57,135 nt of DNA, taken from the IMG/VR virus record IMGVR_UViG_3300035410_000105, positions 1 through 57,135 of that record, one strand, 5' to 3'. Below are positions 1 through 57,135 of the stretch, piece after piece. Position 1 is the first letter of the stretch. Each line of letters starts with the position of its first letter. A model generated the notes under the pieces. The model did not search any database and was not told where the DNA came from. It saw nothing but the letters and a program-made list of their open reading frames with translations. The position numbers and the translations under genes were made by a program. The DNA is from a virus.

Positions 1-136
1 CATCGAGCCATTTCGTGATCGTCGCTGGCGACACGCCGAAGAACTTCGCGGCAACGATTGCGCTGACGAACCGCTCGAAGGTCCACGATGACCTTTCAGA
101 TTTTAGCGGCTTTTTCGGGCCGGTAGGCTTACGCAC
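1..136 (-). CDS. terminase small subunit, N-terminal part (partial, runs off window start)
   Basis: GTG start at 136-134 just after the HNH stop. The 45 visible residues end in a helix-turn-helix (VAAKFFGVSPATITKWLD), the DNA-recognition module at the N-terminus of Nu1-type small terminases. The protein is cut by the window edge. The matching C-terminal part is at the other end of the window (56770-57135), which begins in the DLQ...VPW segment that normally follows this HTH in the family. The two parts do not join in frame (one base off), so a short stretch is missing or altered between the ends. The GTG has only a weak ribosome site. Expected role: recognises packaging-site DNA and recruits TerL. 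Confidence 0.7.
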   Translation of the reverse strand, partial: MRKPTGPKKPLKSERSSWTFERFVSAIVAAKFFGVSPATITKWLD

Positions 137-147
137 TGGGGTCCGAA

Positions 148-977
148 TTACCCGCGCGCTTCCGTTTTGTTCCAGGACCCAAAAATATCTTGGGCGCTCT
201 CTCCCAGCAGCCACTGCAGCGGCGTGGTCGTATGCTTCCTTCGATTGCAGTCTGCGCATGCCATTTACGAGGTTGTCCGCGCTATGTGCGCCGCCGAAAT
301 GTAGCGGCCATACCATGATCTAAGTGACGCTGATACTTCTGATCAGATAGCGGCCTGAGGCAATAGGCGCAATGAGTCTCCGCTTCCAATGCTCCCAGTA
401 TTTCTAGCGTAAGCGTGCCGTCCTCAGACTCGGCGGCTCGCCTCCAGCGAGTGCCATTGCGCTCCCACCGGGCTGATCTGCCCGCGTTCGCATGTCGGCG
501 CAGCGAAGCGCGCTGGCGCTGCAGTCTGCGAAAGCGTTGATCTACCGAATAGCGAAGCGACCATCGCTCGGCGTGGGTCAGCCGACTGTCGCGCCACGGC
601 TCCGGATGATCGCGCCAATACTGATCGAGCCAGAGCGCTGATGCTCGCTCGCATACCCACCAACGCCACGCCTGCCGTGCGTTTAGCCCGGCAAGCCGAG
701 ATTGCTGCCGCTCGAATGTCGAGGCGGCAATGTACTCTCGCAGCTTCGCGCCAGCAGCGCGCCGCAACTTGCGCTTGTGCTCCAGCCGCCATAGCCGATC
801 GTGCTCGGCCTTGAGAGGATCGGCGCGGCGCGCGACCCTGCGTGCGAGCACAGCCGCCTTGATCTTCTCCCGATGCCGCTGATAGCTGCGCCGTCCCTTG
901 GCGCGCCTCTTTTCTGGATCGCGATATCGACCGCGCCGCTGGCGGGTCGGCCCTGCGCTATGCTCCGTCTCAGCCAT
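148..977 (-). pseudogene. HNH endonuclease, frame broken twice
   Basis: The ATG at 977 opens a very Arg-rich protein whose reading frame stops right after CAYCLRPLSDQKYQRHLDH. The rest of the HNH fold is still present in the other two frames: VWPLHFGGAHSADNLVN after an extra G at 313/314, then ACADCNRRK after a second extra G at 261/262. Removing both Gs gives one 275-residue ORF ending TAA at 148-150 with the full order CxxC...DH...GG.HS.DNL...CxxCN. HNH proteins beside terminase genes often assist DNA packaging in cos phages, and this one sits directly before TerS. As written it would lack the metal site. Either true decay or two sequencing indels; a length divisible by three after correction favours a formerly intact gene. 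Confidence 0.8.
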
Positions 978-1005
978 GTCAACACCTCAATTGTTGGGAT
1001 GGTCA

Positions 1006-1040
1006 GGCGCTCGCCGGGTGCTTCAACACCCGCGAGCGCC
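1006..1040. repeat. strong hairpin before the HNH gene
   Basis: Arms 1006-1020 and 1027-1040 pair over 14 bp with one bulged base around a six-base loop (cttcaa). No T-run follows on either strand, so it is not a typical terminator. It lies between the tail-tip gene fragment and the HNH start. Confidence 0.6.
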
Positions 1041-1044
1041 GCTT

Positions 1045-1149
1045 TCAGGTCCGTGCTCTGAATCCAAAGTACCAGAGTATGGTCACGGGAACGCGTGTCT
1101 TTCCGTAGACGACCGGTACAGGACGGCCGTACTCCGGTTTACCTATCAT
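1045..1149 (-). pseudogene. fragment of a tail-tip (gpJ-like) gene
   Basis: A 34-codon ORF (ATG at 1149, TGA at 1045) overlaps the stop of the gpZ-like gene. Its residues YGRPVPVVYGKTRVPVTILW and the following YFGFRA match the N-terminal part of this phage's own tail-tip protein (YGLPVPLVYGKTRIPITLLW, then YGGFKA): 19 of 26 identical, and the DNA is clearly alike too. It stops after FRART, so only the first part of the family is left. Read as a remnant of a second tail-tip gene or of a recombination event; too short to be a working tail protein. Confidence 0.7.
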
Positions 1150-1895
1150 CGCGCCGTCGCCACGGCTTCACGCAGCGCCAGATCAAACTCGAGCGGAAAC
1201 CGCCCGCGTGCCGCAGCCTCGCCCACCGAGTAGAAGCCGAAGCGCTTCGCATACCGCGGTGGCTTGCGGGTGAACACGAACACCGCGCGGATGCCGCCAT
1301 GAAACGCGCTGTTCAGCCGTTCGTAGATGCCCGGCTTCAGCGGTCCGCGCTCATCGACTCCCACTGCGAAGTAGCGCCCGGCTCGCTGCTTGCGATTGCG
1401 CAGCAGTCGCTTGGTCGCGGGCTCATTCGCAGTCGAGTCGCGTGAGGCCTGCAGCTGCGACAGGATCTTCGTGATGGCGCTGCCCGGCACGTTGCCGTAG
1501 GCATCGAGCGGCGCACCGCTTGCCGGGATGGCGAAGTAGCCGGCCGGCATGATGCCGTTGCGCACAAGCAGATTCTCGAAGCCCTTCATGCGGCGCGCAC
1601 CGCCCTCGATCTCCGGCAGCAGGAAACGCGTTGCCGGGTTGCCCTTGCCGGCGAAACTGCGCATCTCGACCGTGGCGCGCAGATCGCGCTTCGTCGCCGG
1701 CCGGACGAACAGCGAGTTCTGCGTGTAGGGCGTCGGTCGATCGAAGACCTTGTTGATCTCCTTCACTTCCTCGCCCAGGGCGAACTTCGCGGTGCGCGTC
1801 ATGGCCACAGCGGTTGCGAACGGCAACTGACTTCGCTCGAGATTGGAGAAGCGCTCCAGCGCCTTCGAGATATCAGCCTTGACGCTGACGACCAT
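1146..1895 (-). CDS. minor tail protein, gpZ-like
   Basis: 249 residues from ATG 1895 (a GTG lies three bases upstream). The opening pattern (KALERFSNLERSQLPFATAV, then AMTRTA) resembles lambda gpZ and related minor tail proteins, in which an N-terminal helix and an Ala-rich 'A.A.A.NR.A' stretch are followed by a basic body. The remainder is basic and soluble with no membrane segment. In lambda gpZ helps join tail to head. Here the gene is not among the tail genes (42-49 kb) but in the appendage cassette, followed by a tail-tip gene fragment. Family placement rests on pattern only. Confidence 0.5.
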   Translation of the reverse strand: MVVSVKADISKALERFSNLERSQLPFATAVAMTRTAKFALGEEVKEINKVFDRPTPYTQNSLFVRPATKRDLRATVEMRSFAGKGNPATRFLLPEIEGGARRMKGFENLLVRNGIMPAGYFAIPASGAPLDAYGNVPGSAITKILSQLQASRDSTANEPATKRLLRNRKQRAGRYFAVGVDERGPLKPGIYERLNSAFHGGIRAVFVFTRKPPRYAKRFGFYSVGEAAARGRFPLEFDLALREAVATAR

Positions 1896-1911
1896 CACGG
1901 GTGCGACATCC

Positions 1912-2220
1912 TCATCTTGCGATCGGCAGCACGGCGCTCAGCGCGAAGTACTTCTTCGTGTTTGTCGTCGCGCACTGGCACTCCAGTTCGTACTCGGCGC
2001 CCTCTACCCGGCCCTGCACCGGAACGAGCACGAGCATGCTGGTCGCATCGATCTGGCTCGTGCCGTTGAAGAGGGATGCTGGGCTCGTATCCGCGCCGAG
2101 CCTCATCTTCACCGACAGAACGGGCGGCCCGACGAGCGTCTCGCCATCGAGAAGGCCCGCGGAGAAGTCGAACGTGAGGACGTCCTTGGCATCCGGATGC
2201 AGGGGCGCGAAGCGCTGCAC
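1912..2220 (-). CDS. fibre-tail adaptor-like small virion protein
   Basis: 102 residues, GTG start at 2220. An acidic N-terminus with PDAKDVLTFDFSAGLLDGETL is followed by a beta-rich domain ending in ECQCATTNTKKYFALSAVLPI. This layout (D-x-LDY-x-W/F ... GDT ... beta sandwich) is what databases call phage fibre-tail adaptor or short Ig-like appendage proteins, common in short-tailed phages. Expected to join an appendage to the particle. Ends two bases short of the gpZ-like gene region and follows the 236-residue structural gene closely. Confidence 0.5.
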   Translation of the reverse strand: MQRFAPLHPDAKDVLTFDFSAGLLDGETLVGPPVLSVKMRLGADTSPASLFNGTSQIDATSMLVLVPVQGRVEGAEYELECQCATTNTKKYFALSAVLPIAR

Positions 2221-2227
2221 GCCGGCA

Positions 2228-2938
2228 TCACACCGAGACGGTCAGCGAGCAGTTGAGCGTGTCGCCGTTGATGACCGCGCGATCACCGCCACTGAAGAGG
2301 CCGGCGGAATACAGGATGCCGGTCGTGCCATCCTTGGTGTTGACCGAGGTCACGGCGCCGCCCTTGACCGTGCCGGTGGCCGTGATCGAGTACGCGGACG
2401 CCGCGGAGGTCGCCTTGCTGCCCGCGCTCGCCGCACTGAACGTGAGCGCCACACGCGTGGACTGCGAGTAGTTCGGCGCGTTCGTCGGGCCTGCTTCGGT
2501 CCAGCCCGCGTGCGAGGCCATCGTGTCAGCGGCAGCGATCACGCTGTACGACACCGACGAGATCAGCATCAGGTACCAGGTGGCCGTATACGACGAGCCC
2601 GCGAAGTACTTGTCGAGCAGGTCGTTCTTGCCGCCGGTGCAGACGGTGTTCCAGAAACTCGCTGCCCACTTCGGCTCGAGCGGGATCGCGTCGAACTCGG
2701 CGCTCAGCGTGCGCAGCAGATTGCGCGAGGTCTCATCGACGCACGCCGAGAGCTGCCGGATGCGATCGCGCAGCGCGACATAGCGCGGTCGATCGACTTC
2801 GCGCGGACCGACACACTGGTAGTCGTAGCGAAAGCGCGGCGCGCGGATCGCCTCGATGAGCCCGACGTTCTTGACGAGCGCGACCGTCGAGCGGGCCCAG
2901 GCGAACATGCGCTCGCCGAAATGCTTGAGGATATTCAT
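2228..2938 (-). CDS. conserved phage appendage/structural protein
   Basis: 236 residues from ATG 2938. The N-terminal 100 residues are helical and basic. The middle and end are a Ser/Ala/Thr-rich beta domain (DKYFAGSSYTATWYLMLISS ... THVALTFSAASAGSK-like ... TKDGTTGILYSAGLFSGGD) of a kind I associate with virion proteins of podoviruses and related phages, encoded next to fibre genes. No enzyme motif. Likely part of the virion appendage made by this cassette; exact role unknown. Confidence 0.5.
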   Translation of the reverse strand: MNILKHFGERMFAWARSTVALVKNVGLIEAIRAPRFRYDYQCVGPREVDRPRYVALRDRIRQLSACVDETSRNLLRTLSAEFDAIPLEPKWAASFWNTVCTGGKNDLLDKYFAGSSYTATWYLMLISSVSYSVIAAADTMASHAGWTEAGPTNAPNYSQSTRVALTFSAASAGSKATSAASAYSITATGTVKGGAVTSVNTKDGTTGILYSAGLFSGGDRAVINGDTLNCSLTVSV

Positions 2939-2943
2939 GGCGC

Positions 2944-3258
2944 TTAGCGTCTCCGGATGATTTCGACGCCATCAACGGTCTGGCCTTCGAAGCCATCCCA
3001 GAAGATCGTCGCGGCCTTGCTGAGGCGATCGAAGTAGCGCATCAGGGCTTCGCTATCGCCGGCTTCGGGAGCCTTGCCGACTTCCGCGAGTGCGGCGAAT
3101 CCGGCAACGCAGGCCTCCGGATGGCGCACTTCCTCCTTATTGAGTTCGGTGAGCAGTTCTGCCGCGTCCTGCGTGGTCATCGGCATGCGAATTTCCTTCG
3201 CGCCAGTCGGGGCCACGGCATCGCGATAAGCCGCGACGCGATCTCGTTGAACTCCCAT
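2944..3258 (-). CDS. hypothetical protein of the appendage cassette
   Basis: 104 residues. The ATG at 3258 is preferred over a TTG six codons upstream because AGGAG lies about nine bases before it. Soluble, helical, acidic C-terminal half (ALMRYFDRLSKAATIFWDGF), no recognisable domain. Position between two predicted virion genes suggests a small structural or assembly protein. Confidence 0.6.
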   Translation of the reverse strand: MGVQRDRVAAYRDAVAPTGAKEIRMPMTTQDAAELLTELNKEEVRHPEACVAGFAALAEVGKAPEAGDSEALMRYFDRLSKAATIFWDGFEGQTVDGVEIIRRR

Positions 3259-3276
3259 GCGGGTGATCTCCTGCAA

Positions 3277-4908
3277 CTATTGGATGAGCCGCACGATGCG
3301 GTCTCGGACACGAAGGACGACGATTCGCTTGCCGGGAAAGAGCTGACCATCCGCGGCGATGCGATCAACAGCCGCCGCAACCTCGGCAAGGCTCGAAAGC
3401 CCGGCCCAGGTCGTGATGACGAGGTCTGTCGCGGCGCCGAACTCAGTGACGGCGCCCACCGCAGCGAGCACGGAACTCACCGCCTCGGCAGCGGAGGCGG
3501 CATCCGAGATAGAGGCTGCGGCCGCGAGTACAGAAACGAGAGCATCCGCCGCCGCACCCGTCTCGATGACGGAGACCGAGTACGTGTTCCCGCCCACGGA
3601 GCCATCGACCACGCTACCCGCGGTGCCGGTTTCGGCAAGCGATGCGACCGCCGCCAATAGCGCGGACGGCGCGCCCGTCGCAGCCCCCGATTCGGAGACC
3701 GAGACGTTGTACGTCTGCGCGCCCACGGTGCCAGTGACGACGTCGGTGCCCGAGCCGCTTTCGCTCAGCGCGCTGGCGAGAACCGCAAGCGCGCTTACAA
3801 CATCTGCCCCCGCGCCGCTTTCGGAGAGCACGGCCACCGCGGTGAGCGCGCTGCTCACGGCATCCGAGGCGCTGCCCGTCTCGCTGAGCGAGCTGTCATT
3901 TCCCGAGGCGGCCGAGGGCGCATCGGTCGCGCTGCCCGACTCAGTGAATGCGGCAGCAGCGATCAGGATCGCGGACGGCGCATCGGCTGCGCTTCCGGCT
4001 TCCGCAAGCGTTGCGACGGCCGTGACGATCGATGTGACGGCGTCCGTGGCCGCGCCGCTTTCCGTCAGAGCCCCGGGCGCGGCGAGGAGCGCAGAAAGCG
4101 AATCGGCTCCGCTTGCCGCTTCGCTGATCGAATCGCTGATGCTCTGCACGGGGCGCGTGAACGCGTCAATCGCCGGCCGGAAGTAGCGCCCCAGGCTGTA
4201 GGGGCCGCGCCCGGGCCGGTTGCGATGCGAGCCGAGATCGCTGACGGCCGTCGTGCCGCTTCCGCCCCCGCCGCTTGCGTTGAGCACCGCGACCGCGAGC
4301 GTGATGAAGTTGTGACTGCCCGTGATCGCCTTGAAAAGGCCAGCCGTATTGGCCGCAAAGGCTCCCGACTCAAGGCGCCATGCCCCGATTGCACTGTTGG
4401 CGTTGTTCGCGCGCGAGGTGAACCCGGTTCCCGCGGTGGGCTCATCCGATGTCGAGACGCTCGCGGAATCCGTCGACATCGCGATGACGGTTGACGCCCC
4501 GGCGAACGTGAGCGCGGTCGAGCTCACCGCGTCGACGCCAGTCCCGGGCGCACTTTGGAACTGCGCTTTCGTGTCGAGAATCGCACCGGCCGCAGGGCCC
4601 TGAACCTCCCCCACCCGCAGGTAACAGGGGTTCCCGGTGTCGACGGTGCCGGTAATCGTGTGCAGTCCGGCCGCAGGATTCAGGATCGTGAAGGCCTGGC
4701 CGAAAACGAAGTTCGCCCCGTCGGATGCGCTTGCGCCGCCGAGAAACGAGCCGCTGAGATCCGAATTTACCGTGTGAACAGTCGGTGTGCCGGAAACGGC
4801 GCCGTCATACAGAAAGGCAACCAGCGGGTACACGCCCGACGCCGTAATCGATGCCTGCGCAGTGGTGGTGCCCGAGGCCTCTACGCTCTGGATGAACTGA
4901 TCGGCCAT
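3277..4908 (-). CDS. repeat-rich appendage protein (Ala/Ser/Glu/Asp repeats)
   Basis: 543 residues in two parts. Residues 1-215 form a beta-rich, Ser/Thr/Gly-rich globular domain ending in a Gly-rich hinge (NASGGGGSG). Residues about 255-510 are roughly a dozen copies of a unit near 20 residues long, with the core [ST]E[ST]G[SA]A[TA]DA.SA..A (for example LSESGAGADVVSALAVLASA). The C-terminal 35 residues are basic and non-repetitive. Low-complexity, periodic sequence of this kind suits an extended fibre or stalk, perhaps surface-exposed. The repeats make the DNA (3300-4120) prone to expansion or contraction. Neighbours on both sides are predicted virion proteins. Confidence 0.65.
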   Translation of the reverse strand: MADQFIQSVEASGTTTAQASITASGVYPLVAFLYDGAVSGTPTVHTVNSDLSGSFLGGASASDGANFVFGQAFTILNPAAGLHTITGTVDTGNPCYLRVGEVQGPAAGAILDTKAQFQSAPGTGVDAVSSTALTFAGASTVIAMSTDSASVSTSDEPTAGTGFTSRANNANSAIGAWRLESGAFAANTAGLFKAITGSHNFITLAVAVLNASGGGGSGTTAVSDLGSHRNRPGRGPYSLGRYFRPAIDAFTRPVQSISDSISEAASGADSLSALLAAPGALTESGAATDAVTSIVTAVATLAEAGSAADAPSAILIAAAAFTESGSATDAPSAASGNDSSLSETGSASDAVSSALTAVAVLSESGAGADVVSALAVLASALSESGSGTDVVTGTVGAQTYNVSVSESGAATGAPSALLAAVASLAETGTAGSVVDGSVGGNTYSVSVIETGAAADALVSVLAAAASISDAASAAEAVSSVLAAVGAVTEFGAATDLVITTWAGLSSLAEVAAAVDRIAADGQLFPGKRIVVLRVRDRIVRLIQ

Positions 4909-5634
4909 CTAGAGAGCCCCGCAGCGGATCTGCTTCCAGCAGAACTTCGTGATGTCCTGCCCCGTACCGTGCACAGGCCAGAAGCCGACGCCAGGCTGCC
5001 CGCTCGACCACACGCCCAGCGTCGAGCCGCCGACTTCCTTGCTGAGGTCGAGCGCAGCCGCGCCGGAGATGACGCTGTTGTGCAGCAGCAGCCGACAGGT
5101 GCTGCCGGTGAACTCGGCGCGCAGCACATCGTTTTCCGTGGGCGTGGGCATGCTGCCGTCGCCCGGGTCGAAGATGGCGTTGAAGGCGCCAAGACCGCCG
5201 GCCCATCGCACCGCTGCCGTGTAGGAGCCGGTGGGATCGACTCCCCAAAGGATCTCATAGCCATGCGCGTCGCTTGCGCTGATGCTGAAGCGCGCAAGCA
5301 GTTCGATCTCATGTGCGGCATTCGGCAACCCCGAATATCCGTAGTGCACGACCCCTTCGATGAACATATCGGGAGGCGCCGACCATAGGGCGGTGGTGGC
5401 CTGCGCGATGTTGTCATCGAAGGCCGAGCCCTCGAATCGATCTCCTGCGAAGCCTGTTGCTTCGGCAAACCCCGGAACGGTCTGCACATCCTGCCAGAGC
5501 ACCCCATCGGTCTGGCCGTTCTTCCACTTCCCGCCTTGCGAGATCGGGTTTTCGGTCGCACCGAACGTGATGATCAGGTCGTTCGATATCAAGCCCGAGC
5601 CGAACTTACCGAACGCCGAGCGCCGGATCGGCAT
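4909..5634 (-). CDS. LamG/concanavalin-like virion protein
   Basis: 241 residues from ATG 5634, ending TAG just before the repeat protein start (TAGATG). The sequence is a single beta-sandwich type domain: alternating beta strands, aromatic and Gly-rich turns (FEGSAFDDNIAQATTALW, then HEIELLARFSISASDAHGYE, then LDLSKEVGGSTLGVW), as in LamG/concanavalin-A-like carbohydrate-binding domains. No signal peptide or membrane segment. Likely a receptor- or glycan-binding component of the appendage. The fold is inferred from pattern only. Confidence 0.55.
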   Translation of the reverse strand: MPIRRSAFGKFGSGLISNDLIITFGATENPISQGGKWKNGQTDGVLWQDVQTVPGFAEATGFAGDRFEGSAFDDNIAQATTALWSAPPDMFIEGVVHYGYSGLPNAAHEIELLARFSISASDAHGYEILWGVDPTGSYTAAVRWAGGLGAFNAIFDPGDGSMPTPTENDVLRAEFTGSTCRLLLHNSVISGAAALDLSKEVGGSTLGVWSSGQPGVGFWPVHGTGQDITKFCWKQIRCGAL

Positions 5635-5637
5635 GCA

Positions 5638-6213
5638 TCACGTATAGACGTCGACATGGCCCGCAAGCAGCGTGATCGAGTTGCCGGCATTGTTCACCGA
5701 ATGCGTGCCCTTCAGGTCGAAGAGCTGCGAGGGGCCGTTGTCGAAGCCTGCGCCCGCCACGGGAGCGGTGTTGAACGGCAGCAACAGTTTGCCGCAGCCG
5801 CCAGCCGTTGCCGCCGGCGAACCGATGACGGATTCACTCTCGAACTCGCAGTTCTTCGGGAACAGCGTGGTGGAGGTGCCGCCGCCGAAGGCCTGGCAGA
5901 CGAGCTCGCCCTTCAGCTTCCAGTGCACGTTCGTCTTCGCGACGATGTTGAGCGGGATGAGGCCGGAGTCGAAGACCGCAACCGACCCCAGGAAGATTCG
6001 GAACTTGAAGGTGTCGGGCCCCGTGACGCGATTGCTGATCTGCCCGCTGAACTCGAAGCACAGGCGCTTTCCGAGGCTATCGAAGTAGCCGTCCGGCGTC
6101 TTGACCGTGAGCTGCGAGGCCGGCAGCAGGCTCGTTTCCGTCGTGCTGCTGACGAGCGCGGTGCCCGCAGTCTCGATTTCGAGAATGCGCTCGCGAAAAC
6201 CTTTGCTGCTCAT
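5638..6213 (-). CDS. predicted beta-rich virion protein
   Basis: 191 residues from ATG 6213 with GAGG about seven bases upstream. Starts MSSKGFRERILEIETAG, then a beta-rich domain (KRLCFEFSGQISNRVTGPDT, FKFRIFLGSVAVFDSGLIPL) of jelly-roll appearance. Phage proteins with this texture are usually capsid-decorating or appendage proteins. No closer family recognised. Confidence 0.55.
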   Translation of the reverse strand: MSSKGFRERILEIETAGTALVSSTTETSLLPASQLTVKTPDGYFDSLGKRLCFEFSGQISNRVTGPDTFKFRIFLGSVAVFDSGLIPLNIVAKTNVHWKLKGELVCQAFGGGTSTTLFPKNCEFESESVIGSPAATAGGCGKLLLPFNTAPVAGAGFDNGPSQLFDLKGTHSVNNAGNSITLLAGHVDVYT

Positions 6214-6221
6214 GGATTACC

Positions 6222-6422
6222 TCACGGCGCGGCGCAGGCCGGGCCAGGTCGAAGCGTCAGCGGACGGTGAAGCGGCGGGTAACGTCTGCGCGGGTGCAGT
6301 ACCCGCTTCGAGGTGCGATCGGGGTCACCGGCGAGCGCCACGAACATTTCGGAGTCGTCGCGTCCGCCGACTTTGATCACGAGATTCGGGCCGCACGCGA
6401 TGTGCATCGTGCTGACGTACAC
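6222..6422 (-). CDS. small hypothetical protein
   Basis: 66 residues from GTG 6422, or 61 from ATG 6407. The first half is a hydrophobic/beta stretch (STMHIACGPNLVIKVGGRDD); the second half is basic and Pro/Arg-rich. It fills the space between two virion genes on the same strand. Function unknown. Confidence 0.5.
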   Translation of the reverse strand: MYVSTMHIACGPNLVIKVGGRDDSEMFVALAGDPDRTSKRVLHPRRRYPPLHRPLTLRPGPACAAP

Positions 6423-6442
6423 CCGAGGCGGCCGTCGTTGCC

Positions 6443-6778
6443 TCAGCCGGCGGCGGGCGCGTCCGGGTTCAGATCGTCGAGCGCCTGCGAAGCAGCCTGC
6501 ACGCCCTGGAAAGCCGTGATGATCTCCGGCGGCACATCGCTGCCCGCTGCGTCGATTGCAGCCTGCAGCGTCGCGACCTGCGTGGTGAGCGCGCTGATCG
6601 CGGCGATCTCTTCGGCCTTCGACTTCTCGAGCTGCGCCTGCAGAGCACCCAGCTGCGTCACGAATTCGGTTTTGGTGACCATGATTTCCCTCAACTCCTG
6701 AATGGCGTCCGCGAGCTTCGAGTCGAGGACGATGTGGTGAAAGATGTCGACGCGGAGACCGGCCGGTGCGTTGCTCAC
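6443..6778 (-). CDS. coiled-coil virion-cassette protein
   Basis: 111 residues from GTG 6778, which overlaps the stop of the preceding gene (GTGA); an internal ATG at 6682 with its own AGGGA site would give 79 residues. Residues 13-32 (IFHHIVLDSKLADAIQELRE) and 38-80 are strongly helical with heptad spacing (ALQAQLEKSKAEEIAAISAL). A Pro/Ala tail follows. Possibly a trimerising stem or adaptor of the appendage. No family recognised. Confidence 0.6.
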   Translation of the reverse strand: MSNAPAGLRVDIFHHIVLDSKLADAIQELREIMVTKTEFVTQLGALQAQLEKSKAEEIAAISALTTQVATLQAAIDAAGSDVPPEIITAFQGVQAASQALDDLNPDAPAAG

Positions 6779-7500
6779 GGCGCGACCCGCGCCCACACGC
6801 CCGCGGCGAGCGTCTTGTCGACCGGCCAGCCGATGAGATCGGACTGCGAGCGCGGGATCTGGCAGAACTGTACGCCGCCCACGGTCTTGAGCGTCGCGCT
6901 GCACTGAAGGCCGGCGGGCACGAGGCCAATCGCGGACATCGAAGGCTTCGCGGCCGTGCCGGTGAGCTCGTAGCTGTAAGGCCCGGCCGTGAGCAGCACC
7001 GGCTGGGCGCACGCGCCGGCCGGAGCAGCTGCGGGCGCCCACGCATTCGCCGTCCAGCACGTTGGCGAGGCCGCCGCAGTCCATCCGTGCGTCTGCGTCC
7101 AGCTGCCGACGAGCGGCGCGGTGCAGACCTGCGCGCGAGTTTCGTTGGCCGGCGCGGCCGGACAGGTCGGTGTCGCATCTGCAACGACCGTCGACACGGG
7201 ATTCGCGTTCTCGCTCTCCGCGCCGGCGCTTGTGAGCGCTGTCACCGTGAAGTACCAGGTGCCCGGCGCGAGATTGTCGATCGTCGTCGAGCATGGCGAT
7301 GGCTTCGCAAGCGTCACGAACGTCGTGAGCGCGTCGACCGATTTGCCGTAGTAGAACCGGAAACCCGAGAGGTCGGTGAGCACCGTTCCGTCTGTGTTCT
7401 GCGTGGGCGGCTTGCAGGACACCGGTGCCGAGCCTGCCAGCACGGGCGGCGCTAGGCTGATGGCGAACAGCGCGAGGACCGCGACAACGAGCATGCGCAC
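6775..7500 (-). CDS. fibronectin type III domain protein with signal-like N-terminus; first gene of late operon
   Basis: 241 residues. GTG 7500 is chosen because AGGAGG sits exactly six bases upstream; an ATG two codons later is possible. Residues 1-23 (LVVAVLALFAISLAPPVLAG) look like a cleavable signal peptide. Residues about 40-110 form an FN3 domain (SGFRFYYGKS...NLAPGTWYFTVTALTSAGAE). The rest is Ala/Thr/Trp-rich with several Cys pairs. A signal peptide on a predicted virion-cassette protein is odd: it may act in the periplasm or at the surface of the host rather than in the particle. It is the first gene after the late promoter and its two terminators. Confidence 0.65.
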   Translation of the reverse strand: MRMLVVAVLALFAISLAPPVLAGSAPVSCKPPTQNTDGTVLTDLSGFRFYYGKSVDALTTFVTLAKPSPCSTTIDNLAPGTWYFTVTALTSAGAESENANPVSTVVADATPTCPAAPANETRAQVCTAPLVGSWTQTHGWTAAASPTCWTANAWAPAAAPAGACAQPVLLTAGPYSYELTGTAAKPSMSAIGLVPAGLQCSATLKTVGGVQFCQIPRSQSDLIGWPVDKTLAAGVWARVAP

Positions 7501-7518
7501 GGCGGGCCTCCTGAAACG

Positions 7519-7545
7519 AAAAAAGCCCCGGGAATGCCGGGCCCA
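7519..7545 (-). terminator. Rho-independent terminator 2 in late leader
   Basis: On the minus strand CCCGG pairs with CCGGG around a five-base loop, followed by six Ts (7524-7519). It lies downstream of the promoter at 7637-7665 and ends 18 bases before the first late gene. Confidence 0.75.
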
Positions 7546-7576
7546 GGTAGGGGGAAGTCGACGAAGAGCCAAGACG

Positions 7577-7605
7577 AAAAAACCCGGCTTTTGAGGGCCG
7601 GGCTT
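7577..7605 (-). terminator. Rho-independent terminator 1 in late leader
   Basis: Minus strand: CCCGGC, eight-base loop, GCCGGG, then TTTTTT at 7582-7577. A textbook intrinsic terminator about 25 bases after the predicted late transcription start. It would also end leftward transcripts arriving from the early operon. Confidence 0.85.
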
Positions 7606-7636
7606 GGTGCAGGCGTAGCTCGCCCGCGGGGTCGAT

Positions 7637-7665
7637 TTTGTACGCTTACGAAATTCCGGTGTCAA
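7637..7665 (-). promoter_or_regulatory. sigma70-type late promoter
   Basis: Minus strand TTGACA (7665-7660), 17-base spacer, TACAAA (7642-7637). The -35 is a perfect consensus. Predicted start near 7630, reading into terminators 1 and 2 and then the whole late region. The layout matches lambda pR' followed by tR'. Confidence 0.75.
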
Positions 7666-7710
7666 GTCAGTAAGTTGCGCTCCGCGAGGGGATGTCCTGA
7701 AAATGGCGCC

Positions 7711-7730
7711 GACTTCTCATTTGAGAAGTC
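7711..7730. promoter_or_regulatory. perfect palindrome upstream of late promoter
   Basis: GACTTCTCA-TT-TGAGAAGTC, 9-bp perfect arms, immediately after the last early-left gene and 46 bases upstream of the late -35 box. Suits a dimeric regulator site or an mRNA 3' hairpin (no T-run). Confidence 0.55.
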
Positions 7731-7737
7731 GACAACT

Positions 7738-7995
7738 TCACGGGTGCATCCGGGCCGATCCGGGGGAGTCGCCGGCGCCGCCCACGTCCACCCGGACTTC
7801 GGATGGCGCGACACCTTCGCCGATGAACTCCACGCGCCCCTCATCGATGTACTGCGTGTTCTTGATCTCGCCGTCCTTCGCAGGCGGCGCCAGGCCCCAT
7901 TGCACGTAGCCGTACAGGTACTCGACGCGCGCGGTCACGATTCCTTCGAGCCCGCTGATCTTGTCTCTGGCTTTGACGCCCAATCTGATATTCAT
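7738..7995 (-). CDS. small KOW-like protein, last gene of early-left operon
   Basis: 85 residues from ATG 7995. MNIRLGVKARDKISGLEGIV followed by TARVEYLYGYVQWGLAPPA looks like a small SH3/KOW-type beta barrel ('DKISGLEGIVTAR...'), a conserved small phage protein family of unknown role. KOW-like barrels occur in proteins touching RNA polymerase or ribosomes, and the gene sits directly before the predicted antiterminated late promoter, but a link is only a guess. Overlaps the HTH gene by four bases. Confidence 0.65.
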   Translation of the reverse strand: MNIRLGVKARDKISGLEGIVTARVEYLYGYVQWGLAPPAKDGEIKNTQYIDEGRVEFIGEGVAPSEVRVDVGGAGDSPGSARMHP

Positions 7996-8189
7996 CGATT
8001 GCTCCTCGCTTGTGATGTGGATTTTTTCGCGCGGCCGCCGTCCTCGGCAGTGAGGCCCCCGCGCTTCAGCACGTGACCGACGCCCGCACAGGACATCCCG
8101 AACTCGTCAGCGAGACGTGGGATTGTGCGGCCGGCGCGGAAGCCTGCGCAGATTCGTCCATCGCGCTTGACCCGCTCAGACTGCTTCAC
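7992..8189 (-). CDS. small helix-turn-helix protein
   Basis: 65 residues from GTG 8189. Residues 12-46 form a resolvase/Mor-like HTH (ICAGFRAGRTIPRLADEFGM then SCAGVGHVLKRGGL) followed by a basic tail. Such short HTH proteins, ending 'LKR.GLT..DGG.AKK', occur in many phages and probably bind DNA as regulators. Located just before the late promoter region. Confidence 0.65.
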   Translation of the reverse strand: MKQSERVKRDGRICAGFRAGRTIPRLADEFGMSCAGVGHVLKRGGLTAEDGGRAKKSTSQARSNR

Positions 8190-8808
8190 TGACGGCCTCG
8201 CGTTCGGAAACCTTTCGCTGGATCATGCCTAGCGCGGTTCCGAGCCATGCCTGATACACGCACTTCAATCGATCGAAGCGCTCGTAGAGCTTGCCGTTCC
8301 ACACGTGTGGCTCGACGTGCAGGTAGATCGGGTAGAGCCTCGACTGCGCCTCGAAGTACGGCCGGTGCTGATCCTCGTCGAGCACGAGCTGCGCCAGTTC
8401 CGGCAGGTAGAAGCGCGCGGCGCCGCCAATGCCGACGACCTGATGCGGCCATTGGTGCTGCCTGCGGAACAGCAGCGCCTCACCGAGCAGCCCTTCGTAC
8501 AGTTCCCAGAACGTGTCGGGCGTGCGATCCCCGGCGAGGCTGAACTGCGCGGCAAGCCAGGGCAACCGCGGCACACCGCCTGCCGCCTGCCCAAGCTCCG
8601 CATGCGACCAAGCGGGATAACGCACGACGCGCGTCTGGTGACCCTTCACGCTTTCGTAGATCGGGCGGCCGTTGTCGCGTTTCAGTTCATCGCCTCCGCG
8701 CCTGCGCCTGCGCACGCTCGGCCCGCTGTCGGGTGTCGATCCGCCGGCAATGCGCTTCAGGTCGATGCCCTTGGCGGCGGCGAGGACTATCAGATCTTCG
8801 GCAAGCAT
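8176..8808 (-). CDS. hypothetical protein upstream of late promoter (candidate late regulator)
   Basis: 210 residues from ATG 8808 (GAGGG a few bases upstream); an ATG ten codons earlier is possible. A short N-terminal helix (EDLIVLAAAKGIDLKRIAG) is followed by a basic RRRRRGG stretch, and then a mostly helical body containing YLHVEPHVWNGKLYERFDRL and a C-terminal WLGTALGMIQRKV helix. No enzyme motif. Not a recognisable lambda Q. Its size, basic patch and place (third gene before a promoter-terminator pair) make it the best candidate in this operon for a late activator or antiterminator, which remains unproven. Confidence 0.6.
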   Translation of the reverse strand: MLAEDLIVLAAAKGIDLKRIAGGSTPDSGPSVRRRRRGGDELKRDNGRPIYESVKGHQTRVVRYPAWSHAELGQAAGGVPRLPWLAAQFSLAGDRTPDTFWELYEGLLGEALLFRRQHQWPHQVVGIGGAARFYLPELAQLVLDEDQHRPYFEAQSRLYPIYLHVEPHVWNGKLYERFDRLKCVYQAWLGTALGMIQRKVSEREAVSEAV

Positions 8809-9035
8809 GTTCCCGCCCTCTTGCGACTCCGCTCGCATTCTTCCATTGCTTCAGCCGTCGCATGGCGGTGTCCATCGATGCACCAGAAACTATCGGCCAT
8901 TGCGAACCACCGCCATAGTCGTTGAGCGCGGCCGCACCAACGCGCCGTCCACATCCAGCGGTGCTCGTGATGAACGAAATTACTGCAGGTCCAGCGCACG
9001 AGAATGATGAGCTTGGCATTTCCGGTAGCCATCAC
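8790..9035 (-). CDS. Trp/His/Cys-rich small protein
   Basis: 81 residues from GTG 9035 (or 80 from ATG 9032, TGATG overlap with the resolvase stop); GGAGGG lies eight bases before the GTG. Unusually rich in Trp, His and Cys (VRWTCSNFVHHEHRWMWTAR ... WCIDGHRHATAEAMEECE), suggesting a metal-binding fold. Overlaps the next gene by 19 bases. Function unknown; the N-terminal third has poor codon character, so the true start could be the internal ATG before ADSFWCIDGH. Confidence 0.5.
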   Translation of the reverse strand: MMATGNAKLIILVRWTCSNFVHHEHRWMWTARWCGRAQRLWRWFAMADSFWCIDGHRHATAEAMEECERSRKRAGTCLPKI

Positions 9036-9601
9036 GCCGCCTTCCCTCCGCCGACGAGCGCGAGATCGCCCGCTTGTGCCGACGCAACTGCCGCCGTCGC
9101 CGGTGCCACATGGCCCAGCACGTGCCGCTGCCCGTAGTGCGCGATGAGCAGCGCCTCAGCGCGCCCGTTGTCCTTCTGCCGCGATAGCGGCGCCATCGGG
9201 AACAGCATCCGCGCGCGATCGAGGCTGGCCGATTTCTTCTCGTGATCGGTGGCGCCCGGCATGATGAGCCCGAGCGCGCGCTTCCACTTGCTCGGCACCA
9301 CCGCTTCGAACGGCAACCGCGCGATCTGCAGAATGCTCAGCACCGAGCCGAACGTCAGGCCCAGCGAGTGCGAGGTCGTCACGCCCATCTTCGGCGTGCC
9401 GTGGATGTGCTCGACGAAGACGCGCGCCGGCAGATCGCCTTTGCGGGCGGCGAACAGCAGCGGGAGCAGCTCGGCGCCGTCGATCCACTTCGAGCTGCCG
9501 TGCACGGCGACGGGCAAGTCTTTCAGCAGCACGACCTCGCCGGCCTCGTCGATCGCGGCCAATGCACCCGTGACACCGACATCGATGCCGATGGTGATCA
9601 T
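9032..9601 (-). CDS. RuvC-like Holliday junction resolvase
   Basis: 189 residues from ATG 9601 (ATGA overlap with the gene before). Begins MITIGIDVGVTGALAAID, the first catalytic-Asp strand of RuvC/RNase H-like nucleases; RVFVEHIHG (second acidic strand) and a C-terminal KKSASLDRARMLFP...DNGRAEALLIAHYG helix with the last acidic residues follow. Phage RuvC-like enzymes resolve recombination junctions and branched replication DNA before packaging. Sits in the replication operon downstream of DnaB. Confidence 0.8.
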   Translation of the reverse strand: MITIGIDVGVTGALAAIDEAGEVVLLKDLPVAVHGSSKWIDGAELLPLLFAARKGDLPARVFVEHIHGTPKMGVTTSHSLGLTFGSVLSILQIARLPFEAVVPSKWKRALGLIMPGATDHEKKSASLDRARMLFPMAPLSRQKDNGRAEALLIAHYGQRHVLGHVAPATAAVASAQAGDLALVGGGKAA

Positions 9602-9861
9602 GATCTGCGCAAACTGGCCGCAGGAGCGACCACGAGATCGACCGCGTGCTCGCCGCACCAGTCAGTCGCGGTAACCTGCGGCCAGAATGTACCGCTCACT
9701 GGCCGCGGCTCAGCCCCGCCCCCGTTCGGATTCGGCACCAGGAAGAACTGCGCGAACAGGCGCGGCGGCTCTCTGCGGCAGATGATCGCGAGAACGCCCG
9801 GCTGCTCCGTCGGTTTCGCTTTCGCGAACTTGCAGTTTGCGCAGGCGTCGCCGGCGGCCAT
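9598..9861 (-). CDS. small Cys-containing protein
   Basis: 87 residues from ATG 9861 (TGATG with the gene before). N-terminal ACANCKFAKAKPTEQPGVLA then CRREPP, and a late WCGEH: four Cys in the CxxC...C...C order of a small zinc ribbon often found in phage replication operons. Function unknown. Confidence 0.65.
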   Translation of the reverse strand: MAAGDACANCKFAKAKPTEQPGVLAIICRREPPRLFAQFFLVPNPNGGGAEPRPVSGTFWPQVTATDWCGEHAVDLVVAPAASLRRS

Positions 9862-10625
9862 CAGTGCGTCCCGTTCGGGGCGCCCTCGCCCTCTTCGTCC
9901 TCGACGGGACGGCCGCGGTTGTAGCCTGCGACCTTGGCCTGCGCGGCCGCTGCGAATCCTGCGCCGACGGCAGGCTCCTCGCCATCCTTCGCCGGCGGCG
10001 AGCCCAGCGCGAGCTGCTGCTGCTTCGAATCCTTCGCGGCCGCGACGTCCGCGCTAAGTACCGTGAAGGCGATGCGATGGTTCTGCGCTTCCTGCAGCCG
10101 CAGGTTCGCCTTGCCGATGCCAGGGCGGATCTGCAGGTGCAGCTTCACCTCGGTGTTGCCGCCGGTGCCCGGTCGCGGCATGCAGCGGATGCGAGCGATC
10201 TTGCAGCCCTCGAACTTGTCGCGAACCGTGTTGCCGTTCGGGCTCTCGGCATAGGCGAGCTCGACGACGACGTTCTCGAACTTGCGGTTGAACGCGAAGC
10301 CCGGCGGCAGATCCTTGCCCATCGTCGGCAGGCACCCGATCCACGGCATCGGCGAGTCAACGCCCTTGCTGGTGTTGTACCAGCACGCGTGCACGTGCTT
10401 GTCGCCGAAGAGCTGAATCACCTGCTCTTTCGTGAGCAGAAGCTCGGTGACGGGGAACGTGAAGACGCCGACCTCTTCGCTCTCGTCGTCATCGTCCTCC
10501 TCGTCGTCGTCAGGCCCCGCGCTCTTCACGAGGTTGTTGCTGAATTTACCGAGGCGGCACGCGACATCCTCCAGTGGCAGGAACGCGTTCGTGGCTTTCT
10601 CTTCGGCAGGTTTCGTCTTGGCCAT
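9861..10625 (-). CDS. hypothetical replication-operon protein with acidic segment
   Basis: 254 residues from ATG 10625. N-terminal Lys/Glu-rich stretch, then a run of about 12 acidic residues (DDDEEDDDDESEE), then a beta-rich central domain with FPVTELLLTKEQVIQLFGDK and KIARIRCMPRPGTGG, and a disordered Ala/Gly/Glu tail. No enzyme motif seen. An acidic patch plus a beta domain would suit a DNA-mimic or an ssDNA-binding accessory protein; this is speculation. Between a 130-residue unknown protein and a zinc protein. Confidence 0.6.
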   Translation of the reverse strand: MAKTKPAEEKATNAFLPLEDVACRLGKFSNNLVKSAGPDDDEEDDDDESEEVGVFTFPVTELLLTKEQVIQLFGDKHVHACWYNTSKGVDSPMPWIGCLPTMGKDLPPGFAFNRKFENVVVELAYAESPNGNTVRDKFEGCKIARIRCMPRPGTGGNTEVKLHLQIRPGIGKANLRLQEAQNHRIAFTVLSADVAAAKDSKQQQLALGSPPAKDGEEPAVGAGFAAAAQAKVAGYNRGRPVEDEEGEGAPNGTH

Positions 10626-10630
10626 GTCGA

Positions 10631-11023
10631 TTACCCCTGTACGGAATTTGTGGCACGTGGAACATTGACGGGCGCAAGCGCCGCATCGAGCCGCGAGCAC
10701 CAATCGCGTGTCGCTGCAGGCGTTGCGTACGGATCGAAGTCGAGCTGCTCGAAGCGGCCGAGCGCCTTCGTGGAGAACGGCGTGAGCGCGTTCCACACGC
10801 GCCGCGCGATGATTCGCTCCATCGCGGCGATCGTCTTGCGGTGCTCGTTGACGCTGCCCGTCGCGGCTTTCTCGAGGCTGACAAGTTCCGGCAGCAGTGC
10901 GTCGAGGATCTTCTTCGGCAGCGAGGCGAAGGTGGTTTCGCGTTCGGGCAGGAGGCCGAGGAGCTTCGCGTCGGCGAGCACGCGGGCGTGGATGGTGGTG
11001 TGCCAGTTGGGAGACTCGGTCAC
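10631..11023 (-). CDS. hypothetical helical protein
   Basis: 130 residues from GTG 11023 (GTGA overlap with the helicase stop). Mostly helical (KKILDALLPELVSLEKAATG, EHRKTIAAMERIIARRVWNA), no Cys cluster or catalytic motif. Coupling to the helicase gene suggests a replication accessory such as a helicase loader, but nothing in the sequence proves it. Confidence 0.6.
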   Translation of the reverse strand: MTESPNWHTTIHARVLADAKLLGLLPERETTFASLPKKILDALLPELVSLEKAATGSVNEHRKTIAAMERIIARRVWNALTPFSTKALGRFEQLDFDPYATPAATRDWCSRLDAALAPVNVPRATNSVQG

Positions 11024-12426
11024 AGGTCATCCCCTGCGCCGCGCTTGGTCTGCTGCGCACGCAGATGCCGGTACTGCGCTCGCGGGCCGTCATCGAGCAC
11101 GGTGATACGCGAGCGCTCGCCGTTCATGCACCACAGGCACAGCCCGCGATCACCGTTGCGGTTCTTCGAGATAGCGCACTCGAGCACGTAAGGCATGCCG
11201 AAGTCCGGGTTGTAGTAGCCCTCGCTGTAGAGCATGCCGATGATGTCGGCGGCTTCCTCGATGGCGCCAGAGTCGCGCAGGTCGGAAATGCCGGGCCGCT
11301 TGTCCTCGCGCGATTCGGTGCCGCGGTTGATCTGCGCGAGCACCACCACGGGCACGCGCAGCTGCTTTGCGAGCGCCTTGAACCCGTAGGCGACATCACG
11401 CAGTTGCTCGTAGCGATTCGCGCCAGCGCCCTGCACGAGCTGCACATAGTCGACGAGCACCAAGCCGAGCGAGCCGGCGCGCATCTGCAGCCCGATCGAC
11501 TCCGCACGCACGTGAGCGAGCGTCGGCAGCGGCGTCTCGTCGATCCACAACTGGCGACTCGAAAGCTCGCCGGCTGCGCGGGCGATGGCGGCCCAGTCAT
11601 CGTCGGTGAGCTGCTCGGCGCGGCGCAGCCTGCCCTGGGGCAGATCGCCCAGGTTCGCGATGCTGCGGCGGAGCAGCTGCTGAGCGGGCATTTCTGCGGA
11701 GAACACCGCGACCGGTACTGTGCGACTTACGTGCAGCGCGATTGTGCCCAGCAGCGCGGTCTTGCCCATGCCAGGGCGTCCTGCCAGCACGACGAGGTCT
11801 CCCGCCTCGAGGCCACAGGTCAGGCGGTCGAAGTCGGCGAGGCCGACGGTGAGGCCAGCGGATTTCTCCCGACGGCGATCGAGGTCGTCGATCAGCAGCA
11901 TCGTGAGTTCCTGCACGCCGACGAGGCCTGTACCGGTGCGCGCGTTCGACTGCAGCGCGAGCAGCGAGCGCTGGGCATCCGCGACGAGCTCCTCGGCGGT
12001 CACGTCGCCTTTCGTCGCTACACCTGCCGCGCGCCCGATCGACTCCGCGAGCTTGCCGAGCTGCCGGCGCGTTGAGCGCTCGCGCACGACTTCGGCGTAC
12101 GCCTCGAGGTTCGCAGCGGTCGCCGTGTCGCGCGCGAGCTTCGCGACGTACGGCATGCCGCCAGCCTCGTCGAGCTCGCCCGAGGCCTGCAGGCGTGCGC
12201 TCACGGTCACGATGTCCGCTTCCGCGCCCGCATTCGCGAGCCTCGCAATGGCCGCAAAGATCAGGCGGTGGTCGGGGCGGAAGAAGTCCGCGGCGCTGAG
12301 CTTGCCGACCACACGCGACCAGGCGGTGGTGTCGCCCATCAGGAGGCTGCCGAGCACGGCCTGTTCGGCTTCGACCGAGTGCGGCAGAACGGCGCCCGGG
12401 AGGGTGTGGACGTTGTCAGCGCGCAT
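11020..12426 (-). CDS. dnaB: replicative DNA helicase, DnaB family
   Basis: 468 residues, the usual DnaB length. Residues 12-110 are the DnaB N-terminal domain (VLPHSVEAEQAVLGSLLMGD). The RecA-like C-terminal domain has Walker A GRPGMGKT (216-223), the EMP motif after strand 2, Walker B LVLVDYVQL (322-330), and the downstream QINRGTESREDKRPGISDLR segment. It unwinds DNA as a hexamer at the replication fork. The O-like gene upstream overlaps it by 11 bases, so initiator and helicase are made together, as with P22-type 18/12 or lambda-like phages that carry their own helicase. Confidence 0.95.
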   Translation of the reverse strand: MRADNVHTLPGAVLPHSVEAEQAVLGSLLMGDTTAWSRVVGKLSAADFFRPDHRLIFAAIARLANAGAEADIVTVSARLQASGELDEAGGMPYVAKLARDTATAANLEAYAEVVRERSTRRQLGKLAESIGRAAGVATKGDVTAEELVADAQRSLLALQSNARTGTGLVGVQELTMLLIDDLDRRREKSAGLTVGLADFDRLTCGLEAGDLVVLAGRPGMGKTALLGTIALHVSRTVPVAVFSAEMPAQQLLRRSIANLGDLPQGRLRRAEQLTDDDWAAIARAAGELSSRQLWIDETPLPTLAHVRAESIGLQMRAGSLGLVLVDYVQLVQGAGANRYEQLRDVAYGFKALAKQLRVPVVVLAQINRGTESREDKRPGISDLRDSGAIEEAADIIGMLYSEGYYNPDFGMPYVLECAISKNRNGDRGLCLWCMNGERSRITVLDDGPRAQYRHLRAQQTKRGAGDDL

Positions 12427-13285
12427 GGCCGGCTCCGTTCGGGCGAGCGGTGTTGTCGTAGTTGCCCTCGATGACCTTCAGGAAGTTCGCCGGCTCGAGC
12501 AGCCATTCGAGCCCAGGGCAACGCCAGTCGCCTTTGCGCCCGCACAGAAAATCGCTCGTCTGGACCTTTGCGAATAGGTCTCGCCAGTACTTCAGCTCGT
12601 CTGCGCGCTTGCCGGCCTTCATGCGCTCGCCGATACGGGCGTCGAGCTTGCGTTTGCGACGTTCCGGCCAGTCCCGGACGGCTGGCAGGTCGGGTAGCAG
12701 CTCGTGGTAGGCCGCAATCACGCCGTCGTGCAGTTCACGCGGCCAGGTCCGGGAGGTTCGCTTCCGTTCGCGTTCGGGTGTGGCCGCGAGTTGCCCGCCG
12801 GGCAACGTATCTGTACTGGTCTGGTCTGGTCTGGTCTGGTCTGGTAACGCTTGTGTCACGCTGGCGTCACGCTCTTGCGTGACATCGACGTGACCTATGC
12901 GTGACCGGCGTCGCTCCTGACGCTTCTGATTGAGGTCGCGCTTCTTCGCCTCAACGCCGTTATGTGTTTGATAGCCCGGCAGTTCTACATTGCCGTCATC
13001 GATCGGGCGCATCCAGTCTTCCGGCATCGCCTGAGCGAATCCGGGGAAGCCCACGAGGTCGTCGATATCGGCCAAACCGAGGTCCAACGTGTCGTCCGCG
13101 CGGATGTGGGTGTCGGCGTACGCCCAGAATCTGAGGAGGCAACCGGCCGTCAGCGAGGCAATCGCGGCGGCTGGTAACGCACCCTGTAACGCACCAGCGT
13201 GACATGTGTCACGCAGCTTGCGCGCGAGCCGGATGAAGCGCGGGTCGGTCTCGAGGTCCTTCTCCCATTTCACCCATCCGGCCAT
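12416..13285 (-). CDS. replication initiator, O/DnaT-like, with origin repeats inside the gene
   Basis: 289 residues from ATG 13285 (TGATG with the HNH stop). MAGWVKWEKDLETDPRFIRL opens a winged-helix type N-terminal domain of phage replication proteins placed upstream of DnaB. A hydrophilic linker (about 130-190) is encoded by two repeat arrays (12816-12845 and 12855-12905). The C-terminal third (ELHDGVIAAYHELLPDLPAV ... YWRDLFAKVQTSDFLCGRKG ... GLEWLLEPANFLKVIEGNYD) is the domain that in relatives contacts the helicase. Placement of iterons inside the initiator gene mirrors lambda O. Confidence 0.75.
   Translation of the reverse strand: MAGWVKWEKDLETDPRFIRLARKLRDTCHAGALQGALPAAAIASLTAGCLLRFWAYADTHIRADDTLDLGLADIDDLVGFPGFAQAMPEDWMRPIDDGNVELPGYQTHNGVEAKKRDLNQKRQERRRSRIGHVDVTQERDASVTQALPDQTRPDQTSTDTLPGGQLAATPERERKRTSRTWPRELHDGVIAAYHELLPDLPAVRDWPERRKRKLDARIGERMKAGKRADELKYWRDLFAKVQTSDFLCGRKGDWRCPGLEWLLEPANFLKVIEGNYDNTARPNGAGHAR
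12816..12845. repeat. six tandem CTGGT units
   Basis: Exactly six consecutive CTGGT pentamers (30 bp) within the O-like gene. They encode the Pro-Asp-Gln-Thr-Arg linker on the minus strand. Ten bases further lies the CGTGAC array, so it may be part of the origin. Confidence 0.85.
12855..12905. repeat. candidate replication origin: five phased CGTGAC hexamers
   Basis: GTCACG at 12855 and 12866, then CGTGAC at 12878, 12889 and 12900. Spacing is 11, 12, 11 and 11 bp, so all face one side of the helix, with inverted orientation about the centre. Located inside the O-like initiator gene, where lambda-type phages keep ori. Confidence 0.6.
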
Positions 13286-13698
13286 CAGCGCAAGCTCCGG
13301 CGCCGTTCCATGCGAGTGATCTGCGCCGGGCTGCGCTGCCGCACCAGCCACGTCATGTGATCCGCCTGGGCCCTCTTCGCATCCTGGGTCGGCGCGTCGA
13401 GCATCGCGGCATACGCGCGCGCGATTCGCTCCTCGAGCTCCATGTCCGCCGCGCTCGGCTTCTCGAAGTGCCGCCCCTCGTGGCAGTCCTCGCACAGCAC
13501 CTCGAGCTCGCTGTCGACGTAGTCCCACGGCGGCGCGCCGGTGCGGTATTTCTTGTGGTGAACGTGCAGTGTCTTCTTCGTGCTCGCACATTCCTCACAG
13601 GCGAAGTGAGCGAGCTGCAGGCGCTCGAGCCGGCGGCGTTGCCAGCGCGGGTCTTTCAGTTGCAGACGATATTCGAGCGCGGCCATGCTGGTGCTCAC
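13285..13698 (-). CDS. HNH endonuclease-like protein
   Basis: 137 residues from GTG 13698, which shares bases with the stop of the gene before (GTGA) and has GGGAGGGG upstream; an ATG four codons later also fits. The core YRLQLKDPRWQRRRLERLQL is followed by CEEC, LHVHHKKY and VLCEDCHEG: CxxC...HVHH...CxxCH, the HNH treble-clef zinc fold seen in short phage HNH proteins of replication operons. Probably a DNA nicking or cutting enzyme; target unknown. Confidence 0.75.
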   Translation of the reverse strand: MSTSMAALEYRLQLKDPRWQRRRLERLQLAHFACEECASTKKTLHVHHKKYRTGAPPWDYVDSELEVLCEDCHEGRHFEKPSAADMELEERIARAYAAMLDAPTQDAKRAQADHMTWLVRQRSPAQITRMERRRSLR

Positions 13699-13841
13699 CA
13701 CGCCCCTCCCGGCCAATACCCCTGCCCGCACTGATCGGTGCGCGCGTTGTCTCTCGCCCTGGCAGCAGACTCGCGGTTGCGCAGGCAGCCCGGGCACGCC
13801 GGGTCGCTGTGCTTGCAATGGCGCTTCTTAGTTCTGTTCAT
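13695..13841 (-). CDS. 48-residue zinc-finger-like protein
   Basis: ATG 13841 to TGA 13695, below usual ORF cut-offs. Sequence starts MNRTKKRHCKHSDPACPGCL: HCKH and CPGC give a four-ligand cluster, followed by an Arg-rich helix and a short QCGQGYWPGG end. Real-gene signs: stop overlaps the HNH start (GTGA) and its start overlaps the end of the tentative upstream ORF. Function unknown. Confidence 0.7.
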   Translation of the reverse strand: MNRTKKRHCKHSDPACPGCLRNRESAARARDNARTDQCGQGYWPGGAW

Positions 13842-13932
13842 CAACCCCGCCCCGTTCGTCGGCTATCCGCGCTGCGCCCCACGCCTTTCTGCGCCGCAGG
13901 TCCTCCTGCCGTACGGCTTCGCCATCACTCAG
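13828..13932 (-). CDS. tentative 34-residue ORF with CTG start
   Basis: Between the Cro-like gene and the zinc-finger gene one frame reads (CTG)SDGEAVRQEDLRRRKAW and on to a TAA at 13828. It has no ATG, GTG or TTG. CTG would overlap the Cro-like stop (CTGA). The composition looks coding and it fills the only gap in this operon, but the start is non-standard. Confidence 0.3.
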   Translation of the reverse strand: MSDGEAVRQEDLRRRKAWGAARIADERGGVDEQN

Positions 13933-14177
13933 CCCGCCCGCACTTCGTTGCGCTGCTGGAAACGGCGCGCGGCGTGCCAGTCGATGAGATATGCGTGGAG
14001 CTTCTCGAGCGTGAGCACGCCCGGATTCTTGATGCGGCCGTAGGCGATGGACTTGAGCCATTCCATTTCGACCTCGGCGCCCTCGGCGATCTCGCGCAAC
14101 GGGGTGTCGCCACGGTCGGCGAGCAGCCTTTTTGTGCGTGTCAGCAGGGATTCTGTCAGGTCGGGCTCATTTGGCAT
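13929..14177 (-). CDS. Cro-like regulator
   Basis: 82 residues from ATG 14177. Residues 5-70 are a lambda-repressor-type HTH: SLLTRTKRLLADRGDTPLRE, then IAEGAEVEMEWLKSIAYGRI. First gene of the early-left operon, divergent from the repressor gene, with an operator (14186-14201) in between. Expected role: binds the same operators and shifts the switch to lytic growth. Its start lies only nine bases from the operator, so bound repressor would block this gene directly. Confidence 0.75.
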   Translation of the reverse strand: MPNEPDLTESLLTRTKRLLADRGDTPLREIAEGAEVEMEWLKSIAYGRIKNPGVLTLEKLHAYLIDWHAARRFQQRNEVRAG

Positions 14178-14199
14178 GCCGACCAGTGTAGTTTACGAC
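14171..14199 (+). promoter_or_regulatory. candidate repressor promoter
   Basis: TTGGCA (14171-14176), 17-base spacer, TACGAC (14194-14199). Transcription would start near 14206, just upstream of the repressor gene. The -10 box lies inside operator O1, so the repressor may control itself. Confidence 0.4.
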
Positions 14200-14201
14200 A
14201 C
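14186..14201. promoter_or_regulatory. operator O1
   Basis: GTGTAGTTTACGACAC: 12 of 16 positions are palindromic. Same design as O2 and O3 on the other side of the repressor gene. Lies between the divergent Cro-like and repressor genes. Confidence 0.6.
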
Positions 14202-14249
14202 GCTATGGTTGCAACCACCTACACGGCGCCTCCTTTACCGTACGGGGTC

Positions 14250-14654
14250 ATGGGGAATGGCCTACACAAAACTGGGCAAGAACACGCGCTGTCCCGTCCG
14301 GAGGACATTCTTGCGCGCAATCTGCGTCACGCCTTCTCGAAACGGAAGCTCAGTGCGAGGTCAGTCGCGGATGCGATCGGTGTGTCGAACAAAACCGTGA
14401 GCAACATGCTCAACGGCACGGGAGCCTCTCAGCTCGACAAGCTCTCTGCCGTGGCAGCGTTCATCAAGATCCCTCTGTGGCAGTTACTGTGTCCGGCCAT
14501 CGAAATATCTCAGAAGAGCAATGCCGCGATGCACGAACTGGTTGAACAGTTCGTGAACCTCTCGGAAGTTGGCCAGGCCTCGGTCCGGCGCGTGGTGAAA
14601 GCGGAGTCCGCCCTCGCCAAGACCGATTCAGATACAGCCCCGGACGCATCCTAA
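14250..14654 (+). CDS. CI-like repressor without a self-cleavage domain
   Basis: 134 residues from ATG 14250; an ATG at 14205 would add 15 residues but falls at the predicted transcription start. Residues 18-75 are an HTH_3 fold (EDILARNLRHAFSKRKLSAR, SVADAIGVSNKTVSNMLNGT). The remaining 60 residues are helical (MHELVEQFVNLSEVGQASVR) and end in an acidic tail. There is no S24/LexA-type peptidase with Ser-Lys dyad, so RecA-driven autoproteolysis, the lambda way of induction, is not expected. Operators flank it on both sides. Confidence 0.75.
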   Translation: MGNGLHKTGQEHALSRPEDILARNLRHAFSKRKLSARSVADAIGVSNKTVSNMLNGTGASQLDKLSAVAAFIKIPLWQLLCPAIEISQKSNAAMHELVEQFVNLSEVGQASVRRVVKAESALAKTDSDTAPDAS

Positions 14655-14699
14655 GTCTTTGCCGGTGCAATAGAATCCACTGACCCTTACGCTTCAGCC

Positions 14700-14715
14700 G
14701 TGTATCTAGTTGCAC
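14700..14715. promoter_or_regulatory. operator O2
   Basis: GTGTATCTAGTTGCAC, 12 of 16 palindromic with a central CTAG. Covers the -35 of the rightward early promoter. Exactly 30 bp centre-to-centre from O3. Confidence 0.6.
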
Positions 14716-14738
14716 GGTGCTACTGATACGTGTATTCT
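14710..14738 (+). promoter_or_regulatory. candidate rightward early promoter
   Basis: TTGCAC (14710-14715), 17-base spacer, TATTCT (14733-14738). The -35 lies in O2 and the -10 in O3, so a bound repressor would exclude polymerase. Drives the early-right operon. Confidence 0.5.
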
Positions 14739-14745
14739 AGTACAC
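14730..14745. promoter_or_regulatory. operator O3
   Basis: GTGTATTCTAGTACAC: five-base perfect arms (GTGTA/TACAC), 12 of 16 palindromic overall. Covers the -10 box of the rightward promoter. Confidence 0.65.
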
Positions 14746-14771
14746 ATCAACTAGCGTCTGAGGTGGGACGG

Positions 14772-15002
14772 GTGGAACAGCAACAGAAGAATGTCGGGCG
14801 AACCGCAGTCGCGGCCCTTGCCCTCGCCGCGCTCCTCAGCGCCTGCGCCACCTGCGAGCGTCACCCCACGGCCTGCGCCGCCGTGACGATCGTCGCCGTC
14901 GGCAGCGTCGCCCTCATCGCCGGTTCGCACCATCGCGACTCGACGCGCGCCCATGACGTCACCTTGCCGGGGCTCGACTGCCAGCGGATGGATTGCCGAT
15001 GA
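14772..15002 (+). CDS. small predicted lipoprotein, first gene of early-right operon
   Basis: 76 residues from GTG 14772 with GAGGTGG about five bases upstream; an in-frame GTG at 14730 lies inside operator O3 and is rejected. Residues 8-24 are hydrophobic and end in a lipobox (AALLSAC, lipidated Cys expected). A second hydrophobic segment follows (VTIVAVGSVALIAG). The mature part is short, with further Cys. First product after prophage induction or infection; membrane lipoproteins at such positions often alter the host envelope or block superinfection, which is an inference here. Confidence 0.65.
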   Translation: MEQQQKNVGRTAVAALALAALLSACATCERHPTACAAVTIVAVGSVALIAGSHHRDSTRAHDVTLPGLDCQRMDCR

Positions 15003-15367
15003 GCCGCACCGACACCAGCGCAGCCTACGCGCAGTTGCTCGCCGACCTTGTCGAGGTCGAGCCCCACGACGGCTACAACAGCGCCGCCGACATCAAACTG
15101 ACGAACGCGCAGGCCGCGGTCGTCGTGCGCGAATTCCCCGACGTCATCGGCGAAGCGCTGGTCGGCCACGAGAACAACATCGCCGCGGTGATGGTCGCTT
15201 CAGGCCACCCGCGCGCCGACCTCGCAACTTCCGCGCTCTGCCACACCCTCTTCGGCGCGATCACCGGGCAGTGCGCGCGCTACATCCTCAGCGACCTCAA
15301 GCGTGCGTGTGACGACGCGGCGGAAGGCCGGCGGGTTGATGCGCGCTTCGAGCGGGTGTCGGCGTGA
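14999..15367 (+). CDS. hypothetical protein
   Basis: 122 residues from ATG 14999 (ATGA overlap). Helical, Ala-rich, acidic (EFPDVIGEALVGHENNIAAV), then two Cys and a C-terminal RCACDDAAEG-like helix. No known domain recognised. Confidence 0.65.
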   Translation: MSRTDTSAAYAQLLADLVEVEPHDGYNSAADIKLTNAQAAVVVREFPDVIGEALVGHENNIAAVMVASGHPRADLATSALCHTLFGAITGQCARYILSDLKRACDDAAEGRRVDARFERVSA

Positions 15368-15639
15368 GCACCGCAACTCTCATCCTCTTCAAGCCCGACG
15401 GCTCCACGGACTCGCGCGTGTGCGCCGGCAAGAAAGCCACGCTGAAGGAACTGCAGGACGCGGTCGGCGGCTACATCGAACTGATCCGCGTGCGCCACGA
15501 GGGCAAGGTGCGCGACGCGTACGTCAACGAGAACGGTCGCTTCGACGGCCTGCCGCATAACGCGCAGGCCACGACGATGGCGTCCGAGTTCGGCTACGGG
15601 CCATTGGTCGGCAACGCGGTCATTGAGGTGAGCCCATGA
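15364..15639 (+). CDS. DUF3846 family protein
   Basis: 91 residues from GTG 15364 (GTGA). The run DAVGGYIELIRVRHEGKVRD, then NENGRFDGLPHNAQAT and a closing GPLVGNAVI, is the DUF3846 signature (VGG.IE.......NE.G....LP.N..AT......GD.V). The family is widespread in phages and of unknown role. Confidence 0.75.
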   Translation: MSTATLILFKPDGSTDSRVCAGKKATLKELQDAVGGYIELIRVRHEGKVRDAYVNENGRFDGLPHNAQATTMASEFGYGPLVGNAVIEVSP

Positions 15640-15884
15640 CCCCTTCGCACAAGGCCGCGAACACCGTCGACCGCGCCGCGCGAGCAGCCGGCTTCAAACT
15701 CACCACGACCGGCGAGATCCAGCACACACACTGCGGCCGCACCTGGCGCAGCTGGGGTGCCGTGCCCGCCATGCACATCTGCGAGGAGCCGTACGCAGCC
15801 ATGGACTTCGTGTCCTACCGCGAGCGGCTCGGCTGGACTGCGAGCTACGCCGAACTCGGAATACCCACGCGGAGTCACCCGTGA
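15636..15884 (+). CDS. hypothetical protein
   Basis: 82 residues from ATG 15636 (ATGA). Contains HTHCGRTWRSWGAVPAMHIC, a possible His/Cys metal site. Otherwise unrecognised. Coupled to both neighbours by four-base overlaps. Confidence 0.6.
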   Translation: MTPSHKAANTVDRAARAAGFKLTTTGEIQHTHCGRTWRSWGAVPAMHICEEPYAAMDFVSYRERLGWTASYAELGIPTRSHP

Positions 15885-16069
15885 GCCTCCGCACCATCAT
15901 GCGCGAAGCCCGCGAGGCGAACCTTGCGCGCGCAAGCGATGCCCAGCGCGAGTCCGACTTGCGAGCCGCTCTCATGCGGCGCCGGGCATGGCTGACAGCC
16001 GAACGCGCGCTTGTCGATGAGCAGCTCGATGAGTTGGATGCGCTGCGCATTCTGAGGACGCCGTCGTGA
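15881..16069 (+). CDS. small helical hypothetical protein
   Basis: 62 residues from GTG 15881 (GTGA). Almost entirely helical and charged (MREAREANLARASDAQRESD; RRRAWLTAERALVDEQLDEL), probably a coiled coil. No known family. Confidence 0.55.
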   Translation: MSLRTIMREAREANLARASDAQRESDLRAALMRRRAWLTAERALVDEQLDELDALRILRTPS

Positions 16070-16416
16070 GCACCGCCGACGCCGTGCCGGTCAACGCCCC
16101 ATCGAAGGTCTGCACCTGTGGGCAGCAGGAGTTGCATCGGATCACGTGCCCGCGATTCGAGCGCTTCGAGCCCGGCTGCCGGGACTTCGTTGGCATCTGC
16201 GGTCCGCGACTCGCTTACATCGGCGTCGCCGACCGAGCCAAGTTCGACTCCATCGACCTTGCCGTTCACGATCACGGCGAGCACGCGAACGGCCACTTGC
16301 TGACGAAAGCGGATCACTCCGCGCATGTCACCGTGATCTTCCAGCACTGGATCACGCAAAAGACCGTGATGGCGATGATCGCCGACAGCGATGCGGCGAA
16401 GGGGTCGCAGCCATGA
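16066..16416 (+). CDS. hypothetical protein with N-terminal Cys cluster
   Basis: 116 residues from GTG 16066. CTCGQQELHRITCPRF resembles a small zinc knuckle; the C-terminal part has several His residues (VHDHGEHANGH). Unrecognised. Confidence 0.6.
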   Translation: MSTADAVPVNAPSKVCTCGQQELHRITCPRFERFEPGCRDFVGICGPRLAYIGVADRAKFDSIDLAVHDHGEHANGHLLTKADHSAHVTVIFQHWITQKTVMAMIADSDAAKGSQP

Positions 16417-16721
16417 ACGCCGCCGCCCCCATCATCCACGACCGACACTTCTGGCTACCGCCGACCGAAAAGCTGCCGCGCTACCTCAAGGTCACGCTGC
16501 GCGATACGAATTCGCTGCGCGTCAGCGTGTACGCGCCCGATCAGGTGTCGACGCTCGGCTTTGCGATGGACGACATGGCCCGCTGCCGCATCCGGCACGC
16601 CGAGGGTGAGGCGATGCCGATGCTGTGGATCGGGTGCGCAAGCTTCGATGTCACTGACTCGCAAGCGAAGGCGCTGGAGCAGGCGCTGGGGGATTTCGGG
16701 CTTCGGAGGGTCGGCGCATGA
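16413..16721 (+). CDS. hypothetical protein
   Basis: 102 residues from ATG 16413 (ATGA). A beta-rich start (YLKVTLRDTNSLRVSVYAPD), a central MPMLWIGCASFDV, and a C-terminal helix. No domain recognised. Confidence 0.6.
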   Translation: MNAAAPIIHDRHFWLPPTEKLPRYLKVTLRDTNSLRVSVYAPDQVSTLGFAMDDMARCRIRHAEGEAMPMLWIGCASFDVTDSQAKALEQALGDFGLRRVGA

Positions 16722-17125
16722 GCGACGTCAAGCACACCCGCGGCCCCTGGTGCGTCGAAGCGGTGATGAGCAATCGCCGCAACGACATCGTGCTCGATTA
16801 CGAAGTCCCCGACGCCGGCAGCCCCATTTTGATCGCGAGCGCTTACGACGACGATGACGACGACATCGCGATGCCCGGCTACATCAGCCCTGCGGAAGCC
16901 GAAGCGAATGCGCGCGTGATGGCGGCTGCGCCGGAACTGCTCGCGCTGGCGCAGAAACTTGCCAGCGAATGCGCAGAGTGCAACGGCACGGGAACCCGCC
17001 ATGGAACGATCGGTGGCGATGGATACGGAGATCGCTGCGCCGCCATTGCAGACGTGGAATACGACTGCGAGGAGTGCGCCGACATTCGGGAAGTCATCGC
17101 CAAGGCGGAGGGCCGCGCATCGTGA
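16718..17125 (+). CDS. Ead/Ea22-like phage protein
   Basis: 135 residues from ATG 16718 (ATGA). Opens HTRGPWCVEAV, has DDDDDD and EAEANARVMAAAPELLALAQ: the 'HT.GPW...N.R..A.APELL' pattern of a widespread phage protein group related to Ead/Ea22. The C-terminal half adds two CxxC pairs (CAECNGTG, CEECAD). Role unknown in the family. Confidence 0.65.
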   Translation: MSDVKHTRGPWCVEAVMSNRRNDIVLDYEVPDAGSPILIASAYDDDDDDIAMPGYISPAEAEANARVMAAAPELLALAQKLASECAECNGTGTRHGTIGGDGYGDRCAAIADVEYDCEECADIREVIAKAEGRAS

Positions 17126-17478
17126 CGCACCAGACCTTCAGCATTGGCGAGAAGGCCCTGCTCTTGGCGAGCCCGCCGGGCACGACGTTCGGACGCGTCA
17201 CCCCGTATTTCGGCACGGAACTCACCGTAGTCAGCGCGTTGCACGAGGCGCACGACTGCGAGGGCGGCTACGCGTACACCTGCACAACCTTCGACGGCCG
17301 CTGGCTCGAATGCATTCCGGAGGCATTGCAGAAGCTCCCGCCGCAGGACCCGGCCTTCCTGAAGTTCCGCGATGAGCTCGTGCGGGCGAATGCGCTGGAC
17401 GCTGAGCCGCCGGTGCTCGAACCGCGCCATCCCGCGATTGTCGCGCTTCTCGATTTCATCGGGCAGAGCGCGCCATGA
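17122..17478 (+). CDS. hypothetical protein
   Basis: 118 residues from GTG 17122 (GTGA). N-terminal beta segment (FSIGEKALLLASPPGTTFGR, VTPYFGTELTVVSALH) looks like a small SH3-type barrel followed by a helical tail. No family recognised. Confidence 0.6.
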   Translation: MTHQTFSIGEKALLLASPPGTTFGRVTPYFGTELTVVSALHEAHDCEGGYAYTCTTFDGRWLECIPEALQKLPPQDPAFLKFRDELVRANALDAEPPVLEPRHPAIVALLDFIGQSAP

Positions 17479-17666
17479 GGATCACCTTCAATGTTCGTGG
17501 CTTTCTGGATCGACGCTCCGGCTCGCTCGACCTGCAGAAGCACGCGGATGCGCTGCTCGAAAAGCAGTGGCGGCAACGCGTGGCCAGGAACATCAAGGAG
17601 CGCGCGCGCCTGGACCGCGAGGAGCGGCGAAACCGGCCGGCGATGCTATTACGGCAGGCAGACTGA
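17475..17666 (+). CDS. small basic helical protein
   Basis: 63 residues from ATG 17475. Very basic second half (WRQRVARNIKERARLDREER), probably nucleic-acid binding or coiled coil. Unrecognised. Confidence 0.55.
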   Translation: MRITFNVRGFLDRRSGSLDLQKHADALLEKQWRQRVARNIKERARLDREERRNRPAMLLRQAD

Positions 17667-17941
17667 TGAGCGCCTACCTCATCACGTGGAAGTACCGCGC
17701 GAAGGCCGCGACCGAATCCGTCGACGCGACTTCGCCCGGCACCGCCGTTGTGAATCTCGTTCGCGATCTCGCCAAGCGATTGAACGCGCGCCGGCGGTCG
17801 ATCGAGATCGTGAGTGTGCGACTCGAGGCCGAAGTGACGGCCGAGACGGCGCACGCGCATCGCGTGCTCGCGCATCAGGAGGCGGTTCTCAAGAAGCTGG
17901 CCGAGTCACCGCGGAAGCCGCCGCGGAGGGTCACGCGATGA
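17666..17941 (+). CDS. hypothetical protein
   Basis: 91 residues from ATG 17666 (TGATG). Alternating beta/helix pattern (SAYLITWKYRAKAATESVDA; DLAKRLNARRRSIEIVSVRL). No known domain. Confidence 0.6.
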   Translation: MSAYLITWKYRAKAATESVDATSPGTAVVNLVRDLAKRLNARRRSIEIVSVRLEAEVTAETAHAHRVLAHQEAVLKKLAESPRKPPRRVTR

Positions 17942-18381
17942 GCGCGGCACCGTGGACATGCCAGCGATGCACGCAGATCAACGCGGAGTGGGCGGTTCAT
18001 TGCGGGCGGTGCGGCGATTTTCGCGCGCCGGCGCTCATCGATGCTTCGCCGCCAGCGCCCGAGCCGCAGCCCGCGCGCGCCCAGACACCGCGGCCGCGCA
18101 CTCTGACGGTGATTCTGGGCAGCGACAACTGCCTCGACATCTACGAAGGCGAGCAGTCCGCGCTCCATCTCACGTGGGATGAGTGCCTCGGCGTGTTCGC
18201 GGTGCTCACTCATCCGCAGCTCCGCCTCGTGGAAAAGCCTGTCCCGCCCTACGCGCGAATGATCCACGTCGATGACTTCATCGCCTCGCGACAACGCTAC
18301 TGGTCGCGAAGTGCGCCCTCGCCGGAAATTGAGCCCGCGCAGGCGGATCCGGAAGTGGCAGACGACAGCATTCCTTTCTAG
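17938..18381 (+). CDS. zinc-ribbon protein with an SSB-like C-terminal tail
   Basis: 147 residues from ATG 17938 (ATGA). Residues 6-27 are a RanBP2-type zinc ribbon (WTCQRCTQINAEWAVHCGRC). A Pro/Arg-rich linker leads to a small alpha/beta domain (LTVILGSDNCLDIYEGEQSA). The last residues are EVADDSIPF: acidic, ending Ile-Pro-Phe, nearly the DDDIPF tip by which bacterial SSB recruits its repair and replication partners. The next two genes encode a Cas4-like nuclease and a RecT-like annealing protein, so the tail may recruit host SSB-binding proteins or compete with SSB. No OB-fold recognised. Confidence 0.65.
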   Translation: MSAAPWTCQRCTQINAEWAVHCGRCGDFRAPALIDASPPAPEPQPARAQTPRPRTLTVILGSDNCLDIYEGEQSALHLTWDECLGVFAVLTHPQLRLVEKPVPPYARMIHVDDFIASRQRYWSRSAPSPEIEPAQADPEVADDSIPF

Positions 18382-18401
18382 AACGGTAGAGATAAACTTT
18401 T

Positions 18402-19211
18402 ATGGCCAATAGCCTTCGCACCGTTGTCGTCCGCGCCTCCGCGCTGCCTGACTTCTTCGACTGCGCCGCGCGCGCGGAGGCGAAGCACATCCTCGGCAAG
18501 CGCATGCCGTCGAGCGGTGCCGCGCTCCTGGGCAAGGCCATCCACAAGAGCACGGCGGTCTACGACGAGTCAAAGCTCGCCGGCACGGGCATCACCATCA
18601 ACGAAGCCGCCGCCGCCGCCGTCGATACGATCCACAAGCCCGATGAGGACGTCGCCTTCGATGAGGACGACGATCCGCGCGTCTTCGAGCGCATCGCGAT
18701 CGCGCTTCATAACAAGTACTGCGACGAGGTCGCTCCGACCCGCAGCTATCTCGCCGTCGAGGTGAAATGCGAGCGCGTCGACATTACGGACATCGGGCTA
18801 GCGCTCACCGGCACCACTGACCGCGTGCGCAAAGTCGGCGATGGCGCCGGTATCTCGGACTTGAAGTCGGGCAAGACAGCAGTGCGCGCCGACGGTCACG
18901 TCGAAACGAAGGGCCACGCTTACCAGCTTGGCGTCTACGAGATCCTCGCCGAGCAGGCGCTCGGCATGAAGATCACGGAGAAGGCCGAGATTATCGGACT
19001 TCAAACCGGCAAGACGGATCGCGCGCAACGCGTGGCGACCAACACGATGGAACGTCCGCGCGACGTGCTCATCGGCGAGGCGGGCGCGATCGGGATCCTC
19101 GAAGCGCTCGCCAACATGATCCACGCCGGCAATTTTCCGGGGAATCCTCGCTCAATGTTCTGCGGCGAGAAGTACTGCCCGATCTACAACACCTGCAAAT
19201 ACAGGAAATGA
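18402..19211 (+). CDS. Cas4/RecB-like PD-(D/E)XK nuclease with Fe-S cysteines
   Basis: 269 residues from ATG 18402. One Cys near residue 21 (DFFDCAARAEAKHILG) and three at the end (CGEKYCPIYNTC) form the split four-Cys set of 4Fe-4S nucleases of the Cas4/AddB type. The core has AIHKSTAVYD, an Asp strand and GISDLKSGKTAV, the (D/E)XK motif (D..K), then a KGHAYQLGVY helix. Predicted 5'-3' DNA exonuclease that makes single-stranded tails for the annealing protein encoded next, an Exo-Bet type pair. Confidence 0.85.
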   Translation: MANSLRTVVVRASALPDFFDCAARAEAKHILGKRMPSSGAALLGKAIHKSTAVYDESKLAGTGITINEAAAAAVDTIHKPDEDVAFDEDDDPRVFERIAIALHNKYCDEVAPTRSYLAVEVKCERVDITDIGLALTGTTDRVRKVGDGAGISDLKSGKTAVRADGHVETKGHAYQLGVYEILAEQALGMKITEKAEIIGLQTGKTDRAQRVATNTMERPRDVLIGEAGAIGILEALANMIHAGNFPGNPRSMFCGEKYCPIYNTCKYRK

Positions 19212-19220
19212 GGAGATTCG

Positions 19221-20138
19221 ATGTCCACCGCCGCCGCTGATGTAGCCGCCCCTGTTCGTCAGACGACGATGCAGGCCCTGAAGCCGACCGACCCGGGTAG
19301 TGAAGTCGCCAACCTGCCCCAGGTCGCGGTGGGTTTCGCCTCGCTGCAGTCGTTCCAGTTGACCTGGCGCGTCGCCGGCATGTTCGCAAGCTCGAGCGTG
19401 GTTCCGCAGCGCTTCCAGAACAACCGCGAGAACTGCGCGATTGCGATCGATATGGCGTACCGCCTGGGCGCCGCGCCGCTCATGGTGATGCAGAACCTCT
19501 ACGTCGTGCACGGCACGCCGGGCTGGTCTGCGAAGTTCCTGATTGCAACGTTCAACCAGTGCGGCCGCTTCACGTCGATCAAATACAAGATGATCGGCAC
19601 GAAGGGCAAGGACGACTGGGGCTGCATCGCTACCGCCACCGAGCTTGCGACGGGCGAGAAGATCGAAGGCCCGCTGATCGATATCGCCCTCGCCAAAAAG
19701 GAAGGCTGGTATCAGAAGAACGGCAGCAAGTGGCAGTCGATCCCCGAGAAGATGCTGCGCTACCGCGCGGCCGCCTGGATGATCGATACAACGGCGCCCG
19801 AGATCTCGATGGGCCTTCGCACGAGCGACGAGATCGAGGACGCCTTTGATGCGACGCGTGGCGATGATGGCGCGTTCCGCGTCTCGCTCCAGGACGTGCG
19901 GCAGGCTGAATCGACCGCGGCAGGGCAGCTCCCCAATCACGACCAGGCGACCGGCGAGATCATCCCGATCGAGGTTCCCGCCGGCCTCGAGCTGATCAAG
20001 GCCGCGAGCACCATCGGCGCGCTCGAGTCCGTGAAGAGCCAGCTCATCCAGAACGCCAACGACACGAAGCGCGACTTCCCCGTCGAATGGGACGGCGCGA
20101 TCGGCGATCGCATGGAGTCGATCAACAAGCTTCTGTAA
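19221..20138 (+). CDS. RecT-like single-strand annealing protein
   Basis: 305 residues from ATG 19221 (GAGGAG close upstream). The segment LTWRVAGMFASSSVVPQRFQ, NRENCAIAIDMAYRLGAAPL, MVMQNLYVVHGTPGWSAKFL is a known phage RecT-like pattern: 'A...Vp..f......A..A...A.R.g..P......y.v.GkpgW...f'. The C-terminal third is linker plus a helical domain. Expected to anneal complementary ssDNA produced by the nuclease encoded just before. Confidence 0.8.
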   Translation: MSTAAADVAAPVRQTTMQALKPTDPGSEVANLPQVAVGFASLQSFQLTWRVAGMFASSSVVPQRFQNNRENCAIAIDMAYRLGAAPLMVMQNLYVVHGTPGWSAKFLIATFNQCGRFTSIKYKMIGTKGKDDWGCIATATELATGEKIEGPLIDIALAKKEGWYQKNGSKWQSIPEKMLRYRAAAWMIDTTAPEISMGLRTSDEIEDAFDATRGDDGAFRVSLQDVRQAESTAAGQLPNHDQATGEIIPIEVPAGLELIKAASTIGALESVKSQLIQNANDTKRDFPVEWDGAIGDRMESINKLL

Positions 20139-20323
20139 CGAACAAGGTGGGGCGGCAGTGCCGGTTGGGAGCCGGGTTGAAGCGCTAGTGACGCCTGTCA
20201 CGCACGCGTGAGCCGGCTGGAGCATCGAGGCCAGCATCTGGGCCGGGCACTCGAACCGGCCGTTCCGGCGAAGAAAGTGGACAGGACCAGCCGTCTCACC
20301 CTCTGAATGAAGGAAACGACGCA
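20139..20323 (+). other. 185-base gap in the early-right operon
   Basis: One of the few untranslated stretches of this operon. It contains the hairpin GGCCGG-N9-CCGGCC near 20249-20270, no T-run, and two tiny GTG ORFs (17 and 32 codons) linked by a GTGA. Might be a structured leader for the SMC-like gene; nothing decisive. Confidence 0.35.
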
Positions 20324-21628
20324 ATGAAGATCATCAGTCTGATCGCCGAGAACGTGAAGCGGCTCACCGCCGTCGAAATCACACCCGACGGCAACGTCGT
20401 GCAGATCACCGGGCGCAATCGCCAGGGCAAGACGAGCGTGCTCGACTCGATCTGGTGGGCCATCTGTGGCGCCGAGCACATCCAGAAGGCGCCCATCCAC
20501 AAGGGCGCGAGCGAAGCGCGGATCCGCCTCGACCTCGGCGAGATCAAGGTCACGCGCACCTTCCGCCGCAAGAGCGAAGGCGACGGCTTCACGACGTCGC
20601 TGATCGTCGAGTCGGCCGACGGCGCGCGCTTCCCGTCTGCGCAGTCCGTGCTTGACAAGCTCATCGGTGAACTGTCCTTCGATCCGCTCGCGTTCGCCCG
20701 CATGAAGCCGAAGGATCAGTTCGACGAACTGCGTCGCTTCGTGCCCGGCGTCGACTTCGAGCTGATCGATCGCCAGAACAAAGGCGACTACGAGCGGCGC
20801 ACTGAGATCAACCGGTTCGCACGCCAGGAGCGTGCGGCCGCGGATGCAATCGCAGTGCCGGATGGCACGCCGGAGGATGTCATCGACAAGAGCGCGCTCG
20901 TGAAGCAGCTCGAGAAGGCCGGGCAGGACAACGAGCAGCTCGTGCAGCGTCGCTCCAATCGCGAACGATTGGGCAACGAGGGCGCCGCGCATCGGGCCAA
21001 AGCGCGTGAGTTTCGGGACGAGGTTGACACTCTGCGCAAGCGAATCGAAGTGCTCGAGAGCGCCGCCACCGATCGGGATAAACAGGCAGAGGAGATCGCG
21101 GAGAGGCTGAAGAGCGCCGAAACGCTGCCGCCAGCGGTTGACACCGCGCCGATCATGAAGGCGATCGCTGCAGCGGATGCGCAGAACGACAACGTCCGCA
21201 AGGCCGCCGACAAAACTAAACGCGTGCAGCGGGCGAAGCAGCTCGAGGATGAGGCCGCGCAGCTCACGCAGAGCATGGAGGCGCGCACGGCGAAGAAGCT
21301 TGAGGCCATCGCGGCCGCCAAGATGCCGATCGACGGGCTCAACTTTGGCGAGGGCATCGTGCTGCTGAACGGCGTGCCCTTCGACCAGGGCAGCGATGCC
21401 GAGCAGCTCGAGGCGTCGATTGCGATCGCGGCCGCCCTCAACCCGAAGCTGCGCGTGATCCGCATCCGCGATGGCTCCCTGCTCGATGACCTCGCCATGA
21501 AGCGCCTGGAAAAGCTCGCCGACTCCCTCGACCTGCAGATCTGGATCGAGCGCGTCGACGGCTCCGGCAAGGTCGGCTTCGTGATCGAGGACGGGCACCT
21601 GAAAGAGACCGCCGGCGCCGCCGCCTAA
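20324..21628 (+). CDS. SMC/RecF-like AAA ATPase
   Basis: 434 residues from ATG 20324 (GGAAACGA upstream). N-terminus IISLIAENVKRLTAVEITPD and Walker A GRNRQGKTS (30-38) are typical of SMC/Rad50/RecF ATPases. A coiled-coil region spans about 190-335 (REFRDEVDTLRKRIEVLESA). The C-terminal lobe has GVPFDQGSDAEQLEASIAIA as a divergent signature motif and LRVIRIRDGSLLDD in place of a clear Walker B with Glu. Short coiled coils fit phage end-processing ATPases that act with nucleases. The Walker B departure suggests weak or altered ATP hydrolysis. Confidence 0.8.
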   Translation: MKIISLIAENVKRLTAVEITPDGNVVQITGRNRQGKTSVLDSIWWAICGAEHIQKAPIHKGASEARIRLDLGEIKVTRTFRRKSEGDGFTTSLIVESADGARFPSAQSVLDKLIGELSFDPLAFARMKPKDQFDELRRFVPGVDFELIDRQNKGDYERRTEINRFARQERAAADAIAVPDGTPEDVIDKSALVKQLEKAGQDNEQLVQRRSNRERLGNEGAAHRAKAREFRDEVDTLRKRIEVLESAATDRDKQAEEIAERLKSAETLPPAVDTAPIMKAIAAADAQNDNVRKAADKTKRVQRAKQLEDEAAQLTQSMEARTAKKLEAIAAAKMPIDGLNFGEGIVLLNGVPFDQGSDAEQLEASIAIAAALNPKLRVIRIRDGSLLDDLAMKRLEKLADSLDLQIWIERVDGSGKVGFVIEDGHLKETAGAAA

Positions 21629-21645
21629 CCACACACAACACCTTT

Positions 21646-21711
21646 CGGCCCGCCTGCGCGAGCCACCGTGACTCTCATCCCACCGGGAGTCGAAAAAACG
21701 CAGGCGGGCCG
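21646..21711 (+). repeat. nested inverted repeat between SMC-like and exonuclease genes
   Basis: Arms 21646-21658 (CGGCCCGCCTGCG) and 21699-21711 (CGCAGGCGGGCCG) are perfect 13-bp complements. They enclose an inner hairpin GACTC (21670-21674)/GAGTC (21687-21691) and an AAAAAA stretch. In RNA this folds into a long stem with an internal stem-loop 22 bases before the next start codon. Candidate RNA control element or processing site. Confidence 0.7.
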
Positions 21712-21733
21712 GATTCGACGGAGAGAAGAAGCG

Positions 21734-22486
21734 ATGAGCGGAACCGGAATAATCCTAGATTCAGAGACCACAGGCCTCGACAGCCCGGACGTCATCCAAC
21801 TCGCCTACAGCGAGCCCGCAGATTCGCCGTTCGGCGTCGACGCGTGTCGTTCGTTAATGTACCGGCCGAAGAAGCCCATCGCGCTCGGCGCGCTCGCCAC
21901 GCACCACATCATCGCCGACGATCTCACGGACTGCGTGCCGTGGCCGGGCAAATGGATGCCGCCAGCAGGCGTCGAATACATGGTCGGCCACAACGTCGAC
22001 TTCGACTGGAAAGCAATCGGCCAGCCCGACGTTAAGCGCATCTGCACGCTCGCGCTCGCCCGGCACGTATGGCCGGACCTCGACTCGCACAAGCTCGGCG
22101 CGCTGATCTATCACATCCTCGATCACCGCGAGGCGCGCGTACGGCTGCGTGGTGCGCACAGCGCCTCGACCGACATTGTGCTGTGCCACCTCGTGCTGCT
22201 GCGGCTGATAGACCTCACCGGCGCGAAGACCTGGCCTGACCTGTGGGCGTTGTCGGAGTTCGCGCGCTATCCGACTCACCTGACGTTCGGCAAGTTCGGG
22301 CCGGACAGCGAGTGGGCGAAGACCAACGGCGGCCCGATGCGCTGCGCGGACGTGCGCCGCCTCGACCGCGGCTACTACAACTGGCTCTTCGACAAATGCG
22401 ATCAGGTGCGCGACGACGTGTATCTGCAGAAGGCGTTGCGCTGCGAGGCGCCGCCGAAGCCGGAGTTGCGAGGGATCGCGGCGTGA
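21734..22486 (+). CDS. DEDDh 3'-5' exonuclease, exodeoxyribonuclease X-like
   Basis: 250 residues from ATG 21734 (GGAGAGAAG upstream). Motif I LDSETTGLD (D9, E11), motif II GHNVDFDW (H86-D91) and motif III HSASTDIV (His and Asp near 141-146) are the DnaQ/DEDDh set. The C-terminal HLTFGKFGPDSEWAKTNGG ... DRGYYNWLF segment is the accessory module found in ExoX-type phage exonucleases. Likely trims 3' ends during recombination or repair alongside the ATPase and annealing protein. Confidence 0.85.
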   Translation: MSGTGIILDSETTGLDSPDVIQLAYSEPADSPFGVDACRSLMYRPKKPIALGALATHHIIADDLTDCVPWPGKWMPPAGVEYMVGHNVDFDWKAIGQPDVKRICTLALARHVWPDLDSHKLGALIYHILDHREARVRLRGAHSASTDIVLCHLVLLRLIDLTGAKTWPDLWALSEFARYPTHLTFGKFGPDSEWAKTNGGPMRCADVRRLDRGYYNWLFDKCDQVRDDVYLQKALRCEAPPKPELRGIAA

Positions 22487-22674
22487 TCGACGAACCCACC
22501 CGCAAGGACCGCGCCTTCCTCATCTACCTCGCCCGCGTGTACCTCGCGCAGGCCCGAGTGTTCATGGCGCGCAACCCGAAGCCCGACACGTTTGCCCTGA
22601 CGCTGCTCGGCTGGGCCGCCAAGGCGAGGCGTGAGGCGGCGGCGGTTGCGAGGCAGCGGGAGATGTTCGCGTGA
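22483..22674 (+). CDS. small hypothetical protein
   Basis: 63 residues from GTG 22483 (GTGA). Helical, basic (AFLIYLARVYLAQARVFMAR), coupled to the exonuclease before and the methyltransferase after. No family recognised. Confidence 0.6.
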   Translation: MIDEPTRKDRAFLIYLARVYLAQARVFMARNPKPDTFALTLLGWAAKARREAAAVARQREMFA

Positions 22675-23762
22675 GCGACGCACAGCTCCAGTGGCTCGAC
22701 CGGATTCACGTCGGCGACTGCCGCGCGCTCATGCGGCGGATGATCGCCGACGGCGTTCGCGCTCAGTGCATCGTTACGTCGCCACCGTACTGGGGCTTGC
22801 GTGACTACGGCGTTGCGGGTCAGTTCGGGCTGGAACGCACGTGGACCCGCCACGTCGCGCGGATGCGCGGCGTCTTCCGTCTCGCCCGACAGGTGCTCGC
22901 TGACGATGGCGTGCTGTGGCTCAACTATGGGGATTGCTACGCCGGCGCACCGGGAGGCATGCAAGGGAAGAGCGGGCAGCGAGCATCACGCAACTTCACA
23001 GCACGGATCGACACGTTCAAACGCGGGAACGGACTGAAGCCGAAGGATCTCGTCGGCATGCCGTGGCGAATCGCCTTCGCTCTGCAGACTGACGGCTGGT
23101 GGTTGCGCTCGGAAATCATCTGGCACAAGCCGAATCCGATGCCGGAAAGCATTACGGATCGGCCGACGAAGAGCCACGAGCAGATATTCCTGTTCGCGCG
23201 CAGCTCGTCGTACTACTACAACCTTGAGGCCATCGCGGAACCTGTCTCCAGCGAAACTCATGCGCGGGCCGCGCGCGGCAGAAGCGGTGATCACAAGTGG
23301 GCCGACGGCGGCCCTGGCACGCACACAATTGCCATGTCACCCCCGAGCGCTGGTCGTGTGCCCGGCGTCAACCCGAAAGCCCGGCGCCCGAGCGGTTGGG
23401 CCGAGGGCTCCCAGGATCGTCGCGACAAGAAGGGCCGCTATCCGCGCTCGAAACAGAATGAATCGATGAGCGCGGCGCTGATCTCAGTGCCAACGATCCG
23501 CAACGCACGCACAGTGTGGACAATTCCCACCGAAGCCTTCGGTGGAGCACATTTCGCGACCTTCCCGCGGGATCTCGTTCGGCGCTGCGTTCTGGCTGGC
23601 TCACGCGTCGGCGATATCGTTTTCGATCCATTCATGGGCTCGGGCACGGTCGCCCAGGTCGCCGACGAACTGGGGCGCAGATTCATCGGCTGCGAGCTGA
23701 ATGCCGACAGCGCCGCGATGTACGGCCGCGAACGACCCGCGCAGATGGGCGCGCCGCTGTGA
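22671..23762 (+). CDS. DNA methyltransferase, N4/N6 type
   Basis: 363 residues from GTG 22671 (GTGA). Motif IV is TSPPYWGLRDYG (residues about 36-47) and comes before motif I, FDPFMGSGT (about 318-326), the beta-class order. The SAM-binding and target-recognition parts lie between (GMPWRIAFALQTDGWWLRSE; EIIWHKPNPMPE). SPPY enzymes methylate the exocyclic amine of cytosine or adenine. No restriction partner adjacent, so it probably protects phage DNA against host restriction or alters host methylation. Confidence 0.9.
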   Translation: MSDAQLQWLDRIHVGDCRALMRRMIADGVRAQCIVTSPPYWGLRDYGVAGQFGLERTWTRHVARMRGVFRLARQVLADDGVLWLNYGDCYAGAPGGMQGKSGQRASRNFTARIDTFKRGNGLKPKDLVGMPWRIAFALQTDGWWLRSEIIWHKPNPMPESITDRPTKSHEQIFLFARSSSYYYNLEAIAEPVSSETHARAARGRSGDHKWADGGPGTHTIAMSPPSAGRVPGVNPKARRPSGWAEGSQDRRDKKGRYPRSKQNESMSAALISVPTIRNARTVWTIPTEAFGGAHFATFPRDLVRRCVLAGSRVGDIVFDPFMGSGTVAQVADELGRRFIGCELNADSAAMYGRERPAQMGAPL

Positions 23763-23989
23763 ACGCTCTCGCGCTCAATGTCCGCACCTGCAAGACGTGC
23801 AGCGGCGGCCTGATGTATGTCGATTGCTACAACTGCGCTGGCGAAGGCTTCAGCCACCACGACTGCGGCGAGGATTGCTGTTGCTGCCTCGACCCTGAAG
23901 ACAACGTGACCTGCGACATCTGCAACGGCAACGGCGGCTGGTGGGCTTGCCCGTCATGCCAGCCGGGGAGTTTCGATGACGACGCTTGA
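23759..23989 (+). CDS. Cys-rich DnaJ-type zinc finger protein
   Basis: 76 residues from GTG 23759 (GTGA). About a dozen Cys as CxxC pairs: CKTCSGG, CYNCAGEGF, DCGEDCCCC, CDICNGNGG, CPSC. The CxxCxGxG units match the DnaJ central zinc domain. Probably a protein-binding zinc module; partner unknown. Confidence 0.7.
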   Translation: MNALALNVRTCKTCSGGLMYVDCYNCAGEGFSHHDCGEDCCCCLDPEDNVTCDICNGNGGWWACPSCQPGSFDDDA

Positions 23990-24218
23990 TCTATTCGGCG
24001 CAGCGCCCGCGCCACTCCGCAAGTCGGAGGGCTATTTCATGATGCCCGGCACCGGCCCAACGGGCCAGACGTGCCGCACGTGCAAGCACTACGTGCTTGT
24101 TGGCGGGCACGCGAGAGAATTTCGCAAGTGCGGGCGTATGGAGCGCCGTTGGACGCACGGGCCGGGCACCGACATCCTGGCGCGCGCGCCAGCCTGCAGC
24201 GGATGGGAAAAGCCGTGA
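23976..24218 (+). CDS. small Cys-containing protein
   Basis: 80 residues from ATG 23976. N-terminus TTLDLFGAAPAPLRKSEG, then CRTCKHYVLVGGHAREFRKC and a late ACSGWE. The 'C..CkhY......kC......C.GWe' pattern recurs in small phage proteins of unknown role and probably binds zinc. Confidence 0.65.
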   Translation: MTTLDLFGAAPAPLRKSEGYFMMPGTGPTGQTCRTCKHYVLVGGHAREFRKCGRMERRWTHGPGTDILARAPACSGWEKP

Positions 24219-24454
24219 ACGGCCCCCGCCTCCTCTGTTTCGGCTGCGGCAAGGAAACGACCGGGACGAAACCCATTTGCGACGCCTGCCTGATCGCTGC
24301 GGGTGAAGAGCCGAGGTCGTTCTGCTCGCTATGCGAGGCCTCGCTCGTCACGAGTTCGGGCGTGCTGATAGCAGTGGCCGGCATCCACAGGACGAAGGCC
24401 GGCGGATATGCAGGGAAGTGTGCGGCCGTGTTCACTTCACTGGAGCCAGCATGA
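24215..24454 (+). CDS. small zinc-ribbon protein
   Basis: 79 residues from GTG 24215 (GTGA); ATG at 24203 is the alternative. Three Cys pairs: CFGCGK, CDAC, CSLC. Two zinc knuckles likely. Unrecognised family. Confidence 0.6.
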   Translation: MNGPRLLCFGCGKETTGTKPICDACLIAAGEEPRSFCSLCEASLVTSSGVLIAVAGIHRTKAGGYAGKCAAVFTSLEPA

Positions 24455-24801
24455 TCGTCAGGCACTACGACTCGAAGTCACTCGACCTCGCCGAGCACTT
24501 CCTGCAGGACGAAACACGCAAGGCGGGCGACGCGCACGAGCTTGCGCTCGAAATCCAGCAGGCCGTCGAGGATTGGTTCGCGCAGCGCGAAGTGCCGGAG
24601 GCGTGTCTGCTGCCCTTGTCGCCCGCCGAGTACACCAAGGTGCGGGATCGCGCAATCGCCGGTGACGACAAAGCGGTGAGAGAGCTTGGGCTCTCAGCCC
24701 TCGCGATGCTGGGAGTGCCGCCCACAACTGAGGCCGATTTCGGCTGCACCGGCTGCCGCTCTTCTCCCTGCATTTGTCATGAGTTGGGGAACCCTCGATG
24801 A
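24451..24801 (+). CDS. hypothetical protein
   Basis: 116 residues from ATG 24451 (ATGA). Helical body (LDLAEHFLQDETRKAGDAHE) and a Cys-rich end GCTGCRSSPCICHE. No known domain. Confidence 0.6.
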   Translation: MIVRHYDSKSLDLAEHFLQDETRKAGDAHELALEIQQAVEDWFAQREVPEACLLPLSPAEYTKVRDRAIAGDDKAVRELGLSALAMLGVPPTTEADFGCTGCRSSPCICHELGNPR

Positions 24802-25025
24802 AACACGGCAAGCCACTACGGTCGGCACCGACTGAGTTCTTCCTCGTCATCGCTGCAGACACGCCGCTCGACGATGTGAAGGATGCGTGCAGCGTCCATG
24901 CTTCCGACACCGACGCTCTCGTGCGGGCGAGTGCCGACACCGAACCATACGATACCGACGACGGGCATGAGCGGTTTCCGTATATCGTCTATCGCGTGAC
25001 CCGCTTCGTGAAGGTGTCACCGTGA
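24798..25025 (+). CDS. hypothetical acidic protein
   Basis: 75 residues from ATG 24798. Beta/helix pattern FFLVIAADTPLDDVKDACSV and an acidic middle; ends YRVTRFVKVSP. Unrecognised. Confidence 0.55.
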   Translation: MKHGKPLRSAPTEFFLVIAADTPLDDVKDACSVHASDTDALVRASADTEPYDTDDGHERFPYIVYRVTRFVKVSP

Positions 25026-25237
25026 GCAAGCGCCCCATCCCCTGCCCCGAGTGCCAATCCATCGTCTCCGCCCGCGAAGGCGAGACCGCGATTCGCGTCT
25101 GCCTTCAGTGCGGCAATCGCTACATGCCGAGCGATCCGTGGTTGCCATGGATTGACGTTGCGGCGGCCGTAGTAATCGCCGTCGGCGCTCTCGTCGCCTT
25201 CTACTGGATCGGGAGGGTGTTCAATGTCTGGCGCTGA
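25022..25237 (+). CDS. zinc-ribbon membrane protein
   Basis: 71 residues from GTG 25022 (GTGA). CPEC (residues 8-11) and CLQC (27-30) form a cytoplasmic zinc ribbon; one membrane segment follows (VAAAVVIAVGALVAFYWIG). A zinc ribbon tethered to the inner membrane; role unknown. Confidence 0.65.
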   Translation: MSKRPIPCPECQSIVSAREGETAIRVCLQCGNRYMPSDPWLPWIDVAAAVVIAVGALVAFYWIGRVFNVWR

Positions 25238-25487
25238 CACGGCTCCAATCGGCCGCATCCGCATCCCACTGAAGCCGAGCCAGGTGGCGCAGCTGCGCCC
25301 CCACATCGACCGCGTGCGCGCGGCCGCCGTGCAGGGCAACCCCGGCATGCTCGTCGCGCAGATTCAATGGAGCCTCATAGACGGGACGTACTGGCTGACG
25401 CCGGCGTTCCTCGACCACGAGCTCGCCAAGGTCATCACGGAGAAGGGGCGCGAGGTTGTGGGAGAGACGCGGAGGGCGCCGCTGTGA
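25224..25487 (+). CDS. hypothetical protein
   Basis: 87 residues from ATG 25224. KPSQVAQLRPHIDRVRAAAV helix, then QIQWSLIDGTYWLTPAFLDH. No domain recognised. Confidence 0.6.
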   Translation: MSGADTAPIGRIRIPLKPSQVAQLRPHIDRVRAAAVQGNPGMLVAQIQWSLIDGTYWLTPAFLDHELAKVITEKGREVVGETRRAPL

Positions 25488-26209
25488 TCGCCCGCCCCAT
25501 CCTCATGAGCGCGCCGATGGTTCAGGCGCTGCGGGCCGGTCGAAAGACCAAGACTCGGCGAATCGTGAAGCCGAGCCCGGACTGGGACCAGCCCATGCCT
25601 TGCCCTTCCGTTACTTCGGAGGGATGGCAGGGCCCGCTCGATTATTCGGTGTGGGCGCATGAAGGCGATTTGGCCGATGGGTGCGTGCGTCGCTGCCCCT
25701 ACGGCAAGCCGGGCGGCCTGCTGTGGGTACGCGAGACCTGGGCCCAACCGTTTCGACGCAATCCCGGAACGACAGCGGCGAGCGGCGGCTGTGTTTATCG
25801 GGCCGACGACAATGGCCGCGATCTCAATCCCGGCGCGATGGACGGCAAATGGCGCCCCTCGATCCATATGCCGCGCTGGGCTTCGCGCCTCACGCTTAGG
25901 GTCACGGACGTCCGCGTCGAGCGGCTGCAGGACATCAGCGAGGCGGACGCCATCGCGGAAGGGATCGAGCGCATCGACGATCCGCGAGGCACCGCGTGGA
26001 AGTCGTACGAGATCATCCACGAGGGTCGCCACCGCGGGAAGCCGCACCCGCACGCACTCGCCCCGAACCGATCGCCGATCACGAGCTACCGCGAGTTGTG
26101 GGAGTCGATCAATGGCGGCGACTCGTGGGCGCTGAATCCGTGGGTCTGGGCCCTGACGTTTACCGTCAAGCAGCGCAACGTCGACGACGTGCTCAAGGCG
26201 GCGGCCTGA
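25484..26209 (+). CDS. ASCH-like phage protein
   Basis: 241 residues from GTG 25484 (GTGA). The start RPILMSAPMVQALRAGRKTK followed by TRRIV is the hallmark of a large phage family distantly related to ASCH/PUA-type RNA-binding folds ('PI.fs..mv.ail.G.KtqTRR'). Further signature blocks: LLWVRETWAQP, YRADDNG, WRPSIHMPRWASRLTLRVTD and RELWESINGG. Likely binds RNA or modified bases; biological role unknown. Confidence 0.75.
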   Translation: MIARPILMSAPMVQALRAGRKTKTRRIVKPSPDWDQPMPCPSVTSEGWQGPLDYSVWAHEGDLADGCVRRCPYGKPGGLLWVRETWAQPFRRNPGTTAASGGCVYRADDNGRDLNPGAMDGKWRPSIHMPRWASRLTLRVTDVRVERLQDISEADAIAEGIERIDDPRGTAWKSYEIIHEGRHRGKPHPHALAPNRSPITSYRELWESINGGDSWALNPWVWALTFTVKQRNVDDVLKAAA

Positions 26210-26472
26210 TGGACTTCTACGAGCGCAACAAGATCTCGCGCCCGGTGCCGAATGCGCCGAGCCGCAGCCAGTTGCTCGACGGGCGTTCGCGCGAATCGCT
26301 TCTGCGCAACGCATACCGCATGTGCCGACGAAGCCGGCTGTGGCGCGGGATCATCCTTTGGGCATGGGTCAGCGAAGTAACCGGACACGGCAGCGGCTAT
26401 AGCGAGCAAATCTGCCGTGAGTTGGGCTGGGACCCGAACATGCGCGTCGGGCCGAAGGCGGATCTGCCGTGA
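26209..26472 (+). CDS. hypothetical protein
   Basis: 87 residues from ATG 26209 (TGATG). Contains LLRNAYRMCRRSRLWRGIIL and WAWVSEVTGHGSGYSEQICR; basic with Trp. No family recognised. Confidence 0.6.
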   Translation: MDFYERNKISRPVPNAPSRSQLLDGRSRESLLRNAYRMCRRSRLWRGIILWAWVSEVTGHGSGYSEQICRELGWDPNMRVGPKADLP

Positions 26473-26774
26473 CCACGCGACCACTCTCCGTATCCATGCG
26501 CCGCGCCTTGATCGCGATGCTGAAAGCCCCGCTCGAGCGCCGCCACGATGCGAACTACGGCGAGGGCTGGCGCGACCACAGCAAGAATTTCCACGCGCTC
26601 ACCGTCATCCGGCACCTCCACGAGCGCGGGCTCGTGCTGCCGCCGACGCGGCTTGCGGTGCTGTCGATTGCGGGGAGGCGGGAGGCGCAGGGGATTCGTT
26701 CGGAAAACACAACGCGGCCGGAGTGCCGCAACGAAGGGGATAGCGATGCTCATACTGACCAGACGCACGGGTGA
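26469..26774 (+). CDS. hypothetical basic protein
   Basis: 101 residues from GTG 26469 (GTGA). A winged-helix-like N-terminal half ([40 protein letters not shown]) with a polar tail overlapping the start of csrA by 29 bases. Possibly DNA binding. Confidence 0.55.
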
Positions 26775-26955
26775 AACCGTGATGATCGGCAACGAAGTCA
26801 CGCTCACCGTTCTCGGCGTGAAGGGCAACCAGGTGCGCATCGGCATCAATGCGCCGAAGAGCGTGCCGGTCCATCGCGAAGAGATCTACGAGCGCATCAA
26901 GCGCGAGCTCGCCGGCGGGGAAGTGAACGGCAACCTGGCGAAGCCGGCGGCATGA
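26746..26955 (+). CDS. csrA: CsrA homologue, translational regulator
   Basis: 69 residues, full CsrA length. [20 protein letters not shown] then [20 protein letters not shown] and [14 protein letters not shown] match the family end to end; the RNA-binding Arg near residue 44 equivalent and the VHR-EEIY-IK C-terminal block are present. CsrA dimers bind GGA-containing stem-loops near ribosome sites of host mRNAs and change metabolism, motility and biofilm genes. Its own leader has AAGGGGATAGCG before ATG, so self-repression is possible. The adjacent HerA-like gene overlaps it (ATGA). Confidence 0.93.
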
Positions 26956-28805
26956 GCAAGCTCATCCTCGGCGAGTGGATCGACACGAAGGCCGGCATCT
27001 ACCTCGATCTCGCCCGCCTCATCGCAACGCGCGCCCTGCTGCAGGCCGAGAGCGGTCATGGCAAGAGCTGGGCCTTGCGCAAGATCCTCGAGGCGACGCA
27101 CGGCCACGTCCAGCAGATCATCGTCGACGTCGAGGGCGAGTTCGCAACGCTTCGCGAGAAGTGCGACCTGATCATCGCCGCGGCCCACGACGGCGACGTC
27201 ATCGTTCACCCGAAGACCGCACGGCTGCTCGCGACCCGGCTGCTCGAGACGCAGGCTTCCGCGGTGCTCGACCTCTCCGAGCTGAAGTCGCCAGATCGGC
27301 ACGCCGTCGTCCGTCTGCTCTTCGAATCGCTGATCGATGCGCCCAAGGCGCTGCGCCATCCGGTGCTGGTGGTGCTCGACGAGGCGCAGCTATTCGCGCC
27401 CGAGAAGGGCCAGGGCGAAAGCGAGGCGCTCGACGCCGTCGTCGACATGGCCAGCCGCGGCCGCAAGCGCGGGCTCGCGCTCCTCGCCGCGACCCAGCGC
27501 ATCGGCAAGCTCCACAAGAGCGTCGCCGCGGAGCTGAAGAACAAACTCATCGGCGCCGCGGGCCTCGACGTCGACGTAAAGCGCGCCGCCTTCGACCTCG
27601 GGATGACACCGAAGGACGCCCTCGCCGCCCTGCGCGTGCTCAAGCCCGGCGAGTTCTACGCGTTCGGCCCGGCGTTCCATCAGGTCAATCCGCGTGTGAT
27701 GCGCGTTGGCGCGATCGAGACGACGCACCCGAAGGTCGGGCATTCGCAGAAGGTCGCGCCGCCGAAGCCGAGCGAGGCGATCAAGGCGCTGCTGCCGAAG
27801 CTCGCTGACCTGCCGCGCGAAGCCGAAGAAGAGGCGCGCACGATCGATGACCTGAAGCGCGAGCTCGCCGGCGCAAAGCGCGAATTGAAGCTAGCGCAGC
27901 GCGCGCAGCCCAAAGCGGAGCCGGCTCCGAAGGTCGACGCCGGCGCCGCGCGCCGGGACGCGGCCGCCATCAAGCGCCTGCGCGGCGTGATCGAGGATCT
28001 CATGAAGTTCGTGGTGAAGATCAATGCGACAGGGTTCGCGAAGGACGCCGGCGTCGACCCGGCAGATTTGCGTAAGGCGATCGACTCGGCCGTCGGCCAG
28101 GCCATGAAGCTCGTTGAGTCGAAGGCTGGCGAGCGCGAGAAGGCGATGCAGGCGCTGCAGCGTGATGCCGGGCGGCTCATCGCGGCCGCGCAGAAACTGC
28201 TCGCGGATGATCCTGTTGAGTTGACCGTCGACGTGAAGCATCAGCAACCGTTCGCGGTGACGCCGGCGGCAGCGCGCGGCTCGTCATCCGCCTCGCGCCC
28301 GGCACGCGCGAGCAGCGAGCCGCCCGCCGAAGGCCTCACAGCACCCCAGCAGAAGCTGCTCGACTCGCTCGCGTGGCTTGAGTCTCACGGCATTCACCCG
28401 GCGCGAAAAGAGACGCTCGCCGCCATCGCCGGCGTCAGCCCGACATCGGGCGGCTATTTCAACAATCTCGGCGCGCTGCGCAACCAGATGCAGATGATCG
28501 ACTACCCGACACCGGGCGAGGTGGCATTCACGGATGCAGGACGCACTGCCGCGCGCCTCCATGACGACGGCCGCGCCGTTCACGAGCACTGGCTGGAGAT
28601 TGTCACCGCGCCACAACGCAAGATCCTCGAAAAGCTGGTCGAGGCGCATCCCACGCCGATGAGCAAGGACTCTCTGGCCGACCAGATCGGCGTGTCCTCG
28701 ACGAGCGGTGGCTACTTCAATAACCTGGGATACCTGCGCACGATTGGCGCGCTCGACTATCCGCAGAAGGGCTTCGTGTTGCTCACCAAGCACGTGATGC
28801 CGTGA
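26952..28805 (+). CDS. HerA-like (DUF87) ATPase with C-terminal repeated winged helices
   Basis: 617 residues from ATG 26952. Walker A is [12 protein letters not shown] (GHGKS at 35-39) and Walker B is [11 protein letters not shown] (about 138-148), followed by [20 protein letters not shown], as in HerA/FtsK-type motor ATPases of the DUF87 group. A long coiled-coil segment (about 290-330) follows. The C-terminus carries two copies, about 86 residues apart, of a winged-helix unit with [17 protein letters not shown] and [17 protein letters not shown]. HerA motors move DNA and pair with nucleases in repair and in several defence systems. Role in the phage is unknown. Confidence 0.85.
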
Positions 28806-28999
28806 TGAACCTGCACATCGCAATCGGCTGGGGCCGACGACCCCATCTGACGCCGCCGCGACGACGCCGCGCGAGCGCTCCGCCCCTCGGCTGGCTCGCC
28901 CGTTTTGGGCGCTTCCACATCTACGTTGTGCGCGAGCCCGGGCGCGGTCGGCGCGGGCTGCGTTACCTCACCGCACTGGAGAACACCGATGGCCGTTGA
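28805..28999 (+). CDS. small basic hypothetical protein
   Basis: 64 residues from ATG 28805 (TGATG; a GTG lies three bases earlier). Arg/Pro-rich, with LGWLARFGRFHIYVVREPGR. Unrecognised. Confidence 0.5.
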   Translation: MNLHIAIGWGRRPHLTPPRRRRASAPPLGWLARFGRFHIYVVREPGRGRRGLRYLTALENTDGR

Positions 29000-29233
29000 C
29001 GGACCCTGGAACACGCCGGGCTCGAAGAAGCAGCCACAGGCGCCGTCCTCAAAAACTGACCTCTCCAGCATCGTCATGCGACTGCGGCGACAGATGGACT
29101 GGTTCACGAACGGTAGCGGTCCGGCGCCTTCGATGTGCCAGATGACGAGCGCTGCTGGATCAAGGGGTGCGTCCTTCGCAAAGGGCACGCCGGTTTCTGT
29201 GAGCCACAAGTCCCAAGGGGAGCGCCTCGCTAA
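28989..29233 (+). pseudogene. small protein gene with a probable one-base frame break
   Basis: ATG 28989 opens MAVDGPWNTPGSKKQPQAPS and continues to about MDWFTNGSG. From about 29120 the coding character moves to another frame, DVPDDERCWIKGCVLRKGHA then GFCEPQV, a Cys/His motif, ending TAA at 29231-29233 that overlaps the next ATG (TAATG). The original frame instead runs to 29249 through poor sequence (SMCQMTSAAGSRG). One missing base near 29115-29135 explains both. As given, the C-terminal metal-binding part would not be made. Confidence 0.5.
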
Positions 29234-29604
29234 TGGGAATGTTCGATGACCTCACGTCCGAGCTGCCAATCCCCGGAGAGCCGCAGCCGAAACGACTGTC
29301 CTTCCAAACAAAGGACTTCGACCGCTATCTGGAGCACTACACCATCCGTGCTGATGGTTCGCTGTGGCGTGATGCCGGCGATAACTGGCGGACGGGTGTG
29401 GTGCCGTTCCATGGCATGCTGAATTTCTACACCTTCGAATCTGACCCAAGTGGCAAGAGCCCCGGGATGTGGTTTGAATACGACGCGAAGTTCACGGATG
29501 GGAAGTGCCTCGGTATTGAGTGCGTAGAGATCCATCGTTCTCAATTCGGGAAAGAGCCAGAAATTCTCTACAGACGCGTAGTGAGCGAGGAAGTACGTAA
29601 GTGA
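29233..29604 (+). CDS. conserved hypothetical protein (MGMFDD family)
   Basis: 123 residues from ATG 29233. Starts MGMFDDLTSELPIPGEPQPK, then FQTKDFDRYLEHYTIRADGS. This opening recurs in many bacterial and phage proteins of unknown role. No catalytic motif. Confidence 0.65.
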   Translation: MGMFDDLTSELPIPGEPQPKRLSFQTKDFDRYLEHYTIRADGSLWRDAGDNWRTGVVPFHGMLNFYTFESDPSGKSPGMWFEYDAKFTDGKCLGIECVEIHRSQFGKEPEILYRRVVSEEVRK

Positions 29605-29825
29605 ACGCCTATCGCCGAACAGCACTGCTGTCGTCACTGATTGCAGTGGCTGGCCCGGAAGCAGTCGAGCGCTTGTTATCGTCTATGCCGCCGCCCTCAC
29701 CCGCTGAGCCTCGGCAACCGGTCGAGCGTGGCAAGCAAGAGGCCGCGCGCCGACTTCGACAGATACAGCGTGCAGAAGCGAAACGCACGCGACGTGCTTC
29801 CAATGGAGGACCAGACCGTGGGTAA
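29601..29825 (+). CDS. small basic hypothetical protein
   Basis: 74 residues from GTG 29601 (GTGA). N-terminal helix (TALLSSLIAVAGPEAVERLL) and a basic tail (QEAARRLRQIQRAEAKRTRR). Unrecognised. Confidence 0.55.
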   Translation: MNAYRRTALLSSLIAVAGPEAVERLLSSMPPPSPAEPRQPVERGKQEAARRLRQIQRAEAKRTRRASNGGPDRG

Positions 29826-30033
29826 GCGCAAGGCGCCGAATGCCAATCTGCTCGTACAGCCCAAGGACACGTACGATCCCGTGGACTACATCCTCGTGCA
29901 CGAGAAGTATTTCGACGGTATGCGCGCTGCGATCAAGGAGGCGCACGTTCGATTGAATGGCGCGCCGTGCATCTGCATCTATTGCCGCCACGACGAGAAA
30001 GCTTCTCTCAGCGCAACACCGGAGCCGAAATGA
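29818..30033 (+). CDS. hypothetical protein
   Basis: 71 residues from GTG 29818 (GGAGGA eight bases upstream); ATG 29803 is the alternative. Contains DPVDYILVHEKYFDGMRAAI and CICIYCRHDE, a CxxxxC pair. Unrecognised. Confidence 0.55.
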   Translation: MGKRKAPNANLLVQPKDTYDPVDYILVHEKYFDGMRAAIKEAHVRLNGAPCICIYCRHDEKASLSATPEPK

Positions 30034-30224
30034 GCCTCCCGCATCTTTGGGCCGTGTTCGATAGCAAAGGGAATCTGTGTACGGATGCCGTGCATGAACA
30101 GCGACGCGCAAACGATCTCATGCCCTTGGTAGCGAACGTCAAACCGGAAGACGGGCCGTTCCGTGTGGCCGAGGTCGAAGTGATCCTGTGCTTTCGTCCA
30201 ACCGTGGGGAGCGGATCACGGTGA
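30030..30224 (+). CDS. hypothetical protein
   Basis: 64 residues from ATG 30030 (ATGA). LWAVFDSKGNLCTDAVHEQR is a small beta hairpin pattern common in phage proteins of unknown function. Confidence 0.55.
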   Translation: MSLPHLWAVFDSKGNLCTDAVHEQRRANDLMPLVANVKPEDGPFRVAEVEVILCFRPTVGSGSR

Positions 30225-30511
30225 CTAGGATTTATGAACACCAGAAGCCGCACGAGCGTGTGATTCATTGGGCGAAGTTGCGGCGCGATGAGATCAAGGA
30301 AGCGATCAGGCAGCTGCAGACCGAAGACAAGATGGTCGCGGACATCCTGAAGCAGTTCGAGCCACTGGTGTGCGGCTACTGCGACGGTGAGGGCTCCGGG
30401 CTCTTCGGCGGCGACAATGTCGATGGCCCGCGCATGGCAACGTGCCCGAAGTGCAAGGGCACTGGCAAGCCGAGCCGAGGCGCTGCCCCCACGCCAGCGG
30501 AGCCGAAGTGA
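30221..30511 (+). CDS. helical zinc-finger protein
   Basis: 96 residues from GTG 30221. Helix (RRDEIKEAIRQLQTEDKMVA) followed by CGYCDGEGSG ... CPKCKGTGKP, two CxxCxGxG units of DnaJ type. Role unknown. Confidence 0.65.
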   Translation: MTRIYEHQKPHERVIHWAKLRRDEIKEAIRQLQTEDKMVADILKQFEPLVCGYCDGEGSGLFGGDNVDGPRMATCPKCKGTGKPSRGAAPTPAEPK

Positions 30512-30708
30512 GCATCCGTTGCGCACTCGGCATCCATAGATATGTTGATGCCGAGCACGAGCCAAGTGGGCACAGCATGAACGAACTGATTTGCAGTTTG
30601 TATGCCGATCTAGGCGAATGCGAGCGCTGCGGAAAGCTCAAATGGATTCACCGCACGGGCTTGCCATTGCCAATACGCGCTCAACCACAGCCAGCGGACC
30701 CCGCCTGA
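30508..30708 (+). CDS. small Cys-containing protein
   Basis: 66 residues from GTG 30508 (GTGA). CALGIHRYVDAE start and CERCGKLKWIHR near the end give a zinc-knuckle pattern seen in small phage proteins. Role unknown. Confidence 0.55.
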   Translation: MSIRCALGIHRYVDAEHEPSGHSMNELICSLYADLGECERCGKLKWIHRTGLPLPIRAQPQPADPA

Positions 30709-31115
30709 TGCGCGCAGGTAGCTGCATCCACTATCGAGGCTGCGTGGACGAGAAGATCTGCGCGCGCGGCATCGACGTGCGCAAGCGCTTCGAGCCGCGC
30801 TGGCCGTGCTGGACCGGCAACACGCCGCCAGAGTCGAGCGCGGTGTGCCCGTTCTACGAGGAGCCCACCGCCGAGCAGCTCGCCGCGCACAAGATGAAGG
30901 CCGATGCGGCTGTCGGACGGATGTTCGCGGCGATGGTCGCGATTGAGGAATGGGAGGCTGGGCAGCCGAAGACGCGGCCGCTGCAGGGCTCGATTACGTG
31001 TCCATGCTGCCAGCAGGCGCTCGACATTGTCGTGACCGAGAGCCATCTATATGCGCAGTGCGCGACGGCGAAGTGTGTGGAGTTTCGGGGGAATCGGCGG
31101 GGGATGGAGCGGTGA
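30708..31115 (+). CDS. Cys-rich hypothetical protein
   Basis: 135 residues from ATG 30708 (TGATG). N-terminal Cys set (CIHYRGCVDEKICARGIDVR ... CWTG ... CPFYEEP), helical middle, then CPCCQQALDIV and ATAKCVEF. At least two metal sites likely. Unrecognised. Confidence 0.6.
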   Translation: MRAGSCIHYRGCVDEKICARGIDVRKRFEPRWPCWTGNTPPESSAVCPFYEEPTAEQLAAHKMKADAAVGRMFAAMVAIEEWEAGQPKTRPLQGSITCPCCQQALDIVVTESHLYAQCATAKCVEFRGNRRGMER

Positions 31116-31345
31116 GCCTGCTCACGCCCAAAGAGTTGCACGAGTTGACCGACTGCGCGCGCGCTGCTGGGCAGATCGAGTGGCTGCGCCAGCGCTCGTG
31201 GGTGTTCGATGTCGGCATGACCGGCCGGCCGAAGGTTGACAGGGCCGAGTACGACCGGCACATGATTGGCGGCCAGCAGAAGCAACCCAAGAAGAAAGGC
31301 CCGGACACCTCCTGGTATGGGAAAACGTCGTCAACGCAGCCGTAA
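31112..31345 (+). CDS. DUF4224 protein, excisionase candidate
   Basis: 77 residues from GTG 31112 (GTGA). LLTPKELHELTDCARAAGQI, EWLRQRSWVFDVGMTGRPKV is the DUF4224 pattern ('L...El.eLTg...p..Q..wL...g..f.v...G.p.v'), a small winged-helix group that sits next to integrases in prophages. Overlaps the integrase start by 29 bases. Likely binds attachment-site arms and controls excision. Confidence 0.75.
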   Translation: MSLLTPKELHELTDCARAAGQIEWLRQRSWVFDVGMTGRPKVDRAEYDRHMIGGQQKQPKKKGPDTSWYGKTSSTQP

Positions 31346-32315
31346 CCTTCCGCAGAACATGCGGGAGAGTCACGGCGCCTACTACCTGACGCACTACGTC
31401 GGCGGCAAGCAGAAATGGGAGCCGCTGGGGCGCGACATCACCGCGGCCTTCGCGAAGTACCGCGAGCTGACGGGCGTTCAGTCGCGCATCGGCAGAACGG
31501 TGCGTGACCTCGTTGTGCAGTTCGACCTCGAGGTGGTGCCTGCCCTGCGGCCGAACACGCAGCGCGCCTACCGGTGCTGGATGCCGGCCATCCTGAAGAC
31601 GTGGGGCGAGATGCGGCTGGAGGATCTCGAGCAGCCGGACGTCGCGAGCTTCCTCGACACCTACCCGCGCAAAGTCACCGCCAACCGGGTCGTCACCCTG
31701 CTCGTCACGATGCTGAAGAAGGCGAAACGCTGGGGATGGGTTAAGGAAAATCGCATCGCGGGCATCGAACAGCACCGCGAGAGCGCCCGCAGGCGGGTCA
31801 TTCGCGACAGCGAGTGGCTGGCCCTGCTCGCCGCAGCAGACGGCCAGTATCGGCTCCTGTTTCGTCTGGCGCGATTCACAGCCCTGCGTCGGTCCGACGT
31901 GTGTGCGCTCACCTGGGGCTGCGAGCAGGACGGGCGTCTCGTCGTGCACACCATCAAGACGCAGGCGCCGATCTCCATCGCGATTCGCGGCGAGCTCGCG
32001 CAGATCCTCGCGGAGTTGAAGCGCGGCATCCTGCCTTTCCCGACGCGGCGGCTCTTCTGCGTGGAGGGCGGACGTGAGCTATCGCCGAAGATGCTCGGCT
32101 ACCACTTCAACCGCATCCGCCTGGCCGCCGGGCTGCGCTCGATCAACTTCCACGACATCCGCCGCACCCGGCTTACCGAGGTCGCGGAGAAGTACGGCCC
32201 GCGCTTCGCGCAGCGTCTCGCCGCCCACAAGGATGCGCGAACCACCGAGGGCTACATCGTGCCGGAGGTCGTCATGATCGACTGGCCGGATGAGGAAATA
32301 AGAGGCACGGCCTGA
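31317..32315 (+). CDS. int: tyrosine-type integrase
   Basis: 332 residues from ATG 31317; upstream in-frame codons overlap the DUF4224 gene. N-terminal arm-binding part (SHGAYYLTHYVGGKQKWEPL), core-binding domain about 60-150, catalytic domain about 160-320. Catalytic set: R191 (ALRRSD), K214 (HTIKTQ), H279 and R282 (FHDIRRT), H304 (AAHKD), Y313 (EGYIVPE). Integrates and, with an excisionase, removes the prophage. Downstream non-coding DNA holds repeats that may be attP arm sites. Confidence 0.93.
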   Translation: MGKRRQRSRNLPQNMRESHGAYYLTHYVGGKQKWEPLGRDITAAFAKYRELTGVQSRIGRTVRDLVVQFDLEVVPALRPNTQRAYRCWMPAILKTWGEMRLEDLEQPDVASFLDTYPRKVTANRVVTLLVTMLKKAKRWGWVKENRIAGIEQHRESARRRVIRDSEWLALLAAADGQYRLLFRLARFTALRRSDVCALTWGCEQDGRLVVHTIKTQAPISIAIRGELAQILAELKRGILPFPTRRLFCVEGGRELSPKMLGYHFNRIRLAAGLRSINFHDIRRTRLTEVAEKYGPRFAQRLAAHKDARTTEGYIVPEVVMIDWPDEEIRGTA

Positions 32316-32325
32316 AATAAGAGGC
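32295..32325. repeat. direct repeat GAAATAAGAGGC x2, candidate integrase arm sites
   Basis: Identical 12-mers at 32295-32306 and 32314-32325, 19 bp apart, across the integrase stop codon. The core TAAGAGGC occurs a third time at 32499-32506. Spaced repeats flanking a non-coding stretch next to int are typical of attP arms. Confidence 0.6.
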
Positions 32326-32589
32326 GGGCGAGTTTGACGAAAGGCCGAGAAAACCAGCGTCAATGCGTCAGTGGGTTCTGTTGCTGAGATAGCGGATAGC
32401 CATGCCTGATTTGCAAGGGGATTCAGCGGTTTGGGATGGTTCCCGCCGCCTTTTAAATGGGTCGAAAATGAGGGATAAGCCATTGAAACCGGAGGCAGTA
32501 AGAGGCGCGACCGGCCCGCAGCGCACGATGGCGACCCCGCTGCCCCGCGCGCACAATCGCCCCACAAGAACAGGCCCCAGGGACGCCAC
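32316..32589. other. non-coding region downstream of integrase, probable attP
   Basis: About 275 bases with no convincing gene. It is less GC-rich than the rest (for example TTTTAAATGGGTCGAAAATG near 32451-32470) and is bounded by TAAGAGGC repeats. The stretch GGTTCCCGCCGCC (about 32440-32452) resembles a tRNA or tmRNA T-arm/3' end, a usual core site, but no full tRNA is present. The crossover core cannot be fixed from this sequence. Confidence 0.5.
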
Positions 32590-32803
32590 ATGAGCCTGCC
32601 AACCTCCCTAGCCCCCGTCATCCCCTACCTGCTGCTCGTCAGCTCCCCGGCGACCCCACGGCCCGGTGGTGATGGCCGAGCTGCCGGACCGCCCGGCATG
32701 CGTGCGCGCGGGCGAGCAGATCGAGGCTCGGCGGCTGTACGTGTGCATGACGCGGGCGGCACGCGAAAACAAATACTGCCAAAGGCAATGGAGTCCGAAG
32801 TGA
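32590..32803 (+). pseudogene. small hydrophobic-start protein gene, probable one-base frame break
   Basis: ATG 32590 gives MSLPTSLAPVIPYLLLVSSP, a membrane-like start, then low-quality Pro/Gly/Arg sequence. A different frame from about 32660 reads MAELPDRPACVRAGEQIEAR then LYVCMTRAARENKYCQ and ends TGA at 32803. Removing one base near 32655-32670 yields a 70-residue protein with N-terminal membrane segment and three Cys. As given, only the second half (ATG 32672) could be made separately. Confidence 0.4.
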
Positions 32804-33510
32804 ACTCACGCGAAACGAAGGCTGCTCTGGCGCGGGCTGTGAACGAGACGGCGGAGCATGTGGTGACAAAACAGGAACTCGCAATCGCGCTCTATGCTGT
32901 CTACGACAAGCTGTGGATGAAGGAATTGCCGATCGCGAAAGAGGATGCGAAGGCCATCATGGATGCCGCGCAGTTCCTCCAGATCGACGCGAACGTAGTG
33001 GCGTCTGTCGAACCGCCAGCAGACCCCACGCGACGGCCAGGCTGGAGCGAAGGTAAGCCGCGGCCTGAACCGAAAGGGCGGCCGACGTTCCCGCCAAACA
33101 TCGATTGCCGTACTGGCAAGCCAGAGACGACGCGAAGACCCTGTGCGCAGAATATGATGACGAGCGATGACTGCGATCGCTTCCGTGTACAGGTTCATGC
33201 CGTAACGCCGGCGCTCGTTGCTGATGCGCAAGCGTTCGCGAACTGGTGCGAGATCCTTCGTCAGGATCTGCAGGCGGGGAAAGGGGTGGCCGTGAAGGTA
33301 GTGCCGTCGCAGGCATCTGCGCTACTCGCCTTGGCTGACGAGTTGCGCGCGGTGGCGCAGCGTGCTGGCCCGATGCACTCTTGGTGGGACGTGATATCGG
33401 ATATGGAGGCATGCGCTCGTGGGCAAGCCATGATGGTCACGAAGACGCCCGCCGAATGGATCGCATGCGGGCGTACGCTGTTGGCTGGAGACGCGTCAGG
33501 GCGCGAGTGA
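32788..33510 (+). CDS. hypothetical protein between attP and the lysis genes
   Basis: 240 residues from ATG 32788. N-terminal helical part (SRETKAALARAVNETAEHVV), a Pro/Arg-rich hinge around residue 90, and a C-terminal helical part (ALVADAQAFANWCEILRQDL ... SQASALLALADELRAVAQRA ... KTPAEWIACGRTLLAGD). Could be two fused small proteins. Its last 15 bases overlap the end of the convergent i-spanin gene. Beside attP, it may be a lysogenic-conversion gene. Unrecognised. Confidence 0.55.
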   Translation: MESEVNSRETKAALARAVNETAEHVVTKQELAIALYAVYDKLWMKELPIAKEDAKAIMDAAQFLQIDANVVASVEPPADPTRRPGWSEGKPRPEPKGRPTFPPNIDCRTGKPETTRRPCAQNMMTSDDCDRFRVQVHAVTPALVADAQAFANWCEILRQDLQAGKGVAVKVVPSQASALLALADELRAVAQRAGPMHSWWDVISDMEACARGQAMMVTKTPAEWIACGRTLLAGDASGRE

Positions 33511-33999
33511 CTGCTTGCCCTCCCTCGCCTGAAACTCCCTGATCACGGCGTCTTGGTCGTCAAGTAAGGCTGCAAAAGCCGCGAGCAGTCGTCGTCGATC
33601 GTCGGGCTGTCCGTGATCTGGCGCAGGCACCGGGCCGCCCACATCGGCGGTGGTGGAGGCTGCTTCATTTCCACGCTGAGCGGCTCCGGCTTCGGGCAAT
33701 CGCCCACCGCGATCGTCCGCTGGCTGGCACAACTGGCTAGCAGTGAGAGGCTGGCGAGCAGCAATGACGTTCGCAACATGTTCGACCTCGTAGGTATCGT
33801 GAGCGGTGGTGGCGAGCTCGTGGTTCGCGTCCTCGATCTCGCGGACGTGCGCAGCGAGCACCTTCATGGCCTTTGCATCGGCGGCGCGGACGGCATCCCC
33901 ACCCGCCTGGTACTGACGGCTACCGTAGCCGCGGATGAAGAGGACGACCGCCGCGACCATGACGGCGCCGGCAATCGCCTTCCAGAGCAACGGCGTCAC
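33496..33999 (-). CDS. i-spanin (Rz-like)
   Basis: 167 residues from GTG 33999 (GTGA with the small membrane gene). One N-terminal membrane segment (AIAGAVMVAAVVLFIRGYG), then a helical periplasmic part (AAHVREIEDANHELATTAHD). The whole o-spanin gene lies inside it in another frame. Inner-membrane half of the spanin pair that disrupts the outer membrane at lysis. Last gene of the late operon. Confidence 0.75.
   Translation of the reverse strand: MTPLLWKAIAGAVMVAAVVLFIRGYGSRQYQAGGDAVRAADAKAMKVLAAHVREIEDANHELATTAHDTYEVEHVANVIAARQPLTASQLCQPADDRGGRLPEAGAAQRGNEAASTTADVGGPVPAPDHGQPDDRRRLLAAFAALLDDQDAVIREFQAREGKQSLAP
33543..33779 (-). CDS. o-spanin (Rz1-like lipoprotein), nested in Rz
   Basis: 78 residues, fully inside the i-spanin gene in a different frame. 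MLRTSLLLASLSLLASCASQ is a lipoprotein signal with lipobox LLASC (Cys 17). The mature part is Pro-rich (PPPPPMW), typical of Rz1. Outer-membrane partner of the i-spanin. Confidence 0.85.
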   Translation of the reverse strand: MLRTSLLLASLSLLASCASQRTIAVGDCPKPEPLSVEMKQPPPPPMWAARCLRQITDSPTIDDDCSRLLQPYLTTKTP

Positions 34000-34193
34000 G
34001 GCGCGGACGGCTGGTTCTGCTGGCTGTTGAAGTAGCCACGCCATGCGGTGGCGAGGCCTCCAGCGATCAGCAAGAGCTTCACCTCCCTCGGGCTGAAGAT
34101 GCCGTCGACCGTCGAGAGCACGCCGAGCGTGACCTGTGCGAAGCCAAGGACCTTCGTGCCGTGCGAGCGCAGAAAATTGAGCAGAGCGTTCAT
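33996..34193 (-). CDS. small membrane protein, holin candidate
   Basis: 65 residues from ATG 34193. Two hydrophobic stretches (KVLGFAQVTLGVLSTVDGIF and KLLLIAGGLATAWRGYF) with a polar tail, just upstream of the spanin pair. Size and place fit a holin, though other small membrane proteins of this region compete for the role. Confidence 0.55.
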   Translation of the reverse strand: MNALLNFLRSHGTKVLGFAQVTLGVLSTVDGIFSPREVKLLLIAGGLATAWRGYFNSQQNQPSAP

Positions 34194-34213
34194 ATGCGTT
34201 CCTCGTTTTGTAA

Positions 34214-34528
34214 TCAGCAGCTCTCGAAGCGACCCGCGCGCACCCAGCCGTGCCACGTGCCGACAGAGTTGATTGACGGCGTGAGCGTCGGCGCGGTTTC
34301 GTTTCCGTCCCACTCCCACGAATGGCCGCCGTTGAAGCTCGCGCGCGCAGGCAGCACCGGGCGAATAGGAATAATGCAGTGATCGCCGCCGGGCAGAACG
34401 CAGGCGAAGAATCGCTGGCCATCACTCTCGGTGAAGAAGTAGAAGTCGCCCGCCGTATCGATGTTCTCCATCCACCACGGATCGGCGGGGACCTCCACGC
34501 GGCGCATGCCGCATGATTCGGTGTTCAT
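34214..34528 (-). CDS. DUF6527-like protein (copy 2)
   Basis: 104 residues from ATG 34528 (ATGA overlap). The segment HSWEWDGNETAPTLTPSINS ... WHGWVRAGRFESC matches the DUF6527 pattern (W.w.G....PT..PSi......H.fi..G.i..). Role unknown; common near phage lysis genes. The preceding gene shares the core. Confidence 0.6.
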   Translation of the reverse strand: MNTESCGMRRVEVPADPWWMENIDTAGDFYFFTESDGQRFFACVLPGGDHCIIPIRPVLPARASFNGGHSWEWDGNETAPTLTPSINSVGTWHGWVRAGRFESC

Positions 34529-34848
34529 GCATCCCTCCAGACGCCGCGCTCAAGAAAGCCGTGGTACAGCTCTTTCCGTTCTGGATAACCCACCGGATGC
34601 GTCGCGATGAGGATCGACGGGCTGACAGTGATCGTGCCGTCTTCGTGCTCGACGACGGTATGTGCACCGAGCGCGCAGGCGTGCCCATTTGGCGCGCAGC
34701 CCATCCAGTACGGATAGACCGCCTTCAGCCCTTCCGACAGCGGTGAGCCGTCGGCCATACACTTCGGGTCGACCTTCACATACTCGCCCGGCTCTAATCG
34801 GTCGTGAAACCAGCCGTTCTCGTCCGGATAGACGCGCCGTCCGTTCAT
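34525..34848 (-). CDS. DUF6527-like protein (copy 1)
   Basis: 107 residues from ATG 34848. The C-terminal DGTITVSPSILIATHPVGYP ... ELYHGFLERGVWRDA resembles the next gene's TLTPSI ... WHGWVRAGRF, so the two look like diverged tandem copies. N-terminal YPDENGWFHDRLEPGEYVKV is specific to this one. Two or three Cys may bind metal. Confidence 0.55.
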   Translation of the reverse strand: MNGRRVYPDENGWFHDRLEPGEYVKVDPKCMADGSPLSEGLKAVYPYWMGCAPNGHACALGAHTVVEHEDGTITVSPSILIATHPVGYPERKELYHGFLERGVWRDA

Positions 34849-35198
34849 CCGTCATTCCTCAAAAGCCCCGTGGCCACCGCATGACGGTGCGCGTCGTCGG
34901 TGCACCCGTCGATCCACCTCGCAACGAGTTCCGGTTGTCCGTCCTCAACGAGGATGCAGCACGGACATCTGAGCGCGAGAAGTTGAGCGCCACGGCCCTG
35001 TCGCTGAAGCGACTCGGCCATGTAAGCGTTGATCCGTATCCACGAGCCGAGAAGCGGATCGAACTTTCCCTCGTCGCCTTGTAGTTGAGATTGCATTTCA
35101 GCGGCCGCTTCGACACCGTCTTTCGCGCCGAACTTGTCGAGGCCGCGCACGCGAACCGCTTCGACGAGTTGCCTCCAATGGGGCTGGCACCAGTTCAC
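34845..35198 (-). CDS. conserved phage protein downstream of endolysin
   Basis: 117 residues from GTG 35198 (GTGA). Begins MNWCQPHWRQLVEAVRVRGL and contains CPCCILVEDGQPELVARWID: a C..H ... C..C set, likely zinc. I recognise this as a protein often found next to phage lysis genes, of unknown function. Confidence 0.65.
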   Translation of the reverse strand: MNWCQPHWRQLVEAVRVRGLDKFGAKDGVEAAAEMQSQLQGDEGKFDPLLGSWIRINAYMAESLQRQGRGAQLLALRCPCCILVEDGQPELVARWIDGCTDDAHRHAVATGLLRNDG

Positions 35199-35716
35199 AG
35201 CCCCACCGCCTTGCGCCCACGAATCCAGTACCGCAGGCGCTCATCAAGCCCGTTGTATCCCCCGTTCACGGTGCGCGTGATCGTGCCGAACCGATCGGCG
35301 TCGGCAAGCTCGTTGCATCCCTTGGACTGCCAGAACCAGGCGGCCGAGCGCGCAGCCCCTGCGGGCGCTTCCAATAGCTCCGGGTGCGCGATGAGGTCGA
35401 GACCGAGCGCGGCTCCGCAGGTGGCCATGTTGGCGCGTCCGGTGAGCTGTATGAGACCGCGACCCTTGTATCGCCGCCCGTCACCGGGTTCGGTATTGCC
35501 CAGATCAGCACGGTCTTCATAGGCATCCCCGCTCGCAAGCTCGAGCGTGTAGCGCAGCTCAGCAGACTCGTGCGAGACCTGCGCGAGGAAGGCTGCGCGG
35601 CGCGCGGGCGTCGTGATGGTGAACTCGTCCATGGCGTCGTTGAGCGGCTGGACGAAGGCAGGCAGCCGCGCGCCCGCCATCGGCATGATGGCGAGCAGTT
35701 GGACTGTGGAGATCAT
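35195..35716 (-). CDS. endolysin, glycoside hydrolase family 19
   Basis: 173 residues from ATG 35716 (ATGA overlap with the small membrane gene). GH19 lysozyme/chitinase fold: AAFLAQVSHESAELRYTLEL holds the two catalytic Glu (E50 and E59), followed by RRYKGRGLIQLTGRANM and FWQSKGCNELADADRFGTIT and NGGYNGLDER. Cuts the sugar backbone of peptidoglycan. No signal peptide, so a holin must release it. Confidence 0.9.
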   Translation of the reverse strand: MISTVQLLAIMPMAGARLPAFVQPLNDAMDEFTITTPARRAAFLAQVSHESAELRYTLELASGDAYEDRADLGNTEPGDGRRYKGRGLIQLTGRANMATCGAALGLDLIAHPELLEAPAGAARSAAWFWQSKGCNELADADRFGTITRTVNGGYNGLDERLRYWIRGRKAVGL

Positions 35717-35949
35717 CGCGCCGCCGCCCACTCGAGCCGCCGCTCGAGCGCCTCGACGCGCTCACGCAGCCGGCCGAGTTCGAGGGCGTCATCCTCGATG
35801 CGTACCTGCTGGCGACCGCGCTCGCGCGCATCTTTCAGGCAGTGCCATACCAGGCCCGCGAGAAGGCCGAGGACGGACACCGCGAGCGCGAGAATGTCGA
35901 CTACTTGAGATGGCACAGAGCCCACGCGTGAACCTTGGCGATGAGCCAT
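35713..35949 (-). CDS. small membrane protein with coiled-coil tail, holin candidate
   Basis: 78 residues from ATG 35949, or 67 from GTG 35916. One membrane segment (VVDILALAVSVLGLLAGLVW) then a charged coiled coil (IEDDALELGRLRERVEALER). Directly upstream of and coupled to the endolysin gene, the usual place of a holin or a holin partner. Confidence 0.6.
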   Translation of the reverse strand: MAHRQGSRVGSVPSQVVDILALAVSVLGLLAGLVWHCLKDARERGRQQVRIEDDALELGRLRERVEALERRLEWAAAR

Positions 35950-36101
35950 CGGTCGTGCTCGTCCCAGTCAGGCTCGGCTTTCGCGAGCACCGGATCGATG
36001 AGGTCGCGCTTCTGTTTGGGGAGCGCGCCGTGCACGACAGGATCACTCAGGATCACGGCGGCGTTCTGCCGGATGATCACACCACCACTACTTCCGCCCA
36101 T
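35901..36101 (-). CDS. hypothetical protein in lysis region
   Basis: 66 residues from ATG 36101. VHGALPKQKRDLIDPVLAKA and EPDWDEHDRWLIAKVHAWAL; no membrane segment. Overlaps both neighbours. Unrecognised. Confidence 0.55.
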   Translation of the reverse strand: MGGSSGGVIIRQNAAVILSDPVVHGALPKQKRDLIDPVLAKAEPDWDEHDRWLIAKVHAWALCHLK

Positions 36102-36603
36102 TGTCCTTCTCCTTCGGTTTCATGCGTTGCAGGTTGCCCGTCGCTCCATATTCGGAGTCGGACGGGAGTTTATCGCCGTGAATGATGTCGAGCGCTTCCT
36201 TGTCCATCAGGCGCCGTTCCAACAGCCAGTTCTGCGTTTTCAGCTCCTTGTACTCCACCGTGAGCTTCTGGAACTCTTCCTTGTAGTGATCGATTTCGAT
36301 CTGTGACGCGCGAACCTGTGCGTCGATATGATCCCGCAGTTCCGCGATCTGGCTGCGCGTCCGCTCCTGCGTTGTCTGGCGCTCGCTGATGTCGAGCCCG
36401 ATCACGACGCCACAGGCGCAGATGACCAGCATGAGACCGATGACGATGGCGATCGCGGCGGGCCCGAAGTCGAAGCTGATATCGCCGGTGCGCGCCTGCT
36501 GCGAATGCTCGCCACCTCGCTGCGAATTGTCCCGGGCGTGCTGGGAGTCCGCGATGACGCTGCCGCCGCGTGGATCGATCTCCGACTTTTCAGTGTCGCT
36601 CAT
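36088..36603 (-). CDS. membrane-anchored coiled-coil protein
   Basis: 171 residues from ATG 36603. Polar N-terminus with SQHARDNSQRGGEHSQQ, one membrane segment (AAIAIVIGLMLVICACGVVI), then about 70 residues of coiled coil (ERTRSQIAELRDHIDAQVRA, YKEEFQKLTVEYKELKTQ). Lysis-region membrane protein of unknown role. Confidence 0.6.
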   Translation of the reverse strand: MSDTEKSEIDPRGGSVIADSQHARDNSQRGGEHSQQARTGDISFDFGPAAIAIVIGLMLVICACGVVIGLDISERQTTQERTRSQIAELRDHIDAQVRASQIEIDHYKEEFQKLTVEYKELKTQNWLLERRLMDKEALDIIHGDKLPSDSEYGATGNLQRMKPKEKDNGRK

Positions 36604-37087
36604 CGAGCTTCCCCTCGATGCTGTTGAGCCGGCGACTGATCTCCAGGTATTGCTGGCCGATGACGCCCAGCGTGACATCCTGCTTCGCATTGGCATCAGT
36701 GTTCGATTTGATGTCGGACGACTGCTTGGCCTGCAACTGCTGATACATGTCGGCCTGCGCAGTAAAGCGGCCTGTCCAGAAGACGATACCGCCCAGCGTG
36801 ATCATGAGAGACGCGATAGAAACCCACAGGGCGGCGTTTTCCTTTCGCACGGGGGGCTTCTCTTTACGAATGACGGGCCGATATATGGGTACGTCCGGAT
36901 CAGGACCGCGATCTTCATCCACGGCGTGCATGGCCAGCGCTCCCCTCATTTTTTTCAGCAGCGCGCTCAGCATGCCGTCTGCACGGAAGATCTTGCGCGC
37001 GACGTCATCGACTTTCACCGCGACGTCGACGCCTTCGGGGCGCTCGAAGTTCAAGGGGTGCTCCTCGCTCGACGCCAGCTCATTCAT
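36590..37087 (-). CDS. membrane protein of lysis region
   Basis: 165 residues from ATG 37087 (ATGA overlap). Cytoplasmic acidic half, one membrane segment (ALWVSIASLMITLGGIVFWT), then a helical tail (QQLQAKQSSDIKSNTDANAK ... EISRRLNSIEGKLDERH). Similar design to the next gene. Could be part of a holin/antiholin or superinfection-exclusion set. Confidence 0.6.
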   Translation of the reverse strand: MNELASSEEHPLNFERPEGVDVAVKVDDVARKIFRADGMLSALLKKMRGALAMHAVDEDRGPDPDVPIYRPVIRKEKPPVRKENAALWVSIASLMITLGGIVFWTGRFTAQADMYQQLQAKQSSDIKSNTDANAKQDVTLGVIGQQYLEISRRLNSIEGKLDERH

Positions 37088-37413
37088 GCGGCCACTCGCT
37101 TCAACTGATTAAGCAGGGCGGACGTGATGAAAGCACGCCATCCGGCCGCCCTCCAGCCCCACCGCCCGGGATCGCGGCCCATGGGGCCGTCTGCGCCGTC
37201 CTCGAGGTTGCACCATGGCCAGAATAGTGACGGAAACTGCATTACGTCACATGCGAAGTAGCGCGAGGGCTGGGGCCGCGCTACTCTCGCCAGCGCCAGA
37301 ACGAGAACAATCGGCACGCCAGGGACTGCGAAGATCAGAAGCACGAGCACCAGGGCAAGCCACAGGAATGGCGACAGCACCAGTACACCGCACGGGATAC
37401 GCGAGGTCGGCAT
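37084..37413 (-). CDS. DUF7338-like membrane protein
   Basis: 109 residues from ATG 37413. Two hydrophobic stretches (FLWLALVLVLLIFAVPGVPI), then RYFACDVMQFPSLFWPWCNL and EDGADGPMGRDPG and a GWRAAGWRAFITSALLNQL end: a phage family of unknown role (DUF7338 by my recollection) found near lysis genes. Its ATG shares two bases with the ATG of the opposite-strand lipoprotein gene (CATG at 37411-37414); AGGAGA lies six bases upstream. Confidence 0.65.
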   Translation of the reverse strand: MPTSRIPCGVLVLSPFLWLALVLVLLIFAVPGVPIVLVLALARVARPQPSRYFACDVMQFPSLFWPWCNLEDGADGPMGRDPGRWGWRAAGWRAFITSALLNQLKRVAA

Positions 37414-37840
37414 GAAGAATCTCCTTTTGCTTTTGGCCATGCTTCTGCTCGTCGGTTGCTCAGCGTGGGCTGATCGCGTGATCGCGGAACAGGACGCGAG
37501 GCGCGCAGCGGACAACGCGGCTCAGCTTCATATCGAGGCGACCCGGCCGCGCTGCACGCATCCGCGCCAGTGCGAAGCGATGTGGACGGCCGCTCGTGAC
37601 TGGATCAACGAGACGTGCGCGTTCAAGATCCAGACTGCGACCGACAACATGCTCGAAACGTTCAACGGTCTCGACAATTCCGCCGGCCTGAGCTGCCGCG
37701 CGACGAAAGCGCCGCTGCCGGAAGGCGGATATCTCTTCGAGGCCCATGCCAGTTGCGCGGTCTGCGTAATCACACCAGTGAGCGCGGTTCAGAGCTTCAA
37801 TGACAAGCTCGCCGCTGCGGGCGCGGCGTTCACGGACTGA
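37412..37840 (+). CDS. lipoprotein on the opposite strand (moron candidate)
   Basis: 142 residues from ATG 37412. LLLLLAMLLLVGCSAWADRV is a lipoprotein signal, lipobox LVGC. The mature part is helical with six more Cys (CTHPRQCEAMW, ETCAFK, SCRAT, SCAVC). The only plus-strand gene in the 24-kb late block, between tailspike and lysis genes, so probably an independent lysogenic-conversion gene acting at the cell surface. GAGGTC lies four bases upstream; no clear promoter was found. It ends 12 bases from the convergent tailspike stop. Confidence 0.75.
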   Translation: MKNLLLLLAMLLLVGCSAWADRVIAEQDARRAADNAAQLHIEATRPRCTHPRQCEAMWTAARDWINETCAFKIQTATDNMLETFNGLDNSAGLSCRATKAPLPEGGYLFEAHASCAVCVITPVSAVQSFNDKLAAAGAAFTD

Positions 37841-37852
37841 GGTGCTTTTTGC

Positions 37853-39757
37853 TCAGTTCCCGGTCAGCGCACGCAACTGTTTCCACGCCGCGTTCGCCGC
37901 ATCCCACTGCCATGCCACCTGCATGTACTTGCTGCCACCAGCGCCGGCTTCCGTCACATTGACGTTCTCTATGTAGTCGTTCGCGTTCCCAGTCCACGTG
38001 GGCGTGTCCAGCCCCAGTTCCTCGGAACCTGTCACTGTGATGCGGTTGGATGAGCCAACATTGACGAACTGCGTTCCCTGAATCCGTCCCTGTGCACTCG
38101 TGGTATTCAGGCACACGGGAGTTGAACCCGTGACGTCGTTGAACACGTTGTCCTTCAGGGTGAGCCCCTTCGAGCTCGTCACGACTAGCAGCGTGGCACT
38201 TGCACTCCATGTGCCGTTGAACGAGTTGCGCGAAAGACTGGCCCGGGTCGCCGTGTTGGAGAGGTTCGACCAGACGATACCGGCCGAAGCCGAGACCCCC
38301 TCGATGAGGTTGTCGTCGATGTTCGCAACCGTGATCCCGGGGACGGAGGAGTCATCCGAAAAGACTTCGATGCAGTTCGTCACCGCGAGCACGCTGTTTC
38401 CCCTCACGCGCAGCCTTGCAATCAGCTTCGCCGAGGTGCAGCGAATAAAGATGCCCCGGGCGCTCGTGGCGCATTCAAGCGTGTTGTCGCAGACGTCGAG
38501 CAGTGTGACCGTGCCGGTGACCGTCATGCCCGTATCGATGCCCACGGCAGCAGAGGGCATTGTGCGGCAACTGTTGCGGCGGATCTTCACCCGCGCTCCC
38601 GTGGCCGGATACACCACTACACCCCGGAAGCAGTTCTCGAAGTCGTTATCGCTCACCACTGCATAAGCGGGTCCGTTGTGAACGATGCCGCCCTTGGGCA
38701 GGGTGCTGACTGCAGTGCTCGTCTGGTCGGTGACGATGTTGCGGCGGGTGAAGATGCGATTCGCGCTCGCGCTGTAGATCCCGCAGTCGCGAACTCCCGC
38801 AATCGTGTTGTCGTCGATGTAGATGTAATCCGGCTGCGCTCCACCGGGGCCCCCATCGCTTGCCGAGTTGTCGTAGACCAGGAAGGCGTAGCTCGCGCAG
38901 TCATCCGAGATCGAGGCATCGGTACCCGAACCGATGACGATGTTCTTCGTGTAGTAGTGCTTGCTCGTGCTCTCCCACGCGACCGCAAACCCCTTGATGA
39001 AGGTGCAATCCGCGGTGTTCTCGGTGACCCACATGTTGCGGATGAGGCCCACTGTTCCGTTCGCCTGGCCCTGCGAGCCGATGCAGTAGGAGGCGGGACC
39101 GATGCTCGCAGGCCCGATGCAGTTGCCGCTGGCCGACTCGAAGATGTTCCGGCGCACCCACATGTTCTGGATCAGGTACGTGCCGGACGTGTTCAGCAGC
39201 CAGATCCAGTAGTAGGCCTTGAAGTTCGTGAAGCGGCAGCCTTCGATGAAGTAGTTGCCGGTGTTCGCTGTGGCGCCGCTGCCCGTTGCAAACTTGATGG
39301 CCGAGCCCTGATCGAAGGCGGTTGCATGGCTGTTGCCGTAGAGCCAGACATCCCGCAGCGAGAAGTTCGAAATGTTCTGCCCGACGAAAAGGTGCCCCGT
39401 ACTGGTGCCCGTGACGGTGATCTTGCTTGAGAGGTTCCCGCGGCCACGGATACCGGTATTGGAATAGACGTTGATCGGCAAGGAGGCGCTGGCAATCGCC
39501 ATGTTGCCTTCTGGCAGATCAATCATGTCTCCATATACGGCCGCCACAAGAAACGCGGCCTGCAAAGCCGCCGAATCGTCCGTCACTCCATCGATGAGTG
39601 CTCCATATCGTCTCGGGTCGAGCGGATCGAATGCCATGTTGACCAGCGTCACGCCGGCGGCACGCTCCGAGTCGCGAAGTCTTAGCGCCGGATGCTCTGC
39701 GACACGCGATGCGCCGGAGGCGGAATCATGAAAATTAAAGAGCGGCGTGCGCGCCAT
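37853..39757 (-). CDS. parallel beta-helix tailspike
   Basis: 634 residues from ATG 39757. Residues about 40-75 (FDPLDPRRYGALIDGVTDDS, ALQAAF) form the 'D.k.YGA.GDG.tDDt.A.Q.A' head of pectate-lyase-like tailspikes. The rest is coil after coil of Asn/Ser/Val-rich strands (NMWVRRNIFESASG, YIYIDDNTIAGVRD, RVRGNSVLAVTNCIEV, NVFNDVTGST). A short beta domain closes it. Predicted receptor-binding spike, perhaps a polysaccharide lyase. Placed right after the tail-tip gene. Confidence 0.85.
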   Translation of the reverse strand: MARTPLFNFHDSASGASRVAEHPALRLRDSERAAGVTLVNMAFDPLDPRRYGALIDGVTDDSAALQAAFLVAAVYGDMIDLPEGNMAIASASLPINVYSNTGIRGRGNLSSKITVTGTSTGHLFVGQNISNFSLRDVWLYGNSHATAFDQGSAIKFATGSGATANTGNYFIEGCRFTNFKAYYWIWLLNTSGTYLIQNMWVRRNIFESASGNCIGPASIGPASYCIGSQGQANGTVGLIRNMWVTENTADCTFIKGFAVAWESTSKHYYTKNIVIGSGTDASISDDCASYAFLVYDNSASDGGPGGAQPDYIYIDDNTIAGVRDCGIYSASANRIFTRRNIVTDQTSTAVSTLPKGGIVHNGPAYAVVSDNDFENCFRGVVVYPATGARVKIRRNSCRTMPSAAVGIDTGMTVTGTVTLLDVCDNTLECATSARGIFIRCTSAKLIARLRVRGNSVLAVTNCIEVFSDDSSVPGITVANIDDNLIEGVSASAGIVWSNLSNTATRASLSRNSFNGTWSASATLLVVTSSKGLTLKDNVFNDVTGSTPVCLNTTSAQGRIQGTQFVNVGSSNRITVTGSEELGLDTPTWTGNANDYIENVNVTEAGAGGSKYMQVAWQWDAANAAWKQLRALTGN

Positions 39758-42727
39758 TTAGCTGATGTCCGGAAAGTTGAGCGTCACCGCGACGTCTGTT
39801 GTAGCGGTCGCGCTGAGGGAGTCGGTGACCGTGCAACGCGCGATGCCTGAGACGGTACCGCCATTGAGCGCGTGCGATGCTGAGAAGGTGGTGGTCGCCG
39901 ATGTCGGTGAATTTGCGGTGATCGTCCCTCCGCTGCTGCTTACGATCGTCCACGCGTATGAGTAACTCGGCGTGCCACCGGTGGCCGTCGTCGTCGTCGA
40001 ATTACTGGTCGCCGTCCCGGCGCCGCCGCCGGACAGTGGCGAGTAGCCGATAACCGAGGACGGGAAAGCGTTCGCCGTGAGTGCGCCAGTGGTGGAAGTC
40101 GCCGCCGCCGCAAGCCCGATTGTCGCAGGCGCAGGGATGCTGAGAATCCCATCCCGGTTGAGCACGAGCCAGTAGTACCGGGTTGTCGTGTCGGTCTTGG
40201 GCAGGAAGTATCCCATCGCGTAGCCCTGCCATACGAGGGATGCGCTGGAGAACGGCGTCGAGGCTGTGTATTCGTAAAGCTGAAGCAGGCCGAGCAATCT
40301 CGCATACGCGGGCAGTGACCAGCGGAACTGGATTCCGTTCACGCCGCCCGTCGCGGTGAAGTCGTCCGGGACATCGTCGACTGTTCCATCTACGACCGGG
40401 AAGCCGTTCGATGCCGGGAACGTCGGACTGACATGCCCGTTCGTTTCGCGAATGCGGACCCAGTAGAACTCAACGCTCTTGGTGGTGCGGTCGACGACAA
40501 TGGTGTCGCTCTTTGACTCGGCAACCTTGCTCGCCGCTGAGAATGGCGTGTCGGCGCTGTATTTCCACAGTTCCACGACCGCGCCAGGCGCCATGTACGC
40601 GGGAAGCGACACCTTTATGGTGATCTGATTGAGCAGCAGTAAAACGATGTCCACGCCTACCGGCGGCGCGATGCCAACTCCTGGCACCACGTAGGAGTAG
40701 GCCGTTACGCTGCTTGACGCTTCCAGCGCATGACCATAAATATTGAAGCTTAGAAACTTGAAATAGACCGTCTGGCCGATGTAGCTCGAATCGATCGGGA
40801 GCCGGAAGAACGCCTCATCGATTCGCATCCACGGCGCGCTGCTCGCGTGGCTCGCGATGGGGGTTCCGTACTGGCCGCGGCGCATGTACTTCGTGCCGCC
40901 TGAAGTGCCGTCGGACGTGAACGTGTAGCCGCCGCTGACGTCGAGCGCGACGTAGCTGTACGCCATGACCTCGCCGTCCACATACAACAGAGTCGTCTGC
41001 AGACCATCCGCGTCTGCAGGCGTGCCGCCAAGGAGCTGCAGATTCGGATCGGCCAGCGTGACGGAGAGCGTATGCGTCGTGTCCGGATCGCCGCCCGAGG
41101 CATACGTGGCGTCAATCGTGCCGTAGCGCGAGGGCCCTTTGTCGATCGAGCCAACGAATCCGTATGTAACGCCGCCGTCCGTCGAGGCATAGATATGACA
41201 GCCGCCCCAGGTGGACGGCGCGCTCCCTGCGGCGGCGAGCCACATTTCGTAGCCGCTGGTGGCCCTAACGAGGAATGATGGCGCGAGAACAATGAAGGGT
41301 GTCGCAACCGGCCCCGGCGCGGTGTTGTAGTTCGCGGCGTAGCCTGCGGCGAGCTGCGTGTCGTAGCGCGGCGCAGTGGCGGTGCCCACGAGCATCTCGG
41401 CCGCCGTGATCGTGAAGTTGTGGTTGGTGTCGTCCTCAGTGCCCAGGATGCGCACGAGCTGATTGCTGATCCCGAGATTCGAGTCCGTGATGGCGACCGG
41501 ATCCATCGGCTCGAGCAGCGAGTAATCCGCGCGCACCATGAACGTGAAGATGTTCCGGATGTAGAGCTGGTACTGCAGGATCAACTGCGCGACCTGCCGC
41601 GCGACGGCTCCGTCGGTGATCGAATGGAATGTCAGCGTTGACTTCGCCCGCTCGCCGTTGAGCGCGACGTCCTGCAGGTCAGACGCCTCCGCGATCGCGG
41701 TGTTGTAATCGTTCGCCCGATCAAGGTACTCGATGCGGATGATGTTGTACGTCTGCGAAGGCGGCGTCCGCGTCATGCGGACGGGGTCCTGCCCCTTTCT
41801 GTACCGATAGTCGCTATCGCCAAAAGAGTAGATCGGCGTGAGGTCCGGCGTGTAGGTGCGGCCGTTGCCGGTCACCGCCGTGTCCGCGTAGGGAACGATG
41901 CGTAGCGCGCCTGGCGTCCATACGGCATCGGAGTTCGTGATCTGCAGAACCTCGCGGATGAAGTCGACCGCCATGCGTTGCTGCTCTTCCTGCGGGCTCA
42001 GGGCGAATCCCATCGCCATGCAGTAGCTTTCATAGGTATTCCCTGCGCCGGTCAGCGTCGCGAGGAACGGAAATCCGCAGCCGTGATTCGCGTCGGTGCA
42101 GTAGTCGAGCAGGATGTCGCTCGGCAGTGCATCGTCGTTGAACGTCGCGTTGGTGTTGAGCGCCTTCACTTCGGCGGTGAGGTTGGGAATGCTCGCGGAG
42201 CTACCGAGATCGAGCGCTCCCGCGTTGAGAGTCGCGGTGTGGTCGTACGGGATCGCCTGCGTCGGCGCATTCGTCGTCAGATACGACCAGACCGCCTGCC
42301 CGCCAGCGCCCGTGAAGAGCGTGAGCCCGAGGTCGCTCAGCGCGGAATGTTTGGCTTTGTCGACCCAGTAGCTTCCGATGCTGCTGATCTGTCCCTCACA
42401 CAGGCCCAGCACGACCGCAGCGGTGTAGGTGTAGGAGGTATTTGTCCCCCCGCCCCCGCCGCCGATACCCTTGCCGCCGGGCTGCTTCGTCGTGTGCGCG
42501 ATCGCCTTGAATCCACCGTACCAGAGCAGCGTGATGGGAATACGCGTCTTGCCGTAGACGAGCGGGACCGGAAGGCCATATGCGCTGCGATTCACCTGGA
42601 TCGCATTCAGGCGCGTGTCGGCGGTGTTCTGCCCCTTCAGTACATACTTGCCGACGATGAAGCCGCCCGGATTGTCGAGTGGGTGCTTCGTGTCGAACGG
42701 GTTGAGAAGGTCCTTGAACAAGCTCAC
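39758..42727 (-). CDS. tail-tip/host-specificity protein, gpJ-like
   Basis: 989 residues from GTG 42727 (GTGA with the NlpC/P60 gene); longer ORF upstream is shadow sequence. N-terminal YGLPVPLVYGKTRIPITLLW and GGKGIGGGGGGTNTSYTYTA are the start of the gpJ/GTA gp15-type hub. A central 'putative phage tail protein' domain (FIREVLQITNSDAVWTPGAL ... MDPVAITDSNLGISNQLVRI) follows. Then come FN3-like domains about 570-860, and a C-terminal Ig/PKD-like domain (about 905-985; TPSYSYAWTIVSSSGGTITA). Forms the tail tip that touches the host. Its last codons abut the tailspike gene. Confidence 0.85.
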   Translation of the reverse strand: MSLFKDLLNPFDTKHPLDNPGGFIVGKYVLKGQNTADTRLNAIQVNRSAYGLPVPLVYGKTRIPITLLWYGGFKAIAHTTKQPGGKGIGGGGGGTNTSYTYTAAVVLGLCEGQISSIGSYWVDKAKHSALSDLGLTLFTGAGGQAVWSYLTTNAPTQAIPYDHTATLNAGALDLGSSASIPNLTAEVKALNTNATFNDDALPSDILLDYCTDANHGCGFPFLATLTGAGNTYESYCMAMGFALSPQEEQQRMAVDFIREVLQITNSDAVWTPGALRIVPYADTAVTGNGRTYTPDLTPIYSFGDSDYRYRKGQDPVRMTRTPPSQTYNIIRIEYLDRANDYNTAIAEASDLQDVALNGERAKSTLTFHSITDGAVARQVAQLILQYQLYIRNIFTFMVRADYSLLEPMDPVAITDSNLGISNQLVRILGTEDDTNHNFTITAAEMLVGTATAPRYDTQLAAGYAANYNTAPGPVATPFIVLAPSFLVRATSGYEMWLAAAGSAPSTWGGCHIYASTDGGVTYGFVGSIDKGPSRYGTIDATYASGGDPDTTHTLSVTLADPNLQLLGGTPADADGLQTTLLYVDGEVMAYSYVALDVSGGYTFTSDGTSGGTKYMRRGQYGTPIASHASSAPWMRIDEAFFRLPIDSSYIGQTVYFKFLSFNIYGHALEASSSVTAYSYVVPGVGIAPPVGVDIVLLLLNQITIKVSLPAYMAPGAVVELWKYSADTPFSAASKVAESKSDTIVVDRTTKSVEFYWVRIRETNGHVSPTFPASNGFPVVDGTVDDVPDDFTATGGVNGIQFRWSLPAYARLLGLLQLYEYTASTPFSSASLVWQGYAMGYFLPKTDTTTRYYWLVLNRDGILSIPAPATIGLAAAATSTTGALTANAFPSSVIGYSPLSGGGAGTATSNSTTTTATGGTPSYSYAWTIVSSSGGTITANSPTSATTTFSASHALNGGTVSGIARCTVTDSLSATATTDVAVTLNFPDIS

Positions 42728-43155
42728 GCGAACACGCTCCACGCGGAAATGAGCCGATCCTCGTAAGTGCGTCGCTCGGCAAGCTCGACGTTCCCGTGCT
42801 TCTGGTGCGCGTGGATCATCAGATTGCCGTCGACGATGATGGCGGCGTGCCCGGCGACCTTGCCGAAGCGATAGAGCAAAACGTCGCCCGGCTTGCCCGA
42901 TTCGACGCAGTGGCCGAACTTCTCGAGCCCGAGCATGTAGAGCTCCTCCTGCTGATGCAGGTACCACTCAGGCGAGTACGGACGCGGATCGAAATCAGGC
43001 GTGACCCGGTGCGGCACGGCGACCTGAAAGACGCGCACCAGGAGCATGGCGCAATCGACCCCGAGCCCCTTGACGTCAGCCAGATGGCGATACGGCGTGC
43101 GCAGCCAGGTGCAGGCCTCCGCGACGATCGCGGCACGGTAGTCGTCTTCCGTCAT
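42724..43155 (-). CDS. NlpC/P60 tail-tip peptidase
   Basis: 143 residues from ATG 43155. GVDCAMLLVRVF carries catalytic Cys35; AGHAAIIVDG carries His103; a downstream His (MIHAHQ) completes the site. Same size and place as GTA gp14 and lambda gpK-type peptidases, which cut cell-wall peptides during DNA entry. Confidence 0.9.
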   Translation of the reverse strand: MTEDDYRAAIVAEACTWLRTPYRHLADVKGLGVDCAMLLVRVFQVAVPHRVTPDFDPRPYSPEWYLHQQEELYMLGLEKFGHCVESGKPGDVLLYRFGKVAGHAAIIVDGNLMIHAHQKHGNVELAERRTYEDRLISAWSVFA

Positions 43156-43158
43156 GGA

Positions 43159-44100
43159 CTAACCGCCCTGTGAGCCGAGGGTGGCGACTTGGCTCGTCTG
43201 CGTGCCGCCGGCGTACAGGGTTTCAGGCGTAGGCACGTACGGATGACCGCGGAAGTGCGGGAGGTTGTTGAAGGCGGGGCCGACGGCGGAACTCGTATTG
43301 CTGCACGCCGCCTGTGTCTTCGGACAACCCGGCACGATGGTGAACGTGTTGCCGGCCACGGCCAGAGCGGCGCTCGGTCGCACCAGCGTCACGTTGCCGC
43401 TGCCATTGAGGTACGTCTTCACGACATACGACTGGCCGTTGTTCGGGCCGGATGTGAACGTGAGGATGCCGAGATCGAAGTACTTCGTCGCCTGCGTGAG
43501 GTTCGTGTTGAACGAGATCGCCGTGGGCGTACCGCTCACCGTACCGCTGACCTGAAACGTCGCCTTCAGCAACGTGCAGCCGGCGTCATACAACTGATGC
43601 ACGCAGCCAGCCTGAAAGAGGTTGCGCGGCATGGCAACGTTCAGCGTTGAGATGCTGTCATTGACGCTGATCTGCGCCGTCGAGCGGCCGGCGTTCGCCT
43701 GATTCACGCGCCCATCGGTCCAGGGTACGGCGCCGGGGGATGTGTCGTTCCAGTCGTCAAGGAACAGTTTCGACATCGTCATGCGCGCGAAGTCGAGAAT
43801 GCCAGCGCGCACTGCCTGCAGGAATGGAACGCCGGAAATCAGGATTGGTGCGTTCGGACTGTCCCACTGCGGCGTGATCGTGAGTCCGAGGCTTTGCACC
43901 TCGAGGCCGGTTTTCTGCGTGATCGTGCCGCGCCGGATCGTGAGGCCGGTGCCGTAGGTGACGCCGCCCACCGTCAAAGGGACCTGCGCGTCCGTGAAGC
44001 GATAGGTAGAGCCGCCGACGATCGCGAAGGAATAGAGCTGGGCGAGCTTGTACTGGCCGGTCGCCATGATGGCGAGGGTGGCGGCCGATGCGGTCTTCAC
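43159..44100 (-). CDS. tail-tip protein, DUF2163/BR0599 family
   Basis: 313 residues from ATG 44100. N-terminal half (ATLAIMATGQYKLAQLYSFA; YRFTDAQVPLTVGGVTYGTG) is DUF2163; the C-terminal half with AGCVHQLYDAGCTL and CPKTQAACSN, FNNLPHFRGHPYVP is the BR0599 module with conserved Cys. Equivalent to GTA gp13 (distal hub). Four conserved Cys may bind an Fe-S cluster or metal as in lambda gpL-type proteins. Confidence 0.85.
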   Translation of the reverse strand: MKTASAATLAIMATGQYKLAQLYSFAIVGGSTYRFTDAQVPLTVGGVTYGTGLTIRRGTITQKTGLEVQSLGLTITPQWDSPNAPILISGVPFLQAVRAGILDFARMTMSKLFLDDWNDTSPGAVPWTDGRVNQANAGRSTAQISVNDSISTLNVAMPRNLFQAGCVHQLYDAGCTLLKATFQVSGTVSGTPTAISFNTNLTQATKYFDLGILTFTSGPNNGQSYVVKTYLNGSGNVTLVRPSAALAVAGNTFTIVPGCPKTQAACSNTSSAVGPAFNNLPHFRGHPYVPTPETLYAGGTQTSQVATLGSQGG

Positions 44101-44101
44101 G

Positions 44102-44719
44102 TCACAGCAGCCGCTGGCGGAACGAGATGCTCTTCGTCGTCCACCACTTATTCATGAACTCGGAAAAGCTCTGCGCATCGGTGAGGAAACGGCATCGATA
44201 GTAGAAAGAGCCGGTCCAAGTGAGCGCGGCCGCACCGGCCGGCGCACTCGTGAACGTGACGATCCCGGTCGGACCGAGCGTGTAGTTCGTGGGCGAGGTC
44301 TGCGTGACCCCCGCCTTCTTGATGACCGGCGCGCCGTTGAAGTTCTGGATGATCTCCGACACCCCGGGACCGCCGCTGTTCTGAAATTTCGCGGTGAGCT
44401 GAAAGGCGACCGTGACGCCATCGCCCGTCCCGAAAGGCTCATCCGTGACGGTGTTGAACACCGGGTCGCTGTAGAGGAACGTATCAAACATTCCCTGCAT
44501 GGCGCCGATCAGGCCCCAGAGCGTTTTCAGTTCACTCGTAGCCAGCGAGTGATCGAGGATCTCGTAGTTGAGCAGCCACTCGTAAATCGGAAATTGCTGG
44601 TAGGCGATCGCAGACTCTTTGCCGGATAGCGCATCCTGAATGTCCGTCTTCCAGGTCTGCGTCCGTTGCCCGTCGAAGGTAACGCCCTTCAACGTGCTCG
44701 GATAGATCAGATTACTCAC
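44102..44719 (-). CDS. distal tail protein, DUF2460 family
   Basis: 205 residues from ATG 44719. LIYPSTLKGVTFDGQRTQTW ... YQQFPIYEWLLNYEILDHSL and DPVFNTVTDEPFGTGDGVTV ... FYYRCRFLTDAQSFSEFMNK are DUF2460 (TIGR02217) signatures. Equivalent to GTA gp12 and to Dit proteins that connect tail tube and tip. Confidence 0.85.
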   Translation of the reverse strand: MSNLIYPSTLKGVTFDGQRTQTWKTDIQDALSGKESAIAYQQFPIYEWLLNYEILDHSLATSELKTLWGLIGAMQGMFDTFLYSDPVFNTVTDEPFGTGDGVTVAFQLTAKFQNSGGPGVSEIIQNFNGAPVIKKAGVTQTSPTNYTLGPTGIVTFTSAPAGAAALTWTGSFYYRCRFLTDAQSFSEFMNKWWTTKSISFRQRLL

Positions 44720-47169
44720 AGCGCGAAGTTCGCATTCAGCGTGCGAATCCAGGCGGCGAGATCCGTCACGCGCACGAGACCGTGATCATCGCCGACGGGA
44801 ATGATCTCCAGTTGGGCGCGGCCGCCGCCGGATCCGCCACTGCCGCCGGCCTGCGCGCGGATGACATCGGCAAGGCTCGCGGGTAGCACCATCTCGCGCT
44901 CGTGCAGCTGCGTGACCGGATTGATGCCCGCGGGAATATCGAATCCGCCCGCCGCACTCGAAATGCGATCGCCAAACGCGCTGACCGCCAGGAAGGCGGC
45001 CGCCGCCTCGATCGGGCCGAGGATCCAGCCGACGTAGGGGATGGCGGCAGCGCTCTTGTACGCGGCCGCGGCGGCCTCTGCGGCATGCCCTGAGATGATC
45101 GACTTGCCGGTCGCAGCGGCGATGATTTTCGACTGGATGGCGTTGGCGATGTTGCGCGCGAGTATGTTCGCCAGCGTCTGCGTGACGCTCTGCTCGATCG
45201 CCTTCCATAGGCCCTTGAGCGTGCTGCCGAGGGACTGCGTGCCGTCGAGGAAGCCCTGCAGGACGTTCGCGAACCCGCTCTGCATCGTTGCAAAAAGCGA
45301 GGTCCAGTCCTTCATGTATTCCTTGACCTGCTGGTCACGGACCTGGCCCATCTTGGTCTGGTGCTGCAGTTCGAGCTGCTCGAGCTGCGCATTGATCTTC
45401 GCGATCGCAACGGGGTTCTTGTCGGGATCCGCCTCGGCGAGTGCGAGCTGGCCCTCGAGCGCCTGTCGGCGGATCTGATATCGCTGCGTCTCGAATTTTT
45501 GCTCCTGCGCGAGCAGCTCGGCATTCGTCTGGGCGCCGACTTCGGTGAGCAGGCGCGCCTCACTCTCGGCCCAGTCGACCTCGGCGAGCTGGCGCTGCCG
45601 CTCGATGTCCTGCGCCTGCAGCTTCACTTCCAGCAGTTGCGCCTGCTTCTGGCGCTCGATCTCGATGATGTGCTGGCTGGCTTCGGCATACTGCCTGGAA
45701 TCCTCGCCATAGGCCGCCTTCATGCGCTCGGCGAGATCAGTTGCAATCGCCAGACGCGCATCGGTATTGTTCTTGTAAGCCGCCTCCTGTGCCTTGAGGC
45801 CTGCGATCTGCGCGTCGAAGGCATCCTTGTCGATCGCCAGCGAAAGCTCGGCGACCTTCTTGCGCAGCTCGATGCGCTCCGCCGCGCTCACCTTCTGCGT
45901 CTCGAGGATGTTCTGCCAGAAGTTGCGCTCGGCTTCCTTGCTGAACTCGATGAACTCGCCCTGCTCGCGCGCCTGCTCGGCGGAGGCTACTTTCTGCTCA
46001 TCGAGCGTGGCCTGCCACTCGGCGACGCGCGACTTCTTTGGGTCGGCATCGGTGGCGGCCTCGCCCGTCGGACGCGGCCCCAGGTTCGAATTCACATCCG
46101 GCGCACCGGACGCCTTGGCCCAGGCGTTGATGATGCGCTCGTTGGCCGCCTCGGAACTCTTCGCAATCTTGTCGAGGGCATCGTCACCCATGCGACTCAA
46201 GTCATCCCAGCCCTGCTTCCAGGCCGCCTTCGCACCCGAGAAGTCGAACACCAGGAGGCGCGCCACCGCATTCGCGAAGCCCGAGAACAGGTCCCAGAAG
46301 CCCTGCACGACCATGCGGATGGCTTCGTAGATCACGACCGCACCGTTGCGCAGCCCCTCGTAGATCGTGACGACTGCGGCGCCGACGTAGCGGAAGAAGG
46401 CGACGATGTCCGAGCCGCTCTCGTTCACCGATTCGCTCATGCTGCTCAGGACCGGCAGCAGCTCATCCCCGATGGCCTTGGCCGCCGCCTCGGTGACATC
46501 CTTCGAGTCGTTCATCGCGCGCCGATAGCGCATGTTGGCTTCGACGTCCTCCGTGCCGATGACGAGGCCCAGTTCCTCTGCGCGCGTCTGCGCTTCTTCC
46601 ATGGCTTCGGCGGTCAGCCGGATGGTGGGCGCGATCTCGCCCCATGCGCGCGAGTAGATGCGCTGGCCCTCGACGTTGCGGTCCGTGCCTTCCTTGAGCT
46701 GCGACAGTTTCTCGTTGACGTCGATAATGACGTCGAGGGTGTTGCGGTAGTTGCCGTTCTGGTCGCGCGTGGCGACGCCGAGGTCCTTGAGCACATCCTC
46801 GTGCTCGCGCAGCGTGCGCGTGACGGCGTTGCCGGCGGTGGAGAGCTGCTCCTGCGTGACGAAGACATCGCCGAGCGCGACTTTCAGGACGGAGGCTTCA
46901 GCTGCTGAGATGCCGAACTGGCGGCCGAGGTTGATGGCGTCGGTCGTCAGCTCGACCGTCTTCTCGATCACTTCCTTGAAGGCGGCGCCCCCGGCGAGCG
47001 CGGCGGTGAAGAGGCCGAGCGCGCTCGTGATCTTCTCGAAGACGCCGCTGACGCTCTCGAACTGCGACTGGATCTGCTCCTTCGCCTCGACGGCGGCGGC
47101 CTTCGACTCTGAAATGGCTTTGAGCCAGCCGGTATTGTCGCCGCTGATGGAGAAACTGACGTCAGTCAT
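44716..47169 (-). CDS. tail tape measure protein
   Basis: 817 residues from ATG 47169. N-terminal part with KAAAVEAKEQIQSQFESVSG and a membrane-like segment (ALGLFTAALAGGAAFKEVIE), a hydrophobic/amphipathic centre, long coiled coils (about 400-620; DIERQRQLAEVDWAESEARL) and a Gly/Ser-rich end. Sets tail length and enters the host membrane. Longest gene of the tail block, right after the gpG/gpT chaperones as usual; at roughly 1.5 A per residue the tail would be about 120 nm. Confidence 0.9.
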   Translation of the reverse strand: MTDVSFSISGDNTGWLKAISESKAAAVEAKEQIQSQFESVSGVFEKITSALGLFTAALAGGAAFKEVIEKTVELTTDAINLGRQFGISAAEASVLKVALGDVFVTQEQLSTAGNAVTRTLREHEDVLKDLGVATRDQNGNYRNTLDVIIDVNEKLSQLKEGTDRNVEGQRIYSRAWGEIAPTIRLTAEAMEEAQTRAEELGLVIGTEDVEANMRYRRAMNDSKDVTEAAAKAIGDELLPVLSSMSESVNESGSDIVAFFRYVGAAVVTIYEGLRNGAVVIYEAIRMVVQGFWDLFSGFANAVARLLVFDFSGAKAAWKQGWDDLSRMGDDALDKIAKSSEAANERIINAWAKASGAPDVNSNLGPRPTGEAATDADPKKSRVAEWQATLDEQKVASAEQAREQGEFIEFSKEAERNFWQNILETQKVSAAERIELRKKVAELSLAIDKDAFDAQIAGLKAQEAAYKNNTDARLAIATDLAERMKAAYGEDSRQYAEASQHIIEIERQKQAQLLEVKLQAQDIERQRQLAEVDWAESEARLLTEVGAQTNAELLAQEQKFETQRYQIRRQALEGQLALAEADPDKNPVAIAKINAQLEQLELQHQTKMGQVRDQQVKEYMKDWTSLFATMQSGFANVLQGFLDGTQSLGSTLKGLWKAIEQSVTQTLANILARNIANAIQSKIIAAATGKSIISGHAAEAAAAAYKSAAAIPYVGWILGPIEAAAAFLAVSAFGDRISSAAGGFDIPAGINPVTQLHEREMVLPASLADVIRAQAGGSGGSGGGRAQLEIIPVGDDHGLVRVTDLAAWIRTLNANFAL

Positions 47170-47178
47170 GGACGAGCC

Positions 47179-47457
47179 TCAGCCGAGTACGCCGCCGAGC
47201 TGATTGATGAGTCTCGCGGCATGGTCTTCCAATGAAGCGGTGGAACTGGAGGGCGCCTGAAGAGGCTGGTAGCCGAGGAACTTCCCGACCATGTTCGAAA
47301 GCGGCGGGAGCCCGCCCGTGACGCGATTCCACGCCTCGAGCCGGGGGAAGTCCCATTCCCATCCGACTTGCTCCCACGTGTGATGCGTGCAGGCGATCAG
47401 GTAGACGTAAAGGTCGTCCCAGCTGAACTTGCTGCCAGCGCCGCCTTCGCTTTTCCC
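47179..47457 (-). CDS. gpT-like extension made by -1 frameshift (gpGT)
   Basis: The gpG-like gene contains the heptamer GGGAAAA (47457-47451) in the exact X XXY YYZ register (codons GGA AAA). A -1 slip there opens a 90-codon extension: SEGGAGSKFSWDDLYVYLIA, then CTHHTWEQVGWEWDFPRLEA, ending TGA at 47179, ten bases before the tape-measure start. Total gpGT is 213 residues. A -1 slip in this place is conserved in lambda-type tails; gpGT and gpG are tape-measure chaperones and are not in the particle. Confidence 0.88.
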   Translation of the reverse strand, partial: GKSEGGAGSKFSWDDLYVYLIACTHHTWEQVGWEWDFPRLEAWNRVTGGLPPLSNMVGKFLGYQPLQAPSSSTASLEDHAARLINQLGGVLG

Positions 47458-47819
47458 TCTTCGATCTCCTTGCGCTTGAGACCGGAGAGGTCCATCAGCG
47501 CGACGAACATGTCGAGCATGTTCGCAGGATCGACGGTCTGCCCGATGAGCCAGTCGGGCACGCCGCGATAGTTGCGCCGAAGCGCGTGGTTGAGCGCCAC
47601 GCGCACCGTGTCCATCGCTTCGATCCCGACCCCGCCGTTGAACTTCTCGAGACGCGCCTGCAGCGCCTTGATCGAATCGAAGTTGAGCGGCGGAACGACG
47701 AGATCGATCTCGAAGAGGTCTGGGCCCGGAAGTCCGTCCTCGTCCGGGGCCGCGCCTCGAAACGCAAACTCGATGCCCTCGCGCAGCGTGCGGTAGGGCT
47801 CGATCTTCACTGGCTCCAT
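47397..47819 (-). CDS. tail assembly chaperone, gpG-like
   Basis: 140 residues from ATG 47819, overlapping the tail tube gene by 13 bases. MEPVKIEPYRTLREGIEFAF, a central LVVPPLNFDSIKALQARLEK and ALNHALRRNYRGVPDWLIGQ helices. Terminates TGA at 47397 after the slippery site near its end. Works with the gpGT form to load the tape measure. Confidence 0.85.
   Translation of the reverse strand: MEPVKIEPYRTLREGIEFAFRGAAPDEDGLPGPDLFEIDLVVPPLNFDSIKALQARLEKFNGGVGIEAMDTVRVALNHALRRNYRGVPDWLIGQTVDPANMLDMFVALMDLSGLKRKEIEEGKAKAALAASSAGTTFTST
47451..47457 (-). promoter_or_regulatory. programmed -1 frameshift site GGGAAAA
   Basis: Slippery heptamer in zero-frame register G GGA AAA. Same class as lambda GGGAAAG. 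A downstream stem could be formed by the GC-rich stretch after it. Confidence 0.88.
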
Positions 47820-48574
47820 GACATGACGCCGATGTTTGCGCCGCCGGGCGCCTGAGCCGAGAAGTCGAACTCGGGATAGACGAAGTCGTCGAGCTTGGTG
47901 GCGAGCCCTGCCTTCGTCGCGACGCAGGAGAACAGCGTCACGTTGAACACGTTGCCGCCATACGGGATCTTCATGTCGAACTGGAAGGTGGGCGCCTGCC
48001 CCATCAGCGGATTGCCGATGGTCATCTTCTGCGCAACGGTGGACGTCGCCGTGTAGTTGTAGTCGATGTACACGGTCTTGCCGACATCCGCCACGGCGAA
48101 CGTATAGACGCCCGCGGCAACGGAATACTGACCTGTCGTCGGGCCGCTCGCGACGCGCGCGTAGGCGAGATTGTTCACATCGCGCACGCCGAGGTTGTAG
48201 CCCCATGTGCCGCTCGAGGGTGGCGTCGGCGTGATCTGGAAAGGCGTCGCCGGGATGAGCGCGCCGACCTGATCATAGACGGCGTCGTAGATTCCGGCCG
48301 TGAGCGTCTGGCCGAAGAAGAGCGAGTTCCAGATACGCCCGTTGACCTGCGCGTTCTGCACCTTGACGGCGTACTTCTGCTTGCCGCGACCGATCGCGAG
48401 CGCTGCGGCGTTCGAGCCGTAGAGCTCCTTGATCTCGGCCGACAGATCGAGGCTGATGTTCTGAAGGCCTGCGATGAGGAACGGCGCAGGGTTCGCGATC
48501 AGGGCACCGGTTGAATCGGTGAGCGGCGTGCACCAGCCGACGCCTGTGCCGAAGATGTATTGCGGGGTGGGCAT
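47807..48574 (-). CDS. major tail tube protein
   Basis: 255 residues from ATG 48574. PTPQYIFGTGVGWCTPLTDS start, AGLQNISLDLSAEIKELYGS and AALAIGRGKQKYAVKVQNAQ, an Ig-like insert (about 100-175), and KMTIGNPLMGQAPTFQFDMK near the end: the tail-tube fold. The most abundant tail protein. Its leader carries a terminator-like hairpin (48585-48616). Confidence 0.85.
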   Translation of the reverse strand: MPTPQYIFGTGVGWCTPLTDSTGALIANPAPFLIAGLQNISLDLSAEIKELYGSNAAALAIGRGKQKYAVKVQNAQVNGRIWNSLFFGQTLTAGIYDAVYDQVGALIPATPFQITPTPPSSGTWGYNLGVRDVNNLAYARVASGPTTGQYSVAAGVYTFAVADVGKTVYIDYNYTATSTVAQKMTIGNPLMGQAPTFQFDMKIPYGGNVFNVTLFSCVATKAGLATKLDDFVYPEFDFSAQAPGGANIGVMSWSQ

Positions 48575-48584
48575 GTGAAGGCTC

Positions 48585-48616
48585 CAAAAAAGGAAAAGCC
48601 CGCGTAGGGCGGGCTT
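48585..48616 (-). terminator. terminator-like hairpin before the tail tube gene
   Basis: Minus strand AAGCCCGC-CCTAC-GCGGGCTT, then TTCCTTTTTT. Eight-bp perfect stem. Lies inside the late operon between the tail terminator and tail tube genes, so it must be read through, or it serves as an attenuator or mRNA 5' cap. Confidence 0.75.
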
Positions 48617-48641
48617 GACGGGGAAACCAGAGCGGAAGAAG

Positions 48642-49070
48642 TCAGGTCAGCAGCGACAGGTCGATGGCGGACGTTGCATAGCGCACGACGTAGCGGATCT
48701 CGATCGCGGCGGCCGTGAGGTCGGCGACCTCGTACGTCCACTTCGTGCTGTGTTCCGTGAGCAGCGCGCACAAGCCGCCGAGCGTTCGATCCGCCATCAG
48801 CTTGCGGTGCAGGGATTCGATGATCGGGTCGGCGACCTGGTCAGGAATTTCGCCGCGCGCGAGGATCGTGAAGAGCGCCGTCAGATTACGCAGCGCGACC
48901 GGGCTTGCGGCCGTGCGCAGCTCTACGGGCTCATCCTCGGGGGCGAGCACGATGGCGCTGCCCTCACTGCGCGCGACCGCCGCCTCGCGCGATCGGTAGA
49001 ACGTGGCGCCGGGTACCGTGCCCGCAAGTGTTGCGAGCGCGGCGAGGATGCCCTCACGAGCGGTCGTCAC
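48642..49070 (-). CDS. tail terminator, gpU-like
   Basis: 142 residues from GTG 49070 (GTGA). REGILAALATLAGTVPGATF start, DPIIESLHRKLMADRTLGGL central helix, ALLTEHSTKWTYEVADLTAA and IEIRYVVRYAT end: the tail-completion/terminator pattern ('hp.l..D.tLgGl......W......a.....y.v.Y'). Caps the tail tube and joins it to the head. Confidence 0.7.
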   Translation of the reverse strand: MTTAREGILAALATLAGTVPGATFYRSREAAVARSEGSAIVLAPEDEPVELRTAASPVALRNLTALFTILARGEIPDQVADPIIESLHRKLMADRTLGGLCALLTEHSTKWTYEVADLTAAAIEIRYVVRYATSAIDLSLLT

Positions 49071-49420
49071 GCGATGCGCTCGAGCTGCGCTTCGATGAAA
49101 GCGCCGTTGTCCAGCATGTTGGGCGTACCGAGCACACGGAACTGGCCTGTGACCGCGAGCTCCGGCGAAGGCCCGACGAAAACCATGTCGCCGGCGGCGT
49201 CGAATTTCCAACCGGGCGAGGTGCCGATGACGAGCTCATCGCCGTGCTTCAATCCGGAAAGGTCCGTCGCCGGGTACTCGATCCGGTATCCGGTCGTCTG
49301 CGCGCGCTGGCTGAGGATCTGCATATCGGGCGAGTCGTAGAGCGCGGTCGTTCGCTGCGAGCCGTAGAGCACCGGGACGCCGAAGTCCTGCATGAAGGTT
49401 TCGAGCGTCTCGGTGAACAC
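49067..49420 (-). CDS. head-tail joining protein, gpFII-like
   Basis: 117 residues from ATG 49420. ETFMQDFGVPVLYGSQRTTA, then a beta barrel (GYRIEYPATDLSGLKHGDEL; FRVLGTPNMLDNG). Similar order and size to lambda gpFII, which ends in a barrel forming the tail-attachment ring. Position between capsid and tail terminator fits. Confidence 0.6.
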   Translation of the reverse strand: MFTETLETFMQDFGVPVLYGSQRTTALYDSPDMQILSQRAQTTGYRIEYPATDLSGLKHGDELVIGTSPGWKFDAAGDMVFVGPSPELAVTGQFRVLGTPNMLDNGAFIEAQLERIA

Positions 49421-49433
49421 GGGAAGCGTGGGA

Positions 49434-49820
49434 TCAGTTGTACTTCTTCACGCCATGCGCGACGACGCCGGCGAGCGCGGGCCCCGTCACGATCGTGCCG
49501 ACATAGCCGATGAACTTCTTCGCAGTGCCGCGCGCGTTGATCGCGATCGATTGCACGTTGTTGGCCGCGCTCACCGCGGTGAACGTCGCGCCCGTGATGT
49601 CGGCTGCATTCAGGCCATTCGCATCGTCTGCGGCCTGCAGCTTTCCGGTGATGGATCCCGTCACCGCACCGATTGTCTGAGTGACGAGTACATCACCCTC
49701 GTAGGCGGACAGATCCGTCCAGAAGCCGTTGCCGGAAGTGGCCGCGGCGGTATTGGCGCACGAGGCGGGCGGCAACAGTTGGGTCGGAACCTCATCGTCG
49801 CGCTGAAATGCATCGCTCAT
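49434..49820 (-). CDS. capsid-decoration or structural protein
   Basis: 128 residues from ATG 49820 (GGAG upstream). TQLLPPASCANTAAATSGNG, WTDLSAYEGDVLVTQTIGAV, DITGATFTAVSAANNVQSIA; beta-rich with an IARGTAKKFIGYVGTI end. Small beta proteins in this position are often head decoration or neck proteins. Confidence 0.6.
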   Translation of the reverse strand: MSDAFQRDDEVPTQLLPPASCANTAAATSGNGFWTDLSAYEGDVLVTQTIGAVTGSITGKLQAADDANGLNAADITGATFTAVSAANNVQSIAINARGTAKKFIGYVGTIVTGPALAGVVAHGVKKYN

Positions 49821-49888
49821 GGAAGTAACTCCTGAATTGGGGAAAGAGATTCGAAGGTCGCCCTTGAAGGCGTCAGCCCGGTGGTTGC

Positions 49889-50227
49889 CTACTTCTTCTT
49901 GCCGCCTGCGGCGGCCGCGGCATCCGCATCGGCCTTGATACGCGCCGCCTCGGCGGCCGCAGGATCGATCTGCGGAATGAAGTGCGGATCTGTTTCCGCC
50001 TGAGGCCGCGGCCCGGGCGGGTCGATGCGTTCGGCTTTGCCACAGGCGATGAGCTCGGCTGCGAAGGATCGCGAGACCTGCATCTTTTCGCCGATCTCGG
50101 CGGACTTGCGTCCCTGCAGAACGAAGCCTGCGGTGACCTGCACCCATTCACGCGTGTTTTTCATCATCATGTCGTTCACGAGTTCATCGAAAGACCGAGC
50201 CGTCGTCAGTGACAGCGGCTCGGACAT
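49889..50227 (-). CDS. small head-region protein, gpFI-like candidate
   Basis: 112 residues from ATG 50227 (a longer upstream ORF is shadow). SFDELVNDMMMKNTREWVQV, KSAEIGEKMQVSRSFAAELI helices (HTH-like), then a Pro/Ala/Lys tail ending AAAAAGGKKK. Place and charge pattern suit a DNA-packaging helper of the gpFI type, without clear homology. Confidence 0.5.
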   Translation of the reverse strand: MSEPLSLTTARSFDELVNDMMMKNTREWVQVTAGFVLQGRKSAEIGEKMQVSRSFAAELIACGKAERIDPPGPRPQAETDPHFIPQIDPAAAEAARIKADADAAAAAGGKKK

Positions 50228-50250
50228 CGGTGGAGACCTCGCTCCTTTTT

Positions 50251-52236
50251 TCAGGTGATTGAGGTGCCGATGCAGAACGCGCCGGGGTAGCGCAATCCGA
50301 TGTCGACCGTCATGAGTGCCCGAATGCCGATGATGCCGGCCTGGAAGCCCGCGTACGGGTTGACCTCGATCTCGAGCACGCCCCACTCGGCGATCACGAG
50401 GGAGTTCCAGTCACCGAAGAGCATGTCGCCCGTCGGGATCTGCTTGCTCGACATGCCCGGGAAGCCTGCGCAACCCAGCGGGCCGTTGGCGTCCCACAGG
50501 TTGCCATCCCACAGCGGCGTCGCCGTGTTCGCGAAGCGCGTGCGCTGCATGAGCAGTGACGCGACGGTCGGCGTGGTGGCGTAGGCGCCCTTCACAGGCA
50601 CCACGTTCGCATTCGCAACGGCCACCTGGAAGTTGAGCTGCCCGAGGTAGGCGATCGTCGACATGCCGGAGGCCGTACCGACGCCCGTCGTGTTGATGAT
50701 GCCGAGCGGCTGGCCCGCAACGCCGGTGCCATTCAGCGCGCCCGTGTCGACGGCGAGCGCCGTGACGGCGGCAAGGTCGGCATTCACGATGCCTTCCACA
50801 TCGGGGCTCGACTGCAGGAGCAGCAGGCGGCTGATCTCCGTGTACGCGCCGACCGTTTTCGGCGTCAGGGACATCTGGCCGAACGTCTGCTCGTTCTCCG
50901 TGATCTGGTTCGTCTCCGACGTCGTCCAGAACGCCGACGCCGCGCCCGTCTGCTTCGGCACGTTGACGTTGCCGACGAGACCGGAGAGCGGCAATGCGCC
51001 CAGGCGGAACGCAACTGAGCGATTGCGCAGCAGTTCGATGAACCCGAGGCTCGCCGTCTCGACCAGGTAGCCGCCGGTGCTGAGCGTGCCGACGACATCG
51101 GCACGAGTCTGCAGCGGACCGGCATTCAGCAGATCGCCGCCGCTCAGCGCCCGACGATGTGACAGCAGCGCCTGCGGAGAGATGGCGCGACGCTGCACAT
51201 CAAAGGGCACATAGAACTTCTGGTTGTCCGGGGCCTTGTTGAGGCGCGTGCCGATCTCGCGAGAGCATTCGGCCTCGAAGCCCGCCTTGCTCCAGTCCTT
51301 GTCGGCAATCGCGCGAATGGCGCGCATGACCGAGAAGCGCTGCACGTCGGCTGCGCTCAGGTCGAGATGCGAAACGACCTGGCGCTCGTTCGCCTTGCCG
51401 CGCGCCTGCATGATCGCAAGCATCTCATCCGATGCGGCATCGAAGGACATGCCGGAGCCGATCCAGCGCAGCTCCTGCGCCTGGTCGAAGTTGTTCGCCT
51501 TGCACAGGTTCTTGATCGCCTTGACGCGCATGTTCTCCAGCTCGATCGCGCTCGGGCCGTTCGGCATGGACACGCGCGTCTCGGCATTCGCGTTTGCCCG
51601 GGCCACTGCGGCCGCTGCGGAAGCCGTTTCTGCCGCTCGAGTCGACTCGGCGCTATTGCCCGCCGCGGCGTTCGTGGAATCAGCCATTGAGTTGTGCTCC
51701 AGTGATTGGCCCGCGGGGGCCGAAAATGAAGAAGCCCGCGTGGTGCGGGCTTCGGTATCTGCGGTAGAGGTAAATCGGCCGGGTGGTCCGGCTCCGGAAG
51801 ATCGATCCATTCCGACCGTGGTATCGGCTGGCACGCCGACGCCGCTCACCTCGAGCGGTTCCCAGTCGATGCAGCGGTACGTGTCCATGTCATCCGACGA
51901 CATGGTCTCCAGTTGCAGTTCGTACACGCGGTAACCGACTGAGGTGTTGCAGAGGATGCCGTCGTCGACATCGATGAGCGCGCGCTCCCCGAGGTCGCTG
52001 CGGCCAAAGCGGACATCGCCCCGGCCCATTCGGTCCTTGCCGATGTTCGCCGCTTCGATGATTCCGGCGATCTGGCGCTGGTCGTGATACATCAGGAACG
52101 GCGCGCGGCCGCTCTGCATGAAGTCCATGCGAACGCTGCCCGGGCTGTGATCTAGAATCTCGTAACCGAACCAGCGATCGACCTTCGTCTCACTCGAAAA
52201 CGAGAACGAGCGCGTGCGGCTGTCTGGCTTAGCCAT
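50251..52236 (-). CDS. prohead protease-major capsid protein fusion
   Basis: 661 residues. Residues 1-145 are an HK97-type U35 protease: APFLMYHDQRQIAG has His51, CNTSVGYRVYE has Ser99, and WEPLEVSGVGVPAD is the closing 'E.SvV..PA' strand. Residues about 150-205 are a low-complexity linker; 205-290 helical scaffold-like (delta) sequence; about 300-661 the HK97 capsid fold (STGGYLVETASLGFIELLRN ... LLLQSSPDVEGIVNADLAAV ... GDWNSLVIAEWGVLEIEVN). Within the linker lie a terminator-like hairpin and an internal GGAG-ATG (51687), so capsid alone could also be made. Such fusions are known in phages. Confidence 0.88.
   Translation of the reverse strand: MAKPDSRTRSFSFSSETKVDRWFGYEILDHSPGSVRMDFMQSGRAPFLMYHDQRQIAGIIEAANIGKDRMGRGDVRFGRSDLGERALIDVDDGILCNTSVGYRVYELQLETMSSDDMDTYRCIDWEPLEVSGVGVPADTTVGMDRSSGAGPPGRFTSTADTEARTTRASSFSAPAGQSLEHNSMADSTNAAAGNSAESTRAAETASAAAAVARANANAETRVSMPNGPSAIELENMRVKAIKNLCKANNFDQAQELRWIGSGMSFDAASDEMLAIMQARGKANERQVVSHLDLSAADVQRFSVMRAIRAIADKDWSKAGFEAECSREIGTRLNKAPDNQKFYVPFDVQRRAISPQALLSHRRALSGGDLLNAGPLQTRADVVGTLSTGGYLVETASLGFIELLRNRSVAFRLGALPLSGLVGNVNVPKQTGAASAFWTTSETNQITENEQTFGQMSLTPKTVGAYTEISRLLLLQSSPDVEGIVNADLAAVTALAVDTGALNGTGVAGQPLGIINTTGVGTASGMSTIAYLGQLNFQVAVANANVVPVKGAYATTPTVASLLMQRTRFANTATPLWDGNLWDANGPLGCAGFPGMSSKQIPTGDMLFGDWNSLVIAEWGVLEIEVNPYAGFQAGIIGIRALMTVDIGLRYPGAFCIGTSIT
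51687..51700 (-). promoter_or_regulatory. internal ribosome site and ATG in the protease-capsid linker
   Basis: GGAG (51700-51697), nine-base gap, ATG at 51687 in frame (Met184). Translation from here gives a 478-residue protein without the protease. It lies 31 bases after the linker hairpin. Confidence 0.5.
51731..51753 (-). repeat. terminator-like hairpin inside the protease-capsid linker
   Basis: GAAGCCCGC-ACCAC-GCGGGCTTC on the minus strand, 9-bp perfect stem, then TTCATTTTC. Nearly the same stem as the hairpin before the tail tube gene. It is inside an open frame. Confidence 0.7.
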
Positions 52237-52438
52237 GGTTGGCTGCGCGCGTCAGCACGCCCCCGTCGGTGAACAGCACGCAGTCCCGACGCTGGAACTC
52301 GGCGCCGTTCTTGCGCACGAACTCCTCGGCCTGCTCCCTGCTCACATTCGACAGTTTGAGCTGGCGTCCGTTGGGAAAGGTGAGCACGCCGATGCGCGCC
52401 CCCTCGTTGTAGTCGAGGCGGATCTCTTCAGTTGCCAT
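52229..52438 (-). CDS. small protein between portal and capsid genes
   Basis: 69 residues from ATG 52438. ATEEIRLDYNEGARIGVLTF then LSNVSREQAEEFVRKNGAEF: small beta/alpha fold, no known domain. Overlaps the fusion gene start by eight bases. Perhaps a capsid assembly accessory. Confidence 0.6.
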   Translation of the reverse strand: MATEEIRLDYNEGARIGVLTFPNGRQLKLSNVSREQAEEFVRKNGAEFQRRDCVLFTDGGVLTRAANHG

Positions 52439-52443
52439 GAGTA

Positions 52444-54189
52444 CTACCCTCGCGAGAATCGCAGGATGCGGGCCATGCGGCGAACGCCGCGATCTGCAGT
52501 TTCATCGTCCTCGGCACCGGCCGGCTCATCGCCGGTATCGTCAGCTGGCACGGATGCCGGTTCCGGTTCTGGTTCGGGCGGGACAGGTTGCCCGGGGCCT
52601 GCGGCGCCGACGGCCGTCGACTGCGCGGGCTGCACGCTTCCGTCGGGGCCGACGATCATCTGGCCGCGCGTTTCGGCTGGCACATAGACCTCCGGCGAGG
52701 TGTCGAATGCGAGGTCGAGCTCGTCCATGAACTGCAACTCGTCACTCCGCATCGTCATGATGTCCTCGAGATCCTCGCCGCCGCTCGTTTGCGCAATGAC
52801 CGCGCCCACGGTCGTGAAGCCCGCCTTGACGGCTTCCTTGTAGGCGGCGACTTCCTTGGTCGGGTCGATCCAGCTCCAGCCGCGCGGCCGCATGATCGCT
52901 GCCGTATAGCGCTTGATATCGAGCGCGTAGGCCTGCTTCGGGACTTCCGCAATGGCGCCCGAGAGCACCGCCGCCTGCATGAACTCAAGATGCAGCCGTG
53001 CGCGGAACGAGCGAATGAACCATGCCTGCAGCGCTCGCCACACATCCCGGTCATCGAGCAGCGCCAGGCGCGTCGAGCTGTAGTTGCTCTGCGAGTAGTC
53101 GCGCGAAAGGCTCTCGTACGACACGCCGGTTCCGGCGGCGATCTCGCGCAGCATGAAGCGCATGAACGGATCCATCGCCGAGTTCGGGCGGTTCGGCGTC
53201 AGGAAGTTGGCCTTCTCGCCCGGCAGCGTGCGCAGGAACGAGCCGGGCTGCATGCCCATCTCGATCGAGCCGTCTTCCGTCTTCTGGCCCATCGACTCGG
53301 GGTCTTCGGCCGATTCGATGATGCCGAGATAGTTCGCCGCGCCGCGCGCGGCGATGATCTCCGCCTCGCTGTAGCCATTCATGTCGCCGAGCTTGCCGGC
53401 CACCGAGTGGAGCCAGGGCTCCCCGCGCGTCTGCGGCCAACGGTCGATGATGTGGATGTGGAAGATGTCGGCCGCCGGCACGCGCTCGGCGCGGTCCGTC
53501 CGTTCGACATTGAGCCGCACGTCCCCCGGGTGCAGGTCGCGGATCCAGTACGCGATCGGGCGGCGGAACTCATCGACCTCGATGCCCATCCGGATCTGCC
53601 CGTTGCCGGCGACCTGCGAGGGCTGCGCGTAGCCGTCGACAACCCGTTCGGGCTCGATTACCTCAAGCCCGATGGGAACCACCGATTGCCCGAACTTGCG
53701 CCGGTGGATCCGGATGAAGATCTCGCCCGCCTCGAACACCTGGCCCATCGCCATGCGCTCGATGTCGTGGAAGTGGAGCTTGCCACCGGTGTGGCAGTTC
53801 TCAGCCGTCGACCAGTCGCGCCAGGCTTCCTCGATCGCGTTGTTCACGCGTGCGTTGAGCCCGCCACGCGTGTTCTGGATGAGCGCCTGCAGCTTGATGC
53901 CGGTGCCGACCACATTGTTCACGATGATGCGCTTCGCGTTCTTCGCGTAGGCCGCATCGCGCACGAGCTGCCGCGAGCGTGAGCGCAGATTGCGCAGGCT
54001 CGTGACGAGCTCGGCATCGGCGCTCGTGTTGTAGCTCGGGAATCCCTGATTCAGCCGTGTCGGGACGGCATTCGCGTACATGCGCGTGGACATCCCGGCA
54101 GGCATGCGTCGCGGCGCGGGCTCCGGCTTTGCATCGGCGCCCTGCAGGCGTGCGATACCCTGCAGGACGGAGTCGACATTGAGTTCCAT
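52444..54189 (-). CDS. portal protein, lambda family
   Basis: 581 residues from ATG 54189 (TGATG with the gpW-like stop). RSRSRQLVRDAAYAKNAKRI, IVNNVVGTGIKLQALIQ is the start of the lambda portal family (Phage_portal_2), followed by VFEAGEIFIRIHRRKFGQSV, ADIFHIHIIDRWPQTRGEPW and YSQSNYSSTRLALLDDRDVW. Twelve copies form the channel for DNA entry. A Pro/Glu-rich acidic tail is typical. Confidence 0.93.
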   Translation of the reverse strand: MELNVDSVLQGIARLQGADAKPEPAPRRMPAGMSTRMYANAVPTRLNQGFPSYNTSADAELVTSLRNLRSRSRQLVRDAAYAKNAKRIIVNNVVGTGIKLQALIQNTRGGLNARVNNAIEEAWRDWSTAENCHTGGKLHFHDIERMAMGQVFEAGEIFIRIHRRKFGQSVVPIGLEVIEPERVVDGYAQPSQVAGNGQIRMGIEVDEFRRPIAYWIRDLHPGDVRLNVERTDRAERVPAADIFHIHIIDRWPQTRGEPWLHSVAGKLGDMNGYSEAEIIAARGAANYLGIIESAEDPESMGQKTEDGSIEMGMQPGSFLRTLPGEKANFLTPNRPNSAMDPFMRFMLREIAAGTGVSYESLSRDYSQSNYSSTRLALLDDRDVWRALQAWFIRSFRARLHLEFMQAAVLSGAIAEVPKQAYALDIKRYTAAIMRPRGWSWIDPTKEVAAYKEAVKAGFTTVGAVIAQTSGGEDLEDIMTMRSDELQFMDELDLAFDTSPEVYVPAETRGQMIVGPDGSVQPAQSTAVGAAGPGQPVPPEPEPEPASVPADDTGDEPAGAEDDETADRGVRRMARILRFSRG

Positions 54190-54818
54190 CAGCGTGTCCT
54201 GTCGAAGCGAGCATGGATCTGGCGGTCGCGCGCCCCGCCGGCCCTGGACTTCTCCGTGACGACGCGTGCGCGCCAGAAGTCCACGCACTTCTGCACATCG
54301 GGGAGTGCTTCGAAGGTCATCGACCGGTGCCCGATCGTATAGGCCTTGACACGACCGTTCGTTGCCGAGAACTGGGCGAAGGCGGCGAGCGCCTGATCAA
54401 GCGCTATTTCCGCCTGGCTGCGTCCGTCATAGTTCGCGCCAACGAGCGCAAGGTCCGGATTCACCCGCAGTTCGCCCTGCGCAAGCGTCAGGCGAACACC
54501 GGTCGCGAATACCTGGGCGGTCCACCAGTACAGCCCGGCGACAAGCGCCGCGGTCTGCACCGTCGTGATCGAGGTCTTCCAGCCGATCCCGTTCGGCGCC
54601 GACGCCAGCACCAGCGGTGTGCCGATGGGGCCGGCGATGACGTACTGCATCGAGTACCCGGCGCTGTCGTATGCGACGCCGTTGGTATCGACGAACGAGT
54701 TGTCGTTCCACGTGACCGAATCGCCCTGCAGAAACTGCGCGGGAATGCCGGCGACATAGGGAATCCGGGCGGCCTGCTGCCCGAGAACGCCTTCCCATGT
54801 GTAGAACGTGCTGGACAT
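54189..54818 (-). CDS. gpW-like head-tail joining protein with N-terminal Ig-like domain
   Basis: 209 residues from ATG 54818. The first 125 residues are an Ig-like beta domain (FLQGDSVTWNDNSFVDTNGV; LYWWTAQVFATGVRLTLAQG). The last 80 match gpW in layout: DQALAAFAQFSATNGRVKAY, TIGHRSMTFEALPDVQKCVD, then a basic helical tail. gpW of lambda (68 residues) caps the portal for tail attachment and is encoded between TerL and portal, as here. The extra domain is unusual. Confidence 0.65.
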   Translation of the reverse strand: MSSTFYTWEGVLGQQAARIPYVAGIPAQFLQGDSVTWNDNSFVDTNGVAYDSAGYSMQYVIAGPIGTPLVLASAPNGIGWKTSITTVQTAALVAGLYWWTAQVFATGVRLTLAQGELRVNPDLALVGANYDGRSQAEIALDQALAAFAQFSATNGRVKAYTIGHRSMTFEALPDVQKCVDFWRARVVTEKSRAGGARDRQIHARFDRTR

Positions 54819-54824
54819 TGATCC

Positions 54825-56810
54825 TTACCAATTCGTGGTCCAATTTCGGCGCCGCGAGGGCGCAAAGGGCTGTCGCCGCGGGCTCGGCGCCGGCACCCGC
54901 TCGGGCACTGGTTCATCGGACGGCCCATCGCTGATCGCATCGCCCGGCGCGGGCTTCGCGTCAACCGCTTGCGGCTTGCGCCGGCGATGCACGCCGAGCG
55001 ACTGCGCCATCGCGACGTTGATCGCTTCACAATCGAGGTAGTGGTTCTCGGCGCGGATCTTCACCCACGTCGCAAGACCCGAAGGCTTCGGCACGCGCGC
55101 CTCGGCCGTCAGCTGCATGCAGTAGTCCTCGGTGACGTCCTGCGGCACCCAGAAGCGCCCGGGCTGATCCTCCGGCCACACGATTCGGCCCTGCACCCAC
55201 GACTTGAAGTAGTCGCTGTCGATGTGCCACAGCTGCAGGCCTTTCTTATGGACCTGGCCGCGAAACGTCACATCGATCAGCGACGGCTGCAGCGGCTTGT
55301 TCAGCCGATCGCGGCCCTTCGTCGGCACCGCACGCCGATATCGCAGGCAGAAGTCATAGATCAGGTTGTCCGGTCGTCGCCACTTATCGCCGGGGCGGTA
55401 ACCGGAGTCGATGCCCATGCGCCGGATCGGCAGCCCGGGCTTGCCCTCGGTATCGCCGTACGTGCGCTCGAGCAACTCGGCGAGATCCTCCCACACAGGC
55501 GCGTGCTCGGTCTCGCCCCACAGCTCGCCGTAATCGATGAGCCAGGACTCCATCGAGTAGCCCCAGGCGCGCACCGCGTAGACGAGGCGCTTCTTCTGCA
55601 CGTCGACGCCGCACGTGAGAACGCGCGCACCGGCGAGTAACTGACCCGCGTTGTAGGGCCCCGCGCACTTTCTGACCGCTGCTGCGGGCGGCGCATCTCC
55701 GCGGAAAGCGTAGAGCTCGCCGAAGCCGGTATTGATGACGACCCGGATCCGTTCCTGATCGCCACTGTTTGTGGCCCGAATGTAATCAGCGGCGCGGTCG
55801 CCGAATGTCTTCCAGGGCGAGCACAAGCCGGAGATCCAGAAGCTCGCCGTATCGGAGTCCGGCGGCTCGCCCACCACTTTGCCGTCCACTACCTTCTGGC
55901 CCGGCGCGAGGTAGCGGCCCGCGGCGTTCATCGCCGCTTTCGCACTGTCCTCGATGTGGCAGCCGTTCGTCGAGCAGATGAGCCGCGCCTCTTTCTTCGC
56001 GACGCGCGGGCTGCAGCTTTTGCCATCGGCATCCTTCGGCCACCACAGGTGCCGCAGCCGCGGGATGAAGTACTGCGAGCAGTGCGGACACGGCACGGCC
56101 CACTCAAAGCGCGTGCCTTCCTGCCAGAGCCGCCAGATCGGGCTGAGCACGTCTTTCGCGTCGGCCACTTTCCAGTGCTCTATGCCGGTCTCGGGGTGGC
56201 GCTCGACATCCACGTTTCCCTCGGTCGGCGTGGAGGTCGCGATTCCGCGGCCGCCCGAGTAGTTGGAGTTGCGCGCCTCTGCGAGCGCAAACGCGTCGCC
56301 CTCGCCCGGGATCGGGTCCATACGGTCGTACTCATCGATGAGCACGTACTTCGCCGTCTGCGAGGCCAATTCTGTCGGCGAGCCGGACCAGGCGAGCCGG
56401 AGACTGACGCCGGCTACCGTCTTGGATAGGCCTTGTGACTTTCGCGAGCGATCGGTCTTCGCCCAAAGAGACGGCGCCGACTTCAGCATCGCCGTCACCT
56501 GAGGATTAATGACGGTGCTGACATTGTTCTTCGTCGGACCGACATACAGGATGGGCGCCGGCGCGTCGTCGAGCTCGCGGCCGATGACATTCAGCAGTCC
56601 GCCCGTTTTGCCCATTTGCGAGCCGCAGACAACGGCCTCGCGTCGATAGTCGCACAGCGCGTCGTAGATCGGCGGCATGTACGGCGTGCGATCGCTGCGC
56701 CAGGGTCCCGGCTCTGGAGTGCCCGTCGGCAACACGCGGCACGCATCGGCCCATTGCGCGGGCGTGCGATCAGGCGGCGCCCGAAGAATTGCCTCCAGCG
56801 ATCGGCACAA
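54825..56810 (-). CDS. terminase large subunit, GpA family
   Basis: About 661 residues; the start is uncertain (TTG 56810 used, overlapping the small subunit; no good ATG or GTG with a ribosome site). ATPase: Walker A VVCGSQMGKTGG (62-69 region) and Walker B YVLIDEYDR (156-160 region). Zinc-type Cys (CPHCSQYF; CSTNGC) and the nuclease domain (LTCGVDVQKKRLVYAVRAWG ... MGIDSGYRPGD) follow, as in lambda gpA. Packages DNA by pumping it into the prohead and cutting at cos-type sites. The basic end RRRNWTTNW may contact DNA. Confidence 0.93.
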   Translation of the reverse strand: MCRSLEAILRAPPDRTPAQWADACRVLPTGTPEPGPWRSDRTPYMPPIYDALCDYRREAVVCGSQMGKTGGLLNVIGRELDDAPAPILYVGPTKNNVSTVINPQVTAMLKSAPSLWAKTDRSRKSQGLSKTVAGVSLRLAWSGSPTELASQTAKYVLIDEYDRMDPIPGEGDAFALAEARNSNYSGGRGIATSTPTEGNVDVERHPETGIEHWKVADAKDVLSPIWRLWQEGTRFEWAVPCPHCSQYFIPRLRHLWWPKDADGKSCSPRVAKKEARLICSTNGCHIEDSAKAAMNAAGRYLAPGQKVVDGKVVGEPPDSDTASFWISGLCSPWKTFGDRAADYIRATNSGDQERIRVVINTGFGELYAFRGDAPPAAAVRKCAGPYNAGQLLAGARVLTCGVDVQKKRLVYAVRAWGYSMESWLIDYGELWGETEHAPVWEDLAELLERTYGDTEGKPGLPIRRMGIDSGYRPGDKWRRPDNLIYDFCLRYRRAVPTKGRDRLNKPLQPSLIDVTFRGQVHKKGLQLWHIDSDYFKSWVQGRIVWPEDQPGRFWVPQDVTEDYCMQLTAEARVPKPSGLATWVKIRAENHYLDCEAINVAMAQSLGVHRRRKPQAVDAKPAPGDAISDGPSDEPVPERVPAPSPRRQPFAPSRRRNWTTNW

Positions 56811-57135
56811 CCTCTGCGTCCGGCGCGAGAGAGCCGAGCCTCGCGGCGATCCGGTCGCGGAGCGCGTTGCACTCATCCAATGCCTTCTTCTGAATTTCCG
56901 CATCCGCGCTGATGCGCTGTGGTAGCGAGCCCAGGCCCTCAGCGAGTTCAGCCGCGATCGCCTGCTCTACCGTTTGAACTTCGTCAGCCGGGATGAGCTC
57001 GCGGCGGGATTTCGCGTTGGCGATACGAAGCCGCTCAGCCTGTTCATGCGCGACGGTCGTTCGTGCGGCGTCGGGCTTCTTGGCCCTCATGGATGCCACC
57101 CACGGCACCGCAACCTGCAAATCGATCAGTACTGC
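56770..57135 (-). CDS. terminase small subunit, C-terminal part (partial, runs off window end)
   Basis: 121 residues visible from the window edge. AVLIDLQVAVPWVASMRAKK follows the HTH in Nu1-type proteins ('DLQ..V.W...'), then a helical body (EQAERLRIANAKSRRELIPA, DEVQTVEQAIAAELAEGLGS) of the 'A....E....k..G.lvpa.ev' type and a C-terminal end that overlaps the TerL gene. The HTH half is at 1-136. No in-window start is needed; the TTG at 57120 is not believed. Confidence 0.75.
   Translation of the reverse strand, partial: AVLIDLQVAVPWVASMRAKKPDAARTTVAHEQAERLRIANAKSRRELIPADEVQTVEQAIAAELAEGLGSLPQRISADAEIQKKALDECNALRDRIAARLGSLAPDAEVVPIAGGNSSGAA

Follow-up and report, generated by a model that had tools for sequence, protein, structure and literature searches.

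Organization of the Locus

The window analyzed in this study is an entire IMG/VR virus record of 57,135 bases with a G+C content of 64.5%. It is a temperate phage, and its main gene groups are arranged as follows:

31266-32315, plus strand: integrase
14047-14400, plus strand: repressor-like HTH gene, without a PHROG match
14177 towards 7738, minus strand: Cro-like gene, HNH, O-like replication gene, DnaB, and RuvC-like resolvase
7500-1 and 57135-37853, minus strand: structural genes (terminase, portal, head, tape measure, tail protein J)

The TerS gene spans both record ends with a frame slip, so that the map is best read as circular and opened inside this gene; the record is probably such an opened circle with a small assembly error. 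With the ends joined, an assumption supported by TerS reading across them, the late region runs from 7500 to 1 and then from 57135 to 37853, about 26.8 kb in all, and the figure of about 31 kb given previously was overstated. Among named phages, the closest TerL is that of VP882 (42% identical). Elsewhere, in the early/accessory region, 26952-28805 on the plus strand encodes a 617-residue HerA/DUF87-like ATPase with a possible C-terminal HTH.

The region between the early and the structural genes contains the following features:

8808-8176, minus strand: protein X, 210 amino acids, start ATG at 8808; proposed Q-type antiterminator
8189-7992, minus strand: 65-residue HTH protein whose gene overlaps the last bases of the X gene; putative accessory factor that binds DNA or RNA polymerase
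7995-7738, minus strand: 85-residue KOW-like protein, PHROG 16275 (unknown function), E = 2e-16
7710-7731: perfect 22-bp dyad CGACTTCTCA-AA-TGAGAAGTCG (10 + 10 bp, 2-bp spacer), downstream of the KOW-like gene and ahead of the promoter
7665-7637, minus strand: proposed late promoter TTGACA-17-TACAAA
7665-7660, minus strand: -35 element TTGACA
7642-7637, minus strand: -10 element TACAAA, after a 17-nt spacer
7605-7577, minus strand: intrinsic terminator t1, AAGCCCGGC-CCTCAAAA-GCCGGGTTTTTT
7541-7519, minus strand: intrinsic terminator t2, CCCGG-CATTC-CCGGG-GC-TTTTTT
7512-7507, minus strand: Shine-Dalgarno sequence AGGAGG of the first late gene
7500-6775, minus strand: first late gene, start GTG at 7500, with an Fn3-like domain and a signal-peptide-like start

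A sequence-only reading of this DNA had described a promoter followed by two terminators, and our analysis confirmed these features along with their coordinates, spacing, and minus-strand orientation. Transcription would start near 7630, which places t1 and t2 about 25 and 89 nt downstream. Promoter, terminator, and late operon follow one another in the window, with the candidate regulator encoded just upstream.

Protein X: Homologues and Sequence Searches

The coding score of X is positive. Four diverged homologues (39–60% identity) were found in IMG/VR; identity to the X of the window is 54% for L006/L017, 58% for L028, 42% for L027, and 39% for L040. Five X loci were compared, namely the window, G003 (L017), L028 (G012), L027, and L040. 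The relatives G003, G006, and G010 are IMG/VR contigs related by TerL.

Searches of Pfam, PHROGs, NCBIfam, and the PDB with X returned nothing significant, and 120,000 phage and plasmid records gave 0 matches. By tblastn, none was found in phages (E up to 10) or in plasmids, and the X of L028 likewise found no match in phages. A DNA-level search for the whole switch in 50,697 phage records also returned 0 matches. Viral and genome contigs yielded nothing with X alone as the query, nor did genome contigs with a two-sequence X alignment; the further viral relatives were reached only with sub-alignments and, later, a four-sequence alignment.

The known Q families were then compared individually. 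The lambda Q family PF03589 (phrog_127) has no match in the window or its relatives, and the 82 Q family PF06530 (phrog_304) has none to X. X is also not among the matches of a phrog_79 family search, which are the Q-like gene of G010 and a window gene at 50033-50206 (minus strand); the latter encodes a small HTH protein in the head region, adjoins the major head gene, and matches phrog_79 weakly. The profile of X scored 13.7 against ten 82-type Qs, with a mean of 13.1 for shuffled columns. Against lambda Q the comparison stayed at the level of column shuffles, and known Qs did not rank above decoys. The top-scoring alignments of X with lambda Q, VP882 Q, and the 82-type profile all fall on a C-terminal W-containing stretch; this stretch was rejected as a link to Q because decoys score higher. 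X has no zinc-finger cysteines. By profile and family searches, X belongs to neither the lambda Q nor the 82 Q sequence family, and the earlier observation that no known Q is recognizable by sequence holds.

Predicted Fold of X

AlphaFold was run with two X sequences as input, and one of five models was usable. This model has a mean pLDDT of 63.6 and a pTM of 0.57; the other four reached a pLDDT of 33–37. In a viral structure library, the best fold match of the usable model is annotated as "Antitermination protein Q" of Siphoviridae sp. ctpLW14 (probability 1.00, E = 2e-3, TM-score 0.48, at the model pLDDT of 63.6). The second match, the unnamed protein M4MCI9, also has a probability of 1.00, and the remaining listed viral matches do not exceed 0.28. 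In the PDB, the highest listed TM-score for this model belongs to lambda Q in the loading complex (7ubn_Q; 0.38 both ways, E = 3.6, probability 0.18). The model of the G003 homologue (pLDDT 38) gave no Q match. One positive and one uninformative result are suggestive of a Q-like fold for X.

Gene Order at the X Loci

In each of the five loci, the genes immediately downstream of X are late or terminase genes. The terminases behind it are of the lambda type, the phrog_3717/phrog_2 type, and others, so the presence of X is not simply tied to a single kind of late module. Four of the five loci have an intrinsic terminator in the stretch from X to the first late gene.

The closest relative, G003, has a TerL that is 80% identical to that of the window. 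Its gene order is RusA, X, two HTH genes (the first of which overlaps X), t1 (6106), t2 (6163), and a late gene with an Fn3-like relative. Homologues of the first late gene of the window stand after the terminators in G003 and in L004. L028, in which only X and the HTH gene are shared with the window (proteins compared), shows the order X, HTH gene (76 residues), promoter-like TTGACTTGACGGCCCGGAAAATTCCGATAAT, t1 (6535), and TerS from about 6583, with a TerL of the phrog_3717/phrog_2 kind. The layout of promoter, terminator, and late operon with X upstream is found in G003 and L028 as well as in the window. L027 shares only X with the window (proteins compared) and continues with a 71-residue ORF, a terminator (2110), a small gene, a TerS-like gene, and TerL.

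The exception is L040, the sole locus examined after the terminator pattern had been noticed. There, X (5001-5873, with an 80-residue C-terminal extension) has a RusA-like gene before it and a TerS-like gene after it, and the 30-nt gap between X and the latter contains no intrinsic terminator; the signals may lie inside the X gene. X is preceded by a resolvase gene in both the window and G003, and by the RusA-like gene in L040.

Other relatives carry different genes at this position. In G006 (L020; TerL 66% identical), a RusA-like gene is followed by a 193-residue protein, tandem terminators (16593 and 16709), and a late gene. The 193-residue protein (L020 15731-16312) is unrelated to X and has no database match; its position is that of a Q, and it is possibly another antiterminator. 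In G010 (L014; TerL 59% identical), a gene at 7814-8314 shortly before the late genes weakly matches phrog_79, "anti-termination protein Q-like" (E = 1e-4), and a second, broken match lies about 0.7 kb upstream. These differing genes before the late operon in related phages point to an exchangeable site, of which X is one occupant.

We regard it as reasonably probable that the locus is a Q-type switch, in which X would modify polymerase at the 7665 promoter and act as a processive antiterminator. Among the three candidates named at the outset, X gained from the conservation of the module and from one structural match.

Neighboring HTH and KOW-Like Proteins

In three of the five loci (window, G003, and L028), the HTH gene directly adjoins X or overlaps it. 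The window protein has weak Mor/late-activator similarity, and its G003 counterpart has a Pfam match to sigma-70 region 4 (E = 7e-8). The gene contact and the sigma-70 match would suit an alternative in which the HTH protein recognizes the late promoter and remodels RNA polymerase, with X as its partner, in the manner of GafY/GafZ. GafZ has an HTH of the sigma-factor kind, and its palindromic site lies between -35 and -10 (PMC11150451); the spacer of the L028 promoter holds the dyad CGGAA-AA-TTCCG, that of the window the imperfect CGGAATTTCG. However, no HTH gene adjoins X in L027 and L040, the coding score of the window HTH gene is slightly negative, and 65 residues are few for an antiterminator; we consider this alternative unlikely. 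As a candidate, the HTH protein retains its standing as a frequent companion of X (three of the five loci), probably in an accessory role. Possibly, it supplies the DNA-binding part of a split Q.

The KOW-like protein, which had also been put forward, found no support. It has no KOW family match and was absent from the other X loci checked; its relatives occur in unrelated phages and in G004, and those phages lack X. It was rejected as the antiterminator on the missing family match and its lack of linkage to X elsewhere, and it probably lies outside the switch.

Tandem Terminators

A strict terminator was defined as a perfect stem of at least 5 pairs, with at least 5 G-C pairs, and at least 5 T. 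Exactly two sites in the entire 57-kb record satisfy this definition, namely t1 and t2. Shuffles of the record (n = 100) contained 0.2 on average, and none contained a tandem pair. In a loose scan, four terminator-like sites were found versus 4.2 expected, and the loose count alone is not significant; the promoter was missed by the loose scan, which requires a T at position 6. In the interval from X to the first late gene, the window and G003 each have two strict terminators, and L028 and L027 one each. Shuffled intervals with at least one strict terminator were rare (window, 13 of 1000; G003, 20 of 1000; L028, 5 of 1000; L027, 0 of 1000), and two in one shuffled interval were never seen in 1000 shuffles per locus.

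About 19 nt separate t2 from GTG 7500 of the first late gene. This leaves no room for a promoter, and transcripts from upstream must cross both t1 and t2 to enter the late operon. A promoter that fires into two strong terminators would make sense if readthrough were regulated.

Tandem terminators are common at operon borders, and t1 and t2 could be ordinary insulators between early and late genes, with late expression by leakage or from other promoters and with the promoter-like sequence a chance or minor element. The weak promoter matches elsewhere (about 7 of 12 positions in G003, unclear in L027) and the appearance of a TTGACA promoter somewhere in the record in 13 of 100 shuffles agree with such a view. 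Against it, no promoter fits between t2 and the first late gene, the whole late operon would be starved by strong terminators, the promoter and the terminators lie within 60 nt of each other, and the conservation of X would be left unexplained. We judge mere insulation to be quite improbable. The plan of lambda pR'-tR', which had been recognized from the sequence, is well supported by position, by the strict terminator statistics, and by the layouts of G003, G012 (L028), and G006.

A further terminator lies within the late region:

48614-48590, minus strand: internal late intrinsic terminator between two genes

It is found at the same gene boundary in the identical G002 and the diverged G004. 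Because tail genes are located downstream of this terminator, they too would be served by a processive antiterminator.

Promoter and Leader

A TTGACA with an acceptable -10 element occurs once in the record, compared to 0.14 expected. A second possible -10 element, CAAAAT (7640-7635), overlaps TACAAA and would give a 19-nt spacer. The window and L028 have TGACTTGAC in common, in both cases exactly 64 nt before t1, and the score of a wider local alignment of the two promoter regions was reached by 2 of 500 shuffles. The promoter regions of G003 and L027 showed no significant likeness to that of the window at the proper position.

A -10-like sigma-dependent pause element is absent from the window leader (no hexamer with A2 and T6), and the L028 leader has none either, with AAAGGT (2 of 6) as the only candidate; G003 alone has such an element (TAAACT). 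The missing element in the window and L028 implies that X needs no sigma-dependent pause or that the start site is misplaced. Upstream of the promoter, the dyad at 7710-7731 is predicted to form a strong hairpin as RNA (fold z -3.9) and is a candidate operator, processing site, or weak terminator; a repeated operator was ruled out, as the dyad is present in the window as a single copy.

From 14177 up to the switch, the early genes form an uninterrupted minus-strand series. Together with the leader lacking a -10-like pause element, this would fit an N-like factor: X would load on the early transcript and carry the early polymerase through t1 and t2, and the 7665 promoter would be minor. The near-consensus promoter at a lambda-like place just before t1, and the identical placement of TGACTTGAC relative to t1 in the window and L028, argue against this, and we find it very unlikely. 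Antitermination by the leader RNA alone, without a protein, as at the HK022 put sites, is hardly credible: the window leader does form a 7-bp hairpin (7627-7609) adjoining the t1 hairpin (z -3.1), but this hairpin is not found in the G003 and L028 leaders, which argues against an RNA-only mechanism, and the second hairpin would be t1 itself.

Proposed Mechanism

In the Q-type switch that we favor, the late promoter (7665-7637) would probably be active without phage factors and give an RNA of about 50–110 nt ending at t1 or t2. The two terminators would also halt early transcripts arriving from upstream. X, made from the early operon, would load on RNA polymerase at or near the late promoter, possibly assisted by the co-encoded HTH protein. 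The modified polymerase would pass t1, t2, and, if processive, the internal terminator at about 48614, and would transcribe about 27 kb of head and tail genes.

More tentatively, X may form a new family without a sequence link to lambda Q, 82 Q, 21 Q, AlpA, or GafZ, as part of a split Q with a sigma-region-4-like HTH that loads without a sigma-dependent pause element; we hold this full set of properties to be doubtful. The earlier suggestion of a new antiterminator family is plausible as such, and we infer it rather than observe it.

Comparison to Known Antitermination Systems

Lambda Q, 82 Q, 21 Q, AlpA, and GafZ share little or no sequence, so that every further antiterminator family is a test of whether solutions other than the "nozzle in the RNA exit channel" exist. 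X would be a compact case, with a promoter, two terminators, and two to three candidate genes in 1.4 kb, and with four natural variants. If X works without a sigma-dependent pause, pausing would be separated from loading. In practical terms, if the proposal is true, late-gene switches would become recognizable in phages without a findable Q.

The published GafY/GafZ system of Caulobacter consists of an activator and an antiterminator that act together on a phage-derived late cluster (PMC11150451). By its published description, it is like the window in having two co-encoded proteins, one with a sigma-like HTH, and differs in that the GTA terminators come after the first gene and are long repeats (PMC11150451).

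In Pseudomonas, AlpA acts at PalpB and PA0807, where a promoter is followed by intrinsic terminators (PMC7969949, PMC9371919), and the first terminator of PA0807 begins 26 bp downstream of the start (PMC7969949). The window shares the order of promoter and terminators and the distance to the first terminator, and AlpA, too, is without sequence similarity to Q. Q and AlpA require a sigma-dependent -10-like pause element (PMC9371919). The window leader, in contrast, has no such element, the AlpA motif GGGACGN5GGTA is absent from the promoter spacer (7659-7643), and X has no database match.

The 82-type Qs (phrog_304; 82, PY54, VP882, and phiHAP-1) are of similar length to X and are likewise encoded directly after a resolvase gene (rus/rusA) and before the late genes; in phage 82 and PPompW, it is Q that occupies the position that X has after the resolvase. 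The profile comparison of X, however, does not rise above shuffled columns, and VP882 and phiHAP-1 have TerL proteins 40–42% identical to that of the window, yet X differs from their Q.

Compared to lambda, X lacks sequence similarity to Q and its zinc-finger cysteines, and the window has two terminators and no visible sigma-pause element. Lambda Q gives the best PDB TM-score of the X model (0.38; E = 3.6, probability 0.18). As in lambda pR'-tR', the early product is encoded last before the late promoter, a terminator lies just after the start, and a long late operon follows. By analogy, the switch would work like lambda pR'-tR'-Q, the rus-Q arrangement of phage 82, and Pseudomonas AlpA at PA0807.
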